Of a stretch of DNA of 64,000 bases, positions 1-64,000 are shown piece after piece. Origin of the DNA: Xestospongia muta (taxonomy: Eukaryota; Porifera; Demospongiae; Haplosclerida; Petrosiidae); the NCBI GenBank assembly GCA_963693285.1, contig OY848921.1:2123646-2187645 (forward strand), given 5' to 3'. Numbering within the stretch: the first letter of the stretch is position 1; each line of letters starts with the position of its first letter. The position numbers and the translations under genes were made by a program. The notes below the pieces were generated by a model. The model made no database searches. It was not told where the DNA came from and saw only the letters and a program-made list of their open reading frames with translations.

Positions 1-111
1 GTGTAGCTAGTGGAAGTGTCTGGAATATACATATTAATAATATACCTGTACTATGAAGGGTGTGGCTTTAGATTCATGCTGTATGTCCTCTGTTCTGTAT
101 TTTCTTTGTAG

Positions 112-1249
<1,138 letters not shown>

Positions 1250-1290
1250 TCGGCTACATGAGATGGACCTAGTGAGACTCGTTATAAACT

Positions 1291-1296
1291 AATAAA
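1291..1296 (+). terminator. Polyadenylation signal of the Piwi gene
   Basis: AATAAA lies 42 bp after the Piwi stop codon in AT-rich sequence. Position and hexamer fit a canonical poly(A) signal; the cleavage site is not visible. Confidence 0.55.
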
Positions 1297-2296
1297 ACAT
1301 AATATTATATCACATATAGTTAACAATTATCATTTATCACTAAGTTTTCCATACTTTGTAAAAACGACCTACATTTGGCCCATTCATTGCCCATTCATTT
1401 CTGTAAACAGGTATCATGTGACTATCTATTGTTATACGGATTTTACGATGGCTTTCATTAATCTTTCCATCGAACACACAACTCCTGAGGTCATTAGGTG
1501 ACTAAGATGTTTTCTGTGTATCATTTTAACCATTATCACCATCATCAAGTGTAGTAATATTGTTTTATAATCACTTATTAATATCTTCGGACTTATTTTG
1601 GTTTCGAGTTTGATTTGATTTTATTAGGAATGAAATAATTTTTTGGCTCTATAATATTGAAATAAGTCGTACACACAGTCACACATATAATATTTAATAT
1701 CATGACCTCTATAACTCTCCGGTAACTTCATTTTGTGCTATTCTAGACATCACCATGATGAAGTGATATTGTTCAGGTAATACAATACTACACTTGAAGC
1801 ACTCAAGTAACATATTAATTGAACCCTTATAATTGTACATAGTAACAGCTGGTTTATGACTTCAAGCAATGTGTGATACATTTAGACAAAGGAGTATTTT
1901 AAGTAGATTTGCAAAATTCCAAACCCTAAACCACGTTATTTATAATTATTAATTAATAATAATAATAATTATTATTATTAATTAATTATTATTAATAATT
2001 TATTTATAAACCACATATTGTATCGTGGCTTTATTTATATGATGTTGCAATTTTTAACCCATCCTGCAATGTACCAACATTATTACAAGTTAAGCAATGT
2101 TTTGTTGACAGGACAAGAATGTACAAAAACAACAACACAATTGACATAACAATACCGGGTATAGTAACTATTTACAACATGTATGATGCATTTCATTTTA
2201 ACAAGAATAAAATTTAAAACAACAAACAAACCATAAATAAAATAATCACAACTATTGTACACCAGGAGAGAGTCAGTCAAGTAAAATTAAAAAACG
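1297..2296. other. Intergenic region with an AT palindrome
   Basis: Space between the convergent Piwi and four-pass membrane protein genes. No coding exon was found. At about 1940-2008 lies a nearly perfect palindrome of AAT/ATT triplets that can fold into a hairpin. The rest is AT-rich without a recognisable feature; the 65-aa open frame at 2083-2280 (-) has no support and probably belongs to the 3' UTR of the membrane protein gene. Confidence 0.5.
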
Positions 2297-5200
2297 TTAA
2301 AAACTTGAAGTGCGAGGTGCTCGTTGACGCTGTCTTCTTTTGCGTGACTTCATGCCCAGTTCTTGTCGAAATGTGCAGTATGTCAGAGCAGCAACTCCTA
2401 AATAAATGACCACACAAAACCCGAGGAGATAAGTAAGTACCATCATGATGACACCGGCATAGTACACACCACGGCTACAGTATTCCGTGTCAGAGTTTGA
2501 GGTTGGTTCAAATGGAGGTGTGGTTTCAAACATGAACCATGTTCCAAGTAAAATGATTACAGCTGTAATGACCATCACCAGAACAAAAATAGCTTCAGAT
2601 ATTCCTAAACATATTGAACAAGACATTGAGTTCTCTGTATTGCATATGTTTGTCAGTTTGCAACACGTCAGGCAGGATAAAAAAAGTCGAAGTGCAAGAG
2701 TTAAAATTAACAAAGAACCAATAGCTAGGAGACATGCCAGGATGATCTTCTGCCGATAAGGACAAGAGTCATACCCAAATACTCCTGTAATTAAGAAATT
2801 AGTAAGTCAATCAATGTTAATATTGAAAATCATGTAAATCCTGTTAAGATATTTAAAGATTGGGCAAGATGTTAGGGTTTGTAGTGGACAATGTAAAGCT
2901 TATTAAAAAGGTCATATGTCTTTAACAAAACAGAATACATTGAAGTATTACTATAGGATCGTTGTGAGTGACTTGAGGTAGACTGTTATTTTAGGGCATG
3001 AAATAATGTACTGGAAACTTAATTATCACTGACCAATCAGATTGTTTATATTACCCGCCACAATAATATAGTTTGTTGATATGCACTCTACCTGTTAGTA
3101 ACATGGCAACTGGAACAGCTACCAGAAAGAAAAGGAGTATGACGGCAAGACCTGAGGAGGAAAAAATTATAATAACGTGTGCGTATGTGCGTGTGCGGTA
3201 TGGTGATCTACTTCAGTTATGCAGTAATGGGATAACTTACAAGTAGTGTGTACTACATGTGGTTATCTATGGTATCTAGATAATCCAATTTCTTCATTTT
3301 TAAAACATATCTACATATCTACATATATATATATATATATATATGACTAGGATTATCTACTTATTAAATTGACAAGTAATTTAATAAAGTCATTTACTTT
3401 CATGTTCACAGTCACACTTTAAAAGCGATTGATACAACAATAACTGTACCAGTATAAAAATTACAGGAGATATTGTGTATATATATATACATATATATAT
3501 ACTTTACTATAAAGGTGATTTTTATCAACTTACACCAGAGTGTAGCACAGATCGTTTTTAATCTTTTTCTTCTTTTAACTGCCTTTCTTGTAGTGTCACG
3601 ATTTGGTAGATGTGCCTCACTGTCTAACTCAACATCTCCGGTTGGTATCATTACACCAGCTAACATAATACCAGGCATATTAAAACGAGCTAATTTCTCA
3701 ATAAAATTGGTATCTTGGCCACTAGGAGGTTGAGAAGGCAACATTTCACGAAGTGATCCTGCTCTGGTATACTGACGACCTGGTGTAGAGCTTTCCCTTA
3801 GAGGAGTTGTACTATGTTGTCTGGGTCTGCCTGCATCTCTGCTGTTTCTACCTCCTTGTGACACGTCTAATAAAATAGAGTGAGAAAAGAATGACTGAAG
3901 ATTGACATCATAACAATTAAAACATACTATGTAGAGCTACGTTTGAAACAATTTCAAGTATGTAGTAAAACTACACAGACCATTAACAAACTATCTTAAT
4001 TTTTAGCCCTAGTCTCACAAGGTCTTCTAACACCAAATGTCTAATAGAGATAATAAAATTTGTTCTACTGGTCATACTGGTATTTACATCTTGTCATACC
4101 AGTAATCACATCTAGGAACTACACTCTATGTGAACATAGTGTTAATATCTTAACTAATGTTGGAGTTCTCTTTGACTGATTTCCTGGAATACACACCATC
4201 ATATTAACCATCCCACACATTGTACATAGAGTAAGTAATCAAGGATCACAAAGCGATACTATATATACTACATGCATCCAAGAATAACACTACATGCGTG
4301 TTGATGCAATATCATATTATAATGGTGTATAGCTATATTAACGCACAACAAGAGCACAAAGGTCGTCCTTAGTGTCTCAATACAGAGGTTATATATAATG
4401 TTAGTAACAGAGTTGCGAGGTAATTTATACCATCTCATCTCAAAGGTATTAGTGCAATAGTCAGGTTAATGAGGCAGGTCAATAGTGATAACGTTATCTT
4501 TGCCCAATACTTTTCGTTATTGTGTTATTTACTAGAAGCCATTAACAGTTAATTCCAATGATAAATTAACCGAATATGATAATCTACTGGTGTTACATGT
4601 AGGTAGTCATTCCTAAGAGAGATAATTGCATTGTGTACATGACCTTTAGTAAGTTTATTAACAACACATGTACTATATTTATATCAAAGTTGAAGGTTGT
4701 TTAGACAAAAAAAAAATCAACTTTGAAGTAGAAGGCTAGAAGTCCCAAACTCAAAATTTAGCCTATTTATGAGGTGAAACACATTGATGGTGTAAAATTT
4801 ACATTGTTTGTTAACACAAAAGTCTCATACTTATTTTGGGATCTGGGTATGAGACCAATTGTATTGTTCTTATATATAAACCTGTGGCCTGGCTCAATAT
4901 TTCGAAAACTCAGCATGGTCAAAACTATTTTTACTCTAGCCTCATACTCAGGCTTTTGTATAGAGTTTGAATGTTTCAGTATGAGACTGTATTTCCCAAT
5001 TATTACTTTGAGGTGTGTTTGTTCTTCGATTTTGACTTGAAGGAGGTGGGGCACTTGGAGACACTGGAGGGGGTTGTGGAGAGGGACTAACAACAATGGA
5101 GGAGCCTGCAGCTATCACATCTTCGTAGGAAGGGGGTGGAGCTGAGGGAACTAAGAGGACAATCAGTAAAGGTAGTCAATCACATATATAGTGACTTTAT

Positions 5201-5354
5201 GAACAATCAAGCTTCTAATAGTACATTGTTACGTCACCGACATCTATTGTTACATAATATTGCCTTTGTTAGCCATTATTTATATCTAGTTCTGTCTTAT
5301 ATGCTAACGCGTAGCTTGTAAGCGGTAGCACTTACTTATTTCTTCTTGGGACAT
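2297..5354 (-). CDS. Four-pass membrane protein with PPxY motif, TMEM272-like
   Basis: Five exons on the minus strand join in phase to 347 codons: 5354-5336, 5150-5007, 3866-3534, 3151-3092 and 2784-2297. The first about 190 residues are hydrophilic, rich in Pro, Ser and Arg, and contain PPPSYEDV near residue 10, a PPxY motif that WW domains (for example NEDD4-type ubiquitin ligases) bind. Four hydrophobic stretches follow, with two cysteine clusters, and a basic tail (KSRKRRQRQR). This layout, cytosolic N-terminus plus four helices, resembles the TMEM272-like family, but I assign it by layout rather than by firm sequence match. The 1140-bp intron between exons 2 and 3 holds no recognised feature. 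The start codon is 206 bp from the divergent MTBP start, so the two probably share a promoter region. Confidence 0.8.
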
Positions 5355-5560
5355 GTCAGGATCTCGTGCTTTTCCGACAAAAATAAACTGTTTATTCGGA
5401 AACCTTTACGATGCTATTCTCCTCAATATTCATAGGCCACGCCCATGAACCTTTTACTGCCCAAACACGTGAGTTATTTAATTTGATTGGTCGTTTGTGT
5501 ACATGTGAGTAAAGCATTTTGATTGGCTGAAGGAAACATAGCTTGCAATTTCAGTGGGAA
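5355..5560. promoter_or_regulatory. Divergent promoter region, membrane protein gene / MTBP
   Basis: Only 206 bp separate the start codons of two head-to-head genes. The interval holds two inverted CCAAT motifs (GATTGG at 5485-5490 and 5521-5526) and a CACGTG E-box near 5466, elements common in bidirectional housekeeping promoters. No TATA box is obvious. Transcription starts are not visible. Confidence 0.5.
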
Positions 5561-8500
5561 ATGTCTATGAAATTAGGGAGATGTTATCTTGTATTGAGTC
5601 TCTCTACGTCTACCGAAGGTCAGAGTTAAATAGATGGTTTTATGATCCTTTCAATATTATTGTTTAGTGTGCCAATGTATCGTCAATTTATTTGATGTCC
5701 TTGCTCAAGGGTTTGAACCAAGAAAAAAAGGCTTGACCGAAGCAAGAGAGTACATTGCTATTATAGGAGAACCTAAGAAGGTTAGTACAATGGCTCCTAA
5801 CATCATCACATCCCTTTATCTTAACTCATCTCTTCCCACCTCCCATTCTCAAGATATCTATTTCCAATGTCTCTTTTAATACGTGGTTACTCTGTGATAA
5901 TGAGCCCCCTACAAGTCCATATACTCCTTTAATAAAATCATCGTCTGACAGGTCACATGTCAGTCATGTGACTTGGTCTTCATTATTAGATAACTTACGC
6001 CAGCAGCAGACTCAAATTGAATCTGAATGTGATGAAAATGATCATATTGTTGTTGTTGCTAATGATATTCATAGCCTACTTGATCACCTTCCATGGGATA
6101 ACGATGGTAAGTTACTAGATTATACTTTAATTAGTGGGTGTGGTTTTAAAATTTAGTAACACTCCGATGCATTGCTATATTATTAGTGTTGACTAATACT
6201 TAGATAACGATCTATAATATTAATATTTATTAAATTTTATTATTGATTTCATTTAGATTATATGTTAGTTGATGTTCTGGTTGTTACGTCAACTTCATTG
6301 AAGTAAGAAGTTGTATAAAATTATTTTGAAGGTCCTTTCTTTCAATGTATCTTCACGTTATTTCATTTTTGTTATGTCTTTTCCAGACCCTCCGTGGCAT
6401 TGTATGGGGCGTTATTGAGACTTAAGAAATGGCTTAATGCTTCAATATATTTTATCACTTCAGATAATACAGAGTTAAAATCCAGGTTGTTTTTAATGTC
6501 TTATTAAATTTTGAACTATCTTTTTTCATAATTATAATTCCTTTATTAGTGTATGGACTGAGTGGTCATGCTATTTACCAGCAGTGTTCAGACCCCTTAC
6601 CAATATTACTCAGACTCTTTCCAGACCCATTATTTGGAAGGGACCTCTACACATACATGAATATAAAAAGAGATCACATGCTTCATGTAATCAAAATGGT
6701 GTCACTTTTCCCGGACTAGAATTGTCTCTAGACTTTAATAGTCCTGTATCTAAAGAGATGATGGCTGATACAGGATTATGCATTGACTCCACCCATCACC
6801 CCACCCACTTGGAATTGGTACAGTATGTAAACACGAACGAGATTCCAATAATGTGGCTTTCACCTGTCCGCCTTTGTTTGTATCCTAAAAACTTCACGTG
6901 TACATGTACTTAACATGTATGCATTTATATGTGTATCTAAGCAACATATTTTATCAATAATCTAGACTACAGCATTGACAGTATTAATGTGTTATAGTGC
7001 ATATGTTGTGTGTCATCTTTTATGGGAAAATAGTTTCATGACCTCTAAAACCTCTTATACATATATTACACTAGTTGTGGTAGTTATTATTGTATCATTT
7101 CCATAATTCTTATAATTTTTCTTAACTCTACTACACACTAGATGTGTTAATTCTTGTTACACGTCTTCAGTAGCTGCTTTTAAAGAGCTATTTAAATCAT
7201 CGACTAGTCACTTTAATGTCGGTGTTTTACTTCGACTATGTGGTCGTAATCCAACTCATGGAGGACACAATTTATCTCATCAAACTACAGAAGATTGGAG
7301 ATTACACGTCCTTGAAATAGAAGGAACAGCTGGTAAGTTGTTTGTTATAGACATTGGAAATTAACAGATTTATTTGATATTGTAATAATGATAAATTTTG
7401 TGGTCACATTAAATGAGATAATTTTTAAAGAGTATATCTGTTCTATATATATATATATATATATATATTATCTGCCCCCTGGAAATTTGGGTTCCTGAAC
7501 ACATTTTTATAATTAGATAAGAATTGTGATATGATATATTATTATTATTACATAGGTTCTCCTCCATCCTGCTTTAACTCAATTGACTTTATTGGTCCCC
7601 TCCTTCTTGTTCCTTTGTCTTCTCCCTCTGACCAATCAGATTTAAATAAATTATCACGTCAGGCTTGGTTACTATGGAAACCAGAATCACTCTGCAACAT
7701 TGGTAGGATATTGCTTCAATTACAACTGACAAAGATAGGAGGTCAGGCTATAATATAATATAATATAATATAATGTAAAATAATATAATATGATATAATA
7801 TGATATTGTTAATCAATTAATTTATGTGTGTCCTTTTTATAGATGAAGAAAATACCACAACTACTAACTCCTTTCACGAGCTCCCTCTTCTTAGTGGACA
7901 ACCTAAAATGTCAGTTTATTTTCAAGTTCCTCCTCTAAAGTCACATGTCTTCATAGATTACTTCTTTGTGTAATTAATTCGTCCATTTAGCTTTTATGTA
8001 TCCATTCATCAATCAATAATGTCTGTCATTATTAATTTATTCATCTTGCAATACTGATATTTGTCCATTCATCATTAATCCTTTATTCTCATATTTTTTT
8101 ATTAGACTCCATTCTTATACAAGACATGATTTCATTAGAGATGTATCATCTTTACAAAGACATGGTAAGTTTTGTGTGTTCACTATTAAAATAACATTTG
8201 TCTCTAGAACTATCCCAGACCCCTTCCAAGTGGCCTGAAATTATCGCTCTCAGCACACTGGAAGAACTTCTCAGGTAGCAAAAATTTACTTTTTATGAAA
8301 CTTTGTTGTTTTTTATAGGAAAAAGATAAAGCGTACAAACACTGGAGAGCTCACACTAGGGGGTGTGACTGCCCCTCCTCCTAGGGGTAGTCAATCGTCA
8401 CTCTCTTTATCTACCGATCTACTTCAATGTTTCAATGATAATGGTCTGCCTACAGCACCAGCAGAACTATCACCCGTTGCCATGGTAACCATTATCAATT

Positions 8501-8782
8501 ATAATTAAATTATTAACAATTATTAATTAATAAAGCAGGAACGCCCCAGTATAATACATTTTATTTTTACTTTTAGGATGTTAATAAAGATGATCTAGCC
8601 TATTCTATACGAATGTTAGAACCAGCTGGTAAGTAAAGTAATAAAACTGTTGTTATATGATCTTTATAATCACTTCAGTATCTACCAGTGCTGTGTCTTA
8701 TAATAGAATACTTACATGTACTCCTAAAACTGCTCGTAAATTTCACGGAATAAAGCAAGTGCATTAGGATATAACTCCACTT

Positions 8783-8849
<67 letters not shown>

Positions 8850-11001
8850 CCTCCCTCCCTCTCTCTCTCTCTCTCTCAGCTACTATTTTTCTGAAGATGA
8901 TAAGCACAAAGATGTTAAACTTACAAAAATTCAACAACGTTATGTTTCTAGTGAGCGGTCCTCTAACTGTTCAGGTTACCATACCCCTCGGAAAAATCAA
9001 CCATGGCGCAAACGAAGACTATCAAATCCTAAAGGATCAGAAAATGAACAAAGAAATAAAAAAGACAAACAAATAACAAAGGAAAATGAAGATAATATGA
9101 GTACATCTAATAAATCTATACCAGCTGATGTTAGTCCATTTAATGAGTCTCATTTATTTAATATTCCAGCTGTAAATGATGCTACCACTCTTACTGCTAA
9201 AAATAATGACACACCCCTTCAAGTCCCAGTATTGATGACTGTACCAACTACCAGTACCAGTACATGTAGCACATCTATGATGTCCCCTACAGTTGATACA
9301 GCTACACATACTGAGGAAAGTGAGGATATAATTTTACCAGAGAGGACTACACCTAAGTCATCACACAGAACTATATTCACTAGTCCTGTCTCTGAGATTA
9401 AATTGAGAGAGTTTAGAATACCTTTAAGACGTATTAGAAGTGGAGAATGTCTTGCGTCAAATAAAGACGGGAATGATATTGTAAGTCCAGTAACTGGTAG
9501 AAAGAGGAGCGTTGTTAAATATATTGATATGTTTAAATGTCATTGGAATTCTGAGAACAAGGAAGAAGTATCTTCAAGTAAGTAATGTAATTTGTTCCGT
9601 AATGTCTGTTTGATGTTGTTCTTATCTATTATGGAAACTTTCATAAAGGATACTTTCAATAAGCACATTTGTTATACGTCCATACCAATAATACTTTAGT
9701 CTAATGTTTAGTCATTGTAATGAGTACATCCCTATAATTATTAATATAAAGCGAAGGACATTAGTACAGTGTTAATTTAATAGTGAAGTTATCATAAAGG
9801 ATGTTTACAGATAATGGTATTGTTTATATATACAAGACAGTTGTTTCATTATGTAATTCATTTAATTTATGTATTTAAGGATATCTTTATAGTAAAGGAT
9901 AGTGTCCACATTATCCATTGTTTTAGACTATCCACTACACTGATGTTTTATTTATAAAGTATATCAATATTGAGATTTATTTAACTGATTCATTACGTCG
10001 ATTGAAATGGAATTAGTTCAAATATTTTATTTATTTAAATGAATTTGTTTTTTATCATTAGCATTAAATGACAAAGACCACACTCTGTCTCATTACAAAT
10101 CAATTACCTCAACACATGCTGAACATGTGCTGGTCAATGATTCTGGCAATCAGTCACTAGTAGTCTCAATTGATATATCTAACTTTGTCAGAAGTAGTCA
10201 ATCTGTACCTAATAATAGCACACACCTGTCACATGATAGAGAAGATACAATAGAGGAAACAAGAGACCGCTGCAATGAGCAGTCTGATCAATGTGAAGTT
10301 GAACAAACTGTACAAGTGACTGAGAAATGTAATAAACAGGCTCATGAAAAAGGCAGAAAAGAAAGTCTATTATCTGACAAGAAAAAGAAAAAATGGAACA
10401 CAAGAGCAACAAAGAAGGTATGCTCCTCACTGCCTTTCTTTTTTCCCTTCCTCTGTCATCTTTTTTCCCCCTTAGCGTCTAGAGGAGACTATTGTAGGTT
10501 CTCTAAAGTCACATGGTATTAAACGATCACATGTTTGTTTTCATAAGTGCTACGTTAAACTCTTCAACATCAGCAAAATGTTTGTTAAGGTATAATTGAG
10601 AAACACTAAACATATACAATATTACCATAACATGGATACGATTGCAGAGTTGACACTCTAAGTATGGTTGCTTTACAGGATTTGAAACCATCATGTGATA
10701 TGGACAAACAGATCAAGTTGATAGTTAACAATGCCATTACCCAGGTTTGTGTTGTTTGTGTGATGATAATCAAATTATCACATGTAGTTATAGTGGATTC
10801 TGTGTTAATAACTTCCTCTAATGTTAAACTGTTGACTTCATAACTGCCTCTTATGTATGTGTTAAATCTAAGTACAAAGGCCACCTGTTTGAGGATCAGT
10901 TATATCACAGCTCACTGTAACTGTGTTACTTTATGATAATTGGTTGGACTATGTTGTTTATAGTGCCATTGTTTAATATTTTATTAGTACTTACCCTGGA
11001 T

Positions 11002-11039
<38 letters not shown>

Positions 11040-11109
11040 CACATACATGCACACTGGATGGTATCAGGTGATCGATTTTGAACTTCGTCAAGCTAACCTA
11101 ATTTCATGA
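5561..11109 (+). CDS. MTBP: MTBP orthologue (Mdm2-binding protein; replication origin firing factor)
   Basis: Nineteen exons rebuilt: 5561-5618, 5668-5780, 5854-6106, 6257-6302, 6387-6485, 6550-6879, 7142-7332, 7556-7702, 7843-7909, 8106-8164, 8208-8274, 8319-8484, 8577-8628, 8679-8758(or 8760), 8880-9577, 10062-10417, 10476-10589, 10679-10744, 11068-11109; about 1000 aa (human about 900). Matches to MTBP: SKWPEIIALSTLEELLRKK and the F-x-D-N-G-L-P segment in the middle, and above all the C-terminal domain (SHGIKRSHVCFHKCYVKLF, ISKMFVKDLKPS, ITQVIDFEL). A long Ser/Thr- and Lys-rich, probably disordered region (exons 15-16) precedes the C-terminal domain. Known role: MTBP works with Treslin/TICRR to load CDC45 at replication origins; human MTBP also binds MDM2. 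Exons 14 and 15 do not join in frame with a standard GT donor (8759); a GC donor at 8761 restores phase. Confidence 0.9.
8785..8877 (+). repeat. (CT)n microsatellite acting as a pyrimidine tract
   Basis: About 90 bp of CT with a few CCCT variants, ending directly in CAG at the acceptor of MTBP exon 15, so the repeat itself is the polypyrimidine tract of that intron. Confidence 0.9.
11005..11036 (+). repeat. (CT)n microsatellite in the last MTBP intron
   Basis: About 32 bp of CT, some 30 bp upstream of the acceptor of the last MTBP exon (11068). Confidence 0.85.
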
Positions 11110-11333
11110 GCCAAATAATCTTTTAAATAATTTAAATTCTGCCAAATATTCAATAACAATAACAAACAATAACAAAATAATTACAAACAATAACAATTAA
11201 AACGTCAACATTAAATCACAATACAATTGTTTATATGCGACACATTTAATATAAAATGCATATTCTATTTAATATTATTCTTTGTCCTTTGTACATAAAA
11301 TAATATCATCTATTTAAGTCTATATCTTGAGAA

Positions 11334-15415
<4,082 letters not shown>

Positions 15416-15564
15416 GATGATTATGATGATAAACTTAGTTTCAACTGTAATTATAATTTGTCAGCCAATAACTGGCTGGCTCCTTTTATGCTAACTAGAG
15501 TAATTAAACGCGTGGGTGAAACCGGCCAAAATTGGCACGTAGGTGGTCTAGATTATTTGGTGAG
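15416..15564. promoter_or_regulatory. Divergent promoter region, PX-SH3 gene / GPN3
   Basis: Only 149 bp lie between the two start codons. A CCAAT box is at 15465-15469 and GC-richer sequence (ACGCGT near 15509, CCGGCC near 15522) occurs in otherwise AT-rich DNA. Shared promoter is inferred from spacing. Confidence 0.5.
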
Positions 15565-18500
15565 ATGAGGTATGGACAGATCATTATGGGTCCTGCTGGA
15601 AGCGGCAAAGTAAGTTTCGGTATTATCACAAATCCGACTTTAACACACGCTAATAATCTATCTTGGATGTATGCTTGACCAGTAGCCATAGGGTTGGGTT
15701 AGGAATCAGTAATTACAGTAGGTGTTAACATTACATTGTGTATAATATGACATGTATTTTCAGTCCACTTACTGTAGCAATCTGGTCAAGCATTGTACTG
15801 ATGTAAAGAGAACTGTACATGTTGTCAACTTAGACCCAGCTGCTGAGCAGTTTAATTATCCTGTGAGCGCAGGTAAGGGTTCACTAATACATCTATTAGA
15901 GATTGTTAATTTAATATACTATCAGATATACGAGAGTTAGTTCAAGTTACTGATGTCATGGAAGATAGTGATCTTAAACTTGGACCAAATGGAGGATTGG
16001 TCTTTTGTATGGAGTAAGTTTATGCTACCATATTTTATATTGTGTACTTTTATTCGACTTATTCTTAAGATATCTTGTTCAAAACCTCAACTGGTTAGAG
16101 GAGCAACTTGAAGGTGGAGAGGATGACTATTTTCTCTTTGATTGTCCAGGTGATTTTAGTATTTTTAACAGAAAATGGATGGATAGACAGGTGAATGGAT
16201 GGATGAATGGACAGGTGAATGGATGGATGGATAAATGGATGAATAGATGGATAAATGGATGAGTGGAGAATATTATGAATTTGTAGACAATAATTACTAC
16301 ATAATTAATTATATTATATTTCCCACTAGTTTTGGAATTCAAAAATTGGTCTAATTAATTAGTTCTGATAGTGAATAGTTCTTTACAAATTAGTCATTAC
16401 TTGATTTTACCAAATACAGCAACTCCTCATACCAAACCCTGAGAAGCCTCAGTAATACAATAGACAGATTGTACCATTTACGTAAACAAACCTTAAACTC
16501 AAACATTTTGAGGTTATAGTAATGAATTCATGTGAACCCATGTGAGTCCACACCTAATGATTTCATGATATTTGCTTATTATAACAAACCATATGACATC
16601 AGTGTGTATTTTATCTAAGAGATGGCTGTCTTCATGTGTCCATATTATATTCTGTCTTTAGTAATTTAAATAACAGCAATCTTTTATGATTATAATATTT
16701 TCTTGGGCCGTGGGCTATATGTAACTAGCAATTCCCATTAAATGTTTTCAAATTTTGATTTTTTAAAAATTTCTTTAATTAAAACCAGCAAATTTTTACT
16801 AGTAACACCAAATCATGCTGTCAGATTTTAAGTAATTACCAAATTTTGCTTGTCAATCGCAATTTTTGGGATTAATTTAAATGAAAGTCATATTGTTATG
16901 AAAGAAAATTTAAAAACAAGTGGTGGGCGTAGTTACACTTCTACAATGATTTATAATTTATATAGAGCTGAATTTACAAAGTTGTCATGATGACTTCTCG
17001 TGTCTTCCTTTTAAAGCAACTTTATGAATAAAAACACTTTCTGTTAAACTATTTACAATCAATATGATAAATCTTCATACATAATATATTTTAGACACAA
17101 AACTCAAATTTTGATATTTTTTTTAAAATTATTTAATTAAAACAGCAAATTTTTACTAGTAACACCAAATCATGCTGTCAGATTTTAAGTAATTACCACC
17201 AAATTTTTGCTTGTCAATCACAATTTTTGGGAGTAATTTAAATGAAAATCATATTGTTATGAAAGAAAATTTGACAACAAGTGGTGGGCGTGGTTACACT
17301 TCTACAATGATTTATAATTTATATAGAGTTAAAAATACAAAGTTACCATAATGAAGATGTTTTGTTAGTAATGATATGGTCCTTGTTTTCCAATCCCTTC
17401 CTGTTTATGTTGTACATGTGCATGTACACATAATACAGTTATTAATTTGGGATGATAGTTAGTTAATTAAATGATAAGGAAGGTTATCATTAGCTAATTA
17501 AAGTTTAAATAGGATTGTACTAAATTAATTATTTACGTAGTTTTCAAATTTAGTTCTGATTCACAAAGCTATAGAATGATGTATTAAATTAAATGAAACA
17601 ATAATTACTTCTCAATTGGTCAAGTTAGGATAATATTGTATTGTTGTTGTTGTATTTGTAGAGCAGTGTATCCTATAGTTCTGATGATGTCCTTCCTGAC
17701 ATATTTTAAATATTATGTGAAATATGTGATATCAGACTTCCTTCCATGTTAGTTTGGGTACGATATCTTTATATAGTTTGTGAACTATGTGCTGATATTT
17801 CCTCTTTTTGGTTGGCTGTACTTATATGGATTTTGAAAACTATGTTGTAATTTTCCTGGTAAACCATAAATCCTAAATTATAAATATTTATTAGAGAGTG
17901 TGTGCGTTCTTGTTATGAAATATATAAAGGTGTAGACCTGGTTGTATGTCTGTGTAGTGAAGTGTTCTCTGATATTCAGTAATTATTATATCATAGTAGC
18001 AACACAGGGGCATCAGCAGATGTATATCTACAAGATGTTAGTCTCATTTTGTGCTCTGGTTTGTTTGTAAATAGTAGAATATATGACAATAGATTATTCT
18101 ATAAAATAATATTATAATGATGATCATAGAGCTACAACAAACCAATGTTACATATTTTACATCATTGTGTACTAGAGATCGCCCAGGATGGTAGGTTTTC
18201 ATTGAATGATCACTTTATTACAAGTGAACTGTTTTTGCATCTCTATAATAACTGTCTACAAACTTAACTCCACCCATAACTCCACCCATCACTCCACTCA
18301 TCACAAATTCCTATAATTTATCAATCACAGGAATTTGTTGATGAAACCTACATCATTGAGATATTGTTAAAAGGTTTGAAAGTAAGTAGTGGGTGGAGTT
18401 AAGTTTATAGACCGCTATTAAAGACATGTCAATAAAGTATTATGCTATGAAATATAATAATTAGACATTATTCAGATGTTGAGAGGTCTGTTAATAAACT

Positions 18501-19075
18501 ATATATTTATAAGTTGAGTTCTTGTTTGTTACCATAGTAACTGTTTGTTGTTTTATAATTGTCTTTTTAATTAACAAAGTTATACAATTCAGCAAATTAA
18601 ATTGTGGTCTTGGTTGTTCTTACTAATCATTGGTATTTGTTTTTACTAATATTGAGTAATCTACTATTTAAATTGTATGACTTTTAAGTTCTTGTTATGT
18701 AATGATAATGTAATGTTGTACTTTCAAAATTTATGCCGTGCCAAATCAATTATACAGAATGTGTTTATATTTCCTGCTAGTATGGGTTGTCTTTGTCGGT
18801 AGACATTTTGTCTTCTTGATATAATAACTCCCTCTCTAATATTTAATTATGGTTTCTATTATAACAATTAGTCTCATGTTTGTCAACTGTTGCTATAATT
18901 TTGCCCTCTCATCTTTGCTAATATGGATATTGAAAATTAAGCTAATTGACGGACCTATTGCATACCACTGTGTTCTAGTCTTGTGCTAATACTTCAATAT
19001 CTGATTTAAACTCTATACTTTGGAGTGTTCTACATGTATATTATACAAAGGATGGTTTCCAATAATTAAAGTGAT

Positions 19076-19148
<73 letters not shown>

Positions 19149-21629
19149 GTTAAAGAGAGAGAGAATTACTGATTTACTTTATCAATTCCTCATAGGTCAG
19201 ATTGAACTTTATACCCACATTCCCGTCATGAGACATATTGTGGAGAAGCTACAAACCTGGGGGTTCAATTTATGTGGTGTCTTCTTGCTAGATTCACAAT
19301 TTTTAATTGATGCTGCTAAATTTTTTTCAGGCATTTTAGCAGCCATGTCAACAATGGTTATGTTAGAGATACCTCACGTTAACATCTTGTCTAAAATTGA
19401 CCTACTGGACAAACAAGCAAAGAAAGAACTGGACAGGTATCTGTTTTGTTTATATACTAACTGATATGTAATGTACTAATAATATAGTACATATTAAATG
19501 ATATGTAATGTACTAGTATTATAGTACATATTAAATGATATGTAATGTACTAGTATTATGGTACATATTAAATGATATGTAATGTACTAGTATTATGGTA
19601 CATACTAACTGATATGTAATGTACTAATAATATAGTACATATTAAATGATATATAATGTACTACTATTATAGTACGTACTAACTATATAATATAGAAACC
19701 ACTTTATATAGTATAAGTACAATGAACTATATTATGGTACAGTTCTCCAGCTCATACCACAATACACATTACCTCAGTTACCACAATACATATTATCCAT
19801 ATAGTAAGATATAGTATGTTTACATTGTGGGATAACCAACTATAGTGAACTACACGTGCATGTAATGACCTGGTTTATAGTACATGGACTGTTGTAATGG
19901 TAAGTATAGTAATTTGAACTTGGGAACTTGGCATGTACCCTCAACACAAACATTTAACGATAACATGAGGTTACACCTTGTATTGTCTTTGTTATATTAA
20001 TATGAGGTTCAACTGTCAATATGAAATAACAAATTATTTAATAATTTCTAAGTAGTTATTTTTGTTGTCATAACAATATTCTTGTTTGTTTTATTGTAGA
20101 TACTTAGATCCAGAGACATCAGTTTTATTACATGAACTCAGTAACACTACAAATAAGAAGTATCACAAACTTAACAAAGCTTTATGTAGTTTGGTAAGTA
20201 CATTAATACTCTACCAGGAGATATTATCAGCATTATATCACCAGTGCTATATCAGGTAGATATCTCTGTAGCAACTGGAGAGAATAGAGTCAACACTCTA
20301 TTGATAATGATACTGATTGGTACTGTAATTATGGGGGGGGGGCATGTGTAGATTCAGTTTATAATCGTGTGATCATCAACCACACAGTGTGAATCAATTA
20401 TAAGATTTGTAAAGGAGATAAGTAAGAATGTATTACAAATAGTCCAACACACAAGATTTGTAATATATTAGATCTGTCAGTACATAATATAATAAATAGA
20501 ACATGATTATATTGTGTGTAGTAACTATAGTAACAACAGTAACTACAGTGACTATAGTGATGGATTTGGATCTATTTTTATGAGCACATGTTGTTGTTGA
20601 CTAGTTTTAAATTGTAATAATATTTCTAAATTAGGGCACACAACAGTAATCAAGCAAGCTAGTTAGCCACACCTCCTTTTTGACAATCTGACAAGTAAAC
20701 AAAAAAGGCTAACTTGTTAAACTAACACGATAATAGTGTAATATGTGTATTTACTGTTATTATGTGTGTAGTAACTATAGTAACAAAATAGTGTAATAAT
20801 GGTAATATATGTGTGTATTGTTATTAATCATTACTTTAGTCATAATTTGTTCTTATCCTACAGATCGATGACTATAGTTTAGTTAGTTTTCTACCACTGG
20901 ACATTACCCAAGAAGGCTCAATGGAAGCACTAATACTTTATATAGATAATGCTATACAATATGGAGAAGACTTAGATATCAAAGTGCCAAGGGTAAGTTC
21001 ACAATGATCATGCACACATATCTTTGCGTATTAGTTGTGGTTATGAAATTGGCTATTGATCAAAGTAAATAAGGAAGTCATAGCTTGCACATATTTAGGT
21101 ATCCACAATCTATTCATATCGTTGTTAATAGAACAACCATTATCTATTTGATTTGAATCTAGTACTACCATCATGACCCCATAACCTCGCAAAGGGAAAG
21201 GACCATGCAACTTTGTGGTACAGCATCAAGTAAAAAAGATAACCACCATATTATAAGTTTGTTTAATAATGTATCTGGTTACAAGTGGGAGTTGCACACT
21301 CCTTCCTCATTTGTTAGGCTACGAAGTCCAACTGTTACAAATTTTTATAACTTTGTTGTTGCTTTGAGTTGCACACTCCTTCCTCATTTGTTAGGCTATA
21401 AAGTCCAGCTGTTACATATTTTTATAACTTCATTGTTGCTTTAGAGCGTGCTTAATTCAATTCAATTAAATGTAATAATTATAGTTACTGAAACCAATTA
21501 AATGTAATTATAATTCCATTACTGAATTCAATTAAATACAATATAACATAGTTACTCTAATTGTTTCTGTTTCCAATTCAGTTAGAAGAAGACGAGCAAT
21601 TACAAGAGGAAGAGATGGATAACAATTAA
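15565..21629 (+). CDS. GPN3: GPN-loop GTPase 3
   Basis: Eight exons join in phase to 277 aa (human about 284): 15565-15609, 15764-15872, 15926-16013, 16070-16149, 19196-19436, 20100-20193, 20864-20992, 21582-21629. Visible motifs: P-loop [26 protein letters not shown], the family-defining Gly-Pro-Asn insert in [14 protein letters not shown], switch [18 protein letters not shown], and [19 protein letters not shown]. An acidic tail ([14 protein letters not shown]) ends the protein. Family role: paralogous GPN GTPases help assemble and import RNA polymerase II. The fourth intron (16150-19195, 3.0 kb) splits DCPG from QIELY and is more than ten times longer than most nearby introns. Assignment is firm. 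Confidence 0.95.
16172..16262 (+). repeat. GGAT-rich minisatellite
   Basis: Imperfect repeats of GGATGGAT(G)AAT in the large GPN3 intron. The open frame across it is a read-through artefact of the intron. Confidence 0.85.
16740..17350. repeat. Pair of direct repeats, about 245 bp each
   Basis: Copies at about 16740-16990 and 17098-17350 share long stretches such as CTAGTAACACCAAATCATGC and GTGGTGGGCG. They differ by small indels. Looks like a short non-coding mobile element present twice in the GPN3 intron; no coding capacity seen. Confidence 0.7.
18252..18413. repeat. Inverted repeat (fold-back), GPN3 intron
   Basis: AACTTAACTCCACCCA at 18261-18276 is matched in reverse by TGGGTGGAGTTAAGTTT at 18390-18406; GTCTA/TAGAC extend the arms. 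A second inner pair (AATTCCT/AGGAATT near 18307/18331) lies in the loop. It resembles a small fold-back or MITE-type element; target duplications were not identified. Confidence 0.55.
19079..19149 (+). repeat. (GT)n followed by (GA)n microsatellite
   Basis: About 48 bp of GT then about 23 bp of GA, 45 bp upstream of the acceptor of GPN3 exon 5. Confidence 0.9.
19445..19690 (+). repeat. 37-bp tandem repeat, about six copies
   Basis: Units of the type ATGATATGTAATGTACTAGT followed by ATTATAGTACATATTAA; begins just after the donor of GPN3 exon 5. Units are rich in GTAC palindromes. Confidence 0.8.
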
Positions 21630-22292
21630 TACTATCAATATCTCACTATTGTCAGTTATGTTTATATAATAATAATGAATAATATACTTCTATTATAAAC
21701 AACTACATTGTCTAATATATACTAGTACATTTATATATAAAGAAATATGTTCTTTGAAGTCTTCATTATCACATGACATAACTTGTTGTGGCCTTACGCC
21801 AAGCTTCGGTGGCTCAGACAACTAGTGTGTCTGAATTCATTCAGAAGTCCTGCTAGGTTCAAGTAACATGTGGACTTGAAATTTGTCTGATTTTCTACCA
21901 GCTGAGTTTGTTTAGTTTCATTGTTGTCTTTAGTGTGACATTTATGGGAACCTCATGAGATAGTCCCACTATCAGGTGGAGCAGTCCAAACCTCAGGTCA
22001 TATACAATTAGAATTTAGGAGAAGGGAGGATCAGTATTTAATAAAATATACTAATCTTGGACTGTCCCACTGGGCTTTCATTGGCATTAGTATTAAAACA
22101 AAATATTTCCCTGGATATCAGAACCAGATGTCTTTCCTCTCAAGAAAGGCTCTAGTTCCTATACATAAGTGAGGTACATGTACAGATGTGGTAATAAACT
22201 GTATTGTATGAAATATAATGATTAGTAATAACACAATAAAGTGTGATGCATGAAAAAATATACAAAACTCAAACAAAGGAATACAACAAGTA
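21630..22292. other. Intergenic region between convergent genes
   Basis: Separates the GPN3 stop codon from the stop codon of the next minus-strand gene. No coding signal or RNA gene was seen. Confidence 0.5.
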
Positions 22293-27080
<4,788 letters not shown>

Positions 27081-27239
27081 CAAAATAATATGGCAGTTTC
27101 AAAATTAATAACTTCCCGCGTTAGGTTTATTAATAGTTATTAAGATAGTTAATGACTTTATAGTTACGTTGAGCCACTCCTTTGTTTTGTTTTTGTTTTG
27201 TGCTAGAGGGTGGGGCTCACTCTTTTATATCTGGCTGGT

Positions 27240-27550
27240 AAGAATGATTAAACTAACGAAACACTTATATTTCTATTTTAGCTTTTAACTGATCAATAAT
27301 TACAAGTCAAGAAGCTAAACTGTTGATTTATTAAGACGATTGTATGAATAAGAGCTGGACTGATATATATTATATAGTCTGTCCTGTTATTACTTCATCC
27401 ACTAGTATACTGTGTACTGAAGTCATCAATAATAGAGATATCAACTTATTAAACCATCTCTATCACTGAATACAACCTGTGTGTTGGTATTCTTTTATCC
27501 ACTTGTCTGTGATTTGTCTGTGCTCTTGTAATCTTGTACTGATCAACTAC
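27240..27550 (+). repeat. Upstream region of paralogue A, duplicated upstream of E
   Basis: The stretch is nearly the same as 52615-52920, for example TATATAGTCTGTCCTGTTAT and CCTGTGTGTTGGTATTCTTT in both. It shows that A and E were copied together with their 5' flanks; it probably includes promoter sequence, though no core elements were identified. Confidence 0.8.
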
Positions 27551-27990
27551 CTCAATATCTACAGTGACTGTTAGTGTTGTTATAACCAGTCTACTCTCAA
27601 TTTAATATCTACTGTGACACAGTGACTGTTAGAGTTCATTTCACTAGTATATTCTTGACTCAATTCCTAAATATCTACTGTGACAAACAAAGTGACTGCC
27701 AGCATTCTCATTACCGATCTACTTTTCTCTCAATTACCTCAATATCTATTGTGATACAGTAAATGTGTAGTGTTTATTTCACCAGTCTACTCTTGACTCA
27801 ATTCCTAATATTACTGTGACACAGTGATTGTTAGTTTTGTTATTACCAGTCTAATCTTGACTCAATTACCTCAATATCTACTGTGACATATTGACTTTTA
27901 GCATTCTTACAGTCTACTCTTGATTGACTCAATTATCTTAGCATTTTCTGTGATTCAATATCTACTGTGTCATAAACACTCTTCAATAAT
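27550..27990 (+). repeat. 67-bp leader minisatellite, array of gene A
   Basis: About six degenerate copies of a unit containing CAATTACCTCAATATCTACT, GTGACA(TA/CA)GTGACTGTTAG and CCAGTCTACTCTTGACT. The same family precedes B, C, D and E. It lies directly upstream of the leader exon that ends at 28050. Confidence 0.85.
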
Positions 27991-28261
27991 TTTGACATCC
28001 TCCAGAGTGAGTGGACAATATATCTCAGAGAGTACTCATATATCACTAAGGTATGTCATGAAGCAAATCCTTTAGTATTCCAATAATGATTAATTATATA
28101 ATAATGATGTTAAAATGATATGTGTAATAAAATTAAACAAAGAACCATGGAGTGATTGTCCTTATTTCTTATTATTTATAGTTATATTTATAATTTTAAA
28201 TTTGATTATTACACTTTTGTCATAACTGTGCGCTGCTTCTTATATCTTTCCATAGTGCACA

Positions 28262-31180
28262 ATGTCTGATAATCTCAGTCCACCTACTCTTGATGTACTG
28301 TGTGATGAACTAAGACAAGTAGTAGAATGGGATCAAGTAGCTCTAAGTCTCAAAGTACCTTTTGTCGATATTAAAAGTATTGAGACACAGTATTCTGAAT
28401 TAGCACAGCGCAAAATGCATTCTTTACAAAAATGGCTAGATCAAACCAACATTGTACATTCATGGCGTACAATAGCTGTTGCAGTAGAAAAAGTCAATCC
28501 TGCAGTTGCTGAGAACATTAGAACAAAGTATGCTACTATTCTAGATCTAGTACCATCCACTTCATCAAATACAGAATATAACAATGTAAATGCTTGCCAA
28601 AATGACCTCATTACTAAAGAGCAACAACAAATTAAGCGTGAGACAGTAGTGCTTGATAAAGACATAGTTGATAAAATCACTGACCTAGAAGATCAATTTG
28701 CCATGTTAGTTTCTAAGACAAAGATGTCTTTTGAAAAAAGACCAGAAATTCTTTCTGCATTGATTGAATACTTAAAGTCACGAGGGATAGATGAAGAAGC
28801 ATCATCACCAGATGAAGCCCCATGTATCACATATGACAAAGTCTTTAATATACTACGCAGACATTGGCATTACCTCAAATATCGACTTCTTCAGAGAATA
28901 ATTCATAACTTTCTTTTTGACACGGATTTGCTTTTTCAACTTCAGGAATATCAAGATCATATGACTGCATTTAAAAAGTCAACAAAAATGAAAGATCTTG
29001 CTGATTTTGTAAAGTCAAGGCAAAGTACTGCAGGTGAGGTACCTATAGCATTAAAGGTGAAGGAAGTGTGGTTAGATGTTACATTAGAACATTTTGAATT
29101 TCTTGTGAAGCTTCTCTTCAAAGAATATGATGAGTCACTTCAAGATATTGTTGTTCAAAAGGGTAGCATGTATGTAACCTGGAGTGTCTCTGAAAAAATA
29201 GCTAGCTTCATTATTACAAGATGTGGATTTGACAGCAATGTGCTAAAGGCAATTGGAGTCATCTCACTAAGCGTTGGTACTAATGTAGTCTTTAACAATG
29301 AATACTCACAAGATAATATGACATTTGACTCAGCACTATTGATAGCAGTTCAATCTGATGGTCCTCTTTCTGCTATATCTCTTCTTCTTGAAGTAGGTGG
29401 TAATCCTAACCTACTAACACAGTCAGGTAAAACAGTGATATCTACAGTATCCCAAATAAAAAATGAAAATAGTCCTGCAGTTTTACATGTAGCTAGTCTA
29501 TATGGTCACTCATCTGTTGTTTCTACCTTACTTAACTATGGGGCAGATCCTAACATAGCTATAAATAATGGCTGGACACCTCTTACGATAGCTAGTCAGA
29601 ATGGTCATGCTGATGTTGTTGAGTTATTACTAGAGAAGAATGTTCCTGTAAATACCCAAAACACAAATGGAACAACAGCTATTTTTATTGCTAGCCAGAG
29701 TGGTCACTCTTCTGTTGTATCTACCTTACTTAACAATGGGGCAGATCCTAATGTAGCTATAAATAATGGTGTGACACCTCTTATGATAGCCAGTCAGAAT
29801 GGTCATGCTGATGTTGTCAAGTTATTACTAAAGAAGAATGTTCCTGTAAATACCCAAAACACAGATGGAATTACAGCTATTTACATTGCTAGCCAGAATG
29901 GTCACTCTTCTGTTGTATCTATCTTACTTAACAATGGGGCAGATCCTAACATTGCTAAAAATAATGGCTGGACACCTCTTATGGTAGCCAGTGAGAATGG
30001 TCATGCTGATGTTGTTGAGTTATTACTAAAGAAGAATGTTCCTGTAAATAGCCAAACCACAGATGGAATTACAGCTATTTCTATTGCTAGTCAGAATGGT
30101 CACTCTTCTGTTGTTTCTACCTTAATCAACAATGGAGCATATCCTAACATAGCTAAAGATAATGGCTGGACACCTCTTATGATAGCCAGTCAGAATGGTC
30201 ATGCTGATGTTGTTGAGTTATTACTAGAGAAGAATGTTCCTGTAAATACCCAAAGCACAGATGGAATCACAGCAATTTTTATTGCTAGCCAGAACGGTCA
30301 CTCTTCTGTCATATCTACTTTACTTAACAATGGGGCAGATCCTAACGTAGCTACAAATAATGGCTGGACACCTCTTATGATAGCCAGTCAGAATGGTCAT
30401 GCTGATGTTGTCAAGTTATTATTAGAGAAGAATGTTCCTGTAAATACACAAAACACAAATGGAACTACAGTTATTTCTATTGCTAGCCAGAACGGACACT
30501 CTTCTGTCTTATCTATCTTACTTAACAATGGGGCAGATCCTAATATAGCTAAAAATAATGGCTGGACACCTCTTATGGTAGCTAGTCAGAATGGTCATGC
30601 TGATGTTGTTGAGTTATTACTAGAGAAGAATGTTCCTGTAAATACTCAAAGTACAGATGGAATTACAGCTATTTATATTGCTAGCCAGAATGGTCACTCT
30701 TCTGTTATATCTACCTTACTAAACAATGGGGCAGACCCTAACTTAGCCAGGATGAATGGCTGGACACCTCTTATAATAGCCTGTGCCAAAGGACATAACA
30801 ATGTTGTAAGAGAGTTATTAAAGACACAAATTAATGTCAATTATCAAACTCCTAGTGGTGCTACAGCATTACATTTATCAAGTCAATATGGGTTTGAGAA
30901 TATTACTATTCAGTTACTAGAATGTGGTAGCAATCCACTTCTCAAAGATGCTTTAGGTCGTACACCTATAGATATAGCTTATCAAGAAAGTCATCATAAC
31001 ATCATATCATTACTTCAAGATGCTATGTTTGGTTTCCATGGTGATGATCAGGTGTCGTTGGCTGGTTCTAATGATACAGGTTATACAACTGGTGTACCAT
31101 CAACTGATGACTCATCAGTAGTAGACTCTGATATTGCACAAATCTCTGATCTAGAAGAAGACATTATGGAAACCACTTAA
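28262..31180 (+). CDS. Death domain-ankyrin repeat protein A (intact, 972 aa)
   Basis: One long coding exon. A leader intron (28051-28255, CACTAAG/GTATGT to CATAG) ends six bases before the ATG. Residues about 1-95 form a Death domain (WDQVALSLKVPFVDIKSIE, KMHSLQKWLDQTN, SWRTIAVAVEKVNP). Residues about 138-345 are a conserved module shared by all five paralogues (HWHYLKYRLLQRII, SMYVTW, LKAIGVISLSVG) whose name I do not know. Residues about 350-925 hold 17 ankyrin repeats, alternating between an N-x-G-x-TPLMIASQNGH type and a DGITAIFIASQNGHSSVV type, giving a 198-bp DNA period. An acidic Ser/Asp-rich tail ends in SDLEEDIMETT. No NACHT, kinase or transmembrane segment. Likely an adaptor that pairs with another Death protein; ligand unknown. 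Confidence 0.92.
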   Translation: MSDNLSPPTLDVLCDELRQVVEWDQVALSLKVPFVDIKSIETQYSELAQRKMHSLQKWLDQTNIVHSWRTIAVAVEKVNPAVAENIRTKYATILDLVPSTSSNTEYNNVNACQNDLITKEQQQIKRETVVLDKDIVDKITDLEDQFAMLVSKTKMSFEKRPEILSALIEYLKSRGIDEEASSPDEAPCITYDKVFNILRRHWHYLKYRLLQRIIHNFLFDTDLLFQLQEYQDHMTAFKKSTKMKDLADFVKSRQSTAGEVPIALKVKEVWLDVTLEHFEFLVKLLFKEYDESLQDIVVQKGSMYVTWSVSEKIASFIITRCGFDSNVLKAIGVISLSVGTNVVFNNEYSQDNMTFDSALLIAVQSDGPLSAISLLLEVGGNPNLLTQSGKTVISTVSQIKNENSPAVLHVASLYGHSSVVSTLLNYGADPNIAINNGWTPLTIASQNGHADVVELLLEKNVPVNTQNTNGTTAIFIASQSGHSSVVSTLLNNGADPNVAINNGVTPLMIASQNGHADVVKLLLKKNVPVNTQNTDGITAIYIASQNGHSSVVSILLNNGADPNIAKNNGWTPLMVASENGHADVVELLLKKNVPVNSQTTDGITAISIASQNGHSSVVSTLINNGAYPNIAKDNGWTPLMIASQNGHADVVELLLEKNVPVNTQSTDGITAIFIASQNGHSSVISTLLNNGADPNVATNNGWTPLMIASQNGHADVVKLLLEKNVPVNTQNTNGTTVISIASQNGHSSVLSILLNNGADPNIAKNNGWTPLMVASQNGHADVVELLLEKNVPVNTQSTDGITAIYIASQNGHSSVISTLLNNGADPNLARMNGWTPLIIACAKGHNNVVRELLKTQINVNYQTPSGATALHLSSQYGFENITIQLLECGSNPLLKDALGRTPIDIAYQESHHNIISLLQDAMFGFHGDDQVSLAGSNDTGYTTGVPSTDDSSVVDSDIAQISDLEEDIMETT

Positions 31181-32770
31181 TTTCTTTCTCCATAGCTCAT
31201 ATAAACTACAGGTCAGTCAAATAACATTCAATTAATTTGTAATTTGTCAATTTGTATTATAGTGCAGTAGTTATTAAAAAAAATTTATATTAACATTAAT
31301 AATAAAGGTTTGTATATATAATAACAAATGTGAAATGTTTTGTATTTACCTTTTTTAGTGACTAATAATTCACCTGACACATACTACTTAGCAGAGATGT
31401 AATATGATACATGATACATGTTGATTGTCTGTATAATTAATAATATTTTATTATATTACATTATATTATAATAAGATTTAGTTAATTACTTAATACCTTG
31501 CAGTTGTTTTTATACTTATTATAAGTTAATAATGTCATTTACTTGTGTGGTATATTTTTTGATTCCAAATAACAAATTTTATTCTCAAAACTCAAAGCAC
31601 TACAATACGTCTGATAGATTTATACTGAAGTGGTTATCAAATAATATAAGGTTGATCATGATGTGTGACAAATAGACCTAGGTGTTGTACATGTTAGTAT
31701 TAAGGAGAAATCTGGAGATCGCCAGTTTAAAGCTATTTATAAGGTGTTCTAGAGGTGCTTGTAGATTTAAAAATATGATTAGTAGGTGACATAAATAGCA
31801 TATACTGAAGTTTTACTTAATGTCATTGATATCTTCACTATGACCAAATAATGAAATATATAAATATAGAAATTTTGAGAATTAAAATATTTCCTAAATG
31901 TATTTTTGTGTTTGAAATATATATAGATTGTCTTGGAATTATGGAACCCAACATTATTAAAGTAACAGAATGTTAGGATTGATGTCATGATTCCCAAATG
32001 GGAATATGTGTCAGAAAATACTAATTGTTAAGGAAAACTTAGCTTTTCTTTATTAATAATGTCACAATAAATATTGTATATATTATTTCAGTTGTAATAT
32101 GTTATATAAAGACAAATGATATTGATTGTGAAAAGAATTGATAAGATAAGTAATAGAGGTGATCACAAAACAATAGCGGGGGTAAGGTAAGTGATTTGAT
32201 TTGGAAATAATGTCCAGGTTTTGGTAAGTAATCATTTTTTCAGTGTCTAATGAGGAATGTTCTCATTAATAGGATGGACTAGTACTTGTTTTAAGTCACA
32301 TCCCTTTCTTTGTTGCTATCCCCCTTGGACTTTTGTATTGTGCATATCTAGGCTGAATAAGAAACTATTAACTTTATCAGACCACCAAGATAGCTGATGG
32401 TCTATGAATGTTATTTCAGTATTATGTTTGTCAGTTTCTTCTTTAATCATTTTCCATCAGCTCAGGTACATAGAAGGGCACATTTCCAATATTCCTGTAT
32501 ACTTACCAGTACATAAGTATCTACTGGTAACCATACATTTAGTAAAGTGTATTTAATATACAATGTATGGACTTCCTGTTACAATTATAAATAACTAGTT
32601 TATGACATCATTATAGTTTTCCAATAATAACACTATTCAACACTATATATAACTATTCATATTATACAGTTCTTGTTATTCTGATATTGATCTAATAAGT
32701 TTGTCTTTATCATCATCAGTTCCATGACATACTACATATATAAGTAGAAAATATATTATCATAAATTATT
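31181..32770 (+). repeat. 3' flank of A, copy 1 of a triplicated flank
   Basis: Sequence after the A stop codon recurs after the 43.8 kb fragment (44165-44760) and after D (49976-50800), for example CACCTGACACATACTACTTA and GCAGAGATGTAA. The part at 32630-32770 also recurs at 50880-51010. Non-coding as far as seen. Confidence 0.8.
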
Positions 32771-32837
32771 AAATTGACTCCTTTAAGTTAAGAACTATTT
32801 AAGAAAAGAGGAGAGAGGGAGGTTAGAAAAGAAGGAG

Positions 32838-33130
32838 ACTTATGAGAGATGATCATATATTTGTTTTTTTGGAGTTATGATGAATAAGAGAGGCCTGAGA
32901 ATGGAACCTTGGGGAACACCAGAGGTGACTTGAATTGGACAGTAGTCTGAAGGGGATGAAGAGATTTTTGATTTGGGAATAGGTAAGATATTGGAGTTTT
33001 TCCAGTCTGAAGGGAAAATACCTGTTGAGAGGGAGGAGTTGAAAATAAGGGAAAGAGAAAGTGAAATACTAGGAGCTGTGTTGTGGAGCATGTAGAGGAA
33101 ATACCGTCAGGACCAGAAGCAGTGTCAATA
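32838..33130 (-). mobile_element. LINE (non-LTR) reverse transcriptase remnant with internal deletion
   Basis: Minus-strand translation reads DTASGPDGIS, then TAPSISLSLSLIFNSSLSTG, FPSDWKNSNILPIPKS, SSPSDYCPI, then jumps to VTSGVPQGSILRPLLF. These are reverse transcriptase motifs of CR1/Jockey-like LINEs, in the right order, but the long stretch between DYRPI and the GVPQGS motif is missing, with the join at about 32930. The catalytic YADD part is absent. A dead fragment. Confidence 0.85.
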
Positions 33131-33960
33131 GAAATACGAGAAATGAGACTGCAAATTTAATATGGATTACAGAGAAGAGCTGGAGAGTTGTCTTGTAGTT
33201 AGGGATAGGTATTATGAGCCAGAGGAGGTAAGGGGGCAGTTGACTTGTTGAAGCTGGAGGAGAAGTAGAACTTATTTAATTCTGGAAACTGCCTTGAGTG
33301 GAGAGGTCATTCACAATTTTTGGATACTTCAGGTTCATTGCTACAAAAATCCTGAGGTTCTTTGCTTTGTATATCAACATTAACGACTTGATAAGCTCAT
33401 TTTGAAGAAAGACGTTCCAAGCTGACTGTCATAAGTTTTGAGGAAAGCATGAATGATAAAAACTTTCAACTGAGATGTAACCTGAGGTCTTGTCTTCAAT
33501 AGATGGGATGAAGTTTGTAACACATCTACCTTGGTCTTTTTACTTCCTTTAAGATAATGGACCTCAATGCACTTTCTATTCTGGCCTGAAGTTCATGGGT
33601 AAGCTTCACTCTTTTGCAGTTCCGATAGCCAGCATCTTGAAAGTTATGAGGCTGTCATCCTTAATAGTGAGGAAGGAATTGCGTCTGTTGTTGTCCTCAC
33701 TGCGGTCCCAAATCTACTCTAACTTTATCTAGCAAAGAATTGTCTTCGCTTCATTGTGCTGTCACGCAAACAGAAAGGGGTTAAATTTAAAATGCCCCTG
33801 ACAGTGGTAAGATATTTATTCTCCTTTGCTGGTGTTCATAACTAGGCCTATTGTCTCAAGGTCGGTACAGATAGTAAAAGAAGTGATCATTATATTTATC
33901 AGAACAGTTTCGTGCAGTAAAAACGATCTTGGCTCAGTAGTCCTATCCAGTGATTTTTGC
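33131..33960. other. Unassigned region, possible mobile element remains
   Basis: Less AT-rich than its surroundings and absent from the equivalent place beside other paralogues. Minus-strand frames are broken by stops. It may be more of the LINE or another decayed element; no motif supports a family. Confidence 0.35.
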
Positions 33961-33974
33961 CTTCTTGTTTAAGC

Positions 33975-34085
33975 TCACTAGCTGCTGTGACACAGTGTCC
34001 TTATTACCAGTCTACTCTTGAGTCAATTACCTCAATACCCTGCTGTGACATAGTGACAGTTAGCATTCTAGATCTTATTACCACT
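33975..34085 (+). repeat. 67-bp leader minisatellite, array of gene B
   Basis: One to two copies (CAATTACCTCAATACC, CTGCTGTGACATAGTGACAG), the shortest array of the five. Confidence 0.75.
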
Positions 34086-34446
34086 GTACTTAACCAAATC
34101 AATATTTACTATGGCTGTTGTTTCCCTTGCGACATGACTTACCTCCACTGTTTAATACAGACCAATAACTACTTTTGTGTACCAATTAAAACATTTGTGG
34201 CATACAAATCATTAGAATACATTCATCATTAAGTATACAGAGGATTGAGTGAGATCATAGAGCAGCTACAATCTCTGAGGTATGTAACACAAAGTCTTTG
34301 TAAAAATGTAAAATATATATAGAGCTATTGTATAGTTATATAACTGTCATATTATATTGTTATGGTAATATTGCAAGTAAAAATATGACAGGAATGTTAA
34401 CCTTGTCATAACTGTTACTTCCTCTAATATCATTTTGTAGTGTACA

Positions 34447-36888
34447 ATGTCTGATAATCTCAGTCCACCTACTCTCAATCTATTATGTCGTGAACTGAGA
34501 GAGGTAGTAGAATGGGATCAAGTAGCTGTAAGTCTCAAAGTACCTTATGTTGATATTAAGAGTATTGAGGCACAATACCCTGAATTATGGCGACGCAAAA
34601 TGCATTCCTTACAAAAATGGCTAGATCAAACCAACACTGTACATACATGGCGTACTATAGTTGATGCTGTAGAAAGAGCTAATTCTAGAGTTGCTGAGCA
34701 TATTAGAACAAAGTATGCTGCTGTTCTAGATCAAGTACCATCAAATTTACAAGTTAAAGAACATAGCAGTGAAGAACATGATGATCAACATCCATCTAGC
34801 ATAATTAAAGAGCAGGAACAAACTGAAAGCAATGTACATGTAGTACTTGATCAAAGCGTAACAGAAAAAATTACTGAGCTTGAACATAAATTTGCTGCAT
34901 TAGTTGCAGAAACACAAGAGTGTTTAGAACAGAGGCCAAACAAGCTTTTACCATTTTATCGATATCTGAGAATGCGACCATTAAAAGGTCATAAATCATT
35001 ACCAGATGAAGCCCATGTCACATACAACAAACTCTTTGATATACTAGATGATCACTGGCATTACCTCAAATATCAACTTCTTCAGAGAATAGTTGATGTG
35101 TTTCTTTATGATACCAATTTGCCTAGAAAAGTGAAGGAATATCAAGATGATTTGGCTGCATTCAAAGCGACAAAAATGAGAGATCTGGCAAATAAGATAA
35201 AATCCAAGCAGACTTATCAAGGTGAGATGACTGTAGAGTTGAGAGTGGAGGAAATGTGGCTAGATGTTCCAATACAACATTTTGAATATCAGGTTCAGCT
35301 TCTCTTTCAAGACAATGATAAGTCGCTTCGAGACATCACTGTTAGCCTAAGTAGTATGCACATTACCTGGAATGTTTCTAAAGAAATAGCTCTCCTTATT
35401 ACAAGGTCTAAATTTAATAGTAAAATGCTAAAAGCTATTGGAGTTATCTCACTAAAAGTTGGTAGTATCATTATCTTTAACAATGAAGATTTACAAGACA
35501 ACATGACATTTGACTCAGCTCTTTTAGCAGCTGTTCAATTTGGTAATCCTCTTTCTGCTATATCACTTCTTCTTGAAGTAGGTGGTAATCCTAACCTACT
35601 AACACAGTCAGGTGAAACAGTGATATCAAAATTAACTCAAATAAAAGATAAAAATGATGTGACTGTTTTATTTGTGGCTAGTCTATATGGTCACTTTTCT
35701 GTCATTTCTACCTTATTTAATAATGGGACAGATCCTAAGATAACTACAAATGATGGCTGGACACCTCTTATGATAGCTGGTGAGAATGGTCATGCTGATG
35801 TTGTTGAGTTATTAATAAAGAATAATGTTCCTGTGAATTCCCAAAGCACAGATGGAACAACAGCTATTTTTATTGCTAGCCAGAATGGTCATTCATCTGT
35901 CGTTTCTACCTTACTTGACAAGGGCGCAGATCCTAACATAACTACAAATGATGGTGGAACACCTCTTATAATAGCCAGTCAGAATGGTCATGCTGATGTT
36001 ATTGATTTATTACTAAATGAGAATGTTCCCGTAAATACCCAAAGCACAGATGGAACGACAGCTATTTTTATTGCTAGCCAGAACGGTCACTCTTCTGTTG
36101 TTTCTACCTTACTTAACAATGGGGCAGATCCTAACTTAGCTACAAATAATAGCATAACACCTCTTATGATAGCTAGTCAGTATGGTCATGGTGATGTTAT
36201 TAAATTATTACTAGAGAAGAATGTTCCTGTAAATACACAGAACACAGATGGAATGACAGCTATTTATATTGCTAGCAAGAATGGTCATTTTTCTGTCGTT
36301 TCTACCTTACTTAACATTGGGGCAAATCCTAATATAGCTACAAATGATGGTGCGACACCTCTTATGATAGCCAGTAAGAATGGTCATGCTGATGTTGTTG
36401 AGTTATTAATAGAGAATAATGTTCCTGTAAATACTCAAAGCATAGATAATATCACAGCTATTTATATTGCTAGTCAGAATGGCCACTCTACTGTTGTTTC
36501 TACGTTACTAAACAATGAAGCAGATCCTAACATATCTACAAACGATGACACAACACCTCTTATGAAAGCCAGTGAGAATGGTCATAGTGATGTCGTTGAG
36601 TTATTACTAAGGAAGAATGTTCCTGTAAATACCCAAAATACAGATGGAATGACAGCTATTTATTTTGCTAGCCAGAACGGTCATTCTTCTGTCGTTTCTA
36701 CCTTACTTAACAATGGAGCAGATCCTAACATAACTACAAACGATGACTGGACACCTGTTATGATAGCCAGTGAGAATGATCATGGTGATGTTGTTGAATT
36801 ATTACTAGAGGAGAATGTTCCTTTAAATACCCAAAGCACAGATGTAATTACAACTATTTCTATTGATGGACAAATTTTTCTATTTTAA
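34447..36888 (+). CDS. Death domain-ankyrin repeat protein B (3' truncated, 813 aa)
   Basis: Leader intron 34280-34440 (CTGAG/GTATGT to TTGTAG) ends six bases before the ATG. Same Death domain and middle module as A but the most diverged in sequence (for example PELWRRKMHSLQKW, RMRPLKGHKSLPDEA). Thirteen full ankyrin repeats are followed by a partial one that ends STDVITTISIDGQIFLF, a non-ankyrin tail. The terminal repeats and acidic tail seen in A and D are missing. The DNA after the break (from about 36860) matches the tail of the membrane-segment exon at 51060-51359 and the flank of the 45.6 kb fragment, so the end is a recombination junction. The frame stays open, so a shortened protein could be made. 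Confidence 0.85.
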   Translation: MSDNLSPPTLNLLCRELREVVEWDQVAVSLKVPYVDIKSIEAQYPELWRRKMHSLQKWLDQTNTVHTWRTIVDAVERANSRVAEHIRTKYAAVLDQVPSNLQVKEHSSEEHDDQHPSSIIKEQEQTESNVHVVLDQSVTEKITELEHKFAALVAETQECLEQRPNKLLPFYRYLRMRPLKGHKSLPDEAHVTYNKLFDILDDHWHYLKYQLLQRIVDVFLYDTNLPRKVKEYQDDLAAFKATKMRDLANKIKSKQTYQGEMTVELRVEEMWLDVPIQHFEYQVQLLFQDNDKSLRDITVSLSSMHITWNVSKEIALLITRSKFNSKMLKAIGVISLKVGSIIIFNNEDLQDNMTFDSALLAAVQFGNPLSAISLLLEVGGNPNLLTQSGETVISKLTQIKDKNDVTVLFVASLYGHFSVISTLFNNGTDPKITTNDGWTPLMIAGENGHADVVELLIKNNVPVNSQSTDGTTAIFIASQNGHSSVVSTLLDKGADPNITTNDGGTPLIIASQNGHADVIDLLLNENVPVNTQSTDGTTAIFIASQNGHSSVVSTLLNNGADPNLATNNSITPLMIASQYGHGDVIKLLLEKNVPVNTQNTDGMTAIYIASKNGHFSVVSTLLNIGANPNIATNDGATPLMIASKNGHADVVELLIENNVPVNTQSIDNITAIYIASQNGHSTVVSTLLNNEADPNISTNDDTTPLMKASENGHSDVVELLLRKNVPVNTQNTDGMTAIYFASQNGHSSVVSTLLNNGADPNITTNDDWTPVMIASENDHGDVVELLLEENVPLNTQSTDVITTISIDGQIFLF

Positions 36889-37335
36889 TATTATGGAATA
36901 TTGCAGATGTTGTATAATTTCTTTAGTGTTCTCTCTTGCATCTTGTTGTTCTAATAATTAAATAACAATTATTATAATATTATACTTATTATAACACTAA
37001 TTTTTTTTATTGAGAAAGTTTGTTGTTGTTTCATTGTGTCAGTTATCTAATTTCTTTGAGCAACCATCTATAAAAGAAGACGTTATTTGCACTCACTATG
37101 ATAATTACATAATCTCCATTAATAAGTATAATCAAGCTGCTATCAAATATAGCACAAAACCATCTCAAGAACTAGCAAACATTGATCTATCATATAGAAA
37201 TAATTACAGATAAAAGGAAAGGGTTAAATTTTGAAGTGACCTACCCACTTCCTTCATAGCCTCAGTTTTGAACGGATATACTATTGCAAGTAAAAGATGT
37301 TGACTCAAGCTATTGTTTAGTCATTCAGAGCAGTT
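36860..37335 (+). repeat. Segmental duplication, copy 1 (B 3' junction and flank)
   Basis: Matches 45945-46330 over several hundred bases (CTGCTATCAAATATA, GGGTTAAATTTTGAAGTG, GAACGGATATACTATTGCAA), including the junction from ankyrin sequence to other DNA. Confidence 0.8.
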
Positions 37336-37339
37336 TCAT

Positions 37340-38135
37340 ACTCAGCTACTTCAATATTTACTGTAACATAGTGACTGGTAGCGATTTACCAATCTAATCT
37401 TGACTCAATTACCTCAATAACTACTGTGACATAGTGACTGTTAGCATTCTTATTACCTGTCTACTCTTGATCCGATTACCTGATTACCTCAATATCTACT
37501 GTGACATAGCAAGTGACTGTTAGTGCTCTTATCACTGATGTACTTTTGACTCAATTACCTCAATATCTACTGCTACATAGCTACTGTTAGCGTTCTGGAT
37601 CCCATTAATGACTCAATTACCTCAATATCTACAGCAACATAACAAGTAACTGTTAGTGTTTTCTTTGCCAAGCTGCTCTTGATTCAATTACCTCAATATC
37701 TACTGTGACATAGCATTTGTTAGCATTCTTGTTACCACACTATTCTTAACTGAATTACTTCAATATCTACTGTTTGTGACATAGCATCTGTTAACAATTT
37801 CATTGCCAAGCTATTCTTAACTCAATTACCTCAATATCTACTGTGACATAGCATTTGTTAGCATTCTTGTTACCACACTATTCTTAACTTAATTACTTCA
37901 ATATCTGCTCTGACATAGTGACTGTTGGTGTTGTTATTATCAAGCTATTCTTAACTCAATTACCTCAATATCTACTGTGACATAACAACTGTTAGCATTC
38001 TTATTACCAAGCTATTCTTAACTTAATTACCTCAATATCTACTGTGACATAGCATCTTTTAGCATTCTTGTTACCAAGCTATTCCTAACTCAATTACCTC
38101 AACATCTACTGTGACATAGTGACTGTTGGTGTTCT
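37340..38135 (+). repeat. 67-bp leader minisatellite, array of gene C
   Basis: About twelve degenerate copies, one of the two longest arrays, ending about 160 bp before the donor of the leader exon (38296). Confidence 0.9.
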
Positions 38136-38528
38136 TATATGATTGCAACCATTATGTGATATAATTCATATTGTCAAACTACTAGCAGCTACATTTGTGT
38201 GCCAGTTAAGTCATTTGTGACCCATACTTTGACAAGAGGCAGTCATTATAAATACACTAACCAGTTTGTAGACTATTTTGGATTGAAAACACTGAGGTAT
38301 ATAAAACAAATATAGTAGCTATCGGTCAGGCATGAAGTCATATTGTGTATAGTTAATAGTTGAATACGCAATGAAGTATGGACTTCCTGCCATACCTGTA
38401 AGCCTAAAAAATGCATAATAACATGAAACATACTGTTTTTATTTAATTTAGGATTACTCTTGCACAAAAGTCTGATAATTTAAGGAACAGTCAATCTTAT
38501 ATCATTATTTTATAGTCCATAATTTACA

Positions 38529-41500
38529 ATGTCTGATAATCTCAGTCCACCTACTCTTGATGTACTGTGTGATGAGTTGAGAGAAGTAGTAGAATGGGAT
38601 CAAGTAGCTGTAAGTCTCAAAGTACCTTTTGTCGATATTAAAAGTATTGAGACACAGTATTCTGAATTAGCACAGCGCAAAATGCATTTTTTACAAAAAT
38701 GGCTAAATCAAACCAACACTGTACATTCATGGCGTACAATAGCTGATGCAGTAGAAAAAATCCATCCTTTCGTTGCTGAGAACATTAGAACAAAGTATGT
38801 TATTATTCTAGATCTAGTACCATCCACTTCATCAAATGCAGAATATAGCAGTGTAAATGCTTGCCAAAGTGACCTCATTACTAAAGAGCAACAACAAATT
38901 AAGCATGAGACAGTGGTGCTTGATAAAGACATTGTTGATAAAATCACTGACTTAGAAGATCAATTTGCCATGTTAGTTTCTAAGACAAAGATGTCTTTTG
39001 AAAAAAGACCAGAAATTCTTTCTGCATTGATTGAATACTTAAAGTCTCGAGGGATAGATGAACAAACATCATCACCAGATGAAGCCCCATGTATCACATA
39101 TGACAAAGTCTTTAATATTCTACGCAGACATTGGCATTACCTCAAATATCGACTTCTTCAAAGAATAATTCATAACTTTCTTTTTGACACGGATTTGCCT
39201 GTTCAACTTCAGAAATATCAAGATGATATGACTGCATTTAAAAAGTCAACAAAAATGAAAGATCTTGCTGATTTTGTAAAGTCAAAGCAGAGTACTGCAG
39301 GTGAGGTACCTATAGCATTAAAGGTGAAGGAAGCGTGGTTAGATGTTACATTAGAACATTTTGAATTTCTTGTGAAGCTTCTCTTCAAAGAATATGACGA
39401 GTCACTTCAAGATATATTTGTACAAAAGGGTAGCATGTATGTAACCTGGACTGTTTTTGACAAAATAGCTAGCCTCATTATTACAACATGTGGATTTAAC
39501 ATCAATGTGCTAAAGGCGATTGGAGTCATCTCACTAACAGTTGGTACTAACGTAGTCTTTAACAATGAATGTATACAAGATGATATGACATTTGATTTAG
39601 CTCTGTTGAAAGCTGTTCAATCTGATGGTCCCTATTCTGCTATATCTCTTCTTCTTGAAGTAGGTGGTAATCCTAACCTACTAACACAGTCAGGTGAAAC
39701 TGTAATATCAAAAATATCCCAAATAAAAAATAAAAATGATGTGTCTATTTTATTTGGAGCTAGTCTATATGGTCACTATTCTGTCGTTTCCATCTTGCTT
39801 AATAATGGGGCAGATCCTAACTTAGGTGCAAATGATGGCACAACACCTCTTATGATAGCTAGTCAGAATGGTCATGCTGATGTTGTTAGGTTATTACTAG
39901 AGAAGAATGTTCCTGTAAATGCCCAAAATGCAGATGGAACTACAGCTATTTTTGTTGCTAGCCAGAACGGTCACTCTTCTGTTGTTTCTACTTTACTTAA
40001 CAATGGGGTAGACCCTAACTTAGCTAAAAATGATGGCGCAACACCTCTTATGATAGCCAGTCAAAATGGTCATGATGATGTTGTTAGGTTATTACTAGAG
40101 AAGAATGTTCCTGTAAATGCCCAGAACCAGATGGGATTACAGCTATTTTTGTTGCTAGCCAGAACGGTCACTCCTCCGTTGTTTCCACCTTACTTAATAA
40201 TAGTGTAGATACTGACTTAGCTAAAAATAATAGCTCAACAACTCTTATGATAGCCAGTCAAAATGGTCATGATGATGTAGTTAGGTTATTACTAGAGAAG
40301 AAAGTTCCTGTAAATGTCCAAAATGCAGATGGAATTACAGCTATTTTTGTTGCTAGCCAGAATGGTCACACTTCTGTTGTTTCCACCTTGCTTAATAATG
40401 GGGCAGATCCTAACTTAGCTGCAAATGATGACGCAACACCTCTTATGATAGCTAGTCAGAATGGTCATGGTGATGTTGTTGAATTACTACTAAAGAAGAA
40501 CGTTCCTGTAAATACCCATGCCACAGATGGAAGTACAGCTATTTTTGTTGCTAGCCAGAATGGTCACTCTTCTGTTGTTTCTACTTTACTTAACAATGGG
40601 GCAGATCCTAACTTAGCTAAAAATGATAGCGCAACACCTCTTATGATAGCCAGTCAAAATGGTCATGATGATGTTGTTAGGTTATTACTAGATAAAACAG
40701 TTCCTGTAAATGCCCAATGTACAAGTGGAATTACAGCTATTTTTGTTGCTAGCCAGAACTGTCACTCCTTCGTTGTTTCCACCTTACTTAATAATGGTGC
40801 AGATCCTGACTTAGCTAAGAACGATAGTGCAACACCTCTTATGATAGCCAGTCAAAATGGTCATGATGATGTTGTTAGGCTATTACTAGAGAAGAAAGTT
40901 CCCGTAAATGCCCAAATTGCAGATGGGATTACAGCTATATTTGTTGCTAGCCAGAACGGTCACTCTTCTGTTGTTTCCACCTTACTTAACAATGGGGCAA
41001 ATCCTAACTTAGCTATGGGTAATGGTTGGACACCTCTTATGATAGCTAGTCAGAATGGTCATCCTGATGTTGTTGAGTTATTACTAAAGGAGGATGTTCC
41101 TGTAAATACCCAAACCACAGATGGAATGACAGCAATTTTTATTGCTAGCCAGTATGGTCACTCTTCTGTCATTTCTACTTTGCTTAACAAACAGGCAGAT
41201 CCTACCATAGCTACAAATGATAGCTCAACACCTGTTATGATAGCCAGTCAGAATGGTCATTTTGATGTTGTAGATCTATTACTAAAGAAGAATGTACCAG
41301 TAAATACCCAAACCACAGATGGAATGACAGCTGTTTTTATTGCTAGCCAGTATGGTCACTCTTCTGTCGTTTCTGCCTTGCTTAACAATAGGGCAGATCC
41401 TACTGTAGCTACAAATGATAGCACAACACCTCTTATGATAGCTAGTCAGAATGGTCATGTTGATGTTGTTGAGTTATTACTAAAGAAGAAGGTTCCTGTA

Positions 41501-43009
41501 AATACCCAAACCACAGATGGAATTACAGCTGTTTTTGTTGCTAGCCAGAATGGTCACTTTTCTGTTGTTTCTGCCTTACTTAACAATGGGGGATATCCTA
41601 ACATATCTATAAATGATGGCTGGACACCTGTTATGATAGCCAGTCAGAATGGTCATGTTGATGTTGTTGAAGTATTACTAAAGAAGAATGTACCAGTAAA
41701 TACCCAAACCACAGATGGAATTACAGCTATTTACATTGCTAGCCAGAATGGTCACTCTTCTGTCGTTTCTGCCTTACTTAACAATGGAGCAAATCCTAAC
41801 TTAGCTGCAAATGATAGTTCAACACCTCTTATGATAGCCAGTCAGTATGGTCACAGTGATATTGTTGAGTTATTAATAAAGGAGAATGTTCCTGTAAATA
41901 CCAAAGCACTGATGGATCAACAGCTATTTACAATGCCAGCCAGAATGGTCACTCTTCTGTTATTTCAACCTTACTTAACAATGGGGCAAATCCTAACATA
42001 ACTGCAAACGATAGCTCAACACCTCTTATGATAGCCAGTCAGAATGGTCATTGTGATGTTGTTGAGTCATTACTTAAGGCGAATGTTCCTGTAAATAGCC
42101 AAAGCACAGATGGAATTACAGCTATTTACGTTGCTAGTCAGAACGGTCACTCTTCTGTTGTTTCTACCTTACTTAACAATGGAGCAGATCCTAACATAGC
42201 TAAAAATAATGGTTGGACACCTCTTATGACAGCCAGTCAGAGTGGTCATGGTGATATTGTTGAGTTATTATTAAAGAAAAATGTTCCTGTAAATACCCAG
42301 TGCGCTGATGGAATGACAGCTATTTACATTGCTAGCCATAATGGTCACTCTTCTGTCATATCTACCTTACTTAACAATGGGGCAGACACTAGCATAACTA
42401 GGTTTAATGGCTTGACACCTCTTATAATAGCCTGTGCCAAAGGACATGACATTGTTGTAAGAGAGTTATTAAAGACACAAATTAATGTCAATCATCAAAC
42501 TTCTACTGGTACTACAGCATTACATTTATCAAGTCGATATGGCTTTGAGAATATTACTATTCAGCTACTAGAATATGGGGCTAATCCACTTCTAAAAGAT
42601 GTTTTAGGTCATACACCTATAGATATAGCTTATCAAAAAGGTTGTCATAACATCGTATTACTACTTCAAGATTCTCTGTCTGGTTTCCATGATGATAATC
42701 AGGAGTCATTGGCTGGTTCTATTGAGTCAGGTTATATGACTGGTGGACTATCAAATGATCACTCATCAGTAGCAGACAATGATATTGCACAAATCTCTGA
42801 TTTAGAAGAAGAAGACAATTTTGATATAAAGACAAATATTTGTATACAACAGGTAAGATTTGACAAAATAATAATAATAGATTATTCATTGTAAAGACAA
42901 ATAGAACACTATAAGTTATTACTACTACTGTTACTACTACTACTACTATTATTATTATTATTATTGTTTTTGATATTAGTTATTAATGTTTCCATTACAG
43001 TGCATTTAG
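38529..43009 (+). pseudogene. Death domain-ankyrin gene C with two 1-bp frameshifts
   Basis: Leader intron 38297-38515 ends 13 bases before the ATG. The Death domain and middle module are closest to A and E. About 30 ankyrin repeats follow, the longest array here. Frame is lost by one missing base near 40125 and another near 41900; the frames 38529-40208, 40247-42001 and 42028-42894 each stay fully open up to the shift. Both deletions fall in the same linker of the repeat (VNTQ/VNAQ followed by xDG), next to a run of C and A. The acidic tail continues to a donor at 42853 (CAG/GTAAGA), and an acceptor at 43000 brings in a two-codon last exon (TGC ATT TAG), unlike A and D, which stop without an intron. 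Could be a young pseudogene, an assembly error, or real frame-shifted alleles. Confidence 0.8.
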
Positions 43010-43818
43010 TAAAGCGACATATATCATGATCACGAAAGTCTTAAGACTATTTGTTAACCCTACAATTACTGTAATCTTTATAATGTCTTTTTCTTTCTTC
43101 AGTGATGAAGCCATCTGAGATAAAAATTGTGAAACACACAAAATATAAGCATTAATTTAATATTACGTTGATTTGTACATATTTGTAAAAATAGTAACTG
43201 ATATAGCACACAGTGTTATACATTTTATATGTTGTTAATAATTATATTATATATTATCATTTATATGTTGTTAATAATTATATTATACTACTTTCTATTA
43301 TAAATAAATGTGAAAATTATCCACTACAATTAATTACTTGTAACATACACAATATAACTAATACAACTGAAGACCACATCAAATTATATGAGTAGATGTA
43401 GACATTACTTCTGTTACTACTAATATATACTGATAAAATTAATTATTATTTTAGTTTGAAAGGAATGTTCATGAATATAATTATATGAGAAGAGTATATT
43501 ATTACAGATACTACATAATAACTGAAATAATAATAATAAGTTGATATTATTATATAGTAAAATGACAAGAGAATCATCAAATACAAACCAAATGTCATAA
43601 ATGATTGATAAAAATCAAATATCAAGCTATTATATCTGTTACTAAATTTTATATAATATTGTCATATTATGTTTCATTCAGTAACTTCAAAGTTACAATA
43701 GTTCACATATAATTAACCCATTCAACACTGGGTTGATTCATAATTTGTGTAGCATAGCCTACATGGATAGCTACTATATCCAGCTGATGATGTACTTCAT
43801 TCCAATCTTCTAATGTTG
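43010..43818. other. Intergenic region
   Basis: AT-rich; includes a direct repeat of TTATATGTTGTTAATAATTA near 43225 and 43260. No gene seen. Confidence 0.5.
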
Positions 43819-44164
43819 AGGCAAAGGACATAAGATGTCAATCATCAAACTCCTACAGGTACTACAGCATTACATTTATCAAGTCAATATGGGTTTGAGA
43901 ATATTACTATCCATTTACTAGAATGTGGTGCTAATCCACTTCAAATTAGTACACCTCTAGATACAGTTATTAAGGTCATCACGACATTTTAACACTACTT
44001 CACGATATGGTTGGTTCCCATGGTGATGATCAACTGTCATTAGCTGGTTCTGTTAATTCAGGTTATGCAACTGGTTGGCTATCAACTGATTACTCATCAG
44101 TAGCGCAGACTATGATACTGGACAAATCTCTGATCTAGAAGAAGATATTATGGAAACCACTTAA
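43819..44164 (+). pseudogene. Death-ankyrin 3' end fragment
   Basis: Encodes remains of the last two ankyrin repeats and the acidic tail (TALHLSSQYGFENIT, SGYATGWLSTDYSSVA, ISDLEEDIMETT) but with deletions and frame changes and no upstream part. Ends with the same stop as A, followed by the same 3' flank. Confidence 0.85.
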
Positions 44165-44750
44165 ATTATTTCTCCATAGCTCATATAAATTACAGATCAG
44201 TCAAATAGGATTAAATTAAGTAACAAAGCAAATCAATTAATTTAAAGAAAATTTGTTAATTTATTAGCAATTTGTATTATGGTACAGTATTTAAAACAAT
44301 GTTTATATTAATATTAATAATAATAATTGTTTGTATATATAATAGGAAATATGATGTCTTTTATACTTACCTTTTTTAGTGACAAATTCACCTGACACAT
44401 ACTACTTAGCAGAGATGTAACACGATACATGTTGTTTGTCTGTAGTTAATAATATTTTATTATATTACATTATATTATAATATGATTTAGTTAATTACAT
44501 AATACTTTCTTTGTATACTTATTATAAGTTAATAATGTCATTTACTTGTGTGGTATTTTTTTTATTTCAAATAACAAATGTTATTCTCAAAACTCAAAGA
44601 AAAATAATGTATCTTATATTATATTGAAGTGATTAGCAAATGATACAAGTTGATCACGACATGTTGTGACAGAACTAGAGATGTGAATGGTGTGCATGTG
44701 CAGTGTATATTATTGTGCTAAATGTCATTGATACCTCAACTATAATCAAG

Positions 44751-44760
<10 letters not shown>
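44165..44760 (+). repeat. Triplicated 3' flank, copy 2
   Basis: Matches the flank of A from 31181 and of D from 49976 (AATTCACCTGACACATACTA, GATTTAGTTAATTAC). Confidence 0.8.

Positions 44761-44817
<57 letters not shown>
44754..44817. repeat. (TA)n microsatellite
   Basis: About 60 bp of TA with one G, next to the mobile element remnant. Confidence 0.9.
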
Positions 44818-44821
<4 letters not shown>

Positions 44822-44828
44822 TTAATTT

Positions 44829-45282
44829 GCATAGGAGGCTGAAGGGGGGGGGGGGCTGGAGGGCCTAGAGCCCCCCAATATTTAGAAAGAGGGGTCTTAG
44901 GCCCCCAAATTTTTATTGCTTGCTACTTACCCCACAAAAAGAATCTAAGTTAATCTCATTGGTGTTGATGAAACTGTCAAAAGTTTTGACATATTTGCAG
45001 GCCACAATGACGGAAAAATGGCTTAACAATTGTCTGGTCCTTCATGTACACAAGTGCCTAACTAATGAGTGTGATCTTTTTGAAATAGCTAAGGAATTTG
45101 TTATGGTAAATGATGAGTGAAGGAAATAGTTTGGTACATTTTAAATTAATGTTGGTAATACTGATTGCGATTATATCAAACATAAGTTTCTGCATTATGG
45201 GTACATTCGTGTCTGCATATTCATCACATAGATATGGTGTGAGCCCCCCAAAATATAAGTGACTCATCCGCCTATGATTTGT
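44829..45282 (+). mobile_element. hAT-type DNA transposon remnant
   Basis: Interrupts the duplicated 3' flank. The ends are inverted: GCATAGGAGGCTGA at the left, and TCATCCGCCTATG at the right, each with a G-run or C-run inside. The central frame (44920-45120) encodes MTEKWLNNCLVLHVHK and FEIAKEFVMVNDE, which fits the C-terminal dimerisation region of hAT transposases (pattern M-x-x-R/K-L-N-x-L-x-L-L-H-V-H). The rest of the transposase is missing. Target-site duplication not resolved. Confidence 0.75.
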
Positions 45283-45590
45283 TTCCATAAACAATTATTT
45301 CAGTGTCCAAGCTCAGAATGTTCTCATTATACTTCTTTTGACTTATGTTCCCTTCTCCTTTTGAATATCATTGCTTTTCTTCTTGGACTTTTGAATTGTG
45401 CTTGTCTAGACTGGAAAAGACACTATTAACTCTGTCAGATCACCAAGGCAGCTGATGAACTCTATCAGTGTAGTGCTATATTAATTGATGCATTCTTTAT
45501 CACTTTCCTTACTTGATATCTGTTCCTATATTTACCAGTACATAAAATATGTACTGGTAAATATTTATGTAGCAAAGTGCACATACTATA

Positions 45591-45945
45591 TCTGATCCTA
45601 ACATAGCTGTAAATAATGGCTGGACACCTCTTATGAAAGCCAGTGAGAATGGTCATGCTGATGTTGTTGAGTTATTACTAAGGAAGAATGTTCCTGTAAA
45701 TACCCAAAGTACAGATGGAATAACAGCTATTTATATTACTAGCCAGAACAGTCACTCTTCTGTCATATCTACCTTACTTGACAATGGAGCAGATCCTAAC
45801 ATATCTACAAACAATTTCTGGACACCTCTTATGGTAGCCAGTGATAGTGGTCATGCTGATGTTGTTGAGTTATTACTAGAGGAGAATGTTCCTGTAAATA
45901 CCCAAAGCACAGATGACATAACAGCTATTTATGTTTCTAGCCTAA
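45591..45945 (+). pseudogene. Ankyrin repeat fragment inserted in a flank
   Basis: About three and a half ankyrin repeats, beginning abruptly with SDPNIAVNNGWTPLMKASE and ending AIYVSS, with no Death domain upstream. The left side is triplicated 3' flank sequence (compare 50770-50790); the right side is the same junction sequence as at the end of B. Confidence 0.85.
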
Positions 45946-46330
45946 TTTTCTACTTTAATTGTATGGAATGTTGTAGATGCTCTGTAATCTCTAGTATTCT
46001 CTTGTGTCTTGTTGTTCTAATAATTAATAAGATATCAATTATTTATTATGATAATTACGTAATGTTCATTAATAGTAAGTAAGCTGCTATCAAATATAAC
46101 ATAATACTATCTCAAGAACGAACAAATATTGATCTGTCATATGCAAAACAATTACAGATAGAGAATAAAGGGTTAAATTTTGAAGTGCCTTACCTACTTC
46201 CTTTAAATAGTGAACTGAGCGGAAGTGTTTATGATTATTGTTATACTGCACCTCCTCCTTTAACTAGTTCTCAGTTTTGAACGGATATACTATTGCAAGC
46301 AAAAGGCGTTGTCTCAAGCTAACGTTTATT
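45945..46330 (+). repeat. Segmental duplication, copy 2
   Basis: Matches 36860-37335; leads into the D minisatellite array just as copy 1 leads into that of C. Confidence 0.8.
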
Positions 46331-46364
46331 TATTCAGAGTAGTTTCATATAGTATATTATTATC

Positions 46365-46580
46365 TCATCTACTGTGACATTGTGACTGTTAGCAATCCAA
46401 TTACCAGTCTACTCTTGACTCAATTACCTTAATATCTACTGTGACATAGTGAGTATTAGCATTCTTATTACCAGTATACGCTTGACTCGATTACCTCAAT
46501 ATCTACTGTAACACAGTGACTGATAGAGTTCTTTTATTACCAAACTACTCTCGACTCAATTACCTCAATGTTTACTGTGT
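46365..46580 (+). repeat. 67-bp leader minisatellite, array of gene D
   Basis: About three copies (CTCAATTACCTTAATATCTA, GTGACATAGTGAGTATTAGC). Confidence 0.85.
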
Positions 46581-46966
46581 CATAGTGTGTGATACATATA
46601 ATTCATATTGTTAAACCAGTAGGAGATACGTTTGTGTGCCATTAAAGTCATTTGTGACCCATACTTTGCCAAGAGACAGTCATTGCAAATATACTAAGCA
46701 GTGTGTAGACTATCTTGGATTGAAAACACTGAGGTATATATAAAACAAAATATAGAGGCTATCGGTCAGGCAGGAAGTCATCTTGTGTATAGTTAATATA
46801 GTTGAGTACACAATGAAGTATAGACTTCCTGTCACACCTGTAAGCCTAAAAAATGCATAACATGAAACATTATATTTATTTATTTTAGGATTACTATAGT
46901 GCAAAAGTCAAGAAAACTTAAGGAACTGTTTATCTTATATCATTATTTTATATTTCATGATTTACA

Positions 46967-49900
46967 ATGTCTGATAATCTCAGTCCACCTACTCTTGATG
47001 TACTGTGTGATGAACTGAGACAAGTAGTAGAATGGGATCAAGTAGCTTTGTATCTCAAGGTATATCATGTTGATATTAAGGGTATTGAAGCACAATACTC
47101 TGGATTAGCACAGCGCAAAATGTATTCTTTACAAAAATGGCTAGATCAAACCAACACTGTACATTCATGGCGTACTGTAGCTGATGCAGTAGGTAAAGTA
47201 AATCCTGCAGTTGCTGAGCATATCAGAACAAAGTATGTTACTATTCTAGATCAAGTATTAACTACTTCACAAAATGAAGAACATAGCATTGTAAGTGATG
47301 GTCAATATCCAACTAGCTCACATGATCCTATCATTAATGACCATCGACTCATTGTACTAGAACAAGAACCATCATCTTCAGCAAATGATGACCGATATCC
47401 AACTAGTAACTCTAGAATTGAAGAGGAAGAACCATTACCATTTGAAAAAGAGATAGTTGAACAGATTACTAACTTAGAAGACAGATTTGCCATGTTAGTT
47501 GTAGAAACACAACAGACTTTAGAGAAGAGGCCTAATGAGATTTTACTATTTTTTCGATACTTAAAAGTACGACTGAGAGATGAGGCATCATTACCAAATG
47601 AACCTGAAATTACTTGCAACAAATTGTTTGATATACTGAATGACCACTGGAATTATCTCAATTGTCTGCTTCTTCAGAGAATAGTTCAAAACTTTCTCTC
47701 AGACACTGAGTTGCCTGCTAAAGTACAAAAATATCAAGAAGATTTAGCTGCATTCCAGGAATCAACAAAAATGAAGAGCCTTGTTGACAAAATAAAATCA
47801 AAACAAACTTCAACAGATAATATTCAAATAGCGCTCAAAGTTAAGAAGATGTGGTTGGATGTCTCACTAAAACATTTTAACTTCCTTGTAAAGCTTCTCT
47901 TTCAAGAATACGACAAGTCCCTTCAGAACATAGCTGTCACATTAGGTTGTATGCATGTTATCTGGACTGTTTCTAAAAATATAGCTAGCCTAATTAAAAG
48001 AGCCAAGTATAGTAGTGAAGAATTAAAGGCTGTTGGAGTCATTTCACTAACAGTGGGTAAACATATAATTTTTCATTGTGAAGACTCACAAGATGACATG
48101 ACTTTTGACACAGCTCTGTTGAAAGCTGTCCATTGTGGTAATTGTGTTTCTGCCATATCTCTTCTTCTTGAGGTAGGTAGTAATTTTAACTTACTTACAC
48201 AGTCAGGTGAAACTGTGATATCTGCTTTGTCCGAAATAAAAAATGATAACTGTGCTACTATTTTATATGTGGCTAGCCTATATGGTCACTCATCTGTCGT
48301 TTCTATATTGCTTAACAATGGGGCAGATCCTAACATATTTATCAATAATGGCAGAACACCTCTTATGGCAGCCAGTGGAAATGGTCATGGTGATGTTGTT
48401 GAGTTATTTCTAGGAAATAACGTTCCTGTAAATAACCAAAGCATTGATGGAATGACAGCTATTTATGTTGCTAGCCAAAATGGCCACTCTTCTGTTGTTT
48501 TGACCTTACTTAATAATGGGGCAGATCCTAACATAACTACAAACGATGGGTGGACACCTCTTATGATAGCCAGTCATCGGGGTTATGGTGATGTTGTTGA
48601 GTTATTACTAGAGCAGAATGTTCCTGTAAATACACAAAGCACAAGTGGAATTACAGCTATTTATGTTGCTAGCCAGAACGGTCACTCTTCTGTTGTTTCT
48701 ACTTTACTTAACAATGGGGCAAATCCCAACATCGACAAAATAGATGGGCGGACACCTCTTATGATAGCTAGTGAAAATGGTCATGGTGATATCGTTGAGT
48801 TATTAATATACAAAAATGTTCCTGTAAATACACAAAGCACAAGTGGAATTACAGCTATTTATATTGCTAGCCAGAACGGTCACTCTTCCGTCGTTTCTGC
48901 CTTGCTTAACAATGGAGCGGACCCTAACATAGCTAAAAATGATCGCTGGACACCTCTTATGATAGCCAGTCAGAAGGGTCATGGTGATGTTGTTAAGTTG
49001 TTACTAAAGAAGAATGTTCCTGTAAATACCCAAATCGTAGATGGAATGACAGCTATTTATATTGCTAGCCAGAATGGTCACTCTTCTGTCGTTTCTGCTT
49101 TACTTAACAATGGAGCAGATCCTAACATTGCTAAAAATAATGGCTGGACACCTCTTTTGATAGCCAGTCAGAAGGGTCATGGTGATGTTGTTGAATTATT
49201 ACTAGAGAGTAAGATTTCTGTAAATACCCAAATTACAGATGGAATGACAGCTATTTGTAGTGCTAGCCAGAATGGTAACTCTTCTACTGTTTCTTTTTTA
49301 CATAACAATTGGGCAGATCCCAACCTAGCTGATAATGATGGCTGGACGGCTCTTATTGTAGCCAGCCAAAATGGTTATGTTGATGTTGTTAAGTTATTAC
49401 TAAACAAGAGTGTTTCAATAAATACCCAAACCAAAGAAGGAGCAACAGCTATTTATATTGCTAGCCAAAATGGTCACCTACCTATTGTTTCTATCTTACT
49501 TAGTAAAGGTGGAGACCCCAACCTAGCCAGGACCAATGGCTGGACACCTCTTATAATAGCTTCTGCCAGAGGACATGATGACGTTGTGGGAGAGTTACTG
49601 AAGACACAAATTAATGTTGATCAACATACTCCTACTGGTACTACAGCATTGCACTTCTCAAGTTATTACGGACATGAAAATATTGTTAGACAGCTATTGG
49701 AAGGTGGTGCTAATCCACTTATAAGAGACACGTCAGGTCAGACACCTCAAGATGTAGCTTATCAAAAAGGTCATTATAACATTGTATTACTACTTCAAAA
49801 CGCTATGACTGGTTTCCATGACGATGATCAGGGGTCATTGGCAGGTTCTATTGAGTCAGGATATACAACTGGTGGACTATCAACTGATGACTCATCAGTA

Positions 49901-49975
49901 GCAGATTACGATATTGCACAAATCTCTGATCTAGAAGAAGACATTATAGAAACCACTTCTTTCTTCATAGTTTAG
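46967..49975 (+). CDS. Death domain-ankyrin repeat protein D (intact, 1002 aa)
   Basis: Single coding exon. Death domain at residues about 1-95, a longer Ser/Glu-rich spacer with NDHRLIVLEQE, then the middle module (DHWNYLNCLLLQRIVQ, CMHVIWTVSKNIASLI, LKAVGVISLTVG). About 17 ankyrin repeats follow; those near the end are more diverged (HNNWADPNLADNDGWTALIV, LPIVSILLSKGGDPNLAR), which suggests they are older or less homogenised. The acidic tail ends SDLEEDIIETTSFFIV. The leader donor at 46734 (GAG/GTATAT) is kept, but the acceptor AG found before the ATG in C has become AT here (near 46950), so the leader intron may not be removed. Role as for A, inferred only. Confidence 0.9.
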   Translation: MSDNLSPPTLDVLCDELRQVVEWDQVALYLKVYHVDIKGIEAQYSGLAQRKMYSLQKWLDQTNTVHSWRTVADAVGKVNPAVAEHIRTKYVTILDQVLTTSQNEEHSIVSDGQYPTSSHDPIINDHRLIVLEQEPSSSANDDRYPTSNSRIEEEEPLPFEKEIVEQITNLEDRFAMLVVETQQTLEKRPNEILLFFRYLKVRLRDEASLPNEPEITCNKLFDILNDHWNYLNCLLLQRIVQNFLSDTELPAKVQKYQEDLAAFQESTKMKSLVDKIKSKQTSTDNIQIALKVKKMWLDVSLKHFNFLVKLLFQEYDKSLQNIAVTLGCMHVIWTVSKNIASLIKRAKYSSEELKAVGVISLTVGKHIIFHCEDSQDDMTFDTALLKAVHCGNCVSAISLLLEVGSNFNLLTQSGETVISALSEIKNDNCATILYVASLYGHSSVVSILLNNGADPNIFINNGRTPLMAASGNGHGDVVELFLGNNVPVNNQSIDGMTAIYVASQNGHSSVVLTLLNNGADPNITTNDGWTPLMIASHRGYGDVVELLLEQNVPVNTQSTSGITAIYVASQNGHSSVVSTLLNNGANPNIDKIDGRTPLMIASENGHGDIVELLIYKNVPVNTQSTSGITAIYIASQNGHSSVVSALLNNGADPNIAKNDRWTPLMIASQKGHGDVVKLLLKKNVPVNTQIVDGMTAIYIASQNGHSSVVSALLNNGADPNIAKNNGWTPLLIASQKGHGDVVELLLESKISVNTQITDGMTAICSASQNGNSSTVSFLHNNWADPNLADNDGWTALIVASQNGYVDVVKLLLNKSVSINTQTKEGATAIYIASQNGHLPIVSILLSKGGDPNLARTNGWTPLIIASARGHDDVVGELLKTQINVDQHTPTGTTALHFSSYYGHENIVRQLLEGGANPLIRDTSGQTPQDVAYQKGHYNIVLLLQNAMTGFHDDDQGSLAGSIESGYTTGGLSTDDSSVADYDIAQISDLEEDIIETTSFFIV

Positions 49976-50800
49976 AAACTACAGGTCAGTCACATAAGAT
50001 TCAACCAACAAATTAATTAGAAATGGTGCCTTAACTGCTTTATATTATCCATTTGTATTACAATATGGTAGTTTTTAAAACAATAATAATAATAATAAAG
50101 TAATAATAATAGTTTATTTTACATAATAGCAAATATGAAGTGTTTTATATTTACCTTTTTTAGTGAGTAATTGACCTGACACATACTACTTAGCAGAGAT
50201 GTAACATGATGATGCATGATACATGTTGATTGTCTGTGTAATTAATAATATTTATTATATTACATTATATTATAATATGATTTAGTTAATTACATAATAC
50301 TTTTTGTATACTTGTTATAAGTAAATATTTGTATATGTGGTATATATTTTTGATATAAAACTTTTATTTTCAAAACTCAAAGACTACACTACATTTGTCA
50401 GATTTATACTGAAATGATACTTGGTGATCATGATGTGATAAACAGAACTAGAAACCTGAATAGCGCACATGTTGGTATTATTGTAAGGAGAAACATGGAG
50501 ATTATCAGTTTAAAGCTATTATAAGGTGTTCTAGAGGTGATTGTAGATTTAAGAATATGATAAGATGACATATAAATATTGAAATTTTGAGAATTAAAAC
50601 ATTTCCTAAAATACGTTGGTAAGTGATTTGCAAATGTCCAGTTTTCAAAAAATAATGATTGTTTCAGTGTCCAATAAGTAATATTCTCATTAATAAGCTG
50701 GACTTGTTTTGAGTCACACTCCATTCTTCTTTTAAACATCATTGCTATCCCTCTTAATTTGTAAACATTCATTTAGTAAAGAGCATGTAATATACAAAAT
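49976..50800 (+). repeat. Triplicated 3' flank, copy 3
   Basis: Matches the flanks at 31181 and 44165. Confidence 0.8.
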
Positions 50801-51059
50801 ATGGACTCCATAATTATTAATAGCTAATGTAATTTTTTAAGTTTATGACATCATCATTATTGTTTTCTAAAAATGACTCTATTCAACACTATATATTACT
50901 ATTCACATTATACAGTTCTTGTTATTCTGATATTGATCTAATAAGTTTGTCTTTATCTTCATCAGTTCCATGACATACTACATATATAAAGTAGAAAATA
51001 TATTATAATAAATTATTATATTAAATAACTTTATTAACTAACTTAAGTACATAGCTTCA

Positions 51060-51359
51060 GTGAATTTACTAAATATAGACAACCATATTTCTTGTACATC
51101 AGATTCAGTTAAATTGTTAGAATTATATTTCTTTATAGTATCTGTTGTATTAGCAGTAATCCTATTACTGATATATATAACAATGAAATTATTAGTTGTT
51201 TTATCTTACACTGTAGTTGAGTGTATTGATGATAAAGTACTAGATAGTCTTGGAGATGATGACTTGTACTGTGTAACAGGTCTTACTAGTATAGTATGTT
51301 GTGGATGTTCTGTGATATCTTTAGTAGTCTCTGTTGTATCTTGTTGTTCTAATAATTAA
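51060..51359 (+). CDS. Possible terminal exon of a small membrane protein
   Basis: An open frame of about 100 codons begins just after a splice acceptor (AGCTTCAG) and has no ATG at its start. It encodes a hydrophobic segment (YFFIVSVVLAVILLLIYITM), an acidic loop (ECIDDKVLDSLGDDDLYC) and a Cys-rich hydrophobic end (SIVCCGCSVISLVVSVVSCC). I do not recognise the family. Its last about 60 bp and following DNA also occur, decayed, directly after the ankyrin breaks at 36880 and 45960, which shows this sequence was the recombination partner. Upstream exons were not found. Confidence 0.35.
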   Translation: MNLLNIDNHISCTSDSVKLLELYFFIVSVVLAVILLLIYITMKLLVVLSYTVVECIDDKVLDSLGDDDLYCVTGLTSIVCCGCSVISLVVSVVSCCSNN

Positions 51360-51454
51360 TAAGATATCAATTATTATAATGTTAAATTTATTATAATTAT
51401 TATAAATTTATTAAAGTCACATACTACAATATAGTACTCAATAGATTCACTTAC

Positions 51455-51855
51455 AATCTCTTTTGGCCCTCTTTGATTTCCTCAATAATTTCAACATTAA
51501 ACATTTGCTGATTGGGTACTGTAGATTTTGTTCTATTCTCTACTCCTTTTCTATGTGCATCATCTCTAGTAATAGCTGTTTATAATTCTGTTCTATTGTT
51601 ATCACTAGAACCAGCAGATCTTTTACTACATTTAGTTAAAGTATGACATTGACCAAATTCTGTAATAGTTTCTGTGGAGTATTCAGCATTAACTTCAGTA
51701 TTCACAGATATTTGATGTGTCAGCATTTTTGAGGTAATAGCCTAAATAAAGAAATATCAATTACTTTTCATTAAATTAATTAAGTATCCTGTCATAATAA
51801 TGCTAATATCCAGTATTACTTACTCCTTTTTGAAAGTCAGTAATAGTCAGATTTT
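51455..51855 (-). pseudogene. Two decayed exons of an unknown minus-strand gene
   Basis: Exon 51855-51824 (NLTITDFQKG) and exon 51741-51455 (AITSKMLTHQISVNTEVNAE onward, ending EEIKEGQKR) have acceptors TAATAG and TTTAG and donors GTAAGT, and join in phase 0. One TAA interrupts the second exon about 53 codons in. The polar composition is protein-like but no family is recognised. Could be a real gene with a premature stop or chance. Confidence 0.35.
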
Positions 51856-51869
51856 CTATTAAAAATTAA

Positions 51870-52614
51870 TTATCAGGCTAATAAGTCTTTGAATATAAAT
51901 AACAATGTGATATTCAAGTGAGTACAAGTATTATTGTCATTTGTTTTGATGTGGAGTGTCTTCCCCACCTAACAATAAGTTCATTTGTTCATTTTTAGTA
52001 CATATTCTCTTATTGCAGGTTATTGAGTCCATTTCTTGTGAATTGTTGCAATAATGTATATTCAGTAGTAGCACACATTGAATGATGACACTTTTGTATA
52101 TGACAAGCCATTAAGATTATGTATTTGCACACAAGAATGTGAACCTTGTTACTGTGAGGCTAACTAACTTATGAACTCATCAATGAAATTAATGTAAATG
52201 CTTACAATAACATAAATTTAATTTCTTTTTTAGACTGGCATACAAAATGATCTAGTGTAAGGAATTAAGGCTGAATTTTGCTGGAATCCAGGGACTGTTA
52301 GTTTATAATTATTTATGCTAACAATTTCAAGCTAAAAAAGATGTTAAGGAAATATGAAAAGTGATGCATTAAATTTATAAAACAATTTTTTAGAAATGAA
52401 TTGGCTATCTTTTATAATATATCAGCTAAACCGATGGAACGTTCTGTCCAACACACAAAGTTGTTCCAAGTTTTCAGTATATGGCAACTCCAGCTCTGCC
52501 CTATAAAAATACTTGAAACCACAAATATTTAGTAAGGTGTGGTTATCTCATATCTGGGGCATGTTGCCATGTTCTGTTTGGTGCACGTGAATGTGCTGCT
52601 AACTTCAACAGAGT
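51870..52614. other. Intergenic region
   Basis: No coding or RNA feature seen. Confidence 0.45.
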
Positions 52615-52920
52615 GTAAGAAATTATTAAACTAACACTTATATTTCCATTTTAGCTTTTAACTGATCGATAATTACAAGTCAAAAGGGTAAATTATTGAT
52701 TTATTAAGACGACTGTATGATTTAAGAGGTGGACTAACATATATTATATAGTCTGTCCTGTTATTACTTCATTCACTAGTATACTGTGTACTGAAGTCAT
52801 CAATAATAGAGATATCCACTTATTAAACCATCTCTGTCACTGAATACAACCTGTGTGTTGGTATTCTTTTATCCACTTGTCTGTGATTTGTCTGTGCTCT
52901 TGTAATCTTGTACTGATAAC
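52615..52920 (+). repeat. Upstream region of paralogue E, duplicate of 27240-27550
   Basis: Nearly identical to the 5' flank of gene A. Confidence 0.8.
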
Positions 52921-53790
52921 TACCTCCATATCTACACAGTGACTGTTAGCATTCTTAATACGAGTCTACTCTTGACTCTAAGTACCTTAATGTTTACTGT
53001 GACTCTTTTTACCAGTCTATTCTTGATTCAATTTCTAAATATCTACTGTGATACAGTGACTGTTAGTGTTTCAGTCTACTCTTGACTCAATTACCTTAAT
53101 ATCTACTATGATACAGTAAACTTTTAGCATTCATTTCACCAGTCTATTCTTGAATCAATTCCAAAAGATCTACTGTGACACACTGACTATTAGAGTTCTT
53201 CTTACTAGTCTGCAATTGACTCAATTACCTCAATATCTATTCTGATACAGTAATTGTTAGCATTCATTTCTCCAGTCTACTCTTGACTTGATACTTAAAT
53301 ATCTACTGTGATACAGTGACTGTTAAAGTTCTTCTTACCAGTCTATTATTGACTTAATTACCTCAATATCTATTGTGACACAGTGACTGTTAACATTCAT
53401 TTCTCCAGTCTACTCTTGACTTGATACTTAAACATCTACTGTGATACAGTGACTGTTAGAGTTCTTCTTACCAGTCTATTATTGACTTAATTACCTCAAT
53501 ATCTATTGTGACACAGTGACTATTAGCATTCATTTCTCCAGTCTACTCTTGACTTGATACTTAAACATCTATTGCGATACAGTGACTGTTAGAGTTCTTC
53601 TTACCAGTCTATTATTGACTTAATTACCTCAATCTCTATTGTGACACAGTACCTGTTAGCATTCTTGATTTCTATTAAATATATGCTGTGACACAGTGTC
53701 TGTTAAAGTTCTAATTACCAGGGTCAATTACCCTTAATATCTATTGTGGCATAGTGACTGTTAACATTCTTTTCACCATTGTACTCAACC
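52920..53790 (+). repeat. 67-bp leader minisatellite, array of gene E
   Basis: About twelve copies. In the middle (about 53270-53640) two units alternate as a higher-order repeat of about 120 bp (CTCCAGTCTACTCTTGACTT, GTTCTTCTTACCAGTCTATT), so part of the array was amplified as a dimer. Confidence 0.88.
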
Positions 53791-54064
53791 ACATCAATAT
53801 TTACTGTTTAAATAATTTGATACATTCATCATTAAGTATACAGTGGATTGAGTGAGATCATAGAGCAGCTATAATAACTAAGGTACGTAACATAAAGTCT
53901 CTCTATGTTATATATATATATATATATATAGCTATTTTATCATTACAATTGTTTCATATTATGTTGTTTGATATTGTTATGACAACATTCCAATCATAAT
54001 TTGATTATTACACATTTGTCATAACTGTACTTAAGCTTCATTTTATATCTTTCTTTAGTGCACA

Positions 54065-55540
54065 ATGTCTGATAATCTCAGTCCACCTACTCTTGATATA
54101 CTGTGTAATGAGCTGAGACAAGTAGTAGAATGGGATCAAGTAGCTGTAAATCTCAAAGTATCTTATGTCAATATTAAAAGTATTGAGAAACAATATTCTG
54201 AATTAGCGCAGCGCAAAATGCATTCTTTACAAAAATGGCTAGATCAAACCAACACTGTACATTCATGGCGTACAATAGCTGATGCAGTAGAAAAAGTCAA
54301 TCCTGCGGTTGCTGAGAACATTAGAACAAAGTATGCTACAATTATAGATCTAGTACCATCCACTTCATCAAATGCAGAATATAGCAGTGTAAATGCTTGC
54401 CAAAATGACCTTATTACTAAAGAGCAACAACAAATTAAGTTTGAGACAGTGGTACTTGATAAAGACATCGTTGATAAAATCACTGACGTAGAAGATCAAT
54501 TTGCCATGTTAGTTTCAAACACAAAGATGTCTTTTAAAAAAAGACCAGAAATTCTTTCTGCATTGATGGAATACTTAAAGTCACGAGGGATAGATGAACA
54601 AGCATCATTACCAGATGAAGCCCCATGTATCACATACGACAAAGTGTTTGATATACTACGCAGACATTGGCATTACCTCAAATATCGACTTCTTCAAAGA
54701 ATAATTCATAACTTTCTTTTTGACACGGATTTGCCTGTTCAACTTCAGCAATATCATGATGATATTACTGCATTTAAAAAGTCAACAAAAATGAAAGATC
54801 TTGCTGATTTTGTAAAGTCAAAGCAGAGTACTGCAGGTGAGGTACCTGTAGCATTAAAGGTGAAGGAAGTGTGGTTAGATGTTACATTAGAACATTTTGA
54901 ATTTCTTGTGAAGCTTCTCTTCAAAGAATATGATGAGTCACTTCAAAATATTGTTGTTCAAAAGGGTAGCATGTATGTAACCTGGATTATCTCTGAAAAA
55001 ATAGCTAGCCTTATTATTACAAGATGTGAATTTGACAGCAATGTGCTAAAGGCAGTTGGAGTCATCTTATTAAGTGTTGGTACTAATGTAGTCTTTAACA
55101 ATGAATACTCACAAGATGATATGACATTTGATTCAGCACTATTGAGAGCAGTTGAATCTGGTGGTCCTCTTTCTGCTATATCTCTTCTTCTTGAAGTAGG
55201 TGGTAATCCTAACCTACTAACACAGTCAGGTGAAACAGTGATATCTACTGTATCCCAAATAAAAGGTGAAAATGGTTCTGCAGTTTTACATGTAGCTAGT
55301 CTATATGGTCACTCTTCTGTCATATCTACCTTACTTAACAATGGGGCAGATCCTAACATAGCTACAAATAATGGCTGGACACCTCTTATGATAGCCAGTC
55401 AGAGTGGTCATACTAAAGTTGTAGAGTTATTACTAGAGAAGAATGTTCCTGTAAATACCCAAAACACACATGGAATAACAGCTATTTCTATTGCTAGCAA
55501 GAATGGCCACTCTTCTGTTGTATCTACCTTACTTAACTAA
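54065..55540 (+). CDS. Death domain-ankyrin repeat protein E (3' truncated, 491 aa)
   Basis: Leader intron 53883-54058 (CTAAG/GTACGT to TTTAG) ends six bases before the ATG. Death domain and middle module are close to A and C over their full length. Only four ankyrin repeats remain; the sequence TTACTTAAC, which elsewhere continues AATGGGGCAGAT, here meets TAAGAACC, so the stop is created at a break. No donor site is seen at the break and no ankyrin sequence follows. A short protein with Death and middle module but almost no ankyrin domain could still be made. Confidence 0.87.
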   Translation: MSDNLSPPTLDILCNELRQVVEWDQVAVNLKVSYVNIKSIEKQYSELAQRKMHSLQKWLDQTNTVHSWRTIADAVEKVNPAVAENIRTKYATIIDLVPSTSSNAEYSSVNACQNDLITKEQQQIKFETVVLDKDIVDKITDVEDQFAMLVSNTKMSFKKRPEILSALMEYLKSRGIDEQASLPDEAPCITYDKVFDILRRHWHYLKYRLLQRIIHNFLFDTDLPVQLQQYHDDITAFKKSTKMKDLADFVKSKQSTAGEVPVALKVKEVWLDVTLEHFEFLVKLLFKEYDESLQNIVVQKGSMYVTWIISEKIASLIITRCEFDSNVLKAVGVILLSVGTNVVFNNEYSQDDMTFDSALLRAVESGGPLSAISLLLEVGGNPNLLTQSGETVISTVSQIKGENGSAVLHVASLYGHSSVISTLLNNGADPNIATNNGWTPLMIASQSGHTKVVELLLEKNVPVNTQNTHGITAISIASKNGHSSVVSTLLN

Positions 55541-56350
55541 GAACCACACAAATAAGATAGCATATCAAAGAATATATATGCGAAAGACTTGCCAGCTTAA
55601 CAATTAATAGCCATTATAACATATGCTCAAATGGTATCTGGTATGTGGTAGAAATACCTTTAAGAGATTGTTTATTAAAACGTATTGGGATGCACATACT
55701 GAGAAAACAGTACATGATATCTAAGCTGTCTAAACATCAGACTCTACTTGGTCACAGATAATAAAAGCATTCAGAAACTCCTTTTTAAAGAATTTCATGC
55801 ACTTGCAATGTAATGTTGTCAATTAAAAGCAGGTAAACAAGAGCAGTACATAATATTAGCAGGCACATTATAACAACAACTTGATAATAATATTGTATCC
55901 GTATATACCACTCAGTCTCAGATTGAGTGATTCTTTAGTCACAATTTATGTCACATAATTTGTCTTCTTTATTAACATTACTATCCTTATGTTAGGCATT
56001 ACTCTGGATGGAAACATTATGTGACATTGAGGTTCTGTTCTGTAAGATAAATGCTTTTGCTAATAGGTAATTTATGTAGTCCCCCTAAACATAACCACTA
56101 TACTATGCCATCATGACTATCATGTGTCTGGATGATAAAATTATTGATTACAATATATTATTTCATATGAATTTCTGCACTAGCATATATATCTGAAGAT
56201 GAATGCCAAATATTAATAGACTGAGTCAAATATACCAACTTGTTGATGTCATGTGGCATTCATATGTTTAAGATTGGTTAATAAACACTAATATATGAAT
56301 TAATCTTTGAACTAATATGTTGACCTCACTATATTTTTTCTGTTCCCTAG
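55541..56350. other. Region between the E break and a Nudix remnant
   Basis: No recognised gene. It contains the breakpoint where the E ankyrin array stops and, presumably, where the 5' part of the Nudix gene was lost. Confidence 0.4.
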
Positions 56351-56843
56351 GAAAGAAACTCAGGGAGTCTGCAATACATGAGGTTAAAGAGGAGACTGGA
56401 ACAGATACAGTGTTTGTGTCTCTTTATTTTCGTCACTTACATCAATATCGTTGGGAACAAATGATTTTTACTCCTGTGTCTATTAAAACCATTAAATAAA
56501 GATATTAAAATAGACACTGGTGAAATTGCTAGCTATAAATGGATGGATGTAAGTGATAGAACACCTAATGTGTATATATTGTGTTCAGTGTTCCTGCTAT
56601 TTCTACAGGAAGTTGTATTTGTGTTGAGAACCAGTAAAAATATTCCTTTAATAACTTCTTCCATTGAAATTTAATAATATGTATTATTGTCTTTTTATTC
56701 TCTAGTTAAATGAATATATTGCTGATTTATATACTAATAATCAAAACAGATTTATAGCTGAGACTTTTGTAGCCAGTCGTAAATGTGGTTACTTTCTATT
56801 ACTAACACTCTATCCTCACTTCTTCCCAAATAAACCTACCTAG
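56351..56843 (+). pseudogene. Nudix hydrolase 3' remnant (NUDT6-like)
   Basis: Exon 56351-56548 starts after CCCTAG and encodes GKKLRESAIHEVKEETGTDT, which matches the Nudix box (G-x5-E-x7-R-E-x2-E-E-x-G) except that the Arg of the REVxEE core is His; then HLHQYRWEQMIF. One extra base near 56470 shifts the frame before LCLLKPLNKDIKIDTGEIAS and YKWMD. Exon 56706-56843 finishes with LNEYIADLYTN to NKPT and TAG. The splice phases agree only if the extra base is ignored. Exons before the Nudix box are absent upstream, where truncated gene E lies. The segment order resembles NUDT6. Probably a broken gene. Confidence 0.75.
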
Positions 56844-57346
56844 TATATTATTGCATAGCACCACTAGTATGACTATCCAATAAAGAAACTAATGGAGATA
56901 AAGATAATAGTAGTACAGTACAACCTAGACTGTGATTATTATAATATTATTTGAGTGTGTTTATTTTATTTAATTAATATTATTTTAATACCTCCTACCT
57001 AACTAGTAAGTGTCACTCTATTAACTCAAAATAATATGCACCTTAATAACTTTGAATTATAAAAGTATGTTTATACCAAACTATATAAATTTTTGTTTTA
57101 AATTTGTCTACTCGATTAATGAAGTATTCTGACTTAGATTGTTACCATGTGCTTGATACTACAGTAGACAGTAGAATATGGCTATGGGACCTGGGGGTCA
57201 AATTACAAATTTATTCAGCAAAAAGTATACAATGATACTTAACACCCTTAAAATTCCAATTAGATCAAAACTAATAAAACTATTTAGTACTACAGTTAAA
57301 ATAGCATATCAATCAGCTCACTATATGAACTGAGTTTGTGCCGTTA
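56844..57346. other. Intergenic region
   Basis: Lies between the Nudix remnant (+) and the Roc-COR-Death gene (-), which converge. No feature seen. Confidence 0.45.
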
Positions 57347-59848
57347 TTAAATGTTAATAGACTCAGCTACAAATTTACAAATATTATCAGCAACTTCTTT
57401 ATTGTTGACAAGAGGACCCTCCACAGCTTTTATTAATGTAGCCCAATCAGCATTTGGCTGCTTTAACCACTCTTCAATCATCAATGATAATTTCATTGTA
57501 TCGGGATTGGTACCATGGTTCTGATGTATGCTCTGCAGTTTATCGAATGGAACTTCTAGTGCTTCACCTATCATATACCAGTGTGAGGCAATAGGAGCTA
57601 GTTGATTAAGGGCTTCTATTTTCTTTGGTTTTGTACCCTATATAGATTATAATTGATTAGTTAATCTATTTCAAAACTTACCTTCCCTGTCTCTTTAAAC
57701 CAAACTCCTTCCTCATCTGTAGGTTTGCGAAAGTTGATTGGATTTTCTTCACAATGAAGGGTGAGATTACTTGTTTGACCTTTTGCTGTAACTAGATAGT
57801 GAGGATGATTCACCTTAGCAGGTATGCCACTAGATTCATATCTAAAGAATAGGAGAATTAGAATTAAATAAGACATAATAGTTATAATAATAAATATTGA
57901 AGGCATCTATCATAACTGTATCCTACAATTACCTGAGTTGACCACAATCCTCAGATCCACACATAAATCGAACTTCTGTGGTCTGAACTGTGAATTTGCC
58001 TTGATCCAACACTCTAGCACTTGTATTGAGAGTTTCTATAACTTGGGTGACACAATCTTCCAGAACTGTCACTAGCTCTTGACATATGATATTAAAAGAC
58101 TGAGAAGAATGGCTGTCAGGAGCATATCGTGACACATTCACTTGCATAGCATAATGTAGATCGGTGAGTGTAACACGATCAATTTGTGACATACCATATA
58201 GAAATGTGACACGATTTCGAAAGATGCCATCATCAAAGAAAAGCTCACATGAAGGATGGCTGGCCATGGCTGTAGCTAAACGAGTAAAGAAACCTGGTGG
58301 TGTTAACTTAGTGGTAGGAAATACAATATGCAGAGGAACTGCATGTTTTAAATCACCAGATGGGAGTTCGTTAGGATCACCATGGAAAGATTTTAACACT
58401 GCTGGTAAAAAATAATGCTTGACAGCCTGATCATATTCCTTGGTATGGACTTCAGCAGCAAGACGAAAATTAATCAATAGCTCCATTATACTGTTTGGAT
58501 CAAGACCTTCACAACCCCTCCACACAGATTCATCATGATAAAATGGCTGTACTAAGACACCCTTTTCACGAAGCAATTCCCTCCAACGCCATGTACGAAC
58601 CCCTGTATCTCTTTCTTTTAGAGTGAATACCCTCCCAAGAACATCCACAAACCATTTAGGATTAATGATAACAGCATTCTGCAAACCATCAATATGAGGG
58701 TAGAACAACAGGACTCCTACATCATGATAAAATAGAAGGACTTTAGGGACGTCTTCAGAAGGAATTTTGCAGGCTACCCCAATAGAATGAGCTTCTTCAA
58801 GATCAATGACATTTTTACTATATTGCTGGATCACTTTTCGGAAGAGAACCCAACTAATTGGAGTTTCAACAATGAGCTTCTCAGAAGTGAAATTGCAAAC
58901 AGCTCTTCGTAATTTTGCAAAATTAGGATCTTCAAATTTCCCTTTACCAGAAGTGGTGTTGTCGACAATGAGGGTATCTTCAATAAGTGGTGCAAAGATT
59001 TTGTCTCGGTAATGTGATTCAAGTTCATCCTTCACTTCTGTTTTCTTTTGTTCATTCAATTGATCTCCGTGTGTACCAATGCAGTACATACGAGGGTAAT
59101 CTGGAATGGCCCCATCGTCATATGCTATAAGATGACTATGGATATTGGCCATCCAGCTGAGTAATAACTCCAGTGTGGTTTCATTGACTTTATTGTCAAA
59201 CTCTTGTACTCCCTGAGTACTAATCACCGAATCCCACTTTTCATCAAAGGACTTCAATGCATTGAACATAAGAAAGAACGTGGTACGTGGAGTAAGAAAG
59301 GCTGGGAGGATTTCAAGAAAGACAGGTTGACCACCACAATCCCATATATGCAAGAGAGGTTGAGACTTCATCTCCATAAGATCATCTTTAGACATTTCAG
59401 TGGCACGTTCAAAAGCCTTCGAAAAGATTGATTCCACAGTTTCTTCTTCGATATTTTGAACTTGCTCTTCATTCAATGTCACAGCTTTAATCATAGCAGC
59501 AATAGCAGATATAGGATAGAGACTTATGGCAGCCACTTTGCTAACTAGGGATCTGGGTGTTGAGCTAGAATGATATACCATAGCAAGTAGTTGTGCCATT
59601 TCATTTAGCTCATCATCAGGTGTTACTTCTTTCCATTCATCTTCTGGATCCACAGCATGCCACTTATAATTAACTGGTTGAACATAGCTGATATCAGACA
59701 CAATGGTACTGTTTGTTTCAGGATCAAATGGTAGTTTCATCAAAGATCGCTTTAGACTAGTTTTCCCAATGCCTGCTGTGCCGAGCAGTATCATGCGTCC
59801 ATATGCTATATCCAATTTTCCCTTCTTTAGAGCTCTTCTGTAAGCGCT
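57347..59848 (-). CDS. Roc-COR GTPase with C-terminal Death domain (ROCO family; 5' end unresolved)
   Basis: Three minus-strand exons join in phase: 59848-57933, 57841-57682, 57637-57347, giving 788 residues; the first is entered in phase 0 and has no ATG at its start, so more exons lie upstream. It begins SAYRRALKKGKLD, then a Roc domain with P-loop GTAGIGKTS (residues about 23-31), switch II IWDCGGQPVF (about 170) and GTHGDQ (about 260) in place of NKxD. A COR domain follows (SWVLFRKVIQQYS, VLLFYHDVGVLLFYP, INPKWFVDVLGRVFTL). The last about 85 residues are a Death domain (APIASHWYMIGEALEVPFDK, MIEEWLKQPNADWATLIKAV). Roc-COR-Death is the tail layout of DAPK1. Proposed role: GTP-switched signalling with Death-domain partners, perhaps the neighbouring Death-ankyrin proteins; that link is inference. 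Confidence 0.9.
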
Positions 59849-60019
59849 CTATATAATATAACATGCAGTATTAGTAACTAATAAAAACATCCACATGTAC
59901 TTTATTAGTACATTACACTGATTAAAAAAATTATTATAATTACTTATTATTTAGAATGCAAGTTGTTTTAATGTACATGTACATGTACTTGCACTATAGT
60001 TACTTACACAATTGTTACA

Positions 60020-63000
60020 TCTACCTACAGGCTAGTACATGTATAGATATTATCACTAACATTCATTATAAAATCTGTTTCATCCATATATTACACTATA
60101 ATTACTAACACAATTATTATATCTACCTACAGGATAAACAGGGTCAGAAAATAGAGGTCAAGATGTTGTCAGAGTGGCATTAAGAAAGAAAAAGGAAAGG
60201 CAGATAAAATTAAAAAAATTGTAATGATATCTATACATGTACTTCATCAATACTTTACATTGATAACTAACAAATTATTAAATCAACTTACCATCTAAAT
60301 AGTTGTAGAAAATACAGATCAAGTTGTTGTCAGAGTGGCATTAAGAAAGAAAAAAAGGAAAGATATATAAAATACAAACATTAGTAATACAATATATACA
60401 TGTACTATATTGAGACATTACACTATAGTTACTAACACAATTATTATATCTACTTACCAGCTAAACAGTGTCAAAAAATACAGATCAAGTTGTTGTCGGA
60501 GTGGCATTAAGAAAGAAAAAAGGAAAGATATATAAAATACAAACATTAGTCATACAATATACACATGTACTTTATCAATATTTTACACTGATAACTAACA
60601 AATTATTAAATCAACTTACTTCCTAAATAGTGGAAGAAATACAGATCAAGTTGTTGTCAGAGTGGCATTAAGAAAGAAAAAAGGAAAGATATATAAGATA
60701 CAAACATTAGTTATACAATATATACATGTACTATATTGAGACATTACACTATAATTACTAACAAAATTATTAAATCAACTTACGTCCTAAATAGTGGCAG
60801 AAAATACAGATCAAGTTGTTGTCAGAGTGGCATTAAGAAATAAAAAAGGAAAGATATATAAAATACAAACATTAGTAATACAATATATACATGTACTATA
60901 TTGAGACATTACACTATAGTTACTAACACAATTATTATATCTACTTACCGGCTAAACAGTGTCAAAAAATACAGATACAATATATACATGTACTATATTG
61001 AGACATTACACTATAGTTACTAACACAATTATTATATCTACTTACCGGCTAAACAGTGTCAAAAAATACAGATCAAGTTGTTGTCAGAGTGGCATAAAGA
61101 AATAAAAAAGGAAAGTTATATAAAATAGAAACATTAGTAATACAATATATACAAGAACTTCATCAATTCTTTACTCTGATAACTAACAAATCATTAAATC
61201 AACTTACTTCCTAAATAGTGGCAGAAAATACAGATCAAGTTGTTGTCAGAGTGGCATTAAGAAAGAAAAAAAGAAAGATATATAAAATACAAACATTAGT
61301 CATACAATATATACATGTACTTCATCAATACTTTACACTGATAACTAACAAATTATTAAATCAACTTACAATCTAAATAGTGGCAGAAAATACAGATAAA
61401 GTTGTTGTCAGAGTGGCATTAAGAAAGAAAAAAGAAAAATATAAGATACAAACATTAGTCATACAATATATACATGTACTATATTGAGACATTACACTAT
61501 AGTTACTAACACAATTATTATATCTACTTACCGACTAAACAGTGGCAGAAAATACAGATCAAGTTGTTGTCAGAGTGGCATTAAGAAAGAAAAAAGGAAA
61601 GATATATAAAATATAAACATTAGTCATACAATATATACATGTACTTCATCAATACTTTACACTGATAACTAACAAATTATTAAATCAACTTACAATCTAA
61701 ATAGTGGCAGAAAATACAGATAAAGTTGTTGTCAGAGTGGCATTAAGAAAGAAAAAAGAAAAATATAAGATACAAACATTAGTCATACAATATATACATG
61801 TACTATATTGAGACATTACACTATAGTTACTAACACAATTATTATATCTACTTACCGACTAAACAGTGGCAGAAAATACAGATCAAGTTGTTGTCAGAGT
61901 GGTATTAAGAAAGAAAAAAGGAAAGATATATAAAATACAAACATTAGTCATACAATATACACATGTACTTTATCAATACTTTACACTGATAACTAACAAA
62001 TTATTAAATCAACTTACTCTCTAAATAGTGGGAGAAATACAGATCAAGTTGTTGTCGGAGTGGCATTAAGAAAGAAAAAACGATAGATATATAAGATACA
62101 AACATTAGTTATACAATATATACATGTACTATATTGAGACATTACACTATAGTTACTAACACAATTATTATATCTACTTACCGGCTAAACAGTGTCAAAA
62201 AATACAGATCAAGTTGTTGTCAGAGTGGCATTAAGAAAGAAAAAATGAAAGATATACAAGATACAAACATTAGTCATACAATATATACATGTACTATATT
62301 GAGACATTACACTATAGTTACTAACACAATTATTATATCTACCTACCATCTAAACAGTGTCATAAAATACAAATCAAGTTGTTGTCAGAGTGGCATTAAG
62401 AAAGAAAAAAGGAAAGTTATATAAAATAGAAACATTAGTAATACAATATATACATGTACTTCATCAATACTTTACACTGATAACTAACAAATTATTAAAT
62501 CAACTTACGTGCTAAATAGTGGCAGAAAATACAAATCAAGTTGTTGTCAGAGTGGCATTAAGAAAGAAAAAAGGAAAGATATATAAAATACAAACATTAT
62601 TCATACAATCTATACATGTACTTCATCAATACTTTACACTGATAACTAACAAATTATTAAATCAACTTACAATCTAAATAGTGGCAGAAAATACAGATCA
62701 AGTTGTTGTCAGAGTGGCATTAAGAAAGAAAAAAGAAAAATATAAGATACAAACATTTGTCATACAATATATACATGTACTATATTGAGACATTACACTA
62801 TAGTTACTAACACAATTATTGTATCTACTTACCGGCTAAACAGTGTCAAAAAATACAGATCAAGTTGTTGTCAGAGTGGCATAAAGAAATAAAAAAGGAA
62901 AGTTATATAAAATAGAAACATTAGTAATACAATATATACAAGAACTTCATCAATTCTTTACACTGATAATTAACAAATCATTAAATCAACTTACTTCCTA

Positions 63001-64000
63001 AATAGTGGCAGAAAATACAGATCAAGTTGTTGTCAGAGTGGCATTAAGAAAGAAAAAAGGAAAGATATATAAAATACAAACATTAGTCATACAATATATA
63101 CATGTACTTCATCAATACTTTACTCTGATAACTAACAAATTATTAAAACAACTTACAATCTAAATAGTGGCAGAAAATACAGATCAAGTTGTTGTCAGAG
63201 TGGCATTAAGAAAGAAAAAAGGAAAGATATATAAAATACAAACATTAGTCATACAATATATACATGTACTTCATCAATACTTTACACTGATAACTAACAA
63301 ATTATTAAATCAACTTACAATCTAAATAGTGGCAGAAAATACAGATCAAGTTGTTGTCAGAGTGGCATTAAGAAAGAAAAAAGAAAAATATAAGATACAA
63401 ACATTTGTCATACAATATATACATGTACTATATTGAGACATTACACTATAGTTACTAACACAATTATTATATCTACTTACCGACTAAACAGTGGCAGAAA
63501 ATACAGATCAAGTTGTTGTCAGAGTGGCATTAAGAAAGAAAAAAGGAAAGATATATAAAATACAAACATTAGTCATACAATATATACATGTACTTCATCA
63601 ATACTTTACACTGATAACTAACAAATTATTAAATCAACTTACATACTAAACAGCGTCATAGAATACAGATCAAGTTGTTGTCAGAGTGACATTAAGAAAG
63701 AAAAAAGGAAAGATATATAAGATACAAACATTAGTCATACAATATATACATGTATTTCATCAATACTTTGCACTGATAACTAACAAATTATTAAATCAAC
63801 TTACTTGCTAAATAGTGGCAGAAAATACAGATCAAGTGGTTGTCAGAGTGGCATCAAGAAAGAAAAAAGGAAAGATATATAAAATACAAACATTAGTCAT
63901 ACAATATATACATGTACTATATTGAGAGATTACACTATAGTTACTAACACAATTATTATATCTACCTACCATCTAAACAGCGTCATAAAATACAAATCAA
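60020..64000 (-). repeat. Tandem array of about 162-bp units upstream of the Roc-COR-Death gene
   Basis: About 25 units run from near 60020 to the window end and beyond it. Spacing of the marker triplets is 162 bp in most cases (range 162-167, once 97). Two subtypes alternate irregularly. Subtype 1 has, on the minus strand, GTAAGTTGATTTAATAATTT after the triplet; subtype 2 has GTAAGTAGATATAATAATTG. All share ATGCCACTCTGACAACAACT and TTTTCTGCCACTATTTAG or close variants. The unit has no open frame of useful length. The two units nearest the gene (near 60034 and 60125) are degraded. Confidence 0.95.
60292..63972 (-). other. 24 candidate 3-nt microexons (AG-NNN-GT)
   Basis: In each unit the minus strand has a branch-point-like CTGAC 35 nt before AG, a pyrimidine-rich stretch, (T/C)TTTAG, three bases, then GTAAGT or GTAGGT. 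In 5'-3' order, with the lower coordinate: 63970 ATG; 63805 CAA; 63643 TAT; 63481 TCG; 63319 ATT; 63157 ATT; 62995 GAA; 62833 CCG; 62671 ATT; 62509 CAC; 62347 ATG; 62182 CCG; 62018 AGA; 61856 TCG; 61694 ATT; 61532 TCG; 61370 ATT; 61208 GAA; 61046 CCG; 60949 CCG; 60784 GAC; 60620 GAA; 60458 CTG; 60292 ATG. Two more triplets (CCT at 60125 and 60034) lack a good acceptor or unit context. Eleven different triplets, no stop codon. Each would add one codon and keep frame; the next exon (59848) starts in phase 0. Splicing of 3-nt exons is hypothesis. Confidence 0.5.

Follow-up and report, generated by a model that had tools for sequence, protein, structure and literature searches.

The minus strand of the window, the whole 64,000-nt stretch of Xestospongia muta DNA analysed here, carries a gene of the ROCO family, in which a Roc domain (PF08477, 40.5 bits against a cut-off of 27) is followed by a COR domain (COR-A, PF16095, 50.6 bits against a cut-off of 35.3). 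On the same strand, before the Roc-COR exon, lies a tandem array in which each repeat unit appears to hold an exon of a single codon (Table 1).

Table 1. Features of the Roc-COR-Death locus, in window positions.
Feature	Position	Strand	Remarks
24 repeat units in tandem, from array A4 (79 units)	60292..63972	-	each a putative 3-nt microexon, preceded by AG and followed by GTAAGT/GTAGGT; most introns 159 nt long
Triplets of the 24 units, 5'->3'		-	ATG CAA TAT TCG ATT ATT GAA CCG ATT CAC ATG CCG AGA TCG ATT TCG ATT GAA CCG CCG GAC GAA CTG ATG
Decayed unit	60131..60133	-	CCT then GTAGGT; TTTAT in place of the acceptor TTTAG; probably unspliced (read by eye)
Possible last microexon, doubtful	60029..60031	-	CCT; CTAG and GTAGGT flanks, poor pyrimidine tract (read by eye)
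Roc-COR coding exon	57932..59848	-	639 open codons, acceptor TATATAG, phase 0, P-loop GTAGIGKTS
First codons of the Roc-COR exon		-	AGC GCT TAC (S A Y R R A L)
Downstream open frame, presumably same gene	57664..57906	-	no Pfam match
Death domain open frame, presumably exon of same gene	57350..57637	-	PF00531, 23.6 bits (cut-off 22.6)

All 24 units of the original prediction were recovered, each composed of TTTAG, exactly 3 nt and one of the two donors that had been named, GTAAGT in 22 units and GTAGGT in two, and the count of 11 different triplets likewise agrees. A CTGAC motif had been ascribed to every unit; it is present in 21, while two units carry CCGAC and one, a short 97-bp unit at 60951, has neither. 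Unit spacing is 162 nt in 16 of the 23 gaps. Per-column entropy, proposed with the prediction as a check, ranks the triplet columns 1, 2 and 3 of 132 aligned columns (1.76-1.91 bits versus a mean of 0.33 elsewhere), with zero entropy in the adjoining AG and GT. The outer limit of the units in Table 1 is a cut-off only, as array A4 runs past the window end to C5:2196521, on the contig that holds the window; in its full 79 units the triplet columns again take entropy ranks 1-3, of 142. Both alignments contradict the suggestion that the three positions might vary no more than the rest of the unit.

A4 is one of seven arrays in two clusters on C5, with 18-130 units each and 517 in total; their units form tandem satellites and show higher-order repeats. 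Donors are GTAAGT or GTAGGT in 481 of the 517 units, and array introns have a median of 151 nt (roughly 120-205 nt). When acceptor and donor were scored separately, using models trained on 3-nt units and allowing any exon length between 0 and 30 nt, a 3-nt exon was found at 497 of 502 C5 sites; the same scoring located 0 sites on the plus strand of C5, and a plus-strand reading was rejected. The 468 array introns take 68 distinct lengths, with remainders modulo 3 of 170/137/161. Exceptions to the 3-nt length comprise one 4-nt exon (GTGG, 2232611) and some 9-nt exons, and several units have broken sites. As a length control, a 4-nt version of the motif gave 20 genome matches versus 50 for its reversed counterpart, which is background, and one of the 20 lies within an array. 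By sequence, the units present what defines a spliced coding microexon in general, an in-frame exon flanked by a canonical acceptor and donor.

Read as codons, the triplets avoid stops. Only two of the 517 are stops (one TAG position common to A1 and A2) versus 20.8 expected and a minimum of 8 in 5000 shuffles; units in one array are related by duplication and their counts are therefore not independent, and among 297 distinct triplet-plus-flank units there is one stop versus 13.2 expected (shuffle minimum 3). Joined end to end, the codons have 26 and 42 stops in the two alternative frames. The third base is G in 44.7% of triplets versus 16.4% of codons in four Roc exons, and proline is written CCG in 14 of 25 cases versus 0 of 122 in those exons. 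Arrays on contigs C7 and C14 do not follow this preference for G-ending codons. A search of the joined A4 and A1 peptides against a protein collection returned no match, a result taken as neutral because gene callers would miss such exons.

A homologous ATG microexon stands before A1, A4, A5 and A7, this start unit having first been noticed by eye in A1 and A4 and afterwards sought by pattern search, and ATG is also the first well-formed unit in A6 and A3 (by eye). The search for an ATG start of A2 found none; a look-alike with TAG at 2243802 was rejected as its start, showing no homology to the A1 start region, and the best alignment between the A1 start region and the A2 5' region scores 30, versus 39 in shuffles. 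For the window gene, the ATG microexon lies at C5:2197160, approximately 9.5 kb past the window end, with a GGA microexon at C5:2197055, and from this ATG onward the codons spell MG-LRRQNPPQEYYHQREPRDDYHTVPPYSIIEPMQYS... and continue into the Roc exon in phase 0. The Roc acceptor is in phase 0 in all five C5 genes (5/5), and on C7, C14 and C12 an exon of 19, 19 or 25 nt links phase 0 with a Roc acceptor in phase 1 (by eye). The A5 Roc exon contains a TGA. The predicted N-termini of A4 and A7 begin MGLRRQ... without a hydrophobic leader (by eye), and the codon order in A4 is phrase-like, with PRDDYHTVP(P)YSIIEPMQYS occurring twice. An example of a peptide predicted from the arrays is DDYHTVPPYSIIEPMQYSPRPSR.

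Arrays on other contigs are built from three further intron types of dissimilar appearance; those on C7, C14, C12, C6 and C1 were read in part for the stop and length tests. Within these dissimilar satellites, all 28 acceptor-like sites on C7 and all 28 on C14 define 3-nt exons, and the eight sites on C6 define six 3-nt and two 9-nt exons. At loci where a Roc-COR gene follows, array and gene share a strand.

These arrays are very probably real coding microexons that give ROCO (Roc-COR-Death) proteins a variable N-terminus and that are altered through turnover of satellite units. The original prediction of single-codon microexons before the Roc exon gains from the few stops, the ATG in first place and the TAG near the end of two arrays, as well as from the contrast of a 3-nt exon length with free intron lengths, the phase 0 into Roc and the dissimilar satellites elsewhere. 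Each minus-strand unit has a single putative codon, with a pyrimidine-rich stretch and AG ahead of it and a near-perfect GTAAGT donor and a short intron behind. The short introns and strong donors would permit the removal of each intron by intron definition, adding codons singly to a growing mRNA, and the predicted product of the window gene is a ROCO protein with a codon-built, variable N-terminus of putatively immune-like function.

The same microexons might instead be used by choice, a subset, one or none entering each transcript, so that an array would serve mainly as a diversity generator and not as a fixed string. We regard this as possible but unlikely: skipping a 3-nt exon keeps the frame, which would allow optional inclusion of individual codons, two units follow the TAG microexon in A1 and A2, and tandem same-phase exons before ROC-COR in brown algae are described as alternatively spliced (PMC11378527); however, A1 and A2 avoid stops save at one common place, ATG comes first, the phrase-like order suggests serial reading, and the donors are uniformly strong with no sign of regulated sites. 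It is highly unlikely that the arrays are untranslated satellite with chance splice-like motifs and a drifting triplet, despite their tandem units and higher-order repeats, given the stop depletion, the leading ATG, the constant 3-nt length across dissimilar introns and the match to the Roc-COR strand; the stop, length and phase tests alike speak against a drifting satellite that lacks a coding role. Recursive splice sites place AG next to GT and leave no bases behind or remove them. The AG-GT layout of the units resembles such sites, yet as stepping stones in a long intron, with the bases between AG and GT non-coding, they would retain three bases per step that avoid stops and start with ATG, and the 4-nt gap occurs at background; this reading appears extremely improbable.

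Turnover of coding units may proceed by unequal exchange among the near-identical introns, by which units would be gained, lost and reordered; with one codon per satellite unit, a satellite mutation would add or remove exactly one residue and keep the frame. In the 173 closest neighbour pairs, the per-site difference is 0.102 in the triplet versus 0.0075 in the flank, about 14 times more, and of the 340 unit pairs whose 100 flanking bases show no more than two differences, 37 are unlike at 2-3 positions of the triplet, versus at most 10 such pairs (at the edge of the compared interval; median 0) for control 3-nt places not overlapping the triplet. Both observations would also fit a targeted process, with mutation or conversion focused on the triplet replacing codons, but intron-homogenising gene conversion combined with codon selection could yield the same pattern, and a targeted process seems very improbable.

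Array A1 extends over about 19 kb (C5:2273207 to 2253857) and runs from an ATG through 119 more codons to a TAG microexon; in A1, as in A2, two more units follow the TAG. Its joined codons, which read MEWWIAIG at the start and KETEE just before the TAG, include a stretch resembling a transmembrane segment and a charged tail of helix-like character, and the first 25 residues, MEWWIAIGVATNLATKVAVAAVTSV, are fairly hydrophobic (by eye). Transmembrane order was rejected as proof of coding, since the 19-residue Kyte-Doolittle values of 1.82 in A1 and 1.80 in A2 have P of 0.06 and 0.09 against shuffles, leaving hydrophobic order in both as only a hint. We tentatively propose, as a reading that falls somewhat short of even chances, that A1 encodes a protein whose start-to-stop frame lies wholly in one-codon exons and that, together with its ROCO-linked sister arrays, it belongs to a system that generates diversity at codon resolution, with proteins edited by single residues through satellite turnover and possibly through optional inclusion. 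Should splicing follow the pattern implied by the sequence, no protein-coding regions known to us would be divided more finely. The arrays would offer a natural test of minimum exon size and of ordered splicing of long runs, as well as a route from satellite DNA to protein, with each repeat giving one residue, in a large ROCO family of immune-like character; with one codon equal to one exon in a repeat array, a protein could lengthen, shorten or alter by single codons. Exons of this kind escape standard gene callers and aligners, and these N-termini, perhaps the whole A1 protein, would therefore be missing from annotations.

No description of runs of 3-nt exons was found among the matches listed from open-licence, non-preprint PMC papers, and the nearest described systems are the schistosome micro-exon genes (MEGs) and the brown-algal ROCO exon arrays. 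MEGs are described as having a coding region of mostly very short exons, mostly multiples of three, that yield variable proteins (PMC10526429, PMC5825161), which are secreted or membrane-anchored; the text of PMC10526429 gives exons of 6-81 bp, mostly 15, with 10-20 per gene and introns of 0.1-5 kb, while its abstract gives 3-81 bp, which leaves room for a 3-bp MEG exon. On these accounts, the sponge arrays share with MEGs tiny symmetric exons that could be skipped in frame, but differ in that the arrayed exons are nearly all 3 nt, number 18-130 per C5 array, form tandem satellites with introns of about 120-205 nt and mostly precede a Roc-COR GTPase. In MEGs, symmetric exons of 6-36 or 6-81 bp make up most of the coding region, whereas here the symmetric exons are practically all 3 nt and the window gene has a 639-codon exon. 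Brown-algal ROCO genes are reported to carry tandem 72-bp phase-2 exons upstream of ROC-COR, each encoding one leucine-rich repeat, as a presumed diversity generator (PMC11378527). As portrayed there, they share with the sponge genes the ROC-COR family and an upstream tandem array of same-phase, fixed-length exons, but the sponge exons are 3 nt and phase 0, with one codon each and without a domain unit, and the C-terminal part holds a Death domain. Spliced 1-nt microexons with conserved GTRAGT donors are documented in plants (PMC8831610), microexons of at least 3 nt were counted in mouse, and common aligners miss exons under 8-10 nt (PMC7821500). Going by these sources, isolated 1-3-nt microexons of animals and plants are similarly tiny, with conserved donors in the 1-nt plant cases, but are single or paired in ordinary genes, while one-codon runs are the feature here.

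The unit motif recurs beyond chance in the 158-Mb genome: CTATTTAGNNNGTAAGT has 474 matches versus 7 for the reversed pattern, and TTATTTAGNNNGTAAGTAT has 51 versus 0, at C1:10.68 Mb (3), C10:3.50 Mb (2), C12:1.52-1.69 Mb (45) and C14:1.79 Mb (1). The proposal that arrays precede all Roc-COR copies is unsupported, as the clusters at C5 6.3-6.9 Mb and C1 8.2-9.0 Mb have no motif match in the complete T-first (60/60) and second-motif (51/51) lists, nor among the C-first and A-first matches listed (100 of 126 and 100 of 120). That arrays always precede a Roc-COR gene is equally unsupported, the arrays at C1:10.68 Mb and C6:0.84 Mb having no nearby Roc match. On C5, most arrays are followed by a Roc-COR GTPase; at C6:1.52 Mb, two motif matches are placed 3' of the closest Roc-COR copy.

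The array in the window was recovered as predicted, with 24 units on the minus strand between 60292 and 63972, each consisting of TTTAG, three bases and then GTAAGT (22 units) or GTAGGT (two). The original prediction of 11 different triplets among these units holds, and in the entropy check that it proposed none of the 132 aligned columns varies as much as the three of the triplet, which sit between an invariant AG and GT; the CTGAC claimed for every unit is present in 21 of the 24 and absent from the remaining three. The neighbouring DNA revealed that the window, C5:2123646-2187645, covers only the end of this array (A4), which comprises 79 units (C5:2196521-2183939). Six further minus-strand arrays (A1, A2, A3, A5, A6 and A7) lie at 2.20-2.27 and 2.74-2.79 Mb of the same contig, C5, bringing the total to 517 units after three non-units were dropped; units are not independent samples, which bears on all unit counts. 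Five of the seven arrays (A3-A7) are followed by same-strand Roc-COR exons that share 82-100% identity with the window's own, a 639-codon exon encoding Roc and COR-A, with a Death domain in a downstream frame. After A1 and A2 there is no Roc-COR exon; these arrays instead carry a TAG microexon near their end, which, if optional, would be a skippable stop codon. The A5 Roc exon (C5:2781940-2783280) contains a TGA, and this copy may be a pseudogene.

Coordinates of individual microexons on contig C5 and of other repeats in the window
Feature	Location	Strand	Remark
TAG microexon (A1)	C5:2253857-2253859	minus	third from array end
TAG microexon (A2)	C5:2220968-2220970	minus	third from array end
ATG microexon	C5:2197160	minus	upstream of A4
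GGA microexon	C5:2197055	minus	upstream of A4
198-bp tandem repeat block	window 29502-30781		coding-looking
198-bp tandem repeat block	window 35687-36865		coding-looking
198-bp tandem repeat block	window 39769-42386		coding-looking
198-bp tandem repeat block	window 48262-49560		coding-looking
Satellite, 67-133 bp units	window 27604		accompanies 198-bp blocks
Satellite, 67-133 bp units	window 37386		accompanies 198-bp blocks
Satellite, 67-133 bp units	window 46367		accompanies 198-bp blocks
Satellite, 67-133 bp units	window 53036		accompanies 198-bp blocks

The triplets are read as codons because of their exon length, the scarcity of stops, an ATG start, their phase and a base shared between donor and codon. 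With acceptor and donor scored separately and 0 to 30 nt allowed between them, 497 of 502 C5 sites gave an exon of 3 nt; 3-nt units had served to train the scoring models, yet each end was scored alone. The exceptions are one 4-nt, two 9-nt, one 7-nt (AAG, if GTTAGT is taken as the donor) and one 0-nt exon (a shifted CAG), and the array introns take 68 distinct lengths among 468. Stop codons occupy two of the 517 triplets, both of them TAG at a position that A1 and A2 share, against 20.8 expected and a lowest shuffle of 8 (3/520 with the dropped triplets restored); on 297 distinct units there is one against 13.2 expected (lowest shuffle 3). Read in either of the other two frames, the joined codons contain 26 and 42 stops. 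A homologous ATG microexon, first noticed in A1 and A4 and afterwards sought by pattern, lies 5′ of A1, A4, A5 and A7, and by eye A6 and A3, too, have ATG as their first well-formed unit; none was found 5′ of A2. All five C5 genes have NNN GCT/GTT TAC/TAT in phase 0 directly after the Roc acceptor TATATAG. In the genes on contigs C7, C14 and C12 the Roc acceptor is in phase 1, and an extra exon seen by eye (19, 19 and 25 nt; on C14 its own acceptor is poor) makes up the frame. G is preferred just before a donor, so that a G-rich third position is expected where the last codon base is also that base: third-position G reaches 44.7% in C5 microexons versus 16.4% in four Roc exons (2551 codons), and CCG accounts for 14 of the 25 prolines among distinct C5 units versus 0 of 122 in Roc exons. 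The C7 array, with codons mostly AAA, GAA, CAA and ATG, lacks this trend.

Among 173 nearest-neighbour unit pairs (0-2 differences in 80 flanking bases), 34 of which have different triplets, the triplet differs at 0.102 per site and the flank at 0.0075. A scan of every 3-nt place in the unit singled out the exact triplet, which shows block changes of 2-3 bases in 37 of 340 pairs; places not overlapping it reach no more than 10 (the maximum at the edge of the scan; median 0). This pattern may reflect homogenisation of the introns together with selection on the codons; change targeted at the triplet is a bolder alternative. Triplet differences between close pairs comprise 66 amino-acid-changing and 10 silent cases, a ratio that on its own is not far from the roughly 3 to 1 of random change.

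Across the genome searched (158 Mb, 28 contigs), CTATTTAGNNNGTAAGT, with 14 fixed bases, has 474 exact matches versus seven for its reversed control, and a second form, TTATTTAGNNNGTAAGTAT, has 51 versus none (45 on C12, three on C1, two on C10 and one on C14). A similar core in which the gap is four bases gave 20 matches, one of them in an array, and 50 for the reversed control. Among the CTATTTAGNNNGTAAGT matches listed (100 of the 474; by first base, 60/60 for T, 100/126 for C and 100/120 for A), groups lie on C1, C5, C6, C7, C12 and C14 and singles on C2, C4 and C10. Motif matches on C7, C10, C12 and C14 lie 5′ of same-strand Roc-COR copies or fragments; no Roc-COR copy was found 3′ of those at C1:10.68 Mb and on C6, the groups at C1:10683296-10701121 and C6:836892-843855 having no Roc-COR match within reach. 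Downstream of the array on C1 there is an open frame that resembles a signal peptide. In the stretches read, which cover parts of the arrays (8 kb of C14, 7 kb of C7, 4.4 kb of C12, 3 kb each of C6 and C1), acceptor-like sites lead to 3-nt exons in 28/28 cases on C7, 28/28 on C14, 6/7 on C12 and 3/5 on C1, the sites without an exon call having no donor in reach. By eye, the introns of C7, C14 and C1 (~205-nt units), C12 and C6 are unlike those of C5. The eight C6 sites give six 3-nt and two 9-nt exons (GAAGCACCG, GAAGTACCG; C6:842400-845399, no Roc-COR match nearby), and an inner GT could end one of the latter after GAA. The genome holds ~58 near-full-length Roc-COR exon copies (matches that start at query residue 1-3 and reach residue 443 or beyond); none of the motif matches listed falls in the large same-strand clusters at C1 8.2-9.0 Mb and C5 6.3-6.9 Mb. 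Among 120 Roc exon homologues listed of 454, the named ones are from Amphimedon queenslandica (≤49% identity). The start of one partial model from that sponge (AYERALKEQG...) coincides exactly with the Roc-exon boundary, as if upstream exons were unfindable.

Judging from the sequence, the arrays would be transcribed and translated, with introns removed one by one and each step adding one codon; in keeping with this, the introns are short and their donors nearly perfect (GTAAGT or GTAGGT in 481 of 517). Conserved GTRAGT donors have likewise been reported for 1-nt plant microexons (PMC8831610). Schistosome micro-exon genes (MEGs) resemble the arrays in their tiny frame-neutral exons (PMC10526429, PMC5825161) and brown-algal exon arrays of the ROCO (Roc-COR) family work alike (PMC11378527), but the C5 arrays miss the defining exon sizes of both. 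MEG exons are given as 3-81 bp in the abstract and 6-81 in the text of PMC10526429, the former making a single 3-bp exon possible. No runs of one-codon exons were found among the papers listed from the open-licence literature, preprints aside. A diversity role is proposed for the brown-algal arrays (PMC11378527), and by analogy we would guess the same for the variable N-terminus here.

Unequal exchange between introns would gain or lose exactly one residue. The joined string of A4 reads M G LRRQNPPQEYYHQREPRDDYHTVPPYSIIEPMQYSPRPSRPRDDYHTVPYSIIEPMQYSIIEPIHMPRSISIEPPDELM before the Roc exon and includes two PRDDYHTVP(P)YSIIEPMQYS phrases one whole codon apart, as unit turnover predicts. A7 and A4 both start MGLRRQ and then diverge, with Roc exons 92% identical, and A6 gives MSDDEFEDDFYYDDDERREL... 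Searches of the joined peptides against a protein collection returned no match, which we regard as uninformative because one-codon exons are hardly callable from DNA. The joined string of A1 reads MEWWIAIGVATNL...PIVYKGLIIGGIGILGLGIGLYHMYRRCREERLRLEERLERLERL...ETEE and then TAG, 120 residues across ~19 kb with every exon one codon, including a hydrophobic stretch (1.82 on a 19-residue scale; P 0.06 versus shuffled order). Elsewhere in the window, the four 198-bp repeat blocks may be ankyrin-like.
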